NCBI GenBank assembly: GCA_905479995.1
Contig: CAJQON010000057.1
Location: forward strand, 1-39,534
Source of the DNA: an uncultured Flavobacteriales bacterium
GTDB lineage: Bacteria; Bacteroidota; Bacteroidia; Flavobacteriales_E; Vicingaceae
Direction: 5' to 3'
DNA: 39,534 bases
How positions within the stretch are numbered: position 1 is the first letter of the stretch; every line of letters begins with the position of its first letter. The notes under the pieces were generated by a model. The model worked only from the letters and a program-made list of their open reading frames with translations, had not been told where the DNA came from and did no database searches. Positions 1 to 39,534 of this stretch are shown piece by piece. Made by a program: the position numbers and the translations under genes.

Positions 1-19
1 TTACAAGGCTTTTAGTGAG

Positions 20-92
20 TGGTGCCTCCAGGAATCGAACCAGGGACACATGGATTTTCAGTCCATTGCTCTACCAACTGAGCTAAGGCACC
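20..92 (-). tRNA. tRNA-Phe (GAA)
   Basis: Read on the minus strand, the segment folds as a full 73-nt cloverleaf. The acceptor strands GGTGCCT and AGGCACC pair, the D arm reads AGCTCAGTTGGTAGAGC, the anticodon loop ACTGAAAATC carries GAA, and the T arm has GGTTCGATTCC. GAA decodes phenylalanine codons. The bases after the discriminator A are CTC, so the 3' CCA is not encoded and must be added after transcription. Confidence 0.97.
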
Positions 93-156
93 ATTCAAAT
101 GGTCGGCAAATGTAGAAATTTTTTTCATCTCTAAAAATAAATCATCATACATTTTG

Positions 157-164
157 TAGTTTTG
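157..164 (+). promoter_or_regulatory. Candidate -7 box for coaX
   Basis: TAGTTTTG matches the Bacteroidota primary-sigma -7 consensus TAnnTTTG and lies 14 bases before the coaX ATG, so the leader would be very short. No clear -33 TTG is seen at the usual distance. Confidence 0.4.
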
Positions 165-178
165 AGCATCTTTTTATC

Positions 179-901
179 ATGAACATAGTCATAGACATAG
201 GAAACACCCGAATAAAATTAGCCGTTTTTGATCAAAACGAGTTAATGTATACCGCTATAGTAGACGAACTAAACGAAGAAACTCTAATTAAACACATTGT
301 CGGCAATAATGTTAGCCAAGGCATCCTATCTTCCGTTAGCAACAATGTTGCCTTAAATGAACTGTTAAAAAAGTATAATTTTTTCCACTTTAACCATGCC
401 ACACCACTACCTTTGGCGCTTAAATATGCAACGCCCAAAACGTTAGGGTTAGATAGAATTGCTGCAGTTGTTGGAGCAAGACAGGTGGTAGCAAAAGGCA
501 ATTTGTTGGCAATAGACTTAGGAACTTGCGTTACTTATGACTTTTTAAATGACAAAAATGAGTACTTAGGAGGAGGAATTTCACCTGGATTTGAAATGCG
601 CTTTAAGGCCTTAAATAAATTTACAGGAAAACTGCCGTTGGTTAAATACAAAAAAAACAAGTTGGCCTTAATTGGTAATTCTACCGAAAACTCAATAATT
701 TCGGGAGTGTATAACGGACTTAAAAATGAAATTGAAGGATTGATAAAGCAGTATGAAGAACAATATAAAAACCTAAAAATAGTTGTTACTGGCGGAGACA
801 TAAACTTATTTGATTTAGCGCCAAAAAATCGCATCTTTGCAGACGAATTTTTAGTACTGAAAGGACTGAACGAAATTTTAATTTATAATGAGGAAGAATA
901 A
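179..901 (+). CDS. coaX: Type III pantothenate kinase
   Basis: Phosphorylates pantothenate with ATP, the first committed step of coenzyme A synthesis, in the cytosol. The 240-residue protein opens with the actin-fold phosphate loop DIGNTRIK (residues 6-13). It has the second nucleotide-binding element AIDLGTCVTYDF near residue 112, the pantothenate-binding stretch GGGISPGFEMRFKAL near 131, and VVTGGD near the C-terminus, the expected order and length for CoaX. The ATG start fits the TAGTTTTG box just upstream. Its last 14 bases overlap the next gene, so it heads an operon of envelope genes. That pairing of CoA synthesis with envelope genes is, from memory, common in Flavobacteriia. Confidence 0.95.
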   Translation: MNIVIDIGNTRIKLAVFDQNELMYTAIVDELNEETLIKHIVGNNVSQGILSSVSNNVALNELLKKYNFFHFNHATPLPLALKYATPKTLGLDRIAAVVGARQVVAKGNLLAIDLGTCVTYDFLNDKNEYLGGGISPGFEMRFKALNKFTGKLPLVKYKKNKLALIGNSTENSIISGVYNGLKNEIEGLIKQYEEQYKNLKIVVTGGDINLFDLAPKNRIFADEFLVLKGLNEILIYNEEE

Positions 902-2189
902 AGCATTTGTAGTACTTTTTTTGTTATTGATAATAAATGCTACTGCATTTTCTCAGGCTACCACCAACTCACCTTATTCTAAATATGGCTTGGGTGTATT
1001 GCGCCCTCAAACTTTTGGAACAAACTTTGCCATGGGAGGTATTGCAATAGGATTAAGATCTGAAAGGAACATTGGCTTATTGAACCCAGCAAGCTACACT
1101 GCTTTAGGAGTGACTACTTTTGATGTAGGTGTTGTAAGCAATTCACTTTGGTTAGATGATGGTACTCAAAGTCAATATCAAAGTAACCCTTATATTAGTC
1201 ATTTAGCTTTTGGCTTTCCAGTAATTAAAAACACTTGGGGAATGAGTTTTGGAGTATTGCCATACTCAGCAGTAGGATATCAGTACGATGAAGTAATTAG
1301 CGATCCAATAGCTGGAGACATTAGTTTTTATAACGAAGGAACAGGAGCAATTAACAAAGTATATTTTGGGAATGGTTTTGCCGTAAACATAGATACTACT
1401 TCTAATGTTTCTTTTGGATTTAACGGATATTTTCTTTTTGGAGCATTAAATTTCGATCAAAAAGCCATTTATGGTAATGTTGCAAATGGCCTTAATATAT
1501 GGAAAATTAAAGACATAAGTGTGGCAGATTTTGGAGCAGATGTAGGGATACAGTATCAAAAAACGTTTACCAATAGTGATGGGGAAAAAACAAGTATAGT
1601 CATTGGTGCAACGCATGGTTTAGCTGCCAATCTTAATGGAAATAGAACTGAATTGACTAGAACATTTACCGGAGACATTGATTTTGGAACAATAAAGGAT
1701 ACAGTAACTTTTATAGATGATGTAGAAAACATTAGCAAAATACCTGTTGAAACTGGTCTTGGATTTTCTATAGAAAAGAAAAGAAAATGGTTAGTTGGTT
1801 TAGACTATAAAGTGGCTAACTGGGGAAGGATTGTTAGTGATGACCCACTATATAGTTTTGTAACCAACTTTAAAGTTGCAGCTGGAGGTCAAATTATTCC
1901 AAAATATGATGGGAGAAATTACTTTCAAAGAATGGCTTACAGAGCAGGTTTTAACTACTCTTCATCTTATTTGTCAATTAATGGTACCGATTGGACAGAG
2001 TATGGCATAACATTTGGAATAGGATTACCGATTCGTAGAACTGAAAGTACTTATCCAAAATTAAACTTAGGTGTGGAGTATGGTAGTAGAGGAACAACGG
2101 ATGCAGGATTGATAAAAGAGAATTTTTTAAATTTTAATGTTGGAATAACCGTTAACGCGATTTGGTTTCAAAAAAGAAAATACGATTAG
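888..2189 (+). CDS. Outer-membrane beta-barrel protein, FadL/OmpP1-like, unnamed
   Basis: A 433-residue secreted protein. The signal peptide (hydrophobic residues 6-20) ends AFS before Gln23, a signal peptidase I site. The mature protein has alternating beta-strand character, many Gly/aromatic pairs (YSKYGLGVL, NFAMGGIAIGL, LLNPASY) and a C-terminal strand ending in aromatic/basic residues, as in FadL/OmpP1-like barrels. The early GG...NPASY pattern is typical of that superfamily, whose members move hydrophobic compounds, but no substrate can be read here. The start overlaps the end of coaX by 14 bases and the TPR gene follows after 2 bases, so it is translated within the coaX-lptC operon. 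A role in envelope assembly is inference from that context only. Confidence 0.75.
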   Translation: MRKNKAFVVLFLLLIINATAFSQATTNSPYSKYGLGVLRPQTFGTNFAMGGIAIGLRSERNIGLLNPASYTALGVTTFDVGVVSNSLWLDDGTQSQYQSNPYISHLAFGFPVIKNTWGMSFGVLPYSAVGYQYDEVISDPIAGDISFYNEGTGAINKVYFGNGFAVNIDTTSNVSFGFNGYFLFGALNFDQKAIYGNVANGLNIWKIKDISVADFGADVGIQYQKTFTNSDGEKTSIVIGATHGLAANLNGNRTELTRTFTGDIDFGTIKDTVTFIDDVENISKIPVETGLGFSIEKKRKWLVGLDYKVANWGRIVSDDPLYSFVTNFKVAAGGQIIPKYDGRNYFQRMAYRAGFNYSSSYLSINGTDWTEYGITFGIGLPIRRTESTYPKLNLGVEYGSRGTTDAGLIKENFLNFNVGITVNAIWFQKRKYD

Positions 2190-2191
2190 AT

Positions 2192-3490
2192 ATGAAAAAG
2201 ATAGCAGTAATAATAGCAGGATTAGTTGTTAGTTTAACAACTTTTGGACAAGGAAAATATGGAGCAACACCAGACGATAGTATTGCCTGTATAGAAAGTT
2301 TAATCTATAAAGATTACATGAAAAGTGATCAAAAACTAGCACTTGAATTATGGAAAGTGGCATATAAAGTCTGTCCACAATCTCAAAAAACGCTATATAT
2401 TAATGGCGTAAAGCTTTATGGAACGTTAGCAAAAGCTGCTGGTAAAGCTAAAAATACAGAACTAAAAGAGGCTTATGTAGATACCATGATGTCTATTTAT
2501 GACCAGCGAATAGAAATGTTTGGTCAAAAAGGATTTGTATTGGGTTACAAAGGCCAATCAATGTTGGTTAACCGACCAAAAGAAAAAGAGCAAATTTTTG
2601 CATTGTTAGATGAAGCTGTTAGTATTACAGGGAACAAAACTCAGTCGGGTACTTTGGTGGCTTTAATGTTTGCAACAATTAACTTAGAAAAAATTGGTAA
2701 AAAATCGAAAGATGATGTAGTTGCTATGTTTGAAAAATTAACAGCAATAACTGCAGCTAACGCAACAGGTAAATATGCTGAAAAATACACTAAAGCAGAA
2801 GATAAGATTAATAACGTAGTTGGGCCTTACATGACTTGTGAAATATTAATTCCATTGTCTGAAAAGAATTATGAAGCCAACAAAGAAAATGTAGATTGGT
2901 TAAGAAAAACAACCAAGTTATTAAAGGTAAAAAAATGTTACGAATCTGAAATATTCTCTAAAGTAGCAGAAGCTTATTTTAAATTAGAACCATCTGCATC
3001 AGCAGCAGAAGGAATGGGGAATTTATTTTTAGGGAAAAAAGATTATAGCAGAGCAATAGAGTTTTTCAAAAAAGCATTGGAAATGGCTGAAACAGATGAG
3101 GAAAAAGCAGCTTACTGTATGAGTATAGCTAAAACTTACCTTTATTCTAAAAGCTATTCTTCTGTAAGAACTTATGCTAAAAAAGCCTTAGGATTTAAAA
3201 GCGGAATGGGAGATGCTTATATGTTAATAGGTGATGCGTATATGTATAGCGCTTCTAGTTGTGACGATAAAAAATTAGGAAGATATGGAGCTTACTGGGC
3301 AGCAGTTGATAAGTACCAAAAAGCAAAGTCAGTAGATGCTACAGTTGCGAATGATGCCAATAAAAAAATTGCAAAAGCTTCTGCAAATTATCCAGAAACA
3401 CAAGATTTGTTCTTTTACAATAAAAAGGCTGGAGATTCATACGTAGTAGCTTGTTGGATTAACGAAACTACTTCGGTAAGATCGAAATAA
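2192..3490 (+). CDS. Secreted tetratricopeptide-repeat protein
   Basis: 432 residues from the ATG at 2192. A TTG ten codons upstream would add charged residues before the signal peptide and is less likely. The signal peptide ends TTFG before Gln20. The body is alpha-helical and Lys/Ala-rich, with clear TPR units in the C-terminal half (AAEGMGNLFLGKKDYSRAIE near residue 270, then KAAYCMSIAKTYLYSKSYSS). This implies a periplasmic protein-protein scaffold. Its stop codon overlaps the lptC ATG in TAATG. The place between an outer-membrane barrel and lptC suggests a part in envelope assembly; partner and mechanism are unknown. Confidence 0.8.
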   Translation: MKKIAVIIAGLVVSLTTFGQGKYGATPDDSIACIESLIYKDYMKSDQKLALELWKVAYKVCPQSQKTLYINGVKLYGTLAKAAGKAKNTELKEAYVDTMMSIYDQRIEMFGQKGFVLGYKGQSMLVNRPKEKEQIFALLDEAVSITGNKTQSGTLVALMFATINLEKIGKKSKDDVVAMFEKLTAITAANATGKYAEKYTKAEDKINNVVGPYMTCEILIPLSEKNYEANKENVDWLRKTTKLLKVKKCYESEIFSKVAEAYFKLEPSASAAEGMGNLFLGKKDYSRAIEFFKKALEMAETDEEKAAYCMSIAKTYLYSKSYSSVRTYAKKALGFKSGMGDAYMLIGDAYMYSASSCDDKKLGRYGAYWAAVDKYQKAKSVDATVANDANKKIAKASANYPETQDLFFYNKKAGDSYVVACWINETTSVRSK

Positions 3491-4080
3491 TGACTTTAAA
3501 TAAGTTTCCTTATAACTGGTTAAAATGTGTCCCGATACTAATAGTATTCGGGATACTTTTTTCTTGTGAAAATGATGTTAAAGAAGTAAATGCTTTAATG
3601 AATGGGAAAAATGAACCTGTAAGTAAAGGTAAAAATGTTGAGTTTGTTTACTCAGAAAAGTCGGATGTAAAAATAAAAATTACTGCGCCACTAATGGAAG
3701 AGTTTGGTGCTGATGCCAGTAGGTATATAGAAATGAGTGAAGGTGTAAAGGTGTTGTTTTATGATTCTTTACTAAATATATCTTCTACCTTAACAGCTAA
3801 CTATGCTATACATAGAGCTGGCGATAGAATAATGGAGGCTAAAGATGATGTGGTAGTGGTAAATGATAAAGGAGAAATGCTAAACACCGATCACCTGATT
3901 TGGAATGAAGACTCAGCTAAAATTTATTGCAATGAGCAAGTAAAAATTACCACAGAAAATCAAATGATTATGGGTAAAGGAATGGTGGCTAATCAGGATT
4001 TTACCGATTGGAAAATATTTAAAATTACTGGAATTATTAACGTTGAAGAAGAGGAAGATAGCTCTTCGGTAAAGAATTAG
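3490..4080 (+). CDS. lptC: LPS export ABC transporter periplasmic protein LptC-like lipoprotein
   Basis: A 196-residue lipoprotein. The hydrophobic segment from residue 13 ends in the lipobox FGILFSC, giving Cys26 as the lipid anchor. The rest is a single beta-rich domain of OstA/LptC type with the characteristic alternation (EFVYSEKSDVKIKITAPLME, then LTANYAI, DHLIWNEDSAKIYCNEQVKI, MIMGKGMVANQDFTDWKI), the N-x-D-x-T-W-type hallmark of LptC/YrbK. In the Lpt machine LptC takes LPS from LptBFG and hands it to the periplasmic bridge. A lipid anchor instead of a membrane helix is usual in Bacteroidota. It starts in the stop codon of the TPR gene. Bases 3527-3562, inside the signal-peptide codons, form a terminator-like hairpin. 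Confidence 0.85.
   Translation: MTLNKFPYNWLKCVPILIVFGILFSCENDVKEVNALMNGKNEPVSKGKNVEFVYSEKSDVKIKITAPLMEEFGADASRYIEMSEGVKVLFYDSLLNISSTLTANYAIHRAGDRIMEAKDDVVVVNDKGEMLNTDHLIWNEDSAKIYCNEQVKITTENQMIMGKGMVANQDFTDWKIFKITGIINVEEEEDSSSVKN
3527..3562 (+). promoter_or_regulatory. Terminator-like hairpin inside lptC
   Basis: GTGTCCCGATACT (3527-3539) pairs with AGTATTCGGGATAC (3543-3556) to give 13 pairs including one G-U, one bulged T (3547) and the triloop AAT. Six T follow at 3557-3562. This has the form of an intrinsic terminator but lies 37 bases into the lptC reading frame, encoding part of the lipoprotein signal peptide. Whether it terminates transcription is unknown; translating ribosomes would disrupt it. 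Confidence 0.6.
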
Positions 4081-4084
4081 AATT

Positions 4085-4279
4085 ATGCTTAAAGTAGTAA
4101 AGATTTTACAAATGATGTGGCTTATTATTGCAATTGTTGCTTTTATAATGGCTACCTATAATTTAATTTTTTCTGAGATGAGAGACGCGTTGTTTTTCTA
4201 TTTCTTTGCTGGATTTGCACTGTTGCTTTTTTACATTAGAAAAAGACAATTGAAACGCTTAAAAAATATGTCGAAATAA
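4085..4279 (+). CDS. Small two-helix inner-membrane protein, unknown function
   Basis: A 64-residue protein not recognised as a named family. It has two hydrophobic helices (about residues 9-29 and 34-50) joined by a short loop with SEMRD, and a strongly basic tail (RKRQLKRLKNMSK) that should stay in the cytoplasm. It starts 4 bases after lptC and ends 36 bases before the CNNM/CorC gene, in the same direction, which argues that it is a real gene of the operon. Function cannot be inferred beyond membrane location. Confidence 0.7.
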   Translation: MLKVVKILQMMWLIIAIVAFIMATYNLIFSEMRDALFFYFFAGFALLLFYIRKRQLKRLKNMSK

Positions 4280-4315
4280 TCTAGTACTTTTAAGTCAAGG
4301 ATTTATAATCATTAA

Positions 4316-5584
4316 ATGACATCGCTTTATTGGATTTTCTTATTAGTTGCCATGCTGGCTTCCGCTCTTTTTTCGGGGTTGGAAATAGCCTTTATTTCTG
4401 CCAACAAACTAAAAATAGAACTAGATACTCAAAAGGGTAACATTACCACCAAAATTTTATCGGCCTTTTTAAAAAAACCTGCCAAATTTATTGGAGCAAT
4501 GTTGTTGGGCAATAATGTTGCCTTGGTAATATACAGTATTTTAATGGCAAAGTTTTTAGAGCCTTTAATTCTAAACAATATAGCCGACAATGAGCTGGTA
4601 ATGCTCTTAATTCAAACGCTAATTTCTACAGTGTTGGTGTTGTTTTTTGCTGAGTTTTTGCCCAAAGCCTTATTTAGAATAAACCCTAATAAGGTATTAA
4701 CTATAGCAGCAATTCCAGCCGCGATTGTTTACTTTTTACTCTTTCCTTTTACGTGGTTTACCGTAGGTATTTCTAACCTTATTTTAAGGCTGTTTAAAGT
4801 AGACACTTCTGAAAGTGACTTGGCATTTTCTAAAATAGATTTAGAAGATTTTGTTGCAAACATTCAGGAACATCAAGAAACCAATGAAGAAGTTGATTCT
4901 GAAATACAAATTTTTAAAAATGCATTGGGCTTTTCGGAGGTAAAAGTAAGAGAGTGCATGGTGCCGCGAACAGAAATAGAAGCCATAGAAATTGAACGGC
5001 CAATTGAGGAGTTGCGAAAACGATTTATCGAAACAGGAATGTCTAAAATATTAATTTACAGAGACTCTATCGATAATATTATAGGTTACGCTCATTCAAA
5101 AGAGATGTTTAAAAAGCCAACATCTATAAAAGCTATTTTATTGCCAGTATCAATTGTTCCTGAAGTTATGACGGCCAATGAGTTGCTTAAAAAAACCATA
5201 AAAGAACGAAGAAGTATTGCTGTTGTAGTAGATGAGTTTGGAGGAACCTCAGGTATTTTAACTACAGAAGATGTAATAGAGGAAATTTTTGGTGAGATTG
5301 AAGATGAACATGACAAAGAAGATTGGATTGAAAAGAAAAGGGATGATTTTAATTACCAGTTTTCTGCAAGGGTAGAAATAGATTACATTAACGATAAGTT
5401 TAAAATTGATTTACCAGAATCTGATGAATATGAAACTCTTGGAGGGTTAATTATTAACGTAAATGAGAGTATACCTGAGGTTGGGGAAGTGATTGCTATC
5501 CCAAAATTTGTTTTTACGATTAATCAGGTTAGTGAAAACAAGATAGATTTAATCTCTATTCAGATTGTAAACTTGGAGGATTAG
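4316..5584 (+). CDS. CNNM/CorC (HlyC/CorC) family membrane protein with CBS pair
   Basis: 422 residues in the usual three parts: an N-terminal CNNM (DUF21) membrane domain of about four helices (residues 1-155, including SALFSGLEIAFISANK), a CBS-domain pair at about 205-325 (VRECMVPRTEIEAI starts the first, AVVVDEFGGTSGILTTEDV closes the second), and a C-terminal CorC/transporter-associated domain (YETLGGLIINV near 375). CNNM proteins are linked to Mg2+ efflux; the CBS pair binds adenine nucleotides. The gliding protein GldE has the same architecture, but GldE usually sits near gldD and ssb, absent here, so I do not use that name. A run KRRDDF near 340 links the domains. Confidence 0.88.
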   Translation: MTSLYWIFLLVAMLASALFSGLEIAFISANKLKIELDTQKGNITTKILSAFLKKPAKFIGAMLLGNNVALVIYSILMAKFLEPLILNNIADNELVMLLIQTLISTVLVLFFAEFLPKALFRINPNKVLTIAAIPAAIVYFLLFPFTWFTVGISNLILRLFKVDTSESDLAFSKIDLEDFVANIQEHQETNEEVDSEIQIFKNALGFSEVKVRECMVPRTEIEAIEIERPIEELRKRFIETGMSKILIYRDSIDNIIGYAHSKEMFKKPTSIKAILLPVSIVPEVMTANELLKKTIKERRSIAVVVDEFGGTSGILTTEDVIEEIFGEIEDEHDKEDWIEKKRDDFNYQFSARVEIDYINDKFKIDLPESDEYETLGGLIINVNESIPEVGEVIAIPKFVFTINQVSENKIDLISIQIVNLED

Positions 5585-5677
5585 AGTTTCCCTTGAAATC
5601 CTTATTATAATTATTGCTTAACCTTTTTTAAATCGGATGACAATTCGTATATTCGCAACCCAAAATATTTTGAAGAT

Positions 5678-7762
5678 ATGGCAGTTATAGGAAAAATTAG
5701 AGAAAAATCAACCTTAGTATTAATTATTGTAGGTGTTGCAATGCTTGCATTTTTATTGCCAAGTGATGGAATTGTAAACCTTTTTGGAGGCGGAGCAGAC
5801 AATAGTATAGGAGAAATAGGTGGGTCTGAAATAACAGGCCAAGAATTTAACCAACGTTTAGATGCAGCAATTGCCGTATGGGAAAATCAAAATAGAACTT
5901 CTGCTCCTAATGAAGTAAGAGATCAATATAAAGAGCAGGTTTGGAATGAAATTATTAGAGAAGTTGTATTGGAAAGCCAATTCAATGAACTAGGTATAGC
6001 AGTTACTGGTGGTGAACTATATGAAATGGTTCAAGGTAGTGATGCACATCCACAAGTAAAACAAATCCCTATCTTTTTAGATGAATCTGGAGCTTTTAGC
6101 CCAGCATTGGTAAGACAGTTTTTAAATAACTTAGAAACAATGCCACCAGAAAGTAAAAACCAATGGTTAATGCTAGAGGATGGATTAGAAGAAGAAAGAA
6201 GAGCAACGAAGTACAATAACTTATTAACGAAAGGAATGTATGCTACATTAAGTGTTCAGAAAAGAGCATACAATGAGCAAAACGAACAACGAAATATTAA
6301 GTTTGTTGCAAAACGTTATGTATCGGTTAATGACAGTACTGTTCAAATTTCTGATGAAGAATTAAAAGCGTATTACAATGAGCACAAACATGAGTTTAAG
6401 CAAGATGAATCAAGAGACATTGAATATGTTAAATTTAATGTAGAACCTTCTGAAGCTGATATTGCTGAGTCCAAAGCTTGGATGGAAGAAACAGCATTAG
6501 ATTTTAAAGAAACAGATGATGATTCTTCATTTGTAGTATATAACTCTGAAATTCCTTTAGATGAAGGATTTTATAGCGCAAATCAAATGCCTTCAGGATT
6601 AGATTCTTCAGCATTTTATGCAGAAACAGGAACCGTATTTCCAGTTTATGAAGAAGCAGGATCATTTGTAGTAGCAAAGCTTTCTAAAGTACGAATGGTA
6701 CCAGATTCTGTTAAAGCACGTCATATCTTATTAAAATCTACTCAACAACCAAGCGATACGTTGTTAATGGGAAAAATGGATAGCCTTAAAACAGTAATTG
6801 AAAACGGTGGAAATTTTGCAGCAATTGCAAAAGAAACATCAGAAGATGTAATGTCGGCTATTGAAGGTGGAGACCTAGGGTGGTTTAAAGAAGGTTCAAT
6901 GGTTCCATCTTTTAATGACGCCTGTTTTTATGGTAATGCTGGAGACTTGGTAATTGTAACTTCTCGATTTGGAGTACATTTAATTGAAGTTCAAAAGCAA
7001 GCAGCAAAATCTAGAAAAGTTCAATTGGCTTTAGTTTCAAGAAAAATTAATCCTAGTAATGAAACATTTGATGAGATATTTGCAGCAGCAAGTTCATTTA
7101 GAACAAACAATGCTACATCAGAAGCCTTTGAAACAGCAACTCAAACTGAAGAATTTACAAAAAACATTGCCGCTGAGGTAAAAGTTGGAGATAAAGATAT
7201 TGCTGGAATGGCAGCAGTTAGAGAAGTGGTGCGTTGGGCATACAGCGGAAATAAAGGAGATGTTTCTGAGCCTATGCAGTTTGTAAATACGTTTATTGTA
7301 GCACACCTATCTGAAGTAAGAGAAGAAGGTTTTGCTACATTGGATCAAGTTCAAATTCAAATTGAATTAGGAGCTAAAAAGAAAAAGAAAGCAGCTATGT
7401 TTATGGAAGAAATGAATGGTGTTGCTAACTTAGATGAATTGGCTGGTAAAATTGGTTCAACCGTAGAAAATGCAAACAATGTAAATTTTGCAGCTTATGC
7501 AATTACTGGAATGGGACAAGAGTTAAGAGTTAGCGGAATTGCTTCTACTTTAAAACAAGGTGAGGTAAGTAAGCCAATAGAAGGACAAACTGGAGTTTTT
7601 GTTATTGAGGTTGCTGCAGTAACTCCTGCCTCAGCCGAAAATGTAGATTATACTGCTGTTAAAGCACAACTTATGCAAGGCTACCAAGGTAGTACAGGTC
7701 AGCTTTTAGAAGCGCTTAAAGAAAGTTATGGAGTTGTTGACAAACGATATAAATTTTATTAA
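5678..7762 (+). CDS. PpiD/SurA-like periplasmic peptidyl-prolyl isomerase
   Basis: A 694-residue membrane-anchored chaperone for proteins crossing the periplasm. A single N-terminal helix (LVLIIVGVAMLAFLLP, about residues 13-30) anchors it. A SurA_N-like helical domain follows (about 45-220). A parvulin PPIC domain spans about 345-445, with VKARHILLK at its start and GGDLGWFKEG and FGVHLIEVQ in the core. The C-terminal part repeats degenerate parvulin-like elements (RVSGIASTLKQGEVSKPIEG), as in PpiD. It closes the coaX-lptC operon and has a strong terminator after it. The gap from the CNNM gene is 93 bases, with an imperfect -7 box (TATATTCG at 5648), so it may also have its own promoter. Confidence 0.9.
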   Translation: MAVIGKIREKSTLVLIIVGVAMLAFLLPSDGIVNLFGGGADNSIGEIGGSEITGQEFNQRLDAAIAVWENQNRTSAPNEVRDQYKEQVWNEIIREVVLESQFNELGIAVTGGELYEMVQGSDAHPQVKQIPIFLDESGAFSPALVRQFLNNLETMPPESKNQWLMLEDGLEEERRATKYNNLLTKGMYATLSVQKRAYNEQNEQRNIKFVAKRYVSVNDSTVQISDEELKAYYNEHKHEFKQDESRDIEYVKFNVEPSEADIAESKAWMEETALDFKETDDDSSFVVYNSEIPLDEGFYSANQMPSGLDSSAFYAETGTVFPVYEEAGSFVVAKLSKVRMVPDSVKARHILLKSTQQPSDTLLMGKMDSLKTVIENGGNFAAIAKETSEDVMSAIEGGDLGWFKEGSMVPSFNDACFYGNAGDLVIVTSRFGVHLIEVQKQAAKSRKVQLALVSRKINPSNETFDEIFAAASSFRTNNATSEAFETATQTEEFTKNIAAEVKVGDKDIAGMAAVREVVRWAYSGNKGDVSEPMQFVNTFIVAHLSEVREEGFATLDQVQIQIELGAKKKKKAAMFMEEMNGVANLDELAGKIGSTVENANNVNFAAYAITGMGQELRVSGIASTLKQGEVSKPIEGQTGVFVIEVAAVTPASAENVDYTAVKAQLMQGYQGSTGQLLEALKESYGVVDKRYKFY

Positions 7763-7770
7763 TAGATATT

Positions 7771-7798
7771 AAGCCTCGCATTTGCGAGGCTTTTTTTT
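7771..7798 (+). terminator. Intrinsic terminator after the PpiD-like gene
   Basis: AGCCTCGCA and TGCGAGGCT form a GC-rich stem with a tight loop, followed by eight T. It lies 9 bases past the stop codon and separates the envelope operon from the fumarase gene. Confidence 0.92.
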
Positions 7799-7816
7799 GC
7801 CTAAAAAATCAAAACA

Positions 7817-9421
7817 ATGTCAGAGTTTATTTATGAGAAACCGTTTCCATTACAAAACGATTTAACGGAATATAAATTAATTAGTAAAGAGTTTGTATCA
7901 TTAATTGATGTAGATGGAAGGAGTATACTTAAAGTTGATCCAAAAGGAATTGAGTTATTAGCTGAAGAGGCTATGGCCGATGTTTCTTTTATGCTTAGAA
8001 CGGCTCATTTAAAAAAGGTAGCAAAGATTTTAGACGATCCTGAAGCAACAGATAACGATAGGTTTGTGGCTCATACGTTATTAAAAAATGCTCAAATTGC
8101 TGTAGAAGGACAACTGCCTTCTTGTCAAGATACTGGAACTGCAATAGTAATGGGTAAAAAAGGGGAGAACGTTTTTACTGGAGTTGATGATGCTGAATAC
8201 TTATCGAAAGGAATTTTTAATACCTACCAAAACAGAAACTTGAGGTACTCTCAAATTGTATCGTCAAGCATGTTTGAAGAAAAGAACTCAGGAAGTAATT
8301 TGCCCGCTCAAATTGATATTTATGCTGAAGGTAAAGACGAATACAAATTTTTGTTTTTAGCAAAAGGTGGCGGATCTGCTAACAAAACTTATTTATACCA
8401 GCAAACTAAAGCTTTGTTAAATGAGAAGCGGATGACTGAGTTTATTACAGCAAAAATTAGAGATTTAGGAACAGCGGCATGTCCACCTTATCATCTTGCG
8501 TTTGTAGTTGGCGGAACATCGGCAGAAGCGAACTTAAAAGCAGTAAAAATGGCTTCATCAGGTTATTACGATGAATTGCCAACAGTTGGAAGTCCAGGAG
8601 GAAGAGCATTTAGGGATGTAGAGTGGGAAGAAAAAATTCAACAAATTTGTCAAGACAGTCAAATTGGAGCACAATTTGGAGGGAAATATTTTACTCATGA
8701 TGTAAAAGTAATTCGTTTGCCAAGGCACGCAGCTTCTTGTCCGGTAGGGATTGGAGTTAGCTGTTCGGCAGATAGAAATATAAAAGGAAAAATAACTAAG
8801 GATGGAATATTCTTAGAGCAACTGGAAACTAATCCTGGTCAATTTTTACCTGAAAAAGCACCGCATTTAGAACCTGCAATTGAGGTCGACTTGGATCAGC
8901 CAATGGAAGAACAATTGAAAATTCTATCGCAATACCCAATTAAAACAAGATTGAATTTAAAGGGAACTTTAATTGTGGCTAGAGATGCTGCTCATGCGCG
9001 TATTAAAGAAATGTTAGATGCTGGAGAACCGATGCCAGAATACTTTAAAAATCATCCAGTATATTATGCTGGACCTGCAAAAACTCCAGAAGGAATGGCT
9101 TCGGGTAGTTTTGGCCCTACAACTGCTGGTAGAATGGATCCTTATGTGGATGAATTTCAGGCCAACGGTGGTTCTATGATTATGTTGGCAAAAGGAAATA
9201 GATCTATAGATGTAACCAATGCTTGTAAAAAGTATGGCGGATTTTATTTAGGATCAATAGGAGGCCCAGCAGCTATATTAGCAAAGTCTAATATAAAATC
9301 TGTTGAGGTAGTTGCATTTGAAGAAATGGGAATGGAAGCGGTACGAAAAATTGAAGTAGAGAACTTCCCGGCATTTATAATTTGCGATGATAAAGGAAAC
9401 GATTTCTTTGAAGGGATATAG
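7817..9421 (+). CDS. fumA: Class I (iron-sulfur) fumarate hydratase
   Basis: Interconverts fumarate and malate in the TCA cycle. At 534 residues it is the two-domain, oxygen-sensitive class I enzyme, with alpha and beta parts fused as in E. coli FumA/FumB. The three expected [4Fe-4S] ligands are visible: Cys103 in [10 protein letters not shown], Cys222 in GTAACPPYH and Cys308 in AASCPVGIG. The beta domain (from about residue 355) has the substrate-handling stretch [15 protein letters not shown] and KGNRS. It stands alone between two terminators, with no perfect promoter box in the short gap before it. With acnB at the other end of the window, two labile Fe-S TCA enzymes are encoded here. The choice between the FumA and FumB names is arbitrary. 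Confidence 0.93.
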
Positions 9422-9423
9422 AT

Positions 9424-9459
9424 AAAAAAGAGATTTTCGAATTTTGGAAGCTCTTTTTT
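9424..9459 (+). terminator. Weak candidate terminator after fumarase
   Basis: AAAAAAGAG and CTCTTTTTT can pair across an 18-base loop, starting 2 bases after the stop codon. The stem is mostly A-T pairs, so efficiency is doubtful. Confidence 0.4.
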
Positions 9460-9527
9460 AATAAAGAATAAGGGATATAGTGATTATTTTTATACTTTTA
9501 CTGCATTAACGATTTAAAAACACAAAC

Positions 9528-9695
9528 ATGGTAAGTTTAGGATTCATTTTATTTTTCTGTATATTTTTTATGGCAATGTGGATGTTGGTATTCCTATTTA
9601 CAGTTATGGTACCAGCTTCTATTAAATTGTTTTTACTAAACAAATTTGGTCCTAAATGGGCAAAAGATTTAGCTGGTTTAACCGAAAAAGAGTAG
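9528..9695 (+). CDS. 55-residue membrane protein, unknown function
   Basis: An ATG at 9528 opens a 55-codon frame ending in TAG at 9693-9695. The product starts MVSLGFILFF, is very hydrophobic to about residue 37 (Phe, Met, Leu and Val-rich, enough for one long or two short helices), then turns amphipathic and charged (NKFGPKWAKDLAGLTEKE). The sharp change from membrane to soluble character, a start in an otherwise non-coding gap and a stop one base before the convergent arsC stop all favour a real gene. I do not recognise the family. An imperfect -7 box (TACTTTTA at about 9492) precedes it. Confidence 0.6.
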   Translation: MVSLGFILFFCIFFMAMWMLVFLFTVMVPASIKLFLLNKFGPKWAKDLAGLTEKE

Positions 9696-9696
9696 G

Positions 9697-10035
9697 TTAA
9701 AACAATTCCAATACATTTTCAGGAGGTCTTCCTAGTACCGCTTTATTTCCTTTTACAACAATAGGTCTTTCAATTAGTTTAGGATGCGCTATCATTGCTT
9801 CAATCCATTCGTCATTGCTCAAGGTTTTTCCTTTGTAATTTTCTTTAAAAGCAGGTTCACCTTTTCTTAAAATATCTGCTGCATTCAGGTTGAGCTTGGT
9901 TAAAAGATCAGTCAATTCCTCTTTAGTTGGAATGTCGTTTAAATACTCAATTACTTCAACGTCTTGGTTGTTGTCTTTAATTAATTGCAGCGTTTGCCTG
10001 CTTTTACTACATCTTGGATTGTGGTATATTTTCAT
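9697..10035 (-). CDS. arsC: ArsC/Spx-family arsenate reductase (glutaredoxin type)
   Basis: A 112-residue thioredoxin-fold protein starting MKIYHNPRCSKSR. Cys9 in the C-x-S-R motif is the catalytic cysteine of glutaredoxin-linked arsenate reductases, and RPIVVKGNKAVLGRPP near residue 90 carries the conserved arginines and cis-proline region. It lies 13 bases downstream of prfB in the same direction, so it is probably co-transcribed with release factor 2. There is no ars operon around it (no arsR, acr3 or arsB), so real arsenate reduction is uncertain; many such YffB/ArsC-like proteins have no proven substrate. Confidence 0.88.
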   Translation of the reverse strand: MKIYHNPRCSKSRQTLQLIKDNNQDVEVIEYLNDIPTKEELTDLLTKLNLNAADILRKGEPAFKENYKGKTLSNDEWIEAMIAHPKLIERPIVVKGNKAVLGRPPENVLELF

Positions 10036-10048
10036 AATTTTTTAACAA

Positions 10049-11135
10049 TTAATTTTTTCCGAATTCCATCAAGTAAGCCTTTAAAAATGGATCTAATTCT
10101 CCATTTAATACTTTGTCAGGATCACTTACAGAAAAGTTGGTTCTATGGTCTTTAACTCTTCTGTCATCTAATACATAACTTCTAATTTGAGCACCCCATT
10201 CAATTTTCAGTTTACCATCTTCAATTTCAGCACGGCTTTCCATTTTCTTTCTCATCTCTGCTTCATACAGCTGAGATTTAAGTAATTGCATGGCTTTTTC
10301 TTTGTTGCCCAATTGAGATCGAGTTTCAGAGTTTTCAATAATAATTCCTGTAGGAGCATGTCTTAGCCTAACAGCAGTTTCAACTTTATTTACGTTTTGT
10401 CCACCAGCACCACCAGACCTAAAAGTGTCCCAAGAAATGTCTGCAGGATTAATTTTAATTTCTATGGTATCATCTACTAGTGGATACACATAAACTGAAA
10501 CAAAAGAAGTCATTCGTTTTCCTTGAGAATTAAAAGGACTAACTCTTACCAATCGATGAACACCATTTTCTCCTTTTAAATAGCCAAAAGCAAAGTCACC
10601 TTCAATTTCTATGGTTACTGTTTTAACACCAGCCACATCTCCATTTTGATGGTCAAGAGTTTTAAGTTTAAACCCATTTTTTTCTGCCCACATCATGTAC
10701 ATTCGGAGTAGCATTTCTGCCCAATCACAGCTTTCTGTTCCTCCGGCACCTGCAGTAATTTGAAGTACAGCACTCAGCGAATCTTCTTCAGCACTAAGCA
10801 TGTTTTTAAACTCGAGTTCTTCTATGTTTTTGATGCAAGAATTATACTGATCTTCTACCTCTTCTTCAGTAGCACCTTCTTCCTTATAAAAATCGAAAAG
10901 AACTTCTAGGTCGTCTATTCCAGTGGAAATTTCCTTGAAATCATCCGTCCAAACTTTAATGTTCCGAACCACTTTTAATTGAAGTTCTGCAGCTTTAGAA
11001 TCATCCCAAAAATTAGGGTCGTGGGTTTTTTGTTCCTCTTCCTCTAGTTGAATCAGTTTTACATCAATGTCAAAGATACCCCCTTAACGCTTCCAGGCGG
11101 CCGACTAATGCTTTGATATGTTCTTGATTGATCAT
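10049..11135 (-). CDS. prfB: Peptide chain release factor 2, made by +1 programmed frameshift
   Basis: Releases finished proteins at UGA and UAA. The frame begins at ATG 11135 ([21 protein letters not shown]), reaches an in-frame UGA after 21 codons, and continues in the +1 frame for 340 residues ([20 protein letters not shown] onward), 361 residues in total, the normal RF2 length. The reading code is right: SPF (in [10 protein letters not shown]) is the stop-codon tripeptide of RF2, and GGQ (in [11 protein letters not shown]) is the peptidyl-transfer motif. Before the shift the protein reads as a normal RF2 N-terminus, so this is not a pseudogene. RF2 scarcity raises frameshifting and so RF2 output, an autoregulatory loop. 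arsC follows 13 bases later. Confidence 0.97.
11069..11084 (-). promoter_or_regulatory. prfB +1 frameshift site
   Basis: On the minus strand the bases are AGGGGGTATCTTTGAC, identical to the classic E. coli prfB site: an internal SD-like AGGGGG (11084-11079), the slippery CTT codon (11075-11073), the UGA stop (11072-11070) and the following C that weakens termination. Slipping from CTT to TTT makes the next codon GAC (11071-11069). Confidence 0.95.
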
Positions 11136-11226
11136 CTTACAATATTAATATTATCCTTGTTAAATAAGCTTTATTTGTGCCAAAATAATTTTAATTTAGA
11201 GGTGTTATTTTTAATAAAAATACAAT

Positions 11227-11775
11227 ATGAAAATTTATACTAAAACAGGCGATAAAGGACAAACATCTTTGTTTGGAGGAAAACGAGTTCCTAAATACGA
11301 TTTAAGAATTGAAGGTTATGGTACCATTGATGAGTTGAACTCTTACATTGGCTTAATTCGAGATCAAGAAATAGACAATGAGAGCTTTGACACGTTGGTA
11401 GAAATACAAGACAGATTGTTTACCCTTGGTTCTATTTTGGCTACTGAGCCTGGTAATGAAAAGGTAAAAGTACCTCAATTGTTTGAGGGCGATGTAGAAT
11501 TATTGGAGAAAGAAATGGATAGGATGAATGAAACCTTGCCTGAAATGAGGTCTTTTGTTTTGCCTGGTGGACATACCACTGTTTCGTACTGTCATATTTC
11601 GAGATGTGTTTGTAGACGTGCAGAACGTTTAGTCATTCAATTATCTGAACAAGAAGCAGTACAAGAGCTCACTTTTAAGTATTTAAATCGGTTATCGGAT
11701 TACTTATTTGTGTTGTCGAGAAAATTTTGTGCAGATTTAAATGCAAATGAAATTGAATGGAAAGCTCGTATGTAG
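11227..11775 (+). CDS. ATP:cob(I)alamin adenosyltransferase, PduO/MMAB type
   Basis: Transfers the adenosyl group of ATP to cob(I)alamin, making coenzyme B12. At 182 residues it has the family marks in order: the N-terminal ATP loop TKTGDKGQTSLFGG (residues 5-18), the GTIDELNSYIG helix near 32, SRCVCRRAERLV near 123 with the conserved arginines, and LNRLSDYLFVLSRKF near 154. No B12-dependent mutase or cobalamin synthesis gene lies nearby, so its client (methylmalonyl-CoA mutase is usual in this phylum) must be elsewhere. It is divergent from prfB and shares a 91-base gap in which I find only imperfect promoter boxes. Confidence 0.93.
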   Translation: MKIYTKTGDKGQTSLFGGKRVPKYDLRIEGYGTIDELNSYIGLIRDQEIDNESFDTLVEIQDRLFTLGSILATEPGNEKVKVPQLFEGDVELLEKEMDRMNETLPEMRSFVLPGGHTTVSYCHISRCVCRRAERLVIQLSEQEAVQELTFKYLNRLSDYLFVLSRKFCADLNANEIEWKARM

Positions 11776-11836
11776 CATAAAACAAGGGATTTGAAGAGCT
11801 CTTTCAAAGATATTAACAATTGTTAATTTTTTTTCC

Positions 11837-11866
11837 TTGTACAAGTAAACAAAAAATCTACTTTTG
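11837..11866 (+). promoter_or_regulatory. Promoter of the DUF2795 gene
   Basis: A -33 TTG (11837-11839), 19 bases of spacing and a perfect -7 TACTTTTG (11859-11866) match the Bacteroidota housekeeping promoter (TTG, 17-23 bases, TAnnTTTG). The start codon is at 11905. Confidence 0.65.
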
Positions 11867-11904
11867 CGTAAAGCTTAAAATAATTATTTACAACATTTTA
11901 TATT

Positions 11905-12126
11905 ATGTATTGGACTTTAGAATTAGCATCACATTTAGAAGATGCACCCTGGCCAGCCTCAAAAGATGAGCTGGTAGACTTTGCCATTCGAACCGGAGCT
12001 CCCCTAGAAGTTGTAGAGAATTTACAACAACTAGAAGGTGAGGACGATCTTTACGATACAATCGAAGAGATTTGGCCCGATTACCCTACAAAAGAGGATT
12101 TCTTTTTTAATGAAGATGAATATTAA
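11905..12126 (+). CDS. DUF2795-family small acidic protein
   Basis: A 73-residue soluble protein, strongly acidic, with conserved-looking stretches WTLELASHLEDAPWPASKDE, FAIRTGAPLEVVENL and IEEIWPDYPTKEDF. I recognise this as the short DUF2795 type widespread in Bacteroidota; its function is unknown. It has its own promoter with both boxes and is closed by a palindromic terminator, so it is a single-gene unit. Strong isolated signals on a small acidic protein fit abundant expression, which is inference. Confidence 0.85.
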   Translation: MYWTLELASHLEDAPWPASKDELVDFAIRTGAPLEVVENLQQLEGEDDLYDTIEEIWPDYPTKEDFFFNEDEY

Positions 12127-12143
12127 AAAATTAAGAATGGTAT

Positions 12144-12178
12144 AAAAAAAAGCGATAGTTTAAACTATCGCTTTTTTT
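12144..12178. terminator. Bidirectional terminator
   Basis: AGCGATAGTTTAAACTATCGCT (12151-12172) is a perfect palindrome flanked by seven A on the left and seven T on the right, so it can end transcription from the DUF2795 gene and from the convergent rpoN operon. Confidence 0.9.
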
Positions 12179-12182
12179 ATTG

Positions 12183-12788
12183 CTATAAATATATTGCTAT
12201 AAATTGGCACGTTACGCCAAGTAGTAATCCTAGATATACCTGTAATGGGGTGTGAACTTTTAGTATTAATCGTGCAGAACCGATAAACCCTGCGGCAATG
12301 AGGGCTAAAATAATGTAGGGGGTCATGTAAATTTTTAAGATGAAAGATACCGCTAATAGAGCGCCAATTAACCCACCAATTCCAATCATGTGCGCACTAA
12401 TTTTCCATTTTAAATTAATAATAAATGCTAAAATTACCGATAATGTTGCGCCAATAATGAAATCGAAAATGATTGGTGGAAGATGGGCTCGTTTAAGATT
12501 GTAGAGCGTAAAAATGTAAAAAATTATAGTAAAAGTGTAGGGAATAATGCGCTCTTTTGCATTTTCCATTTCTAAGCTGCTTATTATTTTTCGTTGAACT
12601 AAAATTAGAGTAATAAGTAGAGGAACTATAAAAGTACAAAGCATAACCATAAGCATTACAACCTTTTTTAATTCTAATGGTACAGTATGGTTGATATAAG
12701 AATTGGTGTTAAATAAAATTAACAACCCAATAACAGGCATTAATAATGGGTGTAAAACACTCGAAATAATTTTAGCGGCAACCTTCAT
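12183..12788 (-). CDS. PAP2-like multi-pass membrane protein
   Basis: A 201-residue protein with about six membrane helices. The late segments resemble the PAP2 phosphatase signature in weakened form: KISAHMIGIGG (about residue 128) in place of the PSGH motif, and SARLILKVHTPLQVYLG (about 171) in place of SR...HxxxD, keeping Ser, Arg and His but with Gln where the Asp is expected. It may therefore be a lipid-phosphate phosphatase relative with altered or no activity. It begins 7 bases after rpoN in the same direction and ends at the bidirectional terminator, so it is probably the last gene of an rpoN operon. Confidence 0.75.
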   Translation of the reverse strand: MKVAAKIISSVLHPLLMPVIGLLILFNTNSYINHTVPLELKKVVMLMVMLCTFIVPLLITLILVQRKIISSLEMENAKERIIPYTFTIIFYIFTLYNLKRAHLPPIIFDFIIGATLSVILAFIINLKWKISAHMIGIGGLIGALLAVSFILKIYMTPYIILALIAAGFIGSARLILKVHTPLQVYLGLLLGVTCQFIAIYL

Positions 12789-12795
12789 ATAATAA

Positions 12796-14253
12796 CTACA
12801 GTTCCTTTCTTAAACGCGCTACGGGTATATTTAATTGCTCTCTATATTTTGCTACAGTTCTTCTAGCAATGTTGTAGCTTTTGTCGTTGAGTAGTTTCGA
12901 TAGTTTCTCATCGGTCAAAGGTTTGCGCTTGTCTTCTTCTTCAATGGCATCTTTTAATATCTTTTTTACTTCTCTTGTAGAAACTTCTTCTCCGCTATCT
13001 GTACTTAACGATTCTGAAAAGAAGGTTTTCAATAAAAAAGTACCATAAGGAGTTTGAACATATTTGCTGTTTACCACACGCGAAATAGTTGAAATATCTA
13101 AGAAAACAATTTCAGCAATGTCTTTTAATATCATTGGTTTTAAAAGGGTTTCATCACCATCTAAAAAGTACTCTTTTTGATAATTTACAATGGCATCCAT
13201 GGTGCTTAAAAGGGTGTTTTGACGTTGCTTAATAGCATCTATAAACCATGAGGCAGAATCTAATTTTTGCTTAATAAACATTAAGGCATCCTTTTGAGAT
13301 TTTGATGGTTTCTCTTTTTGGTCTCTATAGCCTTTCATCATATCAGAATAGGCTCTACTTACCTTAAGGTCTGGAGCATTTCTTCCATTTAATGAAATAT
13401 CTATTTCTCCGTCTTCAATCGTTAAATTAAAGTCTGGCACCACATGTTGTACCACTTTAGCAGAATCGCTTAAAGAGTTTCCTGGTTTTGGATTTAACTT
13501 TAAAATTTCATCCAAAACTTCCTTTAAATCCTCTTCAGAAATACTTAGTGCTTCAGTAATTTTACTGTAGTGCTTTTTGGTAAAAGATTCAAAATGATTT
13601 TCTAATATTTCACTTGCATTCTTTGCGATTAAAGAGTGATTGTCTTTTTTATTTATTTGAATCAATAAACACTCTTGTAAATTTCTTGCGCCAACTCCGG
13701 GTGGATCAAAATGCTGAATTATTTTTAATATTTTTTTAACATGATCCACTTCTGTCATTACATTTTGAGTAAAAGCTAAATCGTCTACAATTGCATCAAT
13801 CTCTCTTCTCAAATATCCCGATTCATCTAAACTGCCTATTAAGTGTAAAGCAATTGTATGGTCATCATCATCTAAACTAAACAACGTTAATTGTGCCTCC
13901 AATAATTCTTGAAAAGAAGCTCCACCACTTAACGGAATTTGCTTTTCTTCATCATCTTTACTGTGGTTGTTTGCACTTAATTTGTACGATGGTGTATCAT
14001 CTCCTATATAATCGTCAAAATCAAATTCTTTTTCCGACTCACTAATTTCTTCTCTACCAAAATCATCTTCTTGTTCTTTGTCTAGCTCATCATCTTCCTC
14101 CTTTCCCTCGTCTAATGCAGGGTTGCTTTCCATTTCCTCTTTAATTCGCTGTTCTAAACCAACAGTAGGAAGTTGCAACAATTTCATTAATTGAATTTGT
14201 TGGGGTGACAACTTCTGTTGTAATTTAAAATTTAACGATTGCTTCATTGCCAT
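12796..14253 (-). CDS. rpoN: RNA polymerase sigma-54 factor
   Basis: The alternative sigma factor that needs an AAA+ activator to open promoters. From the ATG at 14253 it is 485 residues: region I at the N-terminus (KLQQKLSPQQIQLMKLLQLP, binding the activator), an acidic region II (EEDDELDKEQEDDFG and following), the core-binding region (HFDPPGVGARNLQECL near residue 190), the helix-turn-helix (DISTISRVVNSKYVQTPYG) and the RpoN box ARRTVAKYREQL near the end. The frame stays open to a TTG at 14280, but the perfect -7 box at 14278-14285 covers that codon, so ATG 14253 or 14247 is the true start. No sigma-54 activator is encoded nearby. Confidence 0.95.
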   Translation of the reverse strand: MAMKQSLNFKLQQKLSPQQIQLMKLLQLPTVGLEQRIKEEMESNPALDEGKEEDDELDKEQEDDFGREEISESEKEFDFDDYIGDDTPSYKLSANNHSKDDEEKQIPLSGGASFQELLEAQLTLFSLDDDDHTIALHLIGSLDESGYLRREIDAIVDDLAFTQNVMTEVDHVKKILKIIQHFDPPGVGARNLQECLLIQINKKDNHSLIAKNASEILENHFESFTKKHYSKITEALSISEEDLKEVLDEILKLNPKPGNSLSDSAKVVQHVVPDFNLTIEDGEIDISLNGRNAPDLKVSRAYSDMMKGYRDQKEKPSKSQKDALMFIKQKLDSASWFIDAIKQRQNTLLSTMDAIVNYQKEYFLDGDETLLKPMILKDIAEIVFLDISTISRVVNSKYVQTPYGTFLLKTFFSESLSTDSGEEVSTREVKKILKDAIEEEDKRKPLTDEKLSKLLNDKSYNIARRTVAKYREQLNIPVARLRKEL

Positions 14254-14277
14254 AATAAGGTAGTTTGATTGTGTATT

Positions 14278-14285
14278 CAAATATA
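14278..14285 (-). promoter_or_regulatory. -7 box of rpoN
   Basis: TATATTTG on the minus strand fits TAnnTTTG. It overlaps the upstream in-frame TTG and therefore rules that codon out as the start if this promoter is used. A TTTG lies upstream at only 14 bases spacing, shorter than usual. Confidence 0.45.
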
Positions 14286-14402
14286 AGAAAGGACTGCTTC
14301 AAACGTTTATACTTTAACAAAATTTTTTTTGATTTATTTTTTGGCTTCAATATTGCACAATGATCCAGATATAAGAATGAAACAGTTTTGATAAATTTCA
14401 AT

Positions 14403-14410
14403 TACATTTG
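14403..14410 (+). promoter_or_regulatory. -7 box before the secreted protein at 14437
   Basis: TACATTTG matches TAnnTTTG, 26 bases before the ATG. A TTTTG at 14386-14390 is too close (12 bases) to be a standard -33 element. Confidence 0.45.
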
Positions 14411-14436
14411 AACTTGAATTAATTAATAAATAAAGC

Positions 14437-15147
14437 ATGAAAAAAATAATGACCCTTGTCCTAGTAATATTAACTGCATCACCGGTAGTTTTTGGGGCAA
14501 AAGATAAATCAACACTAAAAGAAAAAGTAGAAAAAAGTAAAGAAGTAAAAATCTTTTTTAATGTAAGAGATATTTTCGATCAGCAAGAAGAAAATAGATT
14601 ACAGTCTTCAGATATGAATGCAAAATCGGCTATTCGGAGCATTATGCCAACTAGTTTTTATACTGAAGAGATTAAAAACGGAGTGGTAAATACTTTAAAT
14701 ACCAACATGAAAGTATCCGCCTTTAAAGTAGGAGATGCATCTACTCTGGTAAAGAGTACAAAAAAGAAATTTCAATACGTTGATTTTTCAAAAATGCCAG
14801 ATGGGATAGTGGCCATTGTTGATTTAAGTGGAGATTACACAAGGACCTTTGCTTCTGGTAGAAACTATACACATCGAATGGAAATTAAGGCCAACCTTTT
14901 CTTTTTTGAAGTAAAAGGTGGTGTGGCAAAAAAAATAAAATTAAATGCAGGTATGGGTGCTTTTTTAGGTAGAGCAACTTCCCCTTCGGTAGAATCGGAT
15001 AAAATGGAAGAGTTACCATTTATGGAGGCCAACTTTAAACCAGAAGCAATTTTAGAAGAGTTTAAAAAAACTATGGTTAGTAATTCAGAAGATTTTGCCA
15101 ATCGGATGTTAAAGAAACACAACAAACAGATAGCAAAAAGACAATAA
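14437..15147 (+). CDS. Secreted protein of unknown function
   Basis: 236 residues, family not recognised. The signal peptide (residues 4-19) ends VVFG before Ala21; it is the only signal peptidase I substrate in the window without Gln at +1. The mature part begins with a Lys/Glu-rich linker (KDKSTLKEKVEKSKEVK), then a mixed alpha/beta domain with FFNVRDIFDQQ, VAIVDLSGDYTRTFASG and a basic C-terminus (RMLKKHNKQIAKRQ). No Cys, no lipobox and no second membrane helix, so probably soluble and periplasmic. It is a single-gene unit with its own -7 box and a strong terminator, convergent with the bacilliredoxin gene. Confidence 0.8.
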   Translation: MKKIMTLVLVILTASPVVFGAKDKSTLKEKVEKSKEVKIFFNVRDIFDQQEENRLQSSDMNAKSAIRSIMPTSFYTEEIKNGVVNTLNTNMKVSAFKVGDASTLVKSTKKKFQYVDFSKMPDGIVAIVDLSGDYTRTFASGRNYTHRMEIKANLFFFEVKGGVAKKIKLNAGMGAFLGRATSPSVESDKMEELPFMEANFKPEAILEEFKKTMVSNSEDFANRMLKKHNKQIAKRQ

Positions 15148-15177
15148 AAAAAGCCCCGAAATTTCGGGGCTTTTTTT
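15146..15177. terminator. Bidirectional terminator
   Basis: GCCCCGAAATTTCGGGGC is a perfect 18-base palindrome between seven A and seven T, shared by the convergent genes at 14437 and 15604. Confidence 0.93.
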
Positions 15178-15193
15178 GTTAAATTCTTAAAGT

Positions 15194-15604
15194 TTAGCAA
15201 TGCTCATTAAAAGCTTCGGCTAAATTTTCAGCAATCATTTCAGCTGGTCTTCCTTCAATGTGATGACGCTCAATAAAGTGTACCAATTTACCATCTTTAA
15301 ACAAAGCCATACTTGGCGAAGAAGGAGGGTAAGGAAGTGTGTATTTTCTTGCTTGAGCAACCGCATCACCATCAACACCTGCAAATACAGTGGTAATTCT
15401 GTTTGGTTTTTTATCATTGCCAATGGCCATTTTTGCAGCTGGTCTTGCATTGGCTGCAGCACAACCACAAACCGAGTTAACAATAACTAACGTTGTTCCT
15501 GCACTTGTAATTGCTTCATCAACTTGGTCAGAAGTTGTTAAATCTTCAAAACCTACTGAGGTCAGCTCTTCTTTCATCGGAGCAACTAATTCTGGTGGAT
15601 ACAT
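15194..15604 (-). CDS. BrxA/BrxB-family bacilliredoxin
   Basis: A 136-residue thioredoxin-fold protein of the YphP/YqiW family. The active-site CGC (in NSVCGCAAANARP, about residue 46) is the mark of bacilliredoxins, which in Firmicutes reduce bacillithiol mixed disulfides. PSSPSMALFKDG holds the cis-Pro region, and ERHHIEGRPAEMI is a conserved C-terminal stretch. In Bacteroidota the family is common although the thiol used varies. The protein ends in NEHC, an extra C-terminal cysteine. It has its own -7 box and lies 48 bases downstream of tadA. Confidence 0.92.
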   Translation of the reverse strand: MYPPELVAPMKEELTSVGFEDLTTSDQVDEAITSAGTTLVIVNSVCGCAAANARPAAKMAIGNDKKPNRITTVFAGVDGDAVAQARKYTLPYPPSSPSMALFKDGKLVHFIERHHIEGRPAEMIAENLAEAFNEHC

Positions 15605-15637
15605 ATTTTATAATTTTATATAGATTAATAGAAGTTT

Positions 15638-15645
15638 CAAAATTA
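15638..15645 (-). promoter_or_regulatory. -7 box of the bacilliredoxin gene
   Basis: TAATTTTG on the minus strand, 33 bases before the ATG, in the gap after tadA. No good -33 TTG is seen. Confidence 0.45.
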
Positions 15646-15652
15646 AGGAATA

Positions 15653-16099
15653 TTAGCTTCTCTTTTTGCCGAAAAATTCTTTTAGCAATTCACTACATTC
15701 TTCTCCCAATATCCCATTCAATCTTGCGGTTTTTGGATGCAATAGGTTTTCAGTGTGTTTAGCAAAGCCTCTCGTTTCATCACTAGCACCGTAAACCACT
15801 TTTTTTAATTGCGTCCAATAGCTAGCTCCAGCACACATTACGCATGGCTCTAGCGTTACATATAAAGTACACTCTTTTAAGTATTTTCCTCCTAAAAAAT
15901 CGGTAGCAGAAGTAAAGGCCAGCATTTCGGCATGAGCAGTTACATCGTTCAACCTTTCAGTCATATTATGTGCTCGTGCAATAATTTTATTCTCACAAAC
16001 AATTACAGCTCCAACAGGAACTTCATCTTCATCAAAAGCTTTTTGAGCTTCTTTCAAAGCCTCCTTCATAAAGTGTTCGTCAGTAAATACAGAAAGCAT
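15653..16099 (-). CDS. tadA: tRNA adenosine(34) deaminase
   Basis: Converts A34 to inosine in tRNA-Arg(ACG) so that it can read CGU, CGC and CGA. The 148-residue protein has the zinc deaminase marks: HAEMLAF (about residue 55, zinc His plus catalytic Glu) and TLEPCVMCAGA (about 85, two zinc Cys). FMKEALKEAQKAFDEDEVPVG near the start matches the TadA family. Its ATG overlaps the pssA stop in TAATG, so the two are translationally coupled. Confidence 0.94.
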   Translation of the reverse strand: MLSVFTDEHFMKEALKEAQKAFDEDEVPVGAVIVCENKIIARAHNMTERLNDVTAHAEMLAFTSATDFLGGKYLKECTLYVTLEPCVMCAGASYWTQLKKVVYGASDETRGFAKHTENLLHPKTARLNGILGEECSELLKEFFGKKRS

Positions 16100-16854
16100 T
16101 AGGCTTGAGTTGTTTTTTGTTTAACGGTATATTTGGCAATGATTGACCAAACGATGTAAATTAAAATAATGATAGGAAAAGCAACTAAATTGGTCAACAC
16201 CGATAGCGTAATTAGAATAAACAAAAAGCTCAAGGGAGTTTGGTTTTCCGACCATTTTAAGTTTTTAACTTTTAACGAAAACATTGGTACCTCTGCAATA
16301 AGCATAAATGACAACAACACAGTTAACCCTAGTAAAATTAGTGGATTAGTGAAAATTGGCATAACAAAAGGATTTACATCCACCAATTTCGGTAAATCTG
16401 GATTTAAGGCAACAATTACCGTGAAAATATAAAAAGTAGCATGAGCTGGAACGGCCAAACCAATAAACGATTTAGTTTGTCGCGTATCAATATTAAACTT
16501 GGCTAGCCTGAACGATGATAATATTGGAATTAAAAAAGTAATGAATAACAACCATGGATAATCGCTTAATAATTGTACTGGATTGGCCTCGTGTAAATTT
16601 TTAATAAATTGATACATTAACATTGCTGGAGCAACTCCAAAAGCAACCATGTCAACTAAAGAGTCGAGTTGGGCGCCAAGCGGATTATTTACTTTTAGTA
16701 GTCGGGCAGCAAATCCATCTAAAAAGTCGCAAACGCAACAAATAATTAAGAGGTGAGCGGCTAAATTTAAATTCCCTTCAAAAGTTAGAATAATAGCCCA
16801 ACAGCTTAAAATTAAACTAATGATTGTAATTGAATTTGGAACGGAATTTTTCAT
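16099..16854 (-). CDS. pssA: CDP-diacylglycerol--serine O-phosphatidyltransferase
   Basis: Makes phosphatidylserine, the precursor of phosphatidylethanolamine, in the inner membrane. The 251-residue protein carries the complete CDP-alcohol phosphotransferase motif: DGFAAR, eight residues, G, three residues, D, three residues, D (FLDGFAARLLKVNN, then GAQLDSLVDMVAFG). About seven to eight helices surround it. It is the first gene of the pssA-tadA unit, overlapping tadA by one base, and has a -7 box 23 bases upstream. No phosphatidylserine decarboxylase is adjacent. Confidence 0.93.
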   Translation of the reverse strand: MKNSVPNSITIISLILSCWAIILTFEGNLNLAAHLLIICCVCDFLDGFAARLLKVNNPLGAQLDSLVDMVAFGVAPAMLMYQFIKNLHEANPVQLLSDYPWLLFITFLIPILSSFRLAKFNIDTRQTKSFIGLAVPAHATFYIFTVIVALNPDLPKLVDVNPFVMPIFTNPLILLGLTVLLSFMLIAEVPMFSLKVKNLKWSENQTPLSFLFILITLSVLTNLVAFPIIILIYIVWSIIAKYTVKQKTTQA

Positions 16855-16876
16855 GAAGTGAAGTTGTTTTACCCCA

Positions 16877-16884
16877 CAAAGGTA
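16877..16884 (-). promoter_or_regulatory. -7 box of pssA
   Basis: TACCTTTG on the minus strand matches TAnnTTTG, 23 bases before the ATG. The 257-base gap to the divergent gene at 17112 holds this box, an 18-base palindrome and no open frame of useful length. Confidence 0.45.
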
Positions 16885-17062
16885 TAAAACTTGTTGCTAA
16901 GTATAGGAGGTAATCCAACCTTTTTTGATGCGAAAAATCGTAAAAATTTGATTCTGGAACAGCATAAGTTTTTTACCCTTAAGGTTATTTTTTGAAATGA
17001 AAAAAGACAGTCGGCAACAATAATCTTAGTGAGTTTTAGTTATAGCAAATGAAAAAGAGTGC

Positions 17063-17080
17063 GATTAATTTAAATTAATC
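17063..17080. promoter_or_regulatory. 18-bp palindrome before the PorV2-like gene
   Basis: GATTAATTTAAATTAATC is a perfect inverted repeat without spacer. It lies 12 bases upstream of an imperfect -7 box (TAATTTTC, 17093-17100), i.e. between the expected -33 and -7 elements, where an operator would act. The AT-rich composition makes chance possible. Confidence 0.35.
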
Positions 17081-17111
17081 AACTATATAGCTTAATTTTC
17101 TTTTCTTATTT

Positions 17112-18209
17112 ATGGTTAAAATTAAAATCGTCATAGTATTGTTATTACTACAATCTGTAGTCTTTGGGCAAACTTCAGCGCCAAAATTCAGTAATGAATT
17201 TTTGTCTATTGGAGTTGGAGCAAGAGCCTTGGGAATGTCTAACGCATATGTTACTACCGTAAATGATGTAACTTCCGGATATTGGAACCCTGCAGGATTA
17301 ACACAAATGAATAAAGATTTTCAGATTGGGTTGATGCATGCAGAGTATTTTGCAGGAATTGCCAAGTATGATTATGGATCTTTTGCTAGAAAAATTGATA
17401 GCTCTAGTGCATTTGGAATTTCTATTATCCGCTTTGGAGTTGACGATATTCCAAATACCACTCAATTAATTGATTCTGATGGGAATGTTGATTATGATAG
17501 AGTATCTTCCTTTTCTGTAGCAGATTATGCCTTTATGTTTTCTTATGCCAGAAAATCTAAATTACCAGGATTAAGGTATGGAGCAAATGCCAAAATTATT
17601 TATCGAAATGTTGGTGAATTTGCCAATTCTTGGGGGTTTGGAATAGATGCCGGTGTACAGTACGATTTTAGGAGTTGGAAATTTGGGTTAATGGTAAGAG
17701 ACATTACAACCACTTTTAACGCGTGGAGCTTTTCCCTTTCTCAAGAAACTATTGATGTTTTTAATGCGACTAACAATGAAATACCTAGTAATTCTTTAGA
17801 AGTTACCTTGCCAAAAGCAATTTTAGGAATTGGTAAGGAGGTTAAGATTAGCAATAAGTTTAATCTAATAGGAGAAATTGATTTTGACTTTTCAACGGAT
17901 GGAAAAAGAAATGTATTGATTACTGGAGATCCTGTAAGTATTGACCCTCATATGGGTGTTGAGTTGGGTTATAGCCGTATGGTCTTTTTACGACTGGGAG
18001 TTGGTAATTTCCAAAAGGTAACCGATATTTTAAACAATGATAAAATAACATATCAACCCAATTTTGGAATTGGAATTAAGTTTAAAGGCGTAGCACTTGA
18101 TTATGCTTTTTCAGATATTGGTGATCAATCAGATGCGCTTTATTCTAATATCTTTTCCCTAAGATTTGATATAAACAAACAGAATCAGTCTCAAGCTAGC
18201 TACCAATAA
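17112..18209 (+). CDS. PorV/PorQ-family outer-membrane barrel (PorV2-like)
   Basis: A 365-residue barrel of the type IX secretion PorV/PorQ family. The signal peptide ends VVFG before Gln20. The family hallmark follows at once: FLSIGVGARALGMSNAYVTT and SGYWNPAGLTQM (about residues 30-60). PorV shuttles T9SS cargo to the cell surface and works with the PorU sortase. The gene sits 110 bases before a PorU-like C25 peptidase, which supports that role. True PorV usually lies beside a shorter PorU and gldJ, which are absent here, so I favour the second PorV2-PorU2 type; this distinction rests on memory of family traits, not a search. Confidence 0.8.
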   Translation: MVKIKIVIVLLLLQSVVFGQTSAPKFSNEFLSIGVGARALGMSNAYVTTVNDVTSGYWNPAGLTQMNKDFQIGLMHAEYFAGIAKYDYGSFARKIDSSSAFGISIIRFGVDDIPNTTQLIDSDGNVDYDRVSSFSVADYAFMFSYARKSKLPGLRYGANAKIIYRNVGEFANSWGFGIDAGVQYDFRSWKFGLMVRDITTTFNAWSFSLSQETIDVFNATNNEIPSNSLEVTLPKAILGIGKEVKISNKFNLIGEIDFDFSTDGKRNVLITGDPVSIDPHMGVELGYSRMVFLRLGVGNFQKVTDILNNDKITYQPNFGIGIKFKGVALDYAFSDIGDQSDALYSNIFSLRFDINKQNQSQASYQ

Positions 18210-18260
18210 CATTTAAGCAACGCTTACTTACCTCTAAAACCTCTTGTTTTTAACTTTTTA

Positions 18261-18308
18261 ACTCAATAATTCGTACTTTTATTGGTTAACTACGTATTGT
18301 TATTGAGT
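18261..18308. repeat. Inverted repeat before the PorU2-like gene
   Basis: ACTCAATAA (18261-18269) and TTATTGAGT (18300-18308) are perfect 9-base arms, with nested CGTA/TACG between them. The structure ends 11 bases before the TTG start. An imperfect -7 box (TACTTTTA, 18274-18281) lies inside it. Confidence 0.35.
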
Positions 18309-18319
18309 ACTCTATAAAA

Positions 18320-21300
18320 TTGAAAGCAAAAATTCATATAATAATTAAACAAAAGGTTCTAATCCTTTTGTTTGTTTTGGGAGCTGTTGTCTCTGTTTCG
18401 GCACAGCCTTATGGAAATAGTTGGATCAATTATTCTCAGCAATATTATAAATTCAAGATTGCTTCTACAGACATTTGTAGAATAGATTCAGCTACTTTAG
18501 CCAATGCTGGAGTACCAATATCTACAATTAACCCTCAAAATATTCAACTTTTTGCTAGAGGTAGTGAAATCCCTATTTTTATTGAAGGAGAAGGGGATGG
18601 AGTATTTAATACTACCGACTTTATTGAGTTTTATGCCGAAGGCAATGATGGCTGGAATGATGAGCAATTTTACGGAAGTGCTTCAAATCATCCCAACCCA
18701 TATTATAGTCTTATAAATGACACCATAAGTTATTACTTAACATGGAATAGTAGCACTACAAACAATCGGATGACACTGGAGACGGATACTACATTTTCAT
18801 CTTACACCGCAATAACTTATTTTGATAAAGAATCAATTCAACATTACAATAGTACCTTTTTTGATGGTCAAACTGATGCTGCTGGTGCTACATCTATTGG
18901 ATATGTGCCTACAGAAGGTTGGTTTGATGGCCAATTTGAATTAAGTAGCCCATGGTTTCCTACATTTAAAACAAAAAGCATTAACACCAATAATGTTTTT
19001 CAAACAGGAGGAACCGCTCTATTGAAAGCTGTTGTATTGGGTGAGTCGGATTTTGCTGGTTTAGCAATTGATCACCATTTAAGGGTAGATATAGGGCCAA
19101 ATATACTAGACACAACTTATGGTGGATATCAAAAAATTGATATTCAAATGAACATTCCATTAACTGATTTAGGCGCACCAACAACCAATACTACTTTTCA
19201 AGTAATTAATGATTTAGGATCGGGAGCTGACAGGCAAACATTATCATTCATTTCATTAACCTATGCGCATAACATGGACATGGAGGGATTGGCCATATTT
19301 GATAATTTTTACATTAATGATCATCCTACAGAGTCAAAATCCTATTTAAATTTTACCAACTTTTCTAGTGCAGGAGAAGTGCTTTTTTATGATTTAACCA
19401 ACAATAAAAGAATTGAAGTAGTTCAAAATGGACTGAATTACCATTGTTTGCTCCCCAATTCATCATCAGTAAAAAAATGTTATTTGTCTTCCGATGTTCA
19501 GGTGGTTAATGTTTCAACTATAACCCCAGTTAATGGATCAGGTTTCTTTACAAATTACTCTAACCTAGCTACCGACACAGCATTTGTCATCATAACCCAC
19601 CCAAGTTTAATGACTGAAGCGAATGACTATGCCAATTATAGATTGAGCAATTTGGCTGGAAATAACCCTCAAAATGCCATTGTGTTTAACATTGAAGAGC
19701 TTTACGACCAATTTGCTTTTGGGATAGATAAACATCCATATGCTATAAGAGGTTTCGTTGATTTTATTACTGATACTTGGCCGTCACATCCTCACTACTT
19801 ATTCCTTTTAGGGAAATCAATTGAATCAAACGAAAACAGAAAAGTTACAGTGAATTACAATAATAATCTCGTTCCTTCATTTGGAAACCCTGCATCAGAC
19901 ATACTGATTACAGCTGGATTAAATGGAACCAATAACGAGCCTCCAATTCCAACAGGAAGGTTGGCTGCCAATTCGGGCGCTGATATTACATTGTATTTGA
20001 ACAAAATGATGGAACATGAAAACCCTCCTTCACTGAGCCCAACAATAAGTAACAATTGGATGAAAAAAGCATTGCATTTTGGCGGAGGTTCTTCTAGCGC
20101 TGAAGCACAAGGTTTTATGGCTTATTTGAATGGCTACAAAGCTACTTTAGAAGATACTTTATTTGGTGGACAAGTTAATTCTTTTTCAAAAAGTTCTACT
20201 GCACCAATTCAAACATTGCTTTCCGATTCTATTATGGATTTTATTGGCGATGGGGTTTCCTTAATGACCTTTTTTGGACATGCTTCTGCAACAGGAGGGT
20301 TTGACCAAAACATAAACAATCCTAGTCAGTGGCCAGCACAAAATGGACGCTACCCGCTCCTTGTTGGATTAGCTTGTTTTGCTGGGAATATTCATTTGTC
20401 TTCAACAAATAGCACAAGTGAAGAACATGTTTTGATTGCAAACCAAGGTGTTATTGGGTTTTTAGCTTCAATAGATTTGAGTTATGCCAGCACTCTTAAT
20501 TACTATTCTTCAGAATTATACAAACAAATGTCATATAAAAAATATGGACAAAGTATAGGGAATCAAATTAAGGGAACCATCATTAACATCCAAGGAAGTG
20601 GTCAAAATAGAGCAGCTCTTTCGGTTACACTTCATGGAGATCCGTCCTTAAAACTAAATGCATTTGATTTGCCTGACTATATGATTGAAGCACCTACGGT
20701 AACCTTTAGTCCTTCGGTCATCACTTCTAACCTCGATTCATTTGATATTAATGTATTGGTATCTAATCTAGGAAGGGCTGTTGGCGATACTATTATTCTT
20801 GAGTTGACTAGAGAGTTTCCAGGACAATCTTTTGTTGATACAATTCATATTAAACAATTTTCAGGAACCAAATATCAAGAAACAATTACATTTAGATTGC
20901 CTGTAGATTTGATTAGAGGATTGGGCTTGAATACTTTTACCATAGAAGTAGATGCCATAAATGCAGTTGTAGAAAGCTTTGAAAATAATAACACAGTAAC
21001 TAAAACATTAAACATACAATCGGGAGAAATAATTCCAATTTATCCTTATCATTTTATGATAGTTCCTGATCAAGGAGTTACACTTAAAGCCTCGACTGCA
21101 TTCCCTTTTGAACCAGTTAAAGATTACGTTTTTGAGCTAGATACTACCGATTATTTTAATAGCCCAATTAAGCAATCTACATTAATAAGTCATGCTGGAG
21201 GGGTTGTTACATGGACTCCAAGTTTATTGCAAAACATGCCAGATAGCACAGTATATTTTTGGAGAGTTAGTAAAGATTCTGTTGATGCAACAGGATTTAA

Positions 21301-23362
21301 TTGGAGAAATAGGTCATTCCAATACATCCCAAATAAAGAAGGTTGGGAACAAGACCATATTTTCCAATTTGAAAATGATGAGTACCAGTTTTTAAGGCAC
21401 GATAGACCCGGAAGAGATTTTGACTTTGTAAATAATGTTAAGCTTTTAACTGGCCATACTTATGGCTCTGCCGAGTATAGTGAGCTTAATAAAATTGCCT
21501 ATTATTTAGATGGAGGAAGAATAGGAAAAGCAGGATGGACCGTTACAACCGCTGTGCACGTAGCAATATTAGATTCTATAACCTTGGAAGCATGGTCTGC
21601 TGATGAACGAAACTTAGGACAAGCAAATACCGTAGGATTTAATAGTGGTAGTACAAGGCCATTTTTTATGTACCGTTACAACAACCCTGCTCAAATGACA
21701 GCTTTAGTAACTTTATTAAAGGATTCTGTTCCTGTGGGGAATCATATTTTAATGTGGACTTGGCACTATAAAACATTTTTAGGCTATGGTACAGGACTTA
21801 CTCCTGCAGTTAAATCTCAATTAGCCGCTATGGGAGCTCCTTTACTCTCAGCAGTGCAAGATTCTTTACCTTTTTTAATGTACCAAAAAATGGGCTACCC
21901 TTCTACAACACTAGAAGTTATTGGAGACTCTATTAGTCATAAAGACTTAACTTTGAGTAAAGTATTAACAACCAGCGCAGATTATGCTAATTTGTATTCT
22001 TCTGTAATAGGCCCAGCTACTCGATGGGACTCTTTGACGTGGAACATGGAAACGTTAGATTTTCCTACGACAAGAGATAGTTCTGTGCTTAATGTAATTG
22101 GTATTGATACGTTTGGAATTGAAAATATATTGTATAGCAATCTTCCAACAGATTCTAACGAAATAAGGTTGACAAATACCATAGATGCTTCGGTATATCC
22201 TTACTTAAAACTAAACAGCTATTTATCCGATGATTCTTCCCTTACTGCTCCACAATTAGATAGATGGCATGTAACTTTTGAAGACGTACCTGAAGCTGCT
22301 CTAGATCCAGGAATATATTATTCTTTATCTAAAGATACTGCTCAAGAAGGAGAAGACATTACTGTAGAAATTGCAGTAAAAAACATTAGCAGACACAACA
22401 TGGATAGCCTGCTTATTTCATTTGCTATTTTTGACCAAAATGGGAATACGCATTACTTGCCATATGCAAGGCAAAAACCACTCTTGTCTGATAGTATAAT
22501 AATTGCTAAAATAACTTTTCCAACTTTTGGTTTTGCAGGAGTAAATAGCATTTTGGTAGATGTAAATCCGAACAATGATCAATTAGAAAAATATCATTTT
22601 AACAATGTTGCACGAATTCCGTTTTATATACAATCAGATAATATAAACCCTGTGTTGGATGTTACCTTTGATGGAATCCATATTCTTGATGGAGATATCG
22701 TTTCTCCTTTGGCAGAAATTGTAGTAGAATTGACAGATGAAAACTTGTTTTTAATATTAAATGATACAGCTGATTATGAGGTGTTTATTACTGCTCCTTC
22801 TGCTGCAGAAAAAAGAATATATTTTACTGAAGCTAGCTTAGAACGCATGCAATTTATACCTGCTTCATTGCCAAAAAATAATGCAAAAATTATTTTTCAA
22901 GGAGACTTCCCAGAAGATGGAAGTTATAGGTTAAGAGTTCGTGCAACTGACAGAACAAATAACAATTCGGGAGATGTGGATTACACCATTAATTTTGAAG
23001 TAATTAATAGATCTACTATTACTAATATAATGAACTATCCTAATCCATTTACTACTTCAACTCGATTTGTGTTTACATTAACTGGAAGTGAAATTCCAGA
23101 CATCTTTAAAATTCAAATTATGACAATTACGGGTAAAGTTGTTCGAGAAATTCATAAAGAAGAATTGGGGCTTATCCACATTGGTAGAAACATAACCGAC
23201 TTTGCTTGGGATGGGACTGATACCTATGGAGACAGGTTGGCAAATGGATTATATCTTTACCACGTAATTACTCAAATTAATTCAGATGTTATTGAACACC
23301 GAAATACTTCTGCAGATGGATATTTCAAGAAAGGCTTCGGAAAAATGTATTTATTTCGTTAA
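18320..23362 (+). CDS. porU2: C25 (gingipain-type) peptidase, PorU/PorU2-like T9SS sortase
   Basis: A 1680-residue secreted protein. The start must be TTG at 18320, because no ATG precedes the signal peptide, which ends VSVSA before Gln29. A beta-rich N-terminal part leads to a C25 cysteine peptidase domain at about 430-790 with the dyad His654 (FFGHASATGG) and Cys686 (GLACFAGNIH), spaced as in gingipains. Two CARDB-like adhesive modules follow (about 800-900, ending ESFENNNTV, and 1335-1430, with HFNNVARIPF). A FlgD/T9SS-like C-terminal domain starts NYPNPFTTSTRFVF. PorU cuts the C-terminal sorting signal of T9SS cargo and joins the protein to LPS. Ordinary PorU is clearly shorter, so PorU2 is the better fit. 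It lies between a PorV-like and a DUF4421-like barrel, a likely functional unit. Confidence 0.8.
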   Translation: MKAKIHIIIKQKVLILLFVLGAVVSVSAQPYGNSWINYSQQYYKFKIASTDICRIDSATLANAGVPISTINPQNIQLFARGSEIPIFIEGEGDGVFNTTDFIEFYAEGNDGWNDEQFYGSASNHPNPYYSLINDTISYYLTWNSSTTNNRMTLETDTTFSSYTAITYFDKESIQHYNSTFFDGQTDAAGATSIGYVPTEGWFDGQFELSSPWFPTFKTKSINTNNVFQTGGTALLKAVVLGESDFAGLAIDHHLRVDIGPNILDTTYGGYQKIDIQMNIPLTDLGAPTTNTTFQVINDLGSGADRQTLSFISLTYAHNMDMEGLAIFDNFYINDHPTESKSYLNFTNFSSAGEVLFYDLTNNKRIEVVQNGLNYHCLLPNSSSVKKCYLSSDVQVVNVSTITPVNGSGFFTNYSNLATDTAFVIITHPSLMTEANDYANYRLSNLAGNNPQNAIVFNIEELYDQFAFGIDKHPYAIRGFVDFITDTWPSHPHYLFLLGKSIESNENRKVTVNYNNNLVPSFGNPASDILITAGLNGTNNEPPIPTGRLAANSGADITLYLNKMMEHENPPSLSPTISNNWMKKALHFGGGSSSAEAQGFMAYLNGYKATLEDTLFGGQVNSFSKSSTAPIQTLLSDSIMDFIGDGVSLMTFFGHASATGGFDQNINNPSQWPAQNGRYPLLVGLACFAGNIHLSSTNSTSEEHVLIANQGVIGFLASIDLSYASTLNYYSSELYKQMSYKKYGQSIGNQIKGTIINIQGSGQNRAALSVTLHGDPSLKLNAFDLPDYMIEAPTVTFSPSVITSNLDSFDINVLVSNLGRAVGDTIILELTREFPGQSFVDTIHIKQFSGTKYQETITFRLPVDLIRGLGLNTFTIEVDAINAVVESFENNNTVTKTLNIQSGEIIPIYPYHFMIVPDQGVTLKASTAFPFEPVKDYVFELDTTDYFNSPIKQSTLISHAGGVVTWTPSLLQNMPDSTVYFWRVSKDSVDATGFNWRNRSFQYIPNKEGWEQDHIFQFENDEYQFLRHDRPGRDFDFVNNVKLLTGHTYGSAEYSELNKIAYYLDGGRIGKAGWTVTTAVHVAILDSITLEAWSADERNLGQANTVGFNSGSTRPFFMYRYNNPAQMTALVTLLKDSVPVGNHILMWTWHYKTFLGYGTGLTPAVKSQLAAMGAPLLSAVQDSLPFLMYQKMGYPSTTLEVIGDSISHKDLTLSKVLTTSADYANLYSSVIGPATRWDSLTWNMETLDFPTTRDSSVLNVIGIDTFGIENILYSNLPTDSNEIRLTNTIDASVYPYLKLNSYLSDDSSLTAPQLDRWHVTFEDVPEAALDPGIYYSLSKDTAQEGEDITVEIAVKNISRHNMDSLLISFAIFDQNGNTHYLPYARQKPLLSDSIIIAKITFPTFGFAGVNSILVDVNPNNDQLEKYHFNNVARIPFYIQSDNINPVLDVTFDGIHILDGDIVSPLAEIVVELTDENLFLILNDTADYEVFITAPSAAEKRIYFTEASLERMQFIPASLPKNNAKIIFQGDFPEDGSYRLRVRATDRTNNNSGDVDYTINFEVINRSTITNIMNYPNPFTTSTRFVFTLTGSEIPDIFKIQIMTITGKVVREIHKEELGLIHIGRNITDFAWDGTDTYGDRLANGLYLYHVITQINSDVIEHRNTSADGYFKKGFGKMYLFR

Positions 23363-23371
23363 TGTAATTAG

Positions 23372-24397
23372 ATGATAAAATTAGCACTCCTTTTCTTGTT
23401 TTTAGTTTCATTAACGTTGTTTGGTCAATCGCAAGTAGAAATAGATACACACCCTAAAGATACTACGGTTGGAAGTGAGTATTTTACAGATTACTCTGAT
23501 AAATTGCTCTTAAAATTTATGAGTGTTACTAAGCTTAATAGTTTAGAGTTAAAAAATAAAAACAACAACAAAACTATAGATTTAGAACCTTACGGAATAT
23601 CGAGTTTAGGCTTTGGATTTAACTACAAATGGTTGGGGTTAGGTGTTACTTTTGGTTTGCCCATAACTGCCAAAGAAGAAGAGCAGTATGGGAAAACAAA
23701 AAGGTTTGATTTTCAATTAAACATCTATAGTCAAAAAATTGTGATTGATGCTTTTTTTCAACAGTATAAGGGGTTTTATATTAAAAACCCTAGCGAATTA
23801 CTTGGCAATTGGTCTGATGTAAATTTTCCGAAGAGAGAAACAATGAAAACAGCTTCATTTGGTGCTGGAGGCTATTATGTTTTTAACCACAAAAAACTTT
23901 CATACAAAGCCGCATATGTAAGAAATGCTGTGCAAAAGAAAAGTGCTGGGAGTTTTTTATTGGGTGGGTTTTATAATTTTGATGATGCTGGATTTGAGGA
24001 TGATACATCTTCTTTTGTTCCATCTGATTTTCCTATGGAAGTGCAAGATTCTTTCCCGATTAATGCCTATTCAGCTAGAAGTGTTGGAGTGTCTTTCGGA
24101 TATACATACACCTTGGTTTTATTCAAACGGTTTTTTGCCAATTTATCTCTAATTCCTGGTGTTGGAGTAAAAAACATAGTGGTTTATAACAATGGCGAAA
24201 AAATAACAGAATCTAATGGAACAGGAAGATTTAATGCAAGATTAGCTTTAGGGTATGAGAATAAAAACTTTTTAATTGGTTTAACTTCAAACGCTGTAAC
24301 AGGAACTTTTGAATTTCAAGATTATCAAATACAGCCAAGTACACAAAACTTTAAATTCTTTTTAGCAAAGCGGTTTGGCATTAAAAAGAAGAAATAA
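23372..24397 (+). CDS. Outer-membrane protein, DUF4421-like
   Basis: A 341-residue predicted barrel. The signal peptide ends TLFG before Gln19. The mature protein begins with a polar segment, then YFTDYSDKLLLKFM and LEPYGISSLGFGFNYKWLGLGV, which I take as DUF4421 features, and continues with alternating aromatic strands to a C-terminal basic tail (KRFGIKKKK). It starts 9 bases after the C25 peptidase and is therefore co-transcribed with it. A role as surface or T9SS accessory protein is inference from position. Similar proteins in this phylum have no assigned function. Confidence 0.72.
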   Translation: MIKLALLFLFLVSLTLFGQSQVEIDTHPKDTTVGSEYFTDYSDKLLLKFMSVTKLNSLELKNKNNNKTIDLEPYGISSLGFGFNYKWLGLGVTFGLPITAKEEEQYGKTKRFDFQLNIYSQKIVIDAFFQQYKGFYIKNPSELLGNWSDVNFPKRETMKTASFGAGGYYVFNHKKLSYKAAYVRNAVQKKSAGSFLLGGFYNFDDAGFEDDTSSFVPSDFPMEVQDSFPINAYSARSVGVSFGYTYTLVLFKRFFANLSLIPGVGVKNIVVYNNGEKITESNGTGRFNARLALGYENKNFLIGLTSNAVTGTFEFQDYQIQPSTQNFKFFLAKRFGIKKKK

Positions 24398-24523
24398 TAT
24401 ACCCTTCTAAAATCCCTCTAACACAATAAAAGCTAACATTTTACTGTTTACAAATCAGGCGTTACAGCTAATTTCATAACTATCCTTAGTGTATTTTAGC
24501 TTCATACTGATAAATCAAAACAA

Positions 24524-25240
24524 ATGTTAAAGAACTTTTTATTACAAATGACGGTGGGGAGCTCTCCTGTAACTGAAGTTACAGAGGTGATTATTCCTGA
24601 AGAAAAAACATTAACCTTATGGGAATTGGTAAGCTCTGGGGGTGTTGGTGGTGCCGTAATAATGTCAACCTTATTGGTGTTGTCTATAATAGCAGTTTAC
24701 ATTATTATAGAGCGATTTTTAGCCATTAAAAAAGCTGGAAAAGAAGATGCTAACCTGATGAATCAAGTTAAAGATTATATTTTGGAGGGTAAAATTGATG
24801 CAGCAAAAAGTGTATGTAAATCAAATGATTCTCCTGTAGCTCGAATGATAGAAAAAGGAATTACTAGAATAGGAAAACCTTTGCAAGATATTGGAACCGC
24901 TGTTGAAACAACTGGTAAACTTGAGCTGAATAAATTAGAAAAGAACCTTTCTACCTTAGCAACAATTTCTGGAGCAGCACCCATGATTGGCTTCTTAGGA
25001 ACTGTAATAGGAATGATTTTGGTGTTTCATGAAATGGCATCAGGAGGAGGTGGTGTTGATTTGAAAACCTTGTCCAACGGTATATTTACAGCTATGGTAA
25101 CCACTGTTGCAGGTTTAGTTGTTGGAATTATTGCTTACGTAGGTTACAATACTTTAGTAGCAAGAGTAGAAAAAATTGTATTTGTTATGGAGGCAAGAAC
25201 AACCGAATTTTTAGATATTTTACACGAACCTGCAGTATAA
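24524..25240 (+). CDS. exbB: MotA/TolQ/ExbB proton channel family protein
   Basis: The proton-channel subunit that powers TonB-dependent outer-membrane transport. At 238 residues it has a first helix at about 45-67 (STLLVLSIIAVYIIIERF), a cytoplasmic loop, and two further helices at about 150-172 and 190-212 with the family signature GAAPMIGFLGTVIGMI and TTVAGLVVGIIAYVGYN. The N-terminal stretch before helix 1 is unusually polar. It heads exbB-exbD-tonB-folC. TolQ would be equally hard to exclude by sequence alone, but the TonB partner downstream favours ExbB. Confidence 0.92.
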   Translation: MLKNFLLQMTVGSSPVTEVTEVIIPEEKTLTLWELVSSGGVGGAVIMSTLLVLSIIAVYIIIERFLAIKKAGKEDANLMNQVKDYILEGKIDAAKSVCKSNDSPVARMIEKGITRIGKPLQDIGTAVETTGKLELNKLEKNLSTLATISGAAPMIGFLGTVIGMILVFHEMASGGGGVDLKTLSNGIFTAMVTTVAGLVVGIIAYVGYNTLVARVEKIVFVMEARTTEFLDILHEPAV

Positions 25241-25632
25241 TGGCTATTCGATCAAAAAATAGAGTAAGTACCAATTTCAATATGTCGAGCATGACAGATA
25301 TTGTGTTTTTACTATTGGTGTTTTTTATTATTGCATCAACATTAATTAGTCCTAATTCGTTAGATGTTGAGTTGCCAAAAGCAAGCCATGTTGCTCCTAG
25401 GCCACAAACTGTTACAGTAGCAATTACCAAAGAACTTACTTATCACGTAAATGAAAATCAGGTTACTGAAGAAGAATTAGAAGCCCAGTTATTGGCTTTA
25501 GTAGAAGGAGAAGAAGAACCTGGAATTATATTAAAAGCAGACAAATCTGTTCCCATAGAAAATGTTGTTGTGATTATGGACATTGCCAATCGGAATAAAT
25601 TGAAATTGGTTTTGGCAACATCACCTAAGTAA
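25240..25632 (+). CDS. exbD: ExbD/TolR family biopolymer transport protein
   Basis: A 130-residue partner of ExbB. A short cytoplasmic N-terminus is followed by one helix (MTDIVFLLLVFFIIASTLI, about residues 15-35) that carries the essential Asp (SSMTDIVF), then a periplasmic domain ending IANRNKLKLVLATSPK. Start and exbB stop overlap in TAATG, which should keep the two subunits in step. The tonB gene follows after 37 bases. Confidence 0.93.
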   Translation: MAIRSKNRVSTNFNMSSMTDIVFLLLVFFIIASTLISPNSLDVELPKASHVAPRPQTVTVAITKELTYHVNENQVTEEELEAQLLALVEGEEEPGIILKADKSVPIENVVVIMDIANRNKLKLVLATSPK

Positions 25633-25669
25633 TTGTGGAATTTGAAAACTTTCACATCTAATTATTAGA

Positions 25670-26410
25670 ATGGAACTTATACAAGAGGTAAATAGTAGAA
25701 AAGGCTTAATAGGAACAGTACTGTTTCATTTATTACTATTGCTATTATTTGTTCAGTTCGGAATGGGTTACACAGATCCACCTCCAGCTAATGAAGGATC
25801 TATGTTAATTAATTTTGGTAATGCTGGTGGTGAAAGTCCGTCTGAAAATGAAAGCCCATCAGAAGCATCTGCTAGTAGTTCTAGTAATTCAGAACCCTCA
25901 GAATCAAGTAGTCAAGAAAATGTACAAACTACCGAAGCAGAAACAGTAGAAATGAATGCCTCAGAAAATCCTGTTGTTACTGAAAATAGCCCAACAGTAT
26001 CTAACCCGTTGGCTGAAGCTTTGAGCCAGGCCAATAACCCTTCAGAAAGCGCTGAGAATAGTAATTCCAACAGTAACAGTAATTCCAATTCTAATGCGAA
26101 CTCTAATAGTAATGGTCCAAATAATGGTCCAAGCGATGGAATAGGATTTAGTTTAGGAAGTCGAGGAAAAGTGAGTTTTAAAAAGCCAGAAAATCCAACT
26201 CAGGAAGATGGTAATGTGGTAGTAGAAATATGGGTAGATAGAGAAGGCAAAGTTGTTAAAGCTAAAGCTGGAGCAAGAAACTCTACCACTTCTAATGCTA
26301 TTTTATTAAAAAAGGCTGAAGAAGCAGCCTACAAAGCTAAGTTTGCTAAAGATCCTAATGCGCCATTTGAACAAAAAGGAACAATGACTTTTGTTTTCAT
26401 TTTAAATTAA
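25670..26410 (+). CDS. tonB: Energy transducer TonB
   Basis: Carries ExbBD energy to outer-membrane receptors. The 246-residue protein has a short basic N-terminus, one membrane anchor (about 16-33, ending FVQFGMGY), a low-complexity periplasmic linker at about 45-155 and a C-terminal TonB domain (NVVVEIWVDREGKVVKAKAG, AEEAAYKAKFAKDP, KGTMTFVFIL). The linker is unusual: it is Ser/Glu then Ser/Asn-rich, including about nine Ser-Asn pairs, in place of the Pro-Lys/Pro-Glu stalk of E. coli TonB. The stop overlaps the folC ATG in TAATG. Confidence 0.9.
   Translation: MELIQEVNSRKGLIGTVLFHLLLLLLFVQFGMGYTDPPPANEGSMLINFGNAGGESPSENESPSEASASSSSNSEPSESSSQENVQTTEAETVEMNASENPVVTENSPTVSNPLAEALSQANNPSESAENSNSNSNSNSNSNANSNSNGPNNGPSDGIGFSLGSRGKVSFKKPENPTQEDGNVVVEIWVDREGKVVKAKAGARNSTTSNAILLKKAEEAAYKAKFAKDPNAPFEQKGTMTFVFILN
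26056..26115 (+). repeat. Ser-Asn codon repeat in the TonB linker
   Basis: Alternating AGT/TCC/TCT and AAT/AAC codons encode about nine Ser-Asn pairs in a row. The codons vary, so the repeat is kept at protein level more than at DNA level, suggesting selection for a flexible polar linker. Confidence 0.8.
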
Positions 26411-27627
26411 TGACGTTTCAAGAAACCTTAGACTATCTATTTTCACAATTGCCCATGTATCAACGAATGGGAAAGGCTGCTTATAAGTCTGACTTAAGTA
26501 ATACGCTTCGATTGTGCGAAATATTAGATCATCCAGAAACAAAATTTAAAAGCATACATCTTGCAGGAACCAATGGGAAAGGATCTACTTCTCACATGAT
26601 TGCTTCTGTATTGCAGGAGGCAGGATATAAGGTTGGATTATATACATCGCCACATTTAGTAGATTTTAGAGAACGAATTAAAATTAACGGAGCACTAATT
26701 AGTGAAGTAGAGGTGGTAAATTTTGTGGAGGAGTATAAGGAAGATTTTGAGGGGATTGATTTGTCTTTTTTTGAATGGACAGTTGGTTTAGCATTTTCTT
26801 ATTTTGCCAAAAGTGATGTTGATATTGCTATTATAGAGACAGGCTTAGGTGGTAGGTTAGACTCTACCAATGTAGTTGTTCCTGAGTTATCTGTAGTAAC
26901 CAATATTGGCTTAGATCATACTCAGTTTTTAGGAAATACCATTGCTACAATTGCTGCCGAAAAAGCAGGAATTTTTAAAGCTCATGTTCCAATAGTAATA
27001 GGAGAAAAGCAACAAGAAACAAGTTCAGTTTTTTTTGAAAAGGCTGCAGAAGTCAATGCGCCTTTAGTTTTTGCTGAAGACATTCAGGTTGAAATGGTTG
27101 AATGTGATTTAAAAGGGAATTACCAGGTTAAAAATTGTAAAACTGCATTAGTGACTTTGATGAAGGCAAGGGAGTTGGAATGGGATATTTCTGATGTTGC
27201 GATAAAGAAAGGTTTTTTAAACGTAGTAAAAAATACTGGTTTGTTGGGAAGGTGGCAGGTTTTGCAGCAAAATCCTACAATTATATGCGATACTGGTCAT
27301 AATGATGCAGGCATTAAATTTATAACTGATCAGCTCAAAGAAGTAGTTACTGATAAATTACATATAGTTTTTGGAGTGGTAAATGATAAATCTATTGATA
27401 AGGTGTTGGCATTGTTACCCAAAGATGCTCAATATTATTTTTGCAAAGCAAATATACCAAGAGCATTAGAGGCTCAGCAGTTGGCAAAATTGGCTAGTAC
27501 TCAAGGTTTAGTTGGAGAAGTGTACGATTCGGTATTGTATGCGCTTGATGCTGCAAAAATGGCAGCAAAACAATGTGATACTATTTTTGTAGGTGGAAGT
27601 ACGTTTGTTGTTGCAGAAGTATTGTAA
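26410..27627 (+). CDS. folC: Bifunctional folylpolyglutamate / dihydrofolate synthase
   Basis: Adds glutamate to dihydropteroate and to folates. The 405-residue Mur-ligase-type protein has the ATP loop AGTNGKGSTSHM (about residue 51), the second ATP/Mg region ETGLGGRLDSTNVV (about 138), TNIGLDHTQFLG (about 165) and the C-terminal ligase domain with CDTGHNDAGIK (about 294). FolC is slightly shorter here than the E. coli enzyme but all core motifs are present. It begins inside the tonB stop and ends the exbB operon at a strong terminator. The link to TonB is probably positional, not functional. Confidence 0.94.
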   Translation: MTFQETLDYLFSQLPMYQRMGKAAYKSDLSNTLRLCEILDHPETKFKSIHLAGTNGKGSTSHMIASVLQEAGYKVGLYTSPHLVDFRERIKINGALISEVEVVNFVEEYKEDFEGIDLSFFEWTVGLAFSYFAKSDVDIAIIETGLGGRLDSTNVVVPELSVVTNIGLDHTQFLGNTIATIAAEKAGIFKAHVPIVIGEKQQETSSVFFEKAAEVNAPLVFAEDIQVEMVECDLKGNYQVKNCKTALVTLMKARELEWDISDVAIKKGFLNVVKNTGLLGRWQVLQQNPTIICDTGHNDAGIKFITDQLKEVVTDKLHIVFGVVNDKSIDKVLALLPKDAQYYFCKANIPRALEAQQLAKLASTQGLVGEVYDSVLYALDAAKMAAKQCDTIFVGGSTFVVAEVL

Positions 27628-27640
27628 GAATATATAAAAC

Positions 27641-27673
27641 AAAAAAAAGACCCAACTTAGTTGGGTCTTTTTT
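27641..27673. terminator. Bidirectional terminator
   Basis: AAGACCCAAC and GTTGGGTCTT form a stem around a TTA loop, with A and T runs on the two sides, between folC and the convergent lipoprotein genes. Confidence 0.93.
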
Positions 27674-27692
27674 ATTTTTAGAAACGAGTAGA

Positions 27693-27962
27693 TTACTCAG
27701 CAGCTGCTTCTTCAGTAGCTTCTTCAGTAGCTTCTTCAGTAGCCTCTTCACCTTCAGTTGCTTCTTCAGTAGCTTCCTCAGTAGCTTCTTCTGTAGCTTC
27801 TTCAGCAACTTCTTCAGAAACTTCTTCAACAGCTTCTTCCATCTCGTCAAACATTTCTTCCATTGCCGCTTCTGCAGCTTTTGTTTCTTCTTCTGTTGGT
27901 CCACCGCAAGCAACTAAGCTAAACATTCCGGCAACCATTAATAATGCTAATACTTTTTTCAT
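27693..27962 (-). CDS. Small acidic lipoprotein with Thr-Glu-Glu-Ala repeats
   Basis: An 89-residue lipoprotein of unknown family. The signal peptide MKKVLALLMVAGMFSLVACGG gives Cys19 as lipid anchor. After a GGPTEEETKAAEAAMEEMF helix the protein becomes a run of TEEA units (about residues 50-86) with 28-30 acidic residues, likely an extended or helical, highly negative tail. Its first 30 or so residues are nearly the same as those of the neighbour at 28362, showing a tandem duplication. It has its own -7 box directly after the stop of the neighbour. The opposite-strand open frame rich in Lys is a shadow of this repeat. Confidence 0.8.
   Translation of the reverse strand: MKKVLALLMVAGMFSLVACGGPTEEETKAAEAAMEEMFDEMEEAVEEVSEEVAEEATEEATEEATEEATEGEEATEEATEEATEEAAAE
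27705..27815 (-). repeat. 12-bp tandem repeat coding TEEA
   Basis: Units near GCTTCTTCAGTA repeat with few substitutions and one GE interruption. The near-identity at DNA level shows recent expansion, and a unit of 12 bases keeps the frame when copies are gained or lost. Confidence 0.85.
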
Positions 27963-27994
27963 TTTAATTAGTGTTATGGTTATTGATTATATTA

Positions 27995-28002
27995 CAAATT
28001 TA
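27995..28002 (-). promoter_or_regulatory. -7 box of the 89-residue lipoprotein
   Basis: TAAATTTG on the minus strand lies immediately after the stop codon of the upstream paralogue and 33 bases before the ATG. No -33 TTG is seen. Confidence 0.45.
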
Positions 28003-28362
28003 TTATTCTGCTGAATGATCGTGATCATGTTCTTCACCATCAGCGTGATCGTGATCATGCTCTTCTCCATCAACGTGTTCATGCTTATCTCCAGCGTGAC
28101 ATGCGTCAGAACATTCATGTCCTTCTTCACCACATCTTGGTCCAGTACATGCATCAGTACATTTATCGTCACATGCGTGAGCAGCTAATACAGTAGCTTC
28201 TTCTACAACTTCTTCAGTAGCTTCTTCCATTGCAGCTTCCATACCTTCAGCCATTTCATTTAATGCAGCTTCTGCAGCAGCAGTTTCTTCTTCTGTTGGT
28301 CCACCGCAAGCAATTAAGCTAAACATTCCAGCAACCATCAGTATCGACAATAATTTTTTCAT
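28003..28362 (-). CDS. Lipoprotein with Cys/His-rich putative metal-binding tail
   Basis: A 119-residue lipoprotein, family not recognised. The signal peptide ends in lipobox LIAC with Cys19. An acidic helical part nearly identical in its first section to the neighbour (GGPTEEETAAAEAALNEM) is followed from about residue 61 by six cysteines spaced C-x3-C-x3-C-x4-C-x6-C-x3-C (HACDDKCTDACTGPRCGEE and on), then a His/Asp-rich tail with EEHDHDH twice. The residue choice suggests binding of a transition metal such as zinc, copper or nickel at the periplasmic or outer face; the metal is unknown. It has a complete promoter upstream. Confidence 0.8.
   Translation of the reverse strand: MKKLLSILMVAGMFSLIACGGPTEEETAAAEAALNEMAEGMEAAMEEATEEVVEEATVLAAHACDDKCTDACTGPRCGEEGHECSDACHAGDKHEHVDGEEHDHDHADGEEHDHDHSAE
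28016..28075 (-). repeat. 30-bp tandem repeat, two copies, coding DGEEHDHDHA
   Basis: Copies at 28016-28045 and 28046-28075 differ at only a few bases and encode the repeated His-rich unit. A further degenerate copy seems to begin after 28075. Confidence 0.85.
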
Positions 28363-28395
28363 CTGTTTAATTTTAAGTTAGATTAAGTAAGGCTA

Positions 28396-28426
28396 CAAAT
28401 ATATTATAATATATTAACAATTACAA
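28396..28426 (-). promoter_or_regulatory. Promoter of the Cys/His-rich lipoprotein gene
   Basis: A -33 TTG (28426-28424), 20 bases of spacing and a perfect -7 TATATTTG (28403-28396) lie 34 bases before the ATG. An 18-bp perfect AT palindrome (28398-28415) overlaps the -7 box and spacer and could be an operator or only an effect of composition. Confidence 0.6.
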
Positions 28427-28441
28427 TATAGTTCCTAAAAC

Positions 28442-29446
28442 TTATTTTTCGTTAAATATTGTGTACAAAAGGGTTTCGCCAACTACTCCTAACGTAATTT
28501 TGTCAATTACGTCCATATTGTCGTTATGCGTATGCCAACTTGGGTGGAAGTTACCTGAACTTCGCTCATGATGAATAATATCGATGCTTGGTATGTTAGC
28601 AATTTCATTTACAAACTGATGGTCATCAACACCAACAAAATAAGTTTGATTGTCAACAAAGTAGTTTTGATAGCCCAAGGTTTTTCCATTTTTCCAAACT
28701 TTTCGTAAAATATCTGGAGCATAGCGCATTGAAATGCTTTCTTTGGTAAAATAGGCATTAGAAGAACCAACCATGTCTAATAATATACCATAGTTTGCGG
28801 TGTAGTTTGGTTTGTGTAAGTTCTTAGCCCAATACTGTGAACCCAAACACCAAGAGTTGGAATTGTGATCTCCAGCTGTCATATCAGACGAAGGTTGTCC
28901 ATAGTCTTCAGCATCGAAAAAGATAATGTCTACACCAATTTCAGGTTGTTTCAAACTTATTTGTCTGGCCACTTCTAGTAATACACCTACACCACTAGCG
29001 CCATCATTTGCCCCAAGTATTGGACTGGTTAAGTCTCTTAGGTCTTGATCTGCAAATGGACGACTGTCCCAGTGGGCGAATAATAAAATACGTGTTTCAA
29101 CAGCAGGTTTATATTCACCAATAATGTTTTTTATAGTAATTGTTTTATTGTTAAAAGTTGTGGCTGAACCTAATTGAATTGATGTTTCAAAGTTAAAGCT
29201 GGCTAGCTTTTCTTTTAAATATGTTGCGCATTTTCCATGTGCTTTATTGTTCGGAAACCTAGGTCCAAAATCTACTTGTTCTTGTACGAATAAATAGGCC
29301 GAATCGGAGTTGAAATCTGGTCGTGCAACTGGTTCTTGAACTGTTACCGGAGCAGGTTTAGGTGGTTTAATTTCAGGTTGTTTTTCTTCGTTTCCACAAC
29401 TTACTAGTATTAGGGCAACAAATGCAATGAGGAGTTTAGTTTTCAT
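28442..29446 (-). CDS. M28-fold lipoprotein, type II glutaminyl-peptide cyclotransferase-like
   Basis: A 334-residue lipoprotein (lipobox LVSC, Cys17) with a Pro-rich linker and a zinc-hydrolase domain. The pattern follows animal-type glutaminyl cyclase closely: FAHWDSRPFAD, GANDGASGVGVLLEVAR (zinc Asp), IIFFDAEDYG (Glu-Asp in place of the Glu-Glu pair), WCLGSQYWA, LLDMVGS, VDDHQFV and SWHTHNDNMDVID (zinc His). One zinc site remains, as in cyclases, not the two of M28 aminopeptidases. It would turn N-terminal Gln of exported proteins into pyroglutamate. An aminopeptidase cannot be excluded. The start overlaps the end of cysS by 11 bases, so expression is tied to cysS. Confidence 0.82.
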   Translation of the reverse strand: MKTKLLIAFVALILVSCGNEEKQPEIKPPKPAPVTVQEPVARPDFNSDSAYLFVQEQVDFGPRFPNNKAHGKCATYLKEKLASFNFETSIQLGSATTFNNKTITIKNIIGEYKPAVETRILLFAHWDSRPFADQDLRDLTSPILGANDGASGVGVLLEVARQISLKQPEIGVDIIFFDAEDYGQPSSDMTAGDHNSNSWCLGSQYWAKNLHKPNYTANYGILLDMVGSSNAYFTKESISMRYAPDILRKVWKNGKTLGYQNYFVDNQTYFVGVDDHQFVNEIANIPSIDIIHHERSSGNFHPSWHTHNDNMDVIDKITLGVVGETLLYTIFNEK

Positions 29447-30917
29447 AATTCCAAGTTGATGTATCTTTACTGTCTTTTATTGATATATTTAAACGTTTTA
29501 ATTCATCTCGAATTAAATCTGCTGTTGCCCAATCTTTATTGTCTTTTGATTGATTTCTGAGGTTAATTATTAGGCTCATTAATTCATCCGGTAAACCTCT
29601 ACTCTCACTCTCCTCATTTTCTGCTTTTAGCCCTAATATTTCGAATACATAATTGAAGTAATGATCCTTTAGTCTTTTTAAGTCTGTTTTGGTTATTTGG
29701 TCTTTGTTGTCATTTATTGAATTAATCATTTTAACACCGTCAAAAAGATGCGCTAAAGTTATAGGTGTGTTAAAGTCATCTTTCATGCTTTTTTCACACG
29801 AAATTATAAGGGAATCAATGTCAATAGTAGTTTTTTCAGCAATTGTTAGCTTGTCCAAAAGATTTACTGCATTCATAAGTCTTTTTAAGCCTTTTTCTGC
29901 TGCAACAAGTGCATCATTTGAAAAGTCTATTGTACTTCTATAGTTTGCTTGTAAAAAGAAAAAACGAACAGTCATAGGAGAGTAACCTTGGTCTAGTAAA
30001 GGATGGTCACCCGAAATTAATTCGTGTGGTAGAAAAGAGTTGCCCAATGACTTACTCATTTTTGTGCCATTTACAGTTAGCATGTTACCGTGCATCCAAT
30101 ATTTAACTGGATTGATTCCATCAGCTCCTACAGATTGAGCTATTTCACATTCGTGATGAGGGAATTTTAAATCCATTCCTCCGCCATGAATATCAAACTG
30201 TGGTCCCAAATATTTTGTGCTCATAACAGAACATTCTAAGTGCCAACCAGGAACACCTTCACTCCAAGGAGATGGCCATTTCATTATGGTTTCATTACTT
30301 GCTTTTTTCCAAATAGCGAAATCTGCAAAAAACCTCTTTTCGTTTCCTCCCTCTAGGTTATCTCTAGTCTGCTCTAATAATTCATCTATTTTTCTTCCAG
30401 ACAGTTCACCGTAATCGTGTTGTTCAGAGTATTTTTTAACATCAAAATATACTGAACCGTTTACTTCATAACCAAAGCCATTGTCTATAATTCGTTGAAT
30501 CATTTCAATCTGTTCAATAATATGACCTGTTGCGGTAGGCTCAATGCTTGGTGGAATTAAATTAAATGTCTTTACGGTATCATGGAAGCCATTGGTATAT
30601 TTTTGAACAATTTCCATGGGTTCAATTTTTTCCATTCGAGCTCTTTGCTCAATCTTATCTTCGCCTTCATCTGCATCGTGCAGTAAGTGACCTACATCTG
30701 TTATGTTTCTAACATACCTAACATTGTAACCTAAAAAGGTAAGGTATCTATAAACAATATCAAATGTTAAAAACGTTCTAACGTTTCCGAGATGAGCATC
30801 GCTATAAACGGTAGGGCCGCACGTATAAAGTCCAACAAAGGGTGGAGCTATAGGTTTAAACTCTTCTTTTTTTCCACTTAACGTGTTATAGATATACAAT
30901 GGTTCTGTTTCGGCCAT
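29436..30917 (-). CDS. cysS: Cysteine--tRNA ligase
   Basis: Charges tRNA-Cys. At 493 residues it is full length, with the class I motifs HLGN (in TVYSDAHLGNVRTF) and KMSKS (in NGTKMSKSLGNS). The zinc site that selects cysteine is complete: Cys in YTCGPTVYS, Cys in WHLECSVMS, and His/Cys in HHECEIAQS. The C-terminal anticodon domain runs from about residue 350. It is the first gene of a two-gene unit with the cyclase-like lipoprotein. The gap upstream holds the terminator of the preceding gene and an imperfect -7 box (TATTTTTA). Confidence 0.96.
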   Translation of the reverse strand: MAETEPLYIYNTLSGKKEEFKPIAPPFVGLYTCGPTVYSDAHLGNVRTFLTFDIVYRYLTFLGYNVRYVRNITDVGHLLHDADEGEDKIEQRARMEKIEPMEIVQKYTNGFHDTVKTFNLIPPSIEPTATGHIIEQIEMIQRIIDNGFGYEVNGSVYFDVKKYSEQHDYGELSGRKIDELLEQTRDNLEGGNEKRFFADFAIWKKASNETIMKWPSPWSEGVPGWHLECSVMSTKYLGPQFDIHGGGMDLKFPHHECEIAQSVGADGINPVKYWMHGNMLTVNGTKMSKSLGNSFLPHELISGDHPLLDQGYSPMTVRFFFLQANYRSTIDFSNDALVAAEKGLKRLMNAVNLLDKLTIAEKTTIDIDSLIISCEKSMKDDFNTPITLAHLFDGVKMINSINDNKDQITKTDLKRLKDHYFNYVFEILGLKAENEESESRGLPDELMSLIINLRNQSKDNKDWATADLIRDELKRLNISIKDSKDTSTWNYEN

Positions 30918-30963
30918 TTTAAGTTGTTTTTTTTCGTAAAAATAGGGTTATTCTCAGTAGAAT

Positions 30964-30999
30964 AAAAAAACCCAATCCCGAAGTTTCGGAATTGGGTTT
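30964..30999 (-). terminator. Intrinsic terminator after the YwqK-like gene
   Basis: On the minus strand AAACCCAATTCCGAA and TTCGGGATTGGGTTT pair (one mismatch), followed by a run of T. It ends the gene at 31018-31920 and lies 47 bases before cysS. Confidence 0.9.
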
Positions 31000-31017
31000 A
31001 ATTTAAATTTTTATATG

Positions 31018-31920
31018 TTATTCTTTTGGAAGAGGAGCTTGTCCAATATACCTTCCTTTTTTAAACTTGTCGATACTAACTAATATTCCGTTTTGGTCAT
31101 ATTTATACCATAAACCTTCCATTAGTCTGTAGTTTTTGAAAAACCCATCTTTAGAGATTTGTTTGTTCATGTTGTATAGTTTGTGTTGTCCATTTCCACT
31201 AAACTTTTCTTTGTTGGAAACTTCATTTTTAGATGCTTTTACAATTACAACAGGTGCTTTCTTTAACTCTTCTTCATCTCTGTTTTTTACTGGAGCTTTA
31301 GATTCGTAAACCTTTGTGTTAGCAACGTCAAGTTTTCCATCTATAAATGCTTTTTCTGCTTTTAAAGAGCCATCTTCAAAGTATTCTGTAACCTTTTCTT
31401 CTTTCCCGTTATTTATTACGGCAACAATCATTTTTTCACCATTTTCATGGTAATAAACTTGTTCACCATTTCTTTTTCCGGTTTCAGTAAAGGCAAATTC
31501 TTGAGAAACTTGTCCGTTTTCGTAATATCGTTTGAAGTTTTTTGTGTTTCGGTTGTTTTTCCAAGTTCCCTCTTCTTCAACCTGTCCATTTTCGAAGTAG
31601 GTTTTGTAAACACCATTAGGTCTACTGTTTATGTATTCTATTTCGCTTTTTGTTTTCCCGCTTGCAAAAAACTTAGTCCATAGCCCTTGTTTTCTACTGT
31701 TTTTGTATTTTCCTTGTTCTATAATTTGGTCTGGTTCATAGTTTGGTAGTCTTTTCATTCTACCAAAAATTTTCCAAAAACCTTGTTTTAAATTATTTTC
31801 GTCTATATAGTTAATAGTATCACCTTCTACTATTTCAAATGCAGGTAAACTTTGTCCTACAGTAATACTACAGATAAAAACTGGGATGAAAAGGAAAAGT
31901 ATTTTAGTCATTCTACTCAT
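31018..31920 (-). CDS. Secreted MORN-variant (YwqK-like) repeat protein
   Basis: 300 residues. The signal peptide ends ITVG before Gln23; the ATG at 31911 (MTKILFLF) is an alternative start three codons in. The body is a series of about 20-residue units of the form Y-x-N-G-x-x-x-x-E-G-x-W/Y (NSRPNGVYKTYFENGQVEEE, YYENGQVSQEF, YYHENGEKM, YFEDGSLKAEKAF), a MORN-related repeat that forms beta-hairpin ladders, then a C-terminal GLWYKYDQNGILVSIDKFK. Databases often name such proteins YwqK-family antitoxins, but there is no toxin gene here and the protein is exported. Function is unknown. Single gene with terminator. Confidence 0.82.
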   Translation of the reverse strand: MSRMTKILFLFIPVFICSITVGQSLPAFEIVEGDTINYIDENNLKQGFWKIFGRMKRLPNYEPDQIIEQGKYKNSRKQGLWTKFFASGKTKSEIEYINSRPNGVYKTYFENGQVEEEGTWKNNRNTKNFKRYYENGQVSQEFAFTETGKRNGEQVYYHENGEKMIVAVINNGKEEKVTEYFEDGSLKAEKAFIDGKLDVANTKVYESKAPVKNRDEEELKKAPVVIVKASKNEVSNKEKFSGNGQHKLYNMNKQISKDGFFKNYRLMEGLWYKYDQNGILVSIDKFKKGRYIGQAPLPKE

Positions 31921-32002
31921 ATCTTAGTGGTTTCAGCAAATAAATATAGACATTTAATATTGTGTAAAATCAAGTTTTAGATAAAGTTATGTTTTTACTC
32001 GA

Positions 32003-32010
32003 CAAACTTA
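32003..32010 (-). promoter_or_regulatory. Candidate -7 box of the YwqK-like gene
   Basis: TAAGTTTG on the minus strand matches TAnnTTTG but leaves a leader of about 80 bases. A closer imperfect box (TTTATTTG) may serve instead. Confidence 0.3.
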
Positions 32011-32049
32011 GCTTTTATTACGGTTATAATTATGTTGGGGTTACAAAAA

Positions 32050-33009
32050 TTAAAGGTTATTTTCTTTAATCAAGATTTTGTCTAGGTTAGTTAGCATTTC
32101 AGAACACAATTTGTCTAGATTAAAAGAAGGTTTCCAGCCCCAGTCATTTTTGGCTTCATCATCATTAATAGATTCTGGCCAACTGTCGGCAATTTGTTGT
32201 CGGGAATCAGGTTTATAACTTATGTTGAAACTTGGAATTGCTTTCTTAATTTCTTCACTAATTTGATTTGGGCTAAAACTTATGCCTGAAATATTATAAC
32301 TCGAACGAATTTTTATTTGACTATTATCGGCTTGCATAATGTTTATGGTTGCTTTTATAGCATCAGACATATACATCATTGGAAGTTTTGTGTTTTCAGA
32401 TAAAAAGCATTCAAAAGGTTCATTTGTTATTGCCTTATGAAAAATATCTACTGCATAATCTGTAGTTCCTCCTCCTGGTAATGATTTGTAGCCGATTAAT
32501 CCAGGATAACGAATACTACGAACATCAACTCCATATTTGTTGTGGTAATATTCACACCATCTTTCTCCTGCTTGTTTACTTATTCCATAAACAGTAGTTG
32601 GCTCCATTATGGTATATTGTGGAGTGTTTTGTTGTGGTGTTGTTGGGCCAAATACAGCAATAGAGCTTGGCCAAAATACTTTTTTGATTGTTCCTTCTTT
32701 GGCAAGGTTAAGTACATTAAAAAGGCTAGTCATGTTTAAATTCCAACCAAATTCTGGATGTTTTTCGGCTGTTGCAGAAAGTAATGCGGCTAATAAGTAA
32801 ACTTCAGATATTTCATGTTTTTTAACAACTTCACTAAGTTGATCTTTATCCATTATATCTAAATTCTCAAATGGGCCTTCTTGTTTTATTTGAGGTTCTT
32901 TAATATCGGATGCGATAACGTTATCGTTGCCAAACTTTTCTCTTAATGCTTCTACTAGTTCTGTTCCAATCTGACCAGATGAGCCTATCACTAAAATTCT
33001 TCCTTCCAT
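32050..33009 (-). CDS. L-threonine 3-dehydrogenase, SDR (epimerase-like) type
   Basis: Oxidises threonine to 2-amino-3-ketobutyrate with NAD+. At 319 residues this is the extended short-chain dehydrogenase form found in animals and Flavobacterium, not the zinc-dependent Tdh of E. coli. Visible marks are the NAD motif VIGSSGQIGTE (residues 7-17), ASDI at the end of strand 2, LLAALLSATAEKHPEFGWNLN, the catalytic Ser in WPSSIAVFG and YGISK (Tyr and Lys), and the substrate loop LPGGGTTDYAVDIF and PMMYMSDAI characteristic of threonine dehydrogenases. Single gene; no kbl for the next step is beside it. Confidence 0.87.
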   Translation of the reverse strand: MEGRILVIGSSGQIGTELVEALREKFGNDNVIASDIKEPQIKQEGPFENLDIMDKDQLSEVVKKHEISEVYLLAALLSATAEKHPEFGWNLNMTSLFNVLNLAKEGTIKKVFWPSSIAVFGPTTPQQNTPQYTIMEPTTVYGISKQAGERWCEYYHNKYGVDVRSIRYPGLIGYKSLPGGGTTDYAVDIFHKAITNEPFECFLSENTKLPMMYMSDAIKATINIMQADNSQIKIRSSYNISGISFSPNQISEEIKKAIPSFNISYKPDSRQQIADSWPESINDDEAKNDWGWKPSFNLDKLCSEMLTNLDKILIKENNL

Positions 33010-33155
33010 TTTCTATTTGTGCCTTGGTTCTGCAGTAAAGTTAGTAAATTTTGGGGTTATTAAAAGTAAATCGGGCAATTGGGAACAATGATTTCTGTAA
33101 GTTCATGTTTCCAAAACAAAATTTGGTTGATGTGAAGATTTAAAATTTCTTTGCG

Positions 33156-34232
33156 TTATTTTCTGTCAGAATTCTTAGTTCCTTTTTTAAAAATGCCTCG
33201 AGTTTTTGGTCTTAAACTATGGTTGTACTCCATTAAACCTTGTGCTTCTCTTTCCTTTCTAATTTCTTTTTGTTCATCTATTGGCAAAGAAATCATGTGT
33301 TTACAATCTTCAGAACAACAACCTTCGTTTTCTGTTTTGCAATTTTCACATTGAATAAAAAGTAAGTTGCAATCTAAATAATTGCAGTTAACGTGATCAT
33401 CACAGGGTTCTCCACACTGATGGCAAGAGCTAATGATGTCATCTGAAATTCGTTCCCCTCTTCGTTCATCAAATACAAAGTTTTTACCAATAAATTTACT
33501 TTCTAAGCCTTCGTTTTTAATTTGTCGAGCGTAGTCTATAATTCCTCCGTGTAATTGGTTTACATCCTCAAAACCTTCGTGCCTAAGGTAGGCACTGGTT
33601 TTTTCACAACGAATTCCTCCAGTGCAGTATAAGAGTATTTTTTTGTCTTCTTTCCCTTTTAATTGGTCGTGTATTTTGGGCAAATCTTCTCTAAAGGTAT
33701 CAGATTCTGCACAAAAAGCACCTTTAAAATGACCGATTTCGTTTTCGTAATGATTCCGAACATCAACAACTATGGTGTTTGGGTCTTCCATGTGTTTATT
33801 CCATTCTGCAGCAGTGAGGTGTTTTCCTACATTTGATGTGTCGTAACTGTTGTCGTCCATTCCATCTGCCAGAATCTTTTTTCTAACCTTAATGGTTAAT
33901 TTTAAGAAGGATTTCCCATCATCTTCTACGGCAATTTTTAATGGAACATCTTTTAGATAGTCGTAATCATTTAGACTTTCAACAAATTCTTTCCAGTTTG
34001 GTTCTGGGCAAGAAAACTGAGCGTTAATGCCTTCGTGAGCGAGGTAAATTCTTCCTTTAATATTGAGTTTAAACCATCTTGTAAATAGTTCGTCTCTAAA
34101 AATTTCTGGATTTTTTATATCTACATAGCGGTACAATGAAACGGTTAATCTTTTAAAAGATTCACTTTGAATTTCTTTTTCAAGGTCTTCTCTACCGTAC
34201 TTATTAAATAATGTTTGTTTTTTTTCCTCCAT
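33156..34232 (-). CDS. trhO: tRNA uridine(34) hydroxylase
   Basis: Rhodanese-like enzyme that hydroxylates U34 in some tRNAs using oxygen, an alternative to the prephenate-linked TrhP route. The 358-residue protein has an N-terminal acylphosphatase-like domain (IYLAHEGINAQFSCPE near 75), a rhodanese domain with the active-site loop LLYCTGGIRCEKTSAYL (about 200) and a C-terminal Cys-rich zinc region (SCHQCGEPCDDHVNC, CENCKTENEGCCSEDC), the standard YceA layout. It is the second gene after aspS, from which it is separated by a terminator and a perfect -7 box. Confidence 0.92.
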   Translation of the reverse strand: MEEKKQTLFNKYGREDLEKEIQSESFKRLTVSLYRYVDIKNPEIFRDELFTRWFKLNIKGRIYLAHEGINAQFSCPEPNWKEFVESLNDYDYLKDVPLKIAVEDDGKSFLKLTIKVRKKILADGMDDNSYDTSNVGKHLTAAEWNKHMEDPNTIVVDVRNHYENEIGHFKGAFCAESDTFREDLPKIHDQLKGKEDKKILLYCTGGIRCEKTSAYLRHEGFEDVNQLHGGIIDYARQIKNEGLESKFIGKNFVFDERRGERISDDIISSCHQCGEPCDDHVNCNYLDCNLLFIQCENCKTENEGCCSEDCKHMISLPIDEQKEIRKEREAQGLMEYNHSLRPKTRGIFKKGTKNSDRK

Positions 34233-34249
34233 TTCTATCAGTTGTAAAA

Positions 34250-34257
34250 CAAAATTA
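34250..34257 (-). promoter_or_regulatory. -7 box of trhO
   Basis: TAATTTTG on the minus strand, 17 bases before the ATG and directly after the aspS terminator. No -33 TTG visible. Confidence 0.45.
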
Positions 34258-34265
34258 CTCGTTTT

Positions 34266-34305
34266 TAAAAATATAAGAAATGACTTTAGTCATTTCCTAT
34301 ATTTT
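34266..34305 (-). terminator. Intrinsic terminator after aspS
   Basis: On the minus strand ATAGGAAATGACT and AGTCATTTCTTAT pair with one mismatch, extended by A-T pairs, then a T-rich tail. It begins at the aspS stop codon. Confidence 0.75.
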
Positions 34306-36049
34306 ATTGAGCTTCTACCGCTTTTATATCAATGTTTAGTTCATCTAATTGTTCATCACTTATTGCCGAAGGTGAATCTATCATAACATCTCTGCCGCTG
34401 TTGTTTTTTGGGAAAGCAATAAAGTCTCTTATTGTTTCTTGTCCACCAAACAAAGCACAAAGTCTATCAAACCCTAATGCAATCCCTCCATGTGGAGGCG
34501 CACCATATTCAAAAGCATTCATTAAAAATCCAAATTGAGCTTTGGCTTCTTCTTCCGTAAATCCTAAATGCTTAAACATTAAAGCTTGCGTTTCTTTGTC
34601 GTGAATTCGAATTGAACCACCGCCAATTTCAGTTCCATTTAACACTAAATCGTAAGCGTTTGCTCTTACTTCGCCTGGTTTAGTGTCTAATAAATGCATG
34701 TCTTCTTTTTTAGGAGAAGTAAATGGGTGGTGCATTGCGTGGTATCTGGCAGTATCTTCATCCCATTCTAATAATGGGAAATCATACACCCATAATGGAG
34801 CATATTCATTAGGGTTTCTTAAACCTAGTTCATCACCTAAATGTAACCTTAAGGTGTTCATTTGGTTTTGAGTAGTGGCTTTGTCACCAGATAATACTAA
34901 AATTAAATCGCCTGGTTTAGCGCCACATTTATCAGCCCAAGCTTTTAAATCATCTTGATTGTAAAATTTATCAACTGAAGATTTAAATGTACCATCTTCA
35001 TTGTATTTGGCATAAATTAATCCTTTTGCACCAACTTGTGGGCGTTTTACAAAGTCAACTAATTTATCTAATTCTTTTCTTGTGTAAGTTGAACAGTCTT
35101 CAGCAACGATAGCAATTACACTTTCGGCATCATCAAAAATTTGAAAGCCTTTGTTTTGAGCAACTTCATTAATATAGTTGAAAGTCATACCAAAACGGAT
35201 ATCTGGTTTGTCAGAACCATATTGTTCCATAGCTTGAGCATAGTCCATTCTAGGAAAATCGGTTAGCTCAATGTTTTTTACTGTTTTAAACAAGTGAGTA
35301 ACCATTCCTTCAAAAGTATTCAGCACATCTTCTTGATCTACAAAAGCCATTTCGCAATCAATTTGCGTAAATTCTGGTTGACGATCAGCTCTTAAATCTT
35401 CATCTCTAAAACACCTAACTATTTGGTAGTATCGGTCGTAACCACTTACCATAAGCAATTGCTTAAATGTTTGTGGTGATTGTGGTAAAGCGTAAAACTG
35501 GGTTGGATTCATTCTGCTTGGCACTACAAAATCTCTTGCTCCTTCTGGAGTTGACTTGATTAAGTAAGGAGTTTCAATTTCAAAGAAATCGATGCTGTCC
35601 AAGTATTTTCTAACTTCAATGGAGAGTCGGTGCCTTAGTTTTAATGCATCTTGAAGTGGTTTTCTTCTTAAATCTAAATAGCGGTATTGCATTCTCAATT
35701 CTTCGCCACCGTCTGTTTCATCTTCTATGGTAAAAGGAGGCGTTTTACTTTTGTTTAGTACAGTTAATTCTGTTACCTCAATTTCAATTTCTCCTGTTGG
35801 AATTTTTTTGTTTTTACTTTCTCGTTCAATTACTTTTCCTTTAACCTGAACTACATCTTCACGGCCTAATTCTTTAGCAACTTGTAAAAGTTCTTCACCA
35901 AAAACTAATTGTGTTATGCCATAGCGGTCTCGTAAATCGGCAAAAGTCATTGCTCCTAATTCACGCGTTTTCTGAATCCAACCGGCTAGGGTTACTTCAT
36001 TGTTAATGTTTTCAATTCTTAGCTCTCCGTTGGTGTGCGATCTGTACAT
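34304..36049 (-). CDS. aspS: Aspartate--tRNA ligase
   Basis: Charges tRNA-Asp. I take the ATG at 36049 ([11 protein letters not shown], 581 residues). An in-frame GTG seven codons upstream overlaps the -7 box and would add residues not seen in AspRS. Order of parts: OB-fold anticodon domain (residues 1-105), class II core with the flipping-loop region [15 protein letters not shown] and [14 protein letters not shown], motif 2 [20 protein letters not shown], the bacterial GAD insertion (about 285-420), and motif 3 [12 protein letters not shown]. The bacterial type. A terminator from the upstream gene and a perfect -7 box precede it. Confidence 0.96.
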
Positions 36050-36069
36050 GTTGTAGTTTTTTGAAGCCA

Positions 36070-36077
36070 CAAAAGTA
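36070..36077 (-). promoter_or_regulatory. -7 box of aspS
   Basis: TACTTTTG on the minus strand, 20 bases before the ATG at 36049. It covers the alternative GTG start and so argues for the ATG. Confidence 0.5.
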
Positions 36078-36079
36078 AC

Positions 36080-36109
36080 AAAAAATGCCTGCTATTTAGC
36101 AGGCATTTT
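36080..36109 (-). terminator. Intrinsic terminator after the lipoprotein at 36134
   Basis: AAAATGCCTGCT and AGCAGGCATTTT form a perfect stem, with six T following on the minus strand. It lies just upstream of the aspS -7 box. Confidence 0.9.
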
Positions 36110-36133
36110 GAATTCAATTAAGTGTTGTTTTTG

Positions 36134-37036
36134 TTATTGCCAAGTTGGAAAAAGACCTCTTAATCCCATATCAACAACTGTGTCTCCAGGGTTAACCCCA
36201 TCACTCGGTTCAAATATTCCGTCAACAATAACATCTTTCCATTCAAAACTGTTGTTGGTAGATAGGTTGATGTTAACTACGATGTCTTGCGTTTCATTTC
36301 CTGTAATTACTAATGCCGTTGGGAAATTCCCAGTCACTACACAACTTCCTGCTGGTATTGGAGAAGTGGAGGAGATAGGGTTTGGTACAGTTGTTCCTGG
36401 GGCTTGACCTTCGGATACGTAAGGAACTGAGAAAATAACAGTTTCAAACCCCCAATAACCTTGAGACTTGTCATCATTTACTGCTACGTTTTGTGTGTTA
36501 ATATCATAATTAGAAATGTAGGTGTTAAACCCTACAAAAGAAGCTAAAGTTCCTGTATACATTGAGCTAGCTGCCATAAAATCGATGTCGTAATTTTGGT
36601 AGGTTAAAGAAACTCTTAACCAATCGTAGGTTCCAGGAGCTACTTGTGAGAGAGGTTTTGAGTAAAAAGCAACACCTTCTCCTGCAACAATTGCTTGGTC
36701 AAAGTCTACCGCATTTGGGCCGCCTGCAGTTGTTTCAGCTCCTTTGTATATAATTTCTCCATTGCCCAATTGAGTGTTGCTGTCTTGAGCAAATTCAATA
36801 TAGTGAGCACTCATGTTATTAAATCTTGGAGACTGCGTTGCATTTCCTGCGGGAATAATGGCTGGGTTTCCAAAATTGTCTAACCTGGTAAGCGTAGAGT
36901 CGAAATGAAATTTAAAAACGAGTTTTGGAGCAGCTGGGCCAGTTGAACTAGGTGTGGCAGTTATTGGGTCTTCGTCTTTGCTACAAGCGCTAAAAATTAG
37001 AACTGTGGCACATAGTGTTAGGAGTAATTTGTTCAT
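36134..37036 (-). CDS. Putative surface lipoprotein, unknown function
   Basis: 300 residues, family not recognised. The signal peptide ends FSAC, giving Cys18 as the lipid anchor, followed by SKDEDP. A Lys and acidic residues right after the lipidated Cys match the lipoprotein export signal described for Bacteroidota, so display at the cell surface is likely. The mature part is beta-rich, with a Thr/Ser/Pro linker, VFKFHFDSTLTRLDNFGN, YDWLRVSLTYQNYDIDF, a VTGNFPTALVITGNETQDIV strand pair and a C-terminus GLRGLFPTW. It resembles surface beta-sandwich proteins in general, without a binding site I can name. Single gene with -7 box and terminator. Confidence 0.78.
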   Translation of the reverse strand: MNKLLLTLCATVLIFSACSKDEDPITATPSSTGPAAPKLVFKFHFDSTLTRLDNFGNPAIIPAGNATQSPRFNNMSAHYIEFAQDSNTQLGNGEIIYKGAETTAGGPNAVDFDQAIVAGEGVAFYSKPLSQVAPGTYDWLRVSLTYQNYDIDFMAASSMYTGTLASFVGFNTYISNYDINTQNVAVNDDKSQGYWGFETVIFSVPYVSEGQAPGTTVPNPISSTSPIPAGSCVVTGNFPTALVITGNETQDIVVNINLSTNNSFEWKDVIVDGIFEPSDGVNPGDTVVDMGLRGLFPTWQ

Positions 37037-37056
37037 TGTTAGTGTTTTGTAAGTAA

Positions 37057-37064
37057 CAAATTTA
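37057..37064 (-). promoter_or_regulatory. -7 box of the lipoprotein at 36134
   Basis: TAAATTTG on the minus strand, 20 bases before the ATG. The 295-base gap to acnB holds this box and a weaker candidate for acnB on the other strand (TTTTTG at 37122-37127, 20 bases, TAATTTCG at 37148-37155), and no coding frame. Confidence 0.45.
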
Positions 37065-37331
37065 AATTAAAAATATGAATTAGAAAAAAGGGAGGAATAC
37101 TGTTGTTTTTTGAGCTTCGAATTTTTGCTTTTTTTTTAAGTATTGCTTAATTTCGTGTCTCAATACAGTAAGTTGGGATATCCTACCTGGGATAATGTGA
37201 AGTTGGCAAGAGAAATTATCCATAATAAACTGTTTTTTTATAACATTTTTAGTGTGTAGTGTTTTGTTTATGGTTTTTAGAAAAACTTAAGCATTAGCAT
37301 CTAAACACCAAAAACTAAAAACCAATATATT

Positions 37332-39534
37332 ATGAATCTTTATCAAGATTACCTCAAGGAAATTGAGGAGAGAAAAACGCAAGGTTTGCACCCAAAACCA
37401 GTCGATGGGGCTGATTTACTAAGCGAAATTATTAACCAAATTAAAGATGTAAATAACGAGCATAGAGAAGGTTCTCTTAACTTTTTTATTTATAACGTTT
37501 TGCCAGGGACAACAAGCGCTGCAGGAGTGAAAGCTAAATTCTTAAAAGAAATTATTTTAGGAGAATCTGTGTTGGAAGAAATTACACCTTCTTATGCTTT
37601 TGAGCAATTGTCACACATGAAAGGTGGACCTTCTGTTAAGGTGTTGTTAGACTTAGCTTTAGGAGCTGATACTGATTTAGCAAAACAAGCTGCTGATGTT
37701 TTAAAAACTCAAGTTTTTCTATATGAGGCTGACACAGCTCGTTTAGAAGGTGCATTTAAAAGCGGTAACGCTATTGCAAAAGAAATTATTGAAAGCTATG
37801 CTCAAGCTGAGTTTTTTACAAAACTTCCAGATGTTGATGAGGAAATAGAAGTAGTAACATATGTTGCTGGTGTAGGAGATATTTCTACCGATTTACTTTC
37901 TCCGGGTGGCGATGCGCATTCAAGATCTGATAGAGAATTACACGGTCAGTGTTTATTTGAACATAACAAAGACATGCAAAACGAATTGTTGGCTTTGAAA
38001 GAACAACACCCAGATAAGCGTGTAATGTTAGTTGCAGAAAAAGGAACAATGGGAGTTGGATCTTCTAGAATGTCGGGTGTAAACAACGTAGCACTTTGGA
38101 CAGGAATAAAATCTAGCCCATATGTACCATTTATTAATATTGCTCCAGTAATTTCTGGTACCAACGGAATTTCTCCAATCTTTTTAACTACTGTTGGAGT
38201 TACAGGAGGAATAGGTTTAGACCTTAAAAATTGGGTTAAGCAAAAAGATGCTGATGGTAACACCGTTATGGATGCAGATGGAGAGCCAGTTTTAGAAGAA
38301 GTTTATTCTGTAAAAACAGGAACAGTACTTACAATAAACACCAAAACCAAAAAATTATACAACGGAGATAAAGAGCTAAGTGATATTTCTGCAGCATTTA
38401 CACCACAGAAAGTGGAGTTTATGAAAGCTGGAGGTTCTTATGCTGTTGTTTTCGGAAAGAAATTACAAACGTTTGCTGCTAAAATGTTAGGAATTGATGT
38501 TCCTCAAGTATATGCTACATCAAAAGAAATTTCTGTTGAAGGACAAGGTTTAACTGCTGTTGAGAAAATATTCAATAAAAATGCGGTAGGAAATACACCA
38601 GGAAAAACGTTGCATGCAGGTTCTGATGTTCGTGTTGAAGTTAACATTGTAGGGTCTCAGGATACTACAGGGTTAATGACTTCTCAAGAATTAGAAATGA
38701 TGGCAGCTACGGTGATTTCTCCAATTGTTGATGCAGGTTATCAATCAGGATGTCATACTGCTTCTGTTTGGGATGATAAATCTAAGGCCAACATACCAAG
38801 GTTAATGAGTTTTATGAATGACTTTGGATTAATTACAGCACGTGATCCTAAAGGTGGATATCATGCAATGACAGATGTTATTCATAAGGTTTTAAATGAT
38901 ATTGCCGTTGATGATTGGGATGTTATTATTGGAGGAGATTCTCATACACGAATGTCGAAAGGAGTTGCTTTTGGAGCAGATTCAGGAACAGTTGCTTTAG
39001 CTTTAGCTACAGGTGAGGCTTCTATGCCAATTCCTCAATCGGTAAAAGTTACTTTTAAAGGAGAAATGAGAAGCTTTATGGACTTCCGTGATGTTGTTCA
39101 TGCTACTCAGCAACAAATGTTAAAGCAATTTGGTGGAGAAAACGTGTTCCAAGGAAGAATTATTGAAGTGCATATTGGAACACTTACAGCAGATCAGGCA
39201 TTTACATTTACTGATTGGACCGCAGAAATGAAAGCGAAAGCTTCCATTTGTATTTCAGAAGATGAAACCTTAATTGAATCATTAGAGATTGCTAGAGATC
39301 GTATCCAAATTATGATTGATAAAGGGATGGATAACAAAAAGCAAATGCTACAAGGTTTAGTAGATAAAGCAAATGCTAGAATTCAGGAAATTAAGACTGG
39401 AATTAAACCTTCTTTGCGTCCAGATGCTGATGCTAAATACCACGCAGAAGTAGTTGTTGATTTAGATGAAATTGCTGAACCAATGATTGCTGATCCAGAT
39501 GTAAATAACGATGATGTTTCTAAGCGTTATACGC
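37332..39534 (+). CDS. acnB: Bifunctional aconitate hydratase 2 / 2-methylisocitrate dehydratase, cut by window end
   Basis: Interconverts citrate and isocitrate in the TCA cycle. The frame opens at ATG 37332 (MNLYQDYLKEIEERK) and is still open after 734 codons at the window edge. AcnB marks: the N-terminal HEAT-like domain, LLSPGGDAHSRSDRELHG, AEKGTMGVGSSRMSGVNN, SPYVPFINIAPVISGTNGIS, SGCHTASVWDD, GGDSHTRMSKGVAFGADSG and the long region with TGTVLTINTKTKKLYNGDKE typical of the Bacteroidota form. The three [4Fe-4S] cysteines of AcnB are expected just beyond the last residues seen (DVNNDDVSKRYT), so the gene is truncated by the window and not by mutation. Leader of up to 180 bases if the weak box at 37148 is its promoter. 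Confidence 0.95.
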   Translation, partial: MNLYQDYLKEIEERKTQGLHPKPVDGADLLSEIINQIKDVNNEHREGSLNFFIYNVLPGTTSAAGVKAKFLKEIILGESVLEEITPSYAFEQLSHMKGGPSVKVLLDLALGADTDLAKQAADVLKTQVFLYEADTARLEGAFKSGNAIAKEIIESYAQAEFFTKLPDVDEEIEVVTYVAGVGDISTDLLSPGGDAHSRSDRELHGQCLFEHNKDMQNELLALKEQHPDKRVMLVAEKGTMGVGSSRMSGVNNVALWTGIKSSPYVPFINIAPVISGTNGISPIFLTTVGVTGGIGLDLKNWVKQKDADGNTVMDADGEPVLEEVYSVKTGTVLTINTKTKKLYNGDKELSDISAAFTPQKVEFMKAGGSYAVVFGKKLQTFAAKMLGIDVPQVYATSKEISVEGQGLTAVEKIFNKNAVGNTPGKTLHAGSDVRVEVNIVGSQDTTGLMTSQELEMMAATVISPIVDAGYQSGCHTASVWDDKSKANIPRLMSFMNDFGLITARDPKGGYHAMTDVIHKVLNDIAVDDWDVIIGGDSHTRMSKGVAFGADSGTVALALATGEASMPIPQSVKVTFKGEMRSFMDFRDVVHATQQQMLKQFGGENVFQGRIIEVHIGTLTADQAFTFTDWTAEMKAKASICISEDETLIESLEIARDRIQIMIDKGMDNKKQMLQGLVDKANARIQEIKTGIKPSLRPDADAKYHAEVVVDLDEIAEPMIADPDVNNDDVSKRYT

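Follow-up and report, generated by a model that had tools for sequence, protein, structure and literature searches.

The PorV2-PorU2 gene pair encodes a widespread second form of a bacterial enzyme that processes surface proteins, together with its partner in the membrane. The pair can outlive the translocon of the type IX secretion system (T9SS), since a genus without detectable SprA (g39) keeps the pair intact in 11 of 17 genomes. In the genome from which it is described here, the pair is an accessory one beside an ordinary PorU-PorV set, because canonical PorU and PorV sit on another contig. We lean, with modest confidence, towards the view that PorV2-PorU2 serves as an accessory module for processing at the outer membrane and is related to the PorU-PorV attachment pair of the T9SS.

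The window, the whole stretch of 39,534 nucleotides analyzed, is contig C57 of a 3.1-Mb genome in 59 contigs that is 98.2% complete. ORF calling and family profiles place PorV2, PorU2 and a DUF4421 gene consecutively on the plus strand at 17112-24397 (Table 1), in agreement with the initial annotation, which had described a run of a PorV/PorQ barrel, a 1680-residue C25 peptidase and a further barrel. Both proteins of the pair score far above the curated cut-offs of NCBIfam families for putative T9SS proteins, NF052324 (PorU2) and NF052325 (PorV2), of which the former is a model of 879 positions covering only the N-terminal half of PorU2. Against the canonical models both fall under the cut-off (PorU, NF033707, 202.9 bits vs 420; PorV, NF033710, 40 bits vs 250), and PorV2 is likewise under the cut-off of the PorQ model (71 bits). 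Searching the PDB by phmmer with single window proteins matched PorV2 to PorV (6h3i, E 0.00037) and returned no solved relatives of PorU2 or DUF4421. Among the best 80 of at least 507 relatives, the closest named ones are in a Vicingaceae bin (L094, 68% identity) and a Vicingus serpentipes metagenome-assembled genome (L095, 61%).

Table 1 Features of the PorV2-PorU2 locus and its flanks, in window coordinates
Feature	Position	Strand	Details
Divergent CDP-alcohol phosphatidyltransferase (PssA-like)	16099..16854	-	TIGR00473 91 bits, below cut-off 107
PorV2, PorV/PorQ-family outer-membrane barrel	17112..18209	+	365 aa; NF052325 520.5 bits, cut-off 325; signal peptide by eye
PorU2, C25 cysteine peptidase	18320..23362	+	1680 aa, TTG start; NF052324 727.4 bits, cut-off 450
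Peptidase C25 domain, PorU2 residues 422-779	19583..20656	+	PF01364 167 bits
Catalytic His654 codon, PorU2	20279..20281	+	H in 138/138 aligned homologues
Catalytic Cys686 codon, PorU2	20375..20377	+	C in 138/138 aligned homologues
CARDB module, PorU2 residues 795-895	20702..21004	+	PF07705 30.4 bits
ILEI-like region, PorU2 residues 1078-1193, diverged	21551..21898	+	placed by alignment
PorU-type C-terminal domain, PorU2 residues 1570-1680, proposed PorV2 dock	23027..23359	+	
DUF4421 outer-membrane barrel, clade-specific neighbour	23372..24397	+	341 aa; PF14391 176.9 bits, cut-off 32.1
ExbB, ExbD, unplaced ORF, Mur-ligase-family gene; downstream, probably unrelated	24524..27627	+	Pfam

A profile search of the whole genome located the canonical set on contig C45, where PorU (1342.7 bits) adjoins PorV (502 bits); upstream of them on the other strand lie a PorP/SprF-family gene (242 bits) and then GldJ (472 bits, cut-off 458), which puts gldJ two genes from canonical PorU. 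PorQ (367 bits) is on contig C13, SprA is present, and scoring 150 of 185 candidates gave 140 type A sorting-domain matches at E<=0.01. The proposal that the window holds an accessory PorV/PorU-type set is thus upheld, as is the remark that the standard neighbour gldJ is missing from it: the genes flanking the run are the PssA-like gene and ExbB. The two sets also differ in gene order (PorV2-PorU2 vs PorU-PorV) and in the length of the peptidase, PorU2 exceeding the canonical PorU of this genome by about 400 aa. A further PorV/PorQ-family protein on contig C46 (L080:6059-7141, minus strand; 140 bits) is below the PorV, PorQ and PorV2 cut-offs.

PorU2 shares with the canonical PorU of P. gingivalis and F. 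johnsoniae the C25 dyad, PorU-type N- and C-terminal parts and a barrel partner. In a family-profile search, His654 and Cys686 aligned with a His and a Cys of P. gingivalis PorU (PDB 6za2, E 4.8e-10); the dyad is intact, and the profile also matches gingipains in the PDB. The 138 homologues in which both residues occur are non-identical members of the family, each 1000 aa or longer and aligned; canonical PorUs are among them, and a few of these rows are partial. Both ends of PorU are kept, the N-terminal region with the C25 domain corresponding to positions 4-734 of the PorU model and the C-terminal part to 872-1081. The extra length is an insert ahead of the C-terminal domain that comprises CARDB, a diverged ILEI-like region and Ig folds; the initial annotation had spoken of CARDB modules, and a single one was detected. 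The C-terminal 244 aa score 81 bits over NF033707 positions 874-1081, while the whole protein does not reach the PorU cut-off, and 22 bits in the type A model TIGR04183 (cut-off 23). The best-conserved stretch of PorU2 is its C-terminal 120 residues, with a mean identity to the window protein of 0.54-0.61 compared with 0.17-0.45 elsewhere in a profile that leaves out three canonical PorUs.

The ILEI family (PF15711) was matched at E<=1 in 20 of 36 PorU2 members scanned (best E 3.7e-9), with L071 (62 bits) and L104 (35 bits) over the cut-off of 27 and L038 and L068 under it, and was unmatched by Pfam in the window PorU2, the two g39 PorU2s scanned and the genome's canonical PorU. The larger region around the ILEI-like part of the window protein is homologous to its ILEI-positive counterpart in L104 (BLASTP E 7e-25), and in the core itself 14 of 107 aligned residues are identical. 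A profile built from the C-terminal half of PorU2 gave a weak PDB match to FAM3B (E 0.18); an alignment of 16 varied PorU2s was too diverse to serve as a scan profile, and Foldseek with the C-terminal half returned multi-Ig proteins at an uninformative TM of 0.1-0.17, with PorU ranked 34th. Glycan binding is a possible role of the region, because the FAM3 and POMGnT1 stem domains of ILEI-type fold bind GlcNAc (PMC9802357). The ILEI-like region is missing from short forms of PorU2 (1080-1345 aa) at L042, L043, L046 and L051, in genomes (G249, G190 and G355) that have no PorV2 over the cut-off.

PorV2 is a frequent genetic partner of PorU2 in many lineages. In 71 of the 80 named loci (the best 80 of at least 507 relatives, as in all named-locus counts below), it is the gene immediately upstream of PorU2 and has the same orientation, and 32 of the 71 linked pairs overlap by 4 bp; for six of the nine loci without an upstream PorV2, 700 bp or more of sequence is available on that side. 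A further 49 PorU-family loci from the phylum sample, picked to span scores and including canonical PorUs, have a strong PorV2 (>300 bits) in 14 cases. The 80-locus and 49-locus sets are not independent: L057 and L165 read alike, and their contigs are equally long. Taken with this linkage, the conserved C-terminal domain and the dyad would fit a protease or transpeptidase held at the outer membrane.

Several other neighbours recur. Tandem PorU2 or PorU2-like copies, at times flanking PorV2 on both sides, were seen at L050, L055, L228, L074 and L091, and several loci of Flavobacterium-like type have a gene with an Lnb_N domain after PorV2. Members of the PssA-like cluster are within 46 of the 80 named loci, Lnt is within 21, and in many lineages a PssA-like gene is close to PorV2 or divergently oriented to it, including ones lacking PorU2 (L174-L177, L185, L186, L188). 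We dropped the idea that PssA beside PorV2 is a clue to a lipid anchor, as PurS, LptB, Lnt and HemH, all housekeeping, recur there too; the occurrence of the PssA-PorV2 order without PorU2 weakens it further.

The DUF4421 gene is a local add-on to PorV2-PorU2. It follows PorU2 in six of the 80 named loci, all from the window's clade (L094, L096, L097, L098, L099 and L101), and is absent downstream of PorU2 in L095 of the same clade; of the remaining 74 named loci, 18 are too short, and none of the 56 with 1.2 kb or more of downstream sequence has it, nor was it found in any of the 49 additional PorU-family loci, which rules out a general DUF4421-PorU2 linkage. AlphaFold2 modelled the protein from seven sequences as an outer-membrane barrel (pLDDT 79), for which Foldseek returned low-TM barrels. 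The initial annotation had suggested the third barrel as a partner of the pair: the barrel and its linkage within the window's clade hold up, and the generality of that linkage does not. That DUF4421 is a functional third partner would agree with its predicted structure and its position directly 3' of PorU2 in six of seven other close relatives, yet we consider this quite improbable, given the lack of the gene at the other 56 named loci with room for it and the presence in the same genome of a second DUF4421 gene (132 bits), which is on another contig (C15:172476-173357) and so not next to PorU2.

The distribution of the pair was examined in one draw of 392 genomes of the phylum, searched for the PorU family, PorV2 and SprA, with the resulting sets intersected; at most two candidates per genome were scored for the PorU family and SprA, and copy numbers are lower bounds. 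At E<=1e-10 a PorU-family match was found in 280 genomes, and SprA was found in 319. PorU2 was over its cut-off in 34 genomes and PorV2 in 72, with both in 26, leaving PorV2 without PorU2 in 46 of its 72 genomes and PorU2 without PorV2 over the cut-off in eight of 34. SprA accompanies the PorU family in 279 of the 280 genomes, the sole exception being G269, and 40 of the 319 SprA-bearing genomes have no PorU-family match. Three SprA-bearing genomes (G007, G091 and G126) have PorU2 and no canonical PorU over the cut-off, and six SprA-bearing genomes of f37 have no canonical PorU over the cut-off and their own PorU2-like protein below the PorU2 cut-off. A PorU2-like C25 peptidase is also encoded on an 88-kb plasmid of Runella rosea (NZ_CP030852.1, 47474-49963; 27% identity over 51% of the query).

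The genus of G269, g39, breaks the rule that the PorU family occurs only where SprA is found, which the other 279 of the 280 sampled genomes obey. SprA was over the cut-off in none of 17 g39 genomes, and the same search found it in nine of nine genomes from nine other genera of the same family. Canonical PorU was found in none of the 17 with the PorU2 model, which detects PorU in other genomes searched alongside; in G269, the only g39 genome searched with the models for PorU itself and for PorV (NF033710), neither was found. An intact PorU2 with its dyad is present in 11 of the 17 (G269, G392, G395-G398, G400-G402, G405 and G406), in all 11 of which PorV2 lies upstream (10 by ORF, one by tblastn). 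PorU2 is split or fragmented in four (G393, G394, G403 and G404) and absent in two (G399 and G407), and is thus dispensable. The g39 PorU2s form one clade (support 1.0) nested among the PorU2s of the family in our tree, so their retention looks vertical.

Type A cargo is nearly absent from the 13 g39 genomes tested, each of which has 0-2 type A sorting-domain matches at E<=0.01, compared with 76 in the SprA-bearing relative G410 and nine in SprA-bearing G007; the model also matches three of 14 control genomes, one over the cut-off. Subtraction leaves 11 of the 13 g39 genomes with a match over the cut-off. Most of these matches are probably PorU2 itself, because its C-terminal domain scores 22.8-25.6 bits in the type A model (four g39 proteins tested, cut-off 23) and 11 of the 13 genomes carry an intact PorU2. 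The suggestion that the pair serves its own cargo class found no support; instead, a genus without detectable SprA and with almost no type A cargo keeps it.

If the g39 pair were a decaying leftover of a reduced T9SS, it would be uninformative, and the genomes with absent or fragmented PorU2 could be read in that way, although three of the four with fragments are assemblies of less than 90% completeness. Against decay stand the full-length peptidase with its dyad in 11 genomes, the retention of PorV2 there, a nearly unchanged C-terminal domain and the substitution rates: of the 14 most similar pairs, nine were saturated and the five for which dS was finite gave a dN/dS of 0.047-0.083, with about 0.05 in the three closest pairs. 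We regard decay as very improbable.

Loss of the whole T9SS in g39 was rejected, as GldK, GldL, GldM and GldN are over the cut-off in G269. There, within the 0.8 Mb (24% of the genome) sampled, gldKLMN is complete in one run followed by a PorG-like gene (L244:6896-12061). The scores are 374.6 bits for GldK (cut-off 350), 70.9 for GldL (68.3), 285.5 for GldM (180) and 113.5 for GldN (85.9), and the PorG-like gene, at 76.8 bits, is below its cut-off of 130, with no cysteine seen. Type A export in F. johnsoniae requires both GldK Cys343 and the cysteines of PorG (PMC12635249). No further protein with a PorU2-type C-terminal domain was found in the sampled 24% at E<=1. G269 thus keeps the motor and ring, has almost no type A cargo, and gave no match for SprA, PorV or PorU over the cut-offs.

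The GldKLMN retained in G269 is a counterpoint to SprA independence, since it may belong to a machine of T9SS type whose translocon went unseen. Specifically, the SprA-less genomes could use a divergent translocon missed by the SprA model, with PorU2 crossing a T9SS-type pore driven by GldKLMN, and the T9SS-type C-terminal domain kept in PorU2 would suit such a route. We think this unlikely, since SprA is either clear or absent across the phylum, the weakest best E-value among the 319 genomes being 9.6e-106 for a limit of 1e-20, and the g39 genomes at E<=0.01 gave matches of just 50-84 positions and 16.7-19.3 bits, in eight of the 17.

By the accessory processing module that we favour, we mean the following. 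The C-terminal domain of PorU2 would stay uncleaved and dock the peptidase on PorV2 in the manner of PorU on PorV. In P. gingivalis, PorU retains its C-terminal domain and remains attached to PorV, and PorZ brings A-LPS (PMC10202324; PMC11285876). Docking would keep the active site at the outer membrane, where PorU2 may cleave clients and perhaps transpeptidate them onto an acceptor, which the inserted array could bind, taking the role of PorZ in cis. This work may not depend strictly on the SprA translocon or on ordinary type A cargo, judging by gene content, because the pair persists in g39, where neither SprA nor canonical PorU was detected and type A cargo is almost lacking. Points against the view are that each gene also occurs without the other over the cut-offs, that PorV2 is strong in just 14 of the 49 additional loci, that PorU2 is dispensable in g39, and that Pfam detects no ILEI domain in the window or the two g39 members scanned.

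A more conventional account makes PorU2 and PorV2 an ordinary second T9SS sortase and shuttle that process part of the SprA-exported type A cargo. The NCBIfam names imply a T9SS role, SprA is present in nearly all PorU-family genomes, the window's genome has its 140 sorting-domain matches, and PorU2 appears without canonical PorU in G007, G091 and G126 and is the sole PorU-family match in G410 with its 76. Yet genomes with SprA and no PorU-family match at E<=1e-10, 40 of 319, make PorU2 as the only PorU weak evidence, and g39 keeps the pair with no detectable SprA and almost no type A cargo. We rate this account as somewhat unlikely.

PorU2 and PorV2 are already named in NCBIfam as putative T9SS parts; to these families the present analysis adds the ILEI-like insert, counts of gene linkage and the finding that the pair can occur where SprA is not detected. 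The pair resembles two known arrangements in part. PorP/SprF proteins are likewise specialized shuttles beside PorV, for type B C-terminal domains (PMC12618676), whereas PorV2 is a PorV/PorQ-family protein that is paired with a peptidase instead of an adhesin. In PorZ-PorQ, a glycan-presenting protein is docked through its C-terminal domain on a PorV-like barrel (PMC10202324), whereas PorU2 would join a peptidase and a possible glycan-binding region in one chain. A literature search, with preprints and most subscription papers outside it, returned no publication on PorU2 or DUF4421 and nothing on point about a second PorU or a SprA-less T9SS; in the two Bacteroidota papers matched by the string "PorV2", it is a superscript or footnote mark, not a protein. 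Going by literature listings, neither the persistence of the pair without SprA nor the ILEI-like insert seems to have been described.

PorU-type sortases are known as processors of SprA-delivered cargo, and g39 keeps PorV2-PorU2 without detectable SprA or canonical PorU. The genus, with no PorV in the one genome tested, offers a natural background for studying the pair free of a confounding canonical system, and for the PorU2 family, automatic annotation as "type IX secretion system sortase" may be misleading. A bolder version, which we consider rather unlikely, makes PorV2-PorU2 a SprA-independent peptidase or transpeptidase machine of the outer membrane, which PorU2 would reach by a non-SprA route, possibly still driven by GldKLMN, to act on non-type-A clients and bind its acceptor through the ILEI-like domain. 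If this is true, the SprA-less genus would run a reduced T9SS consisting of the motor, the ring and PorV2-PorU2.
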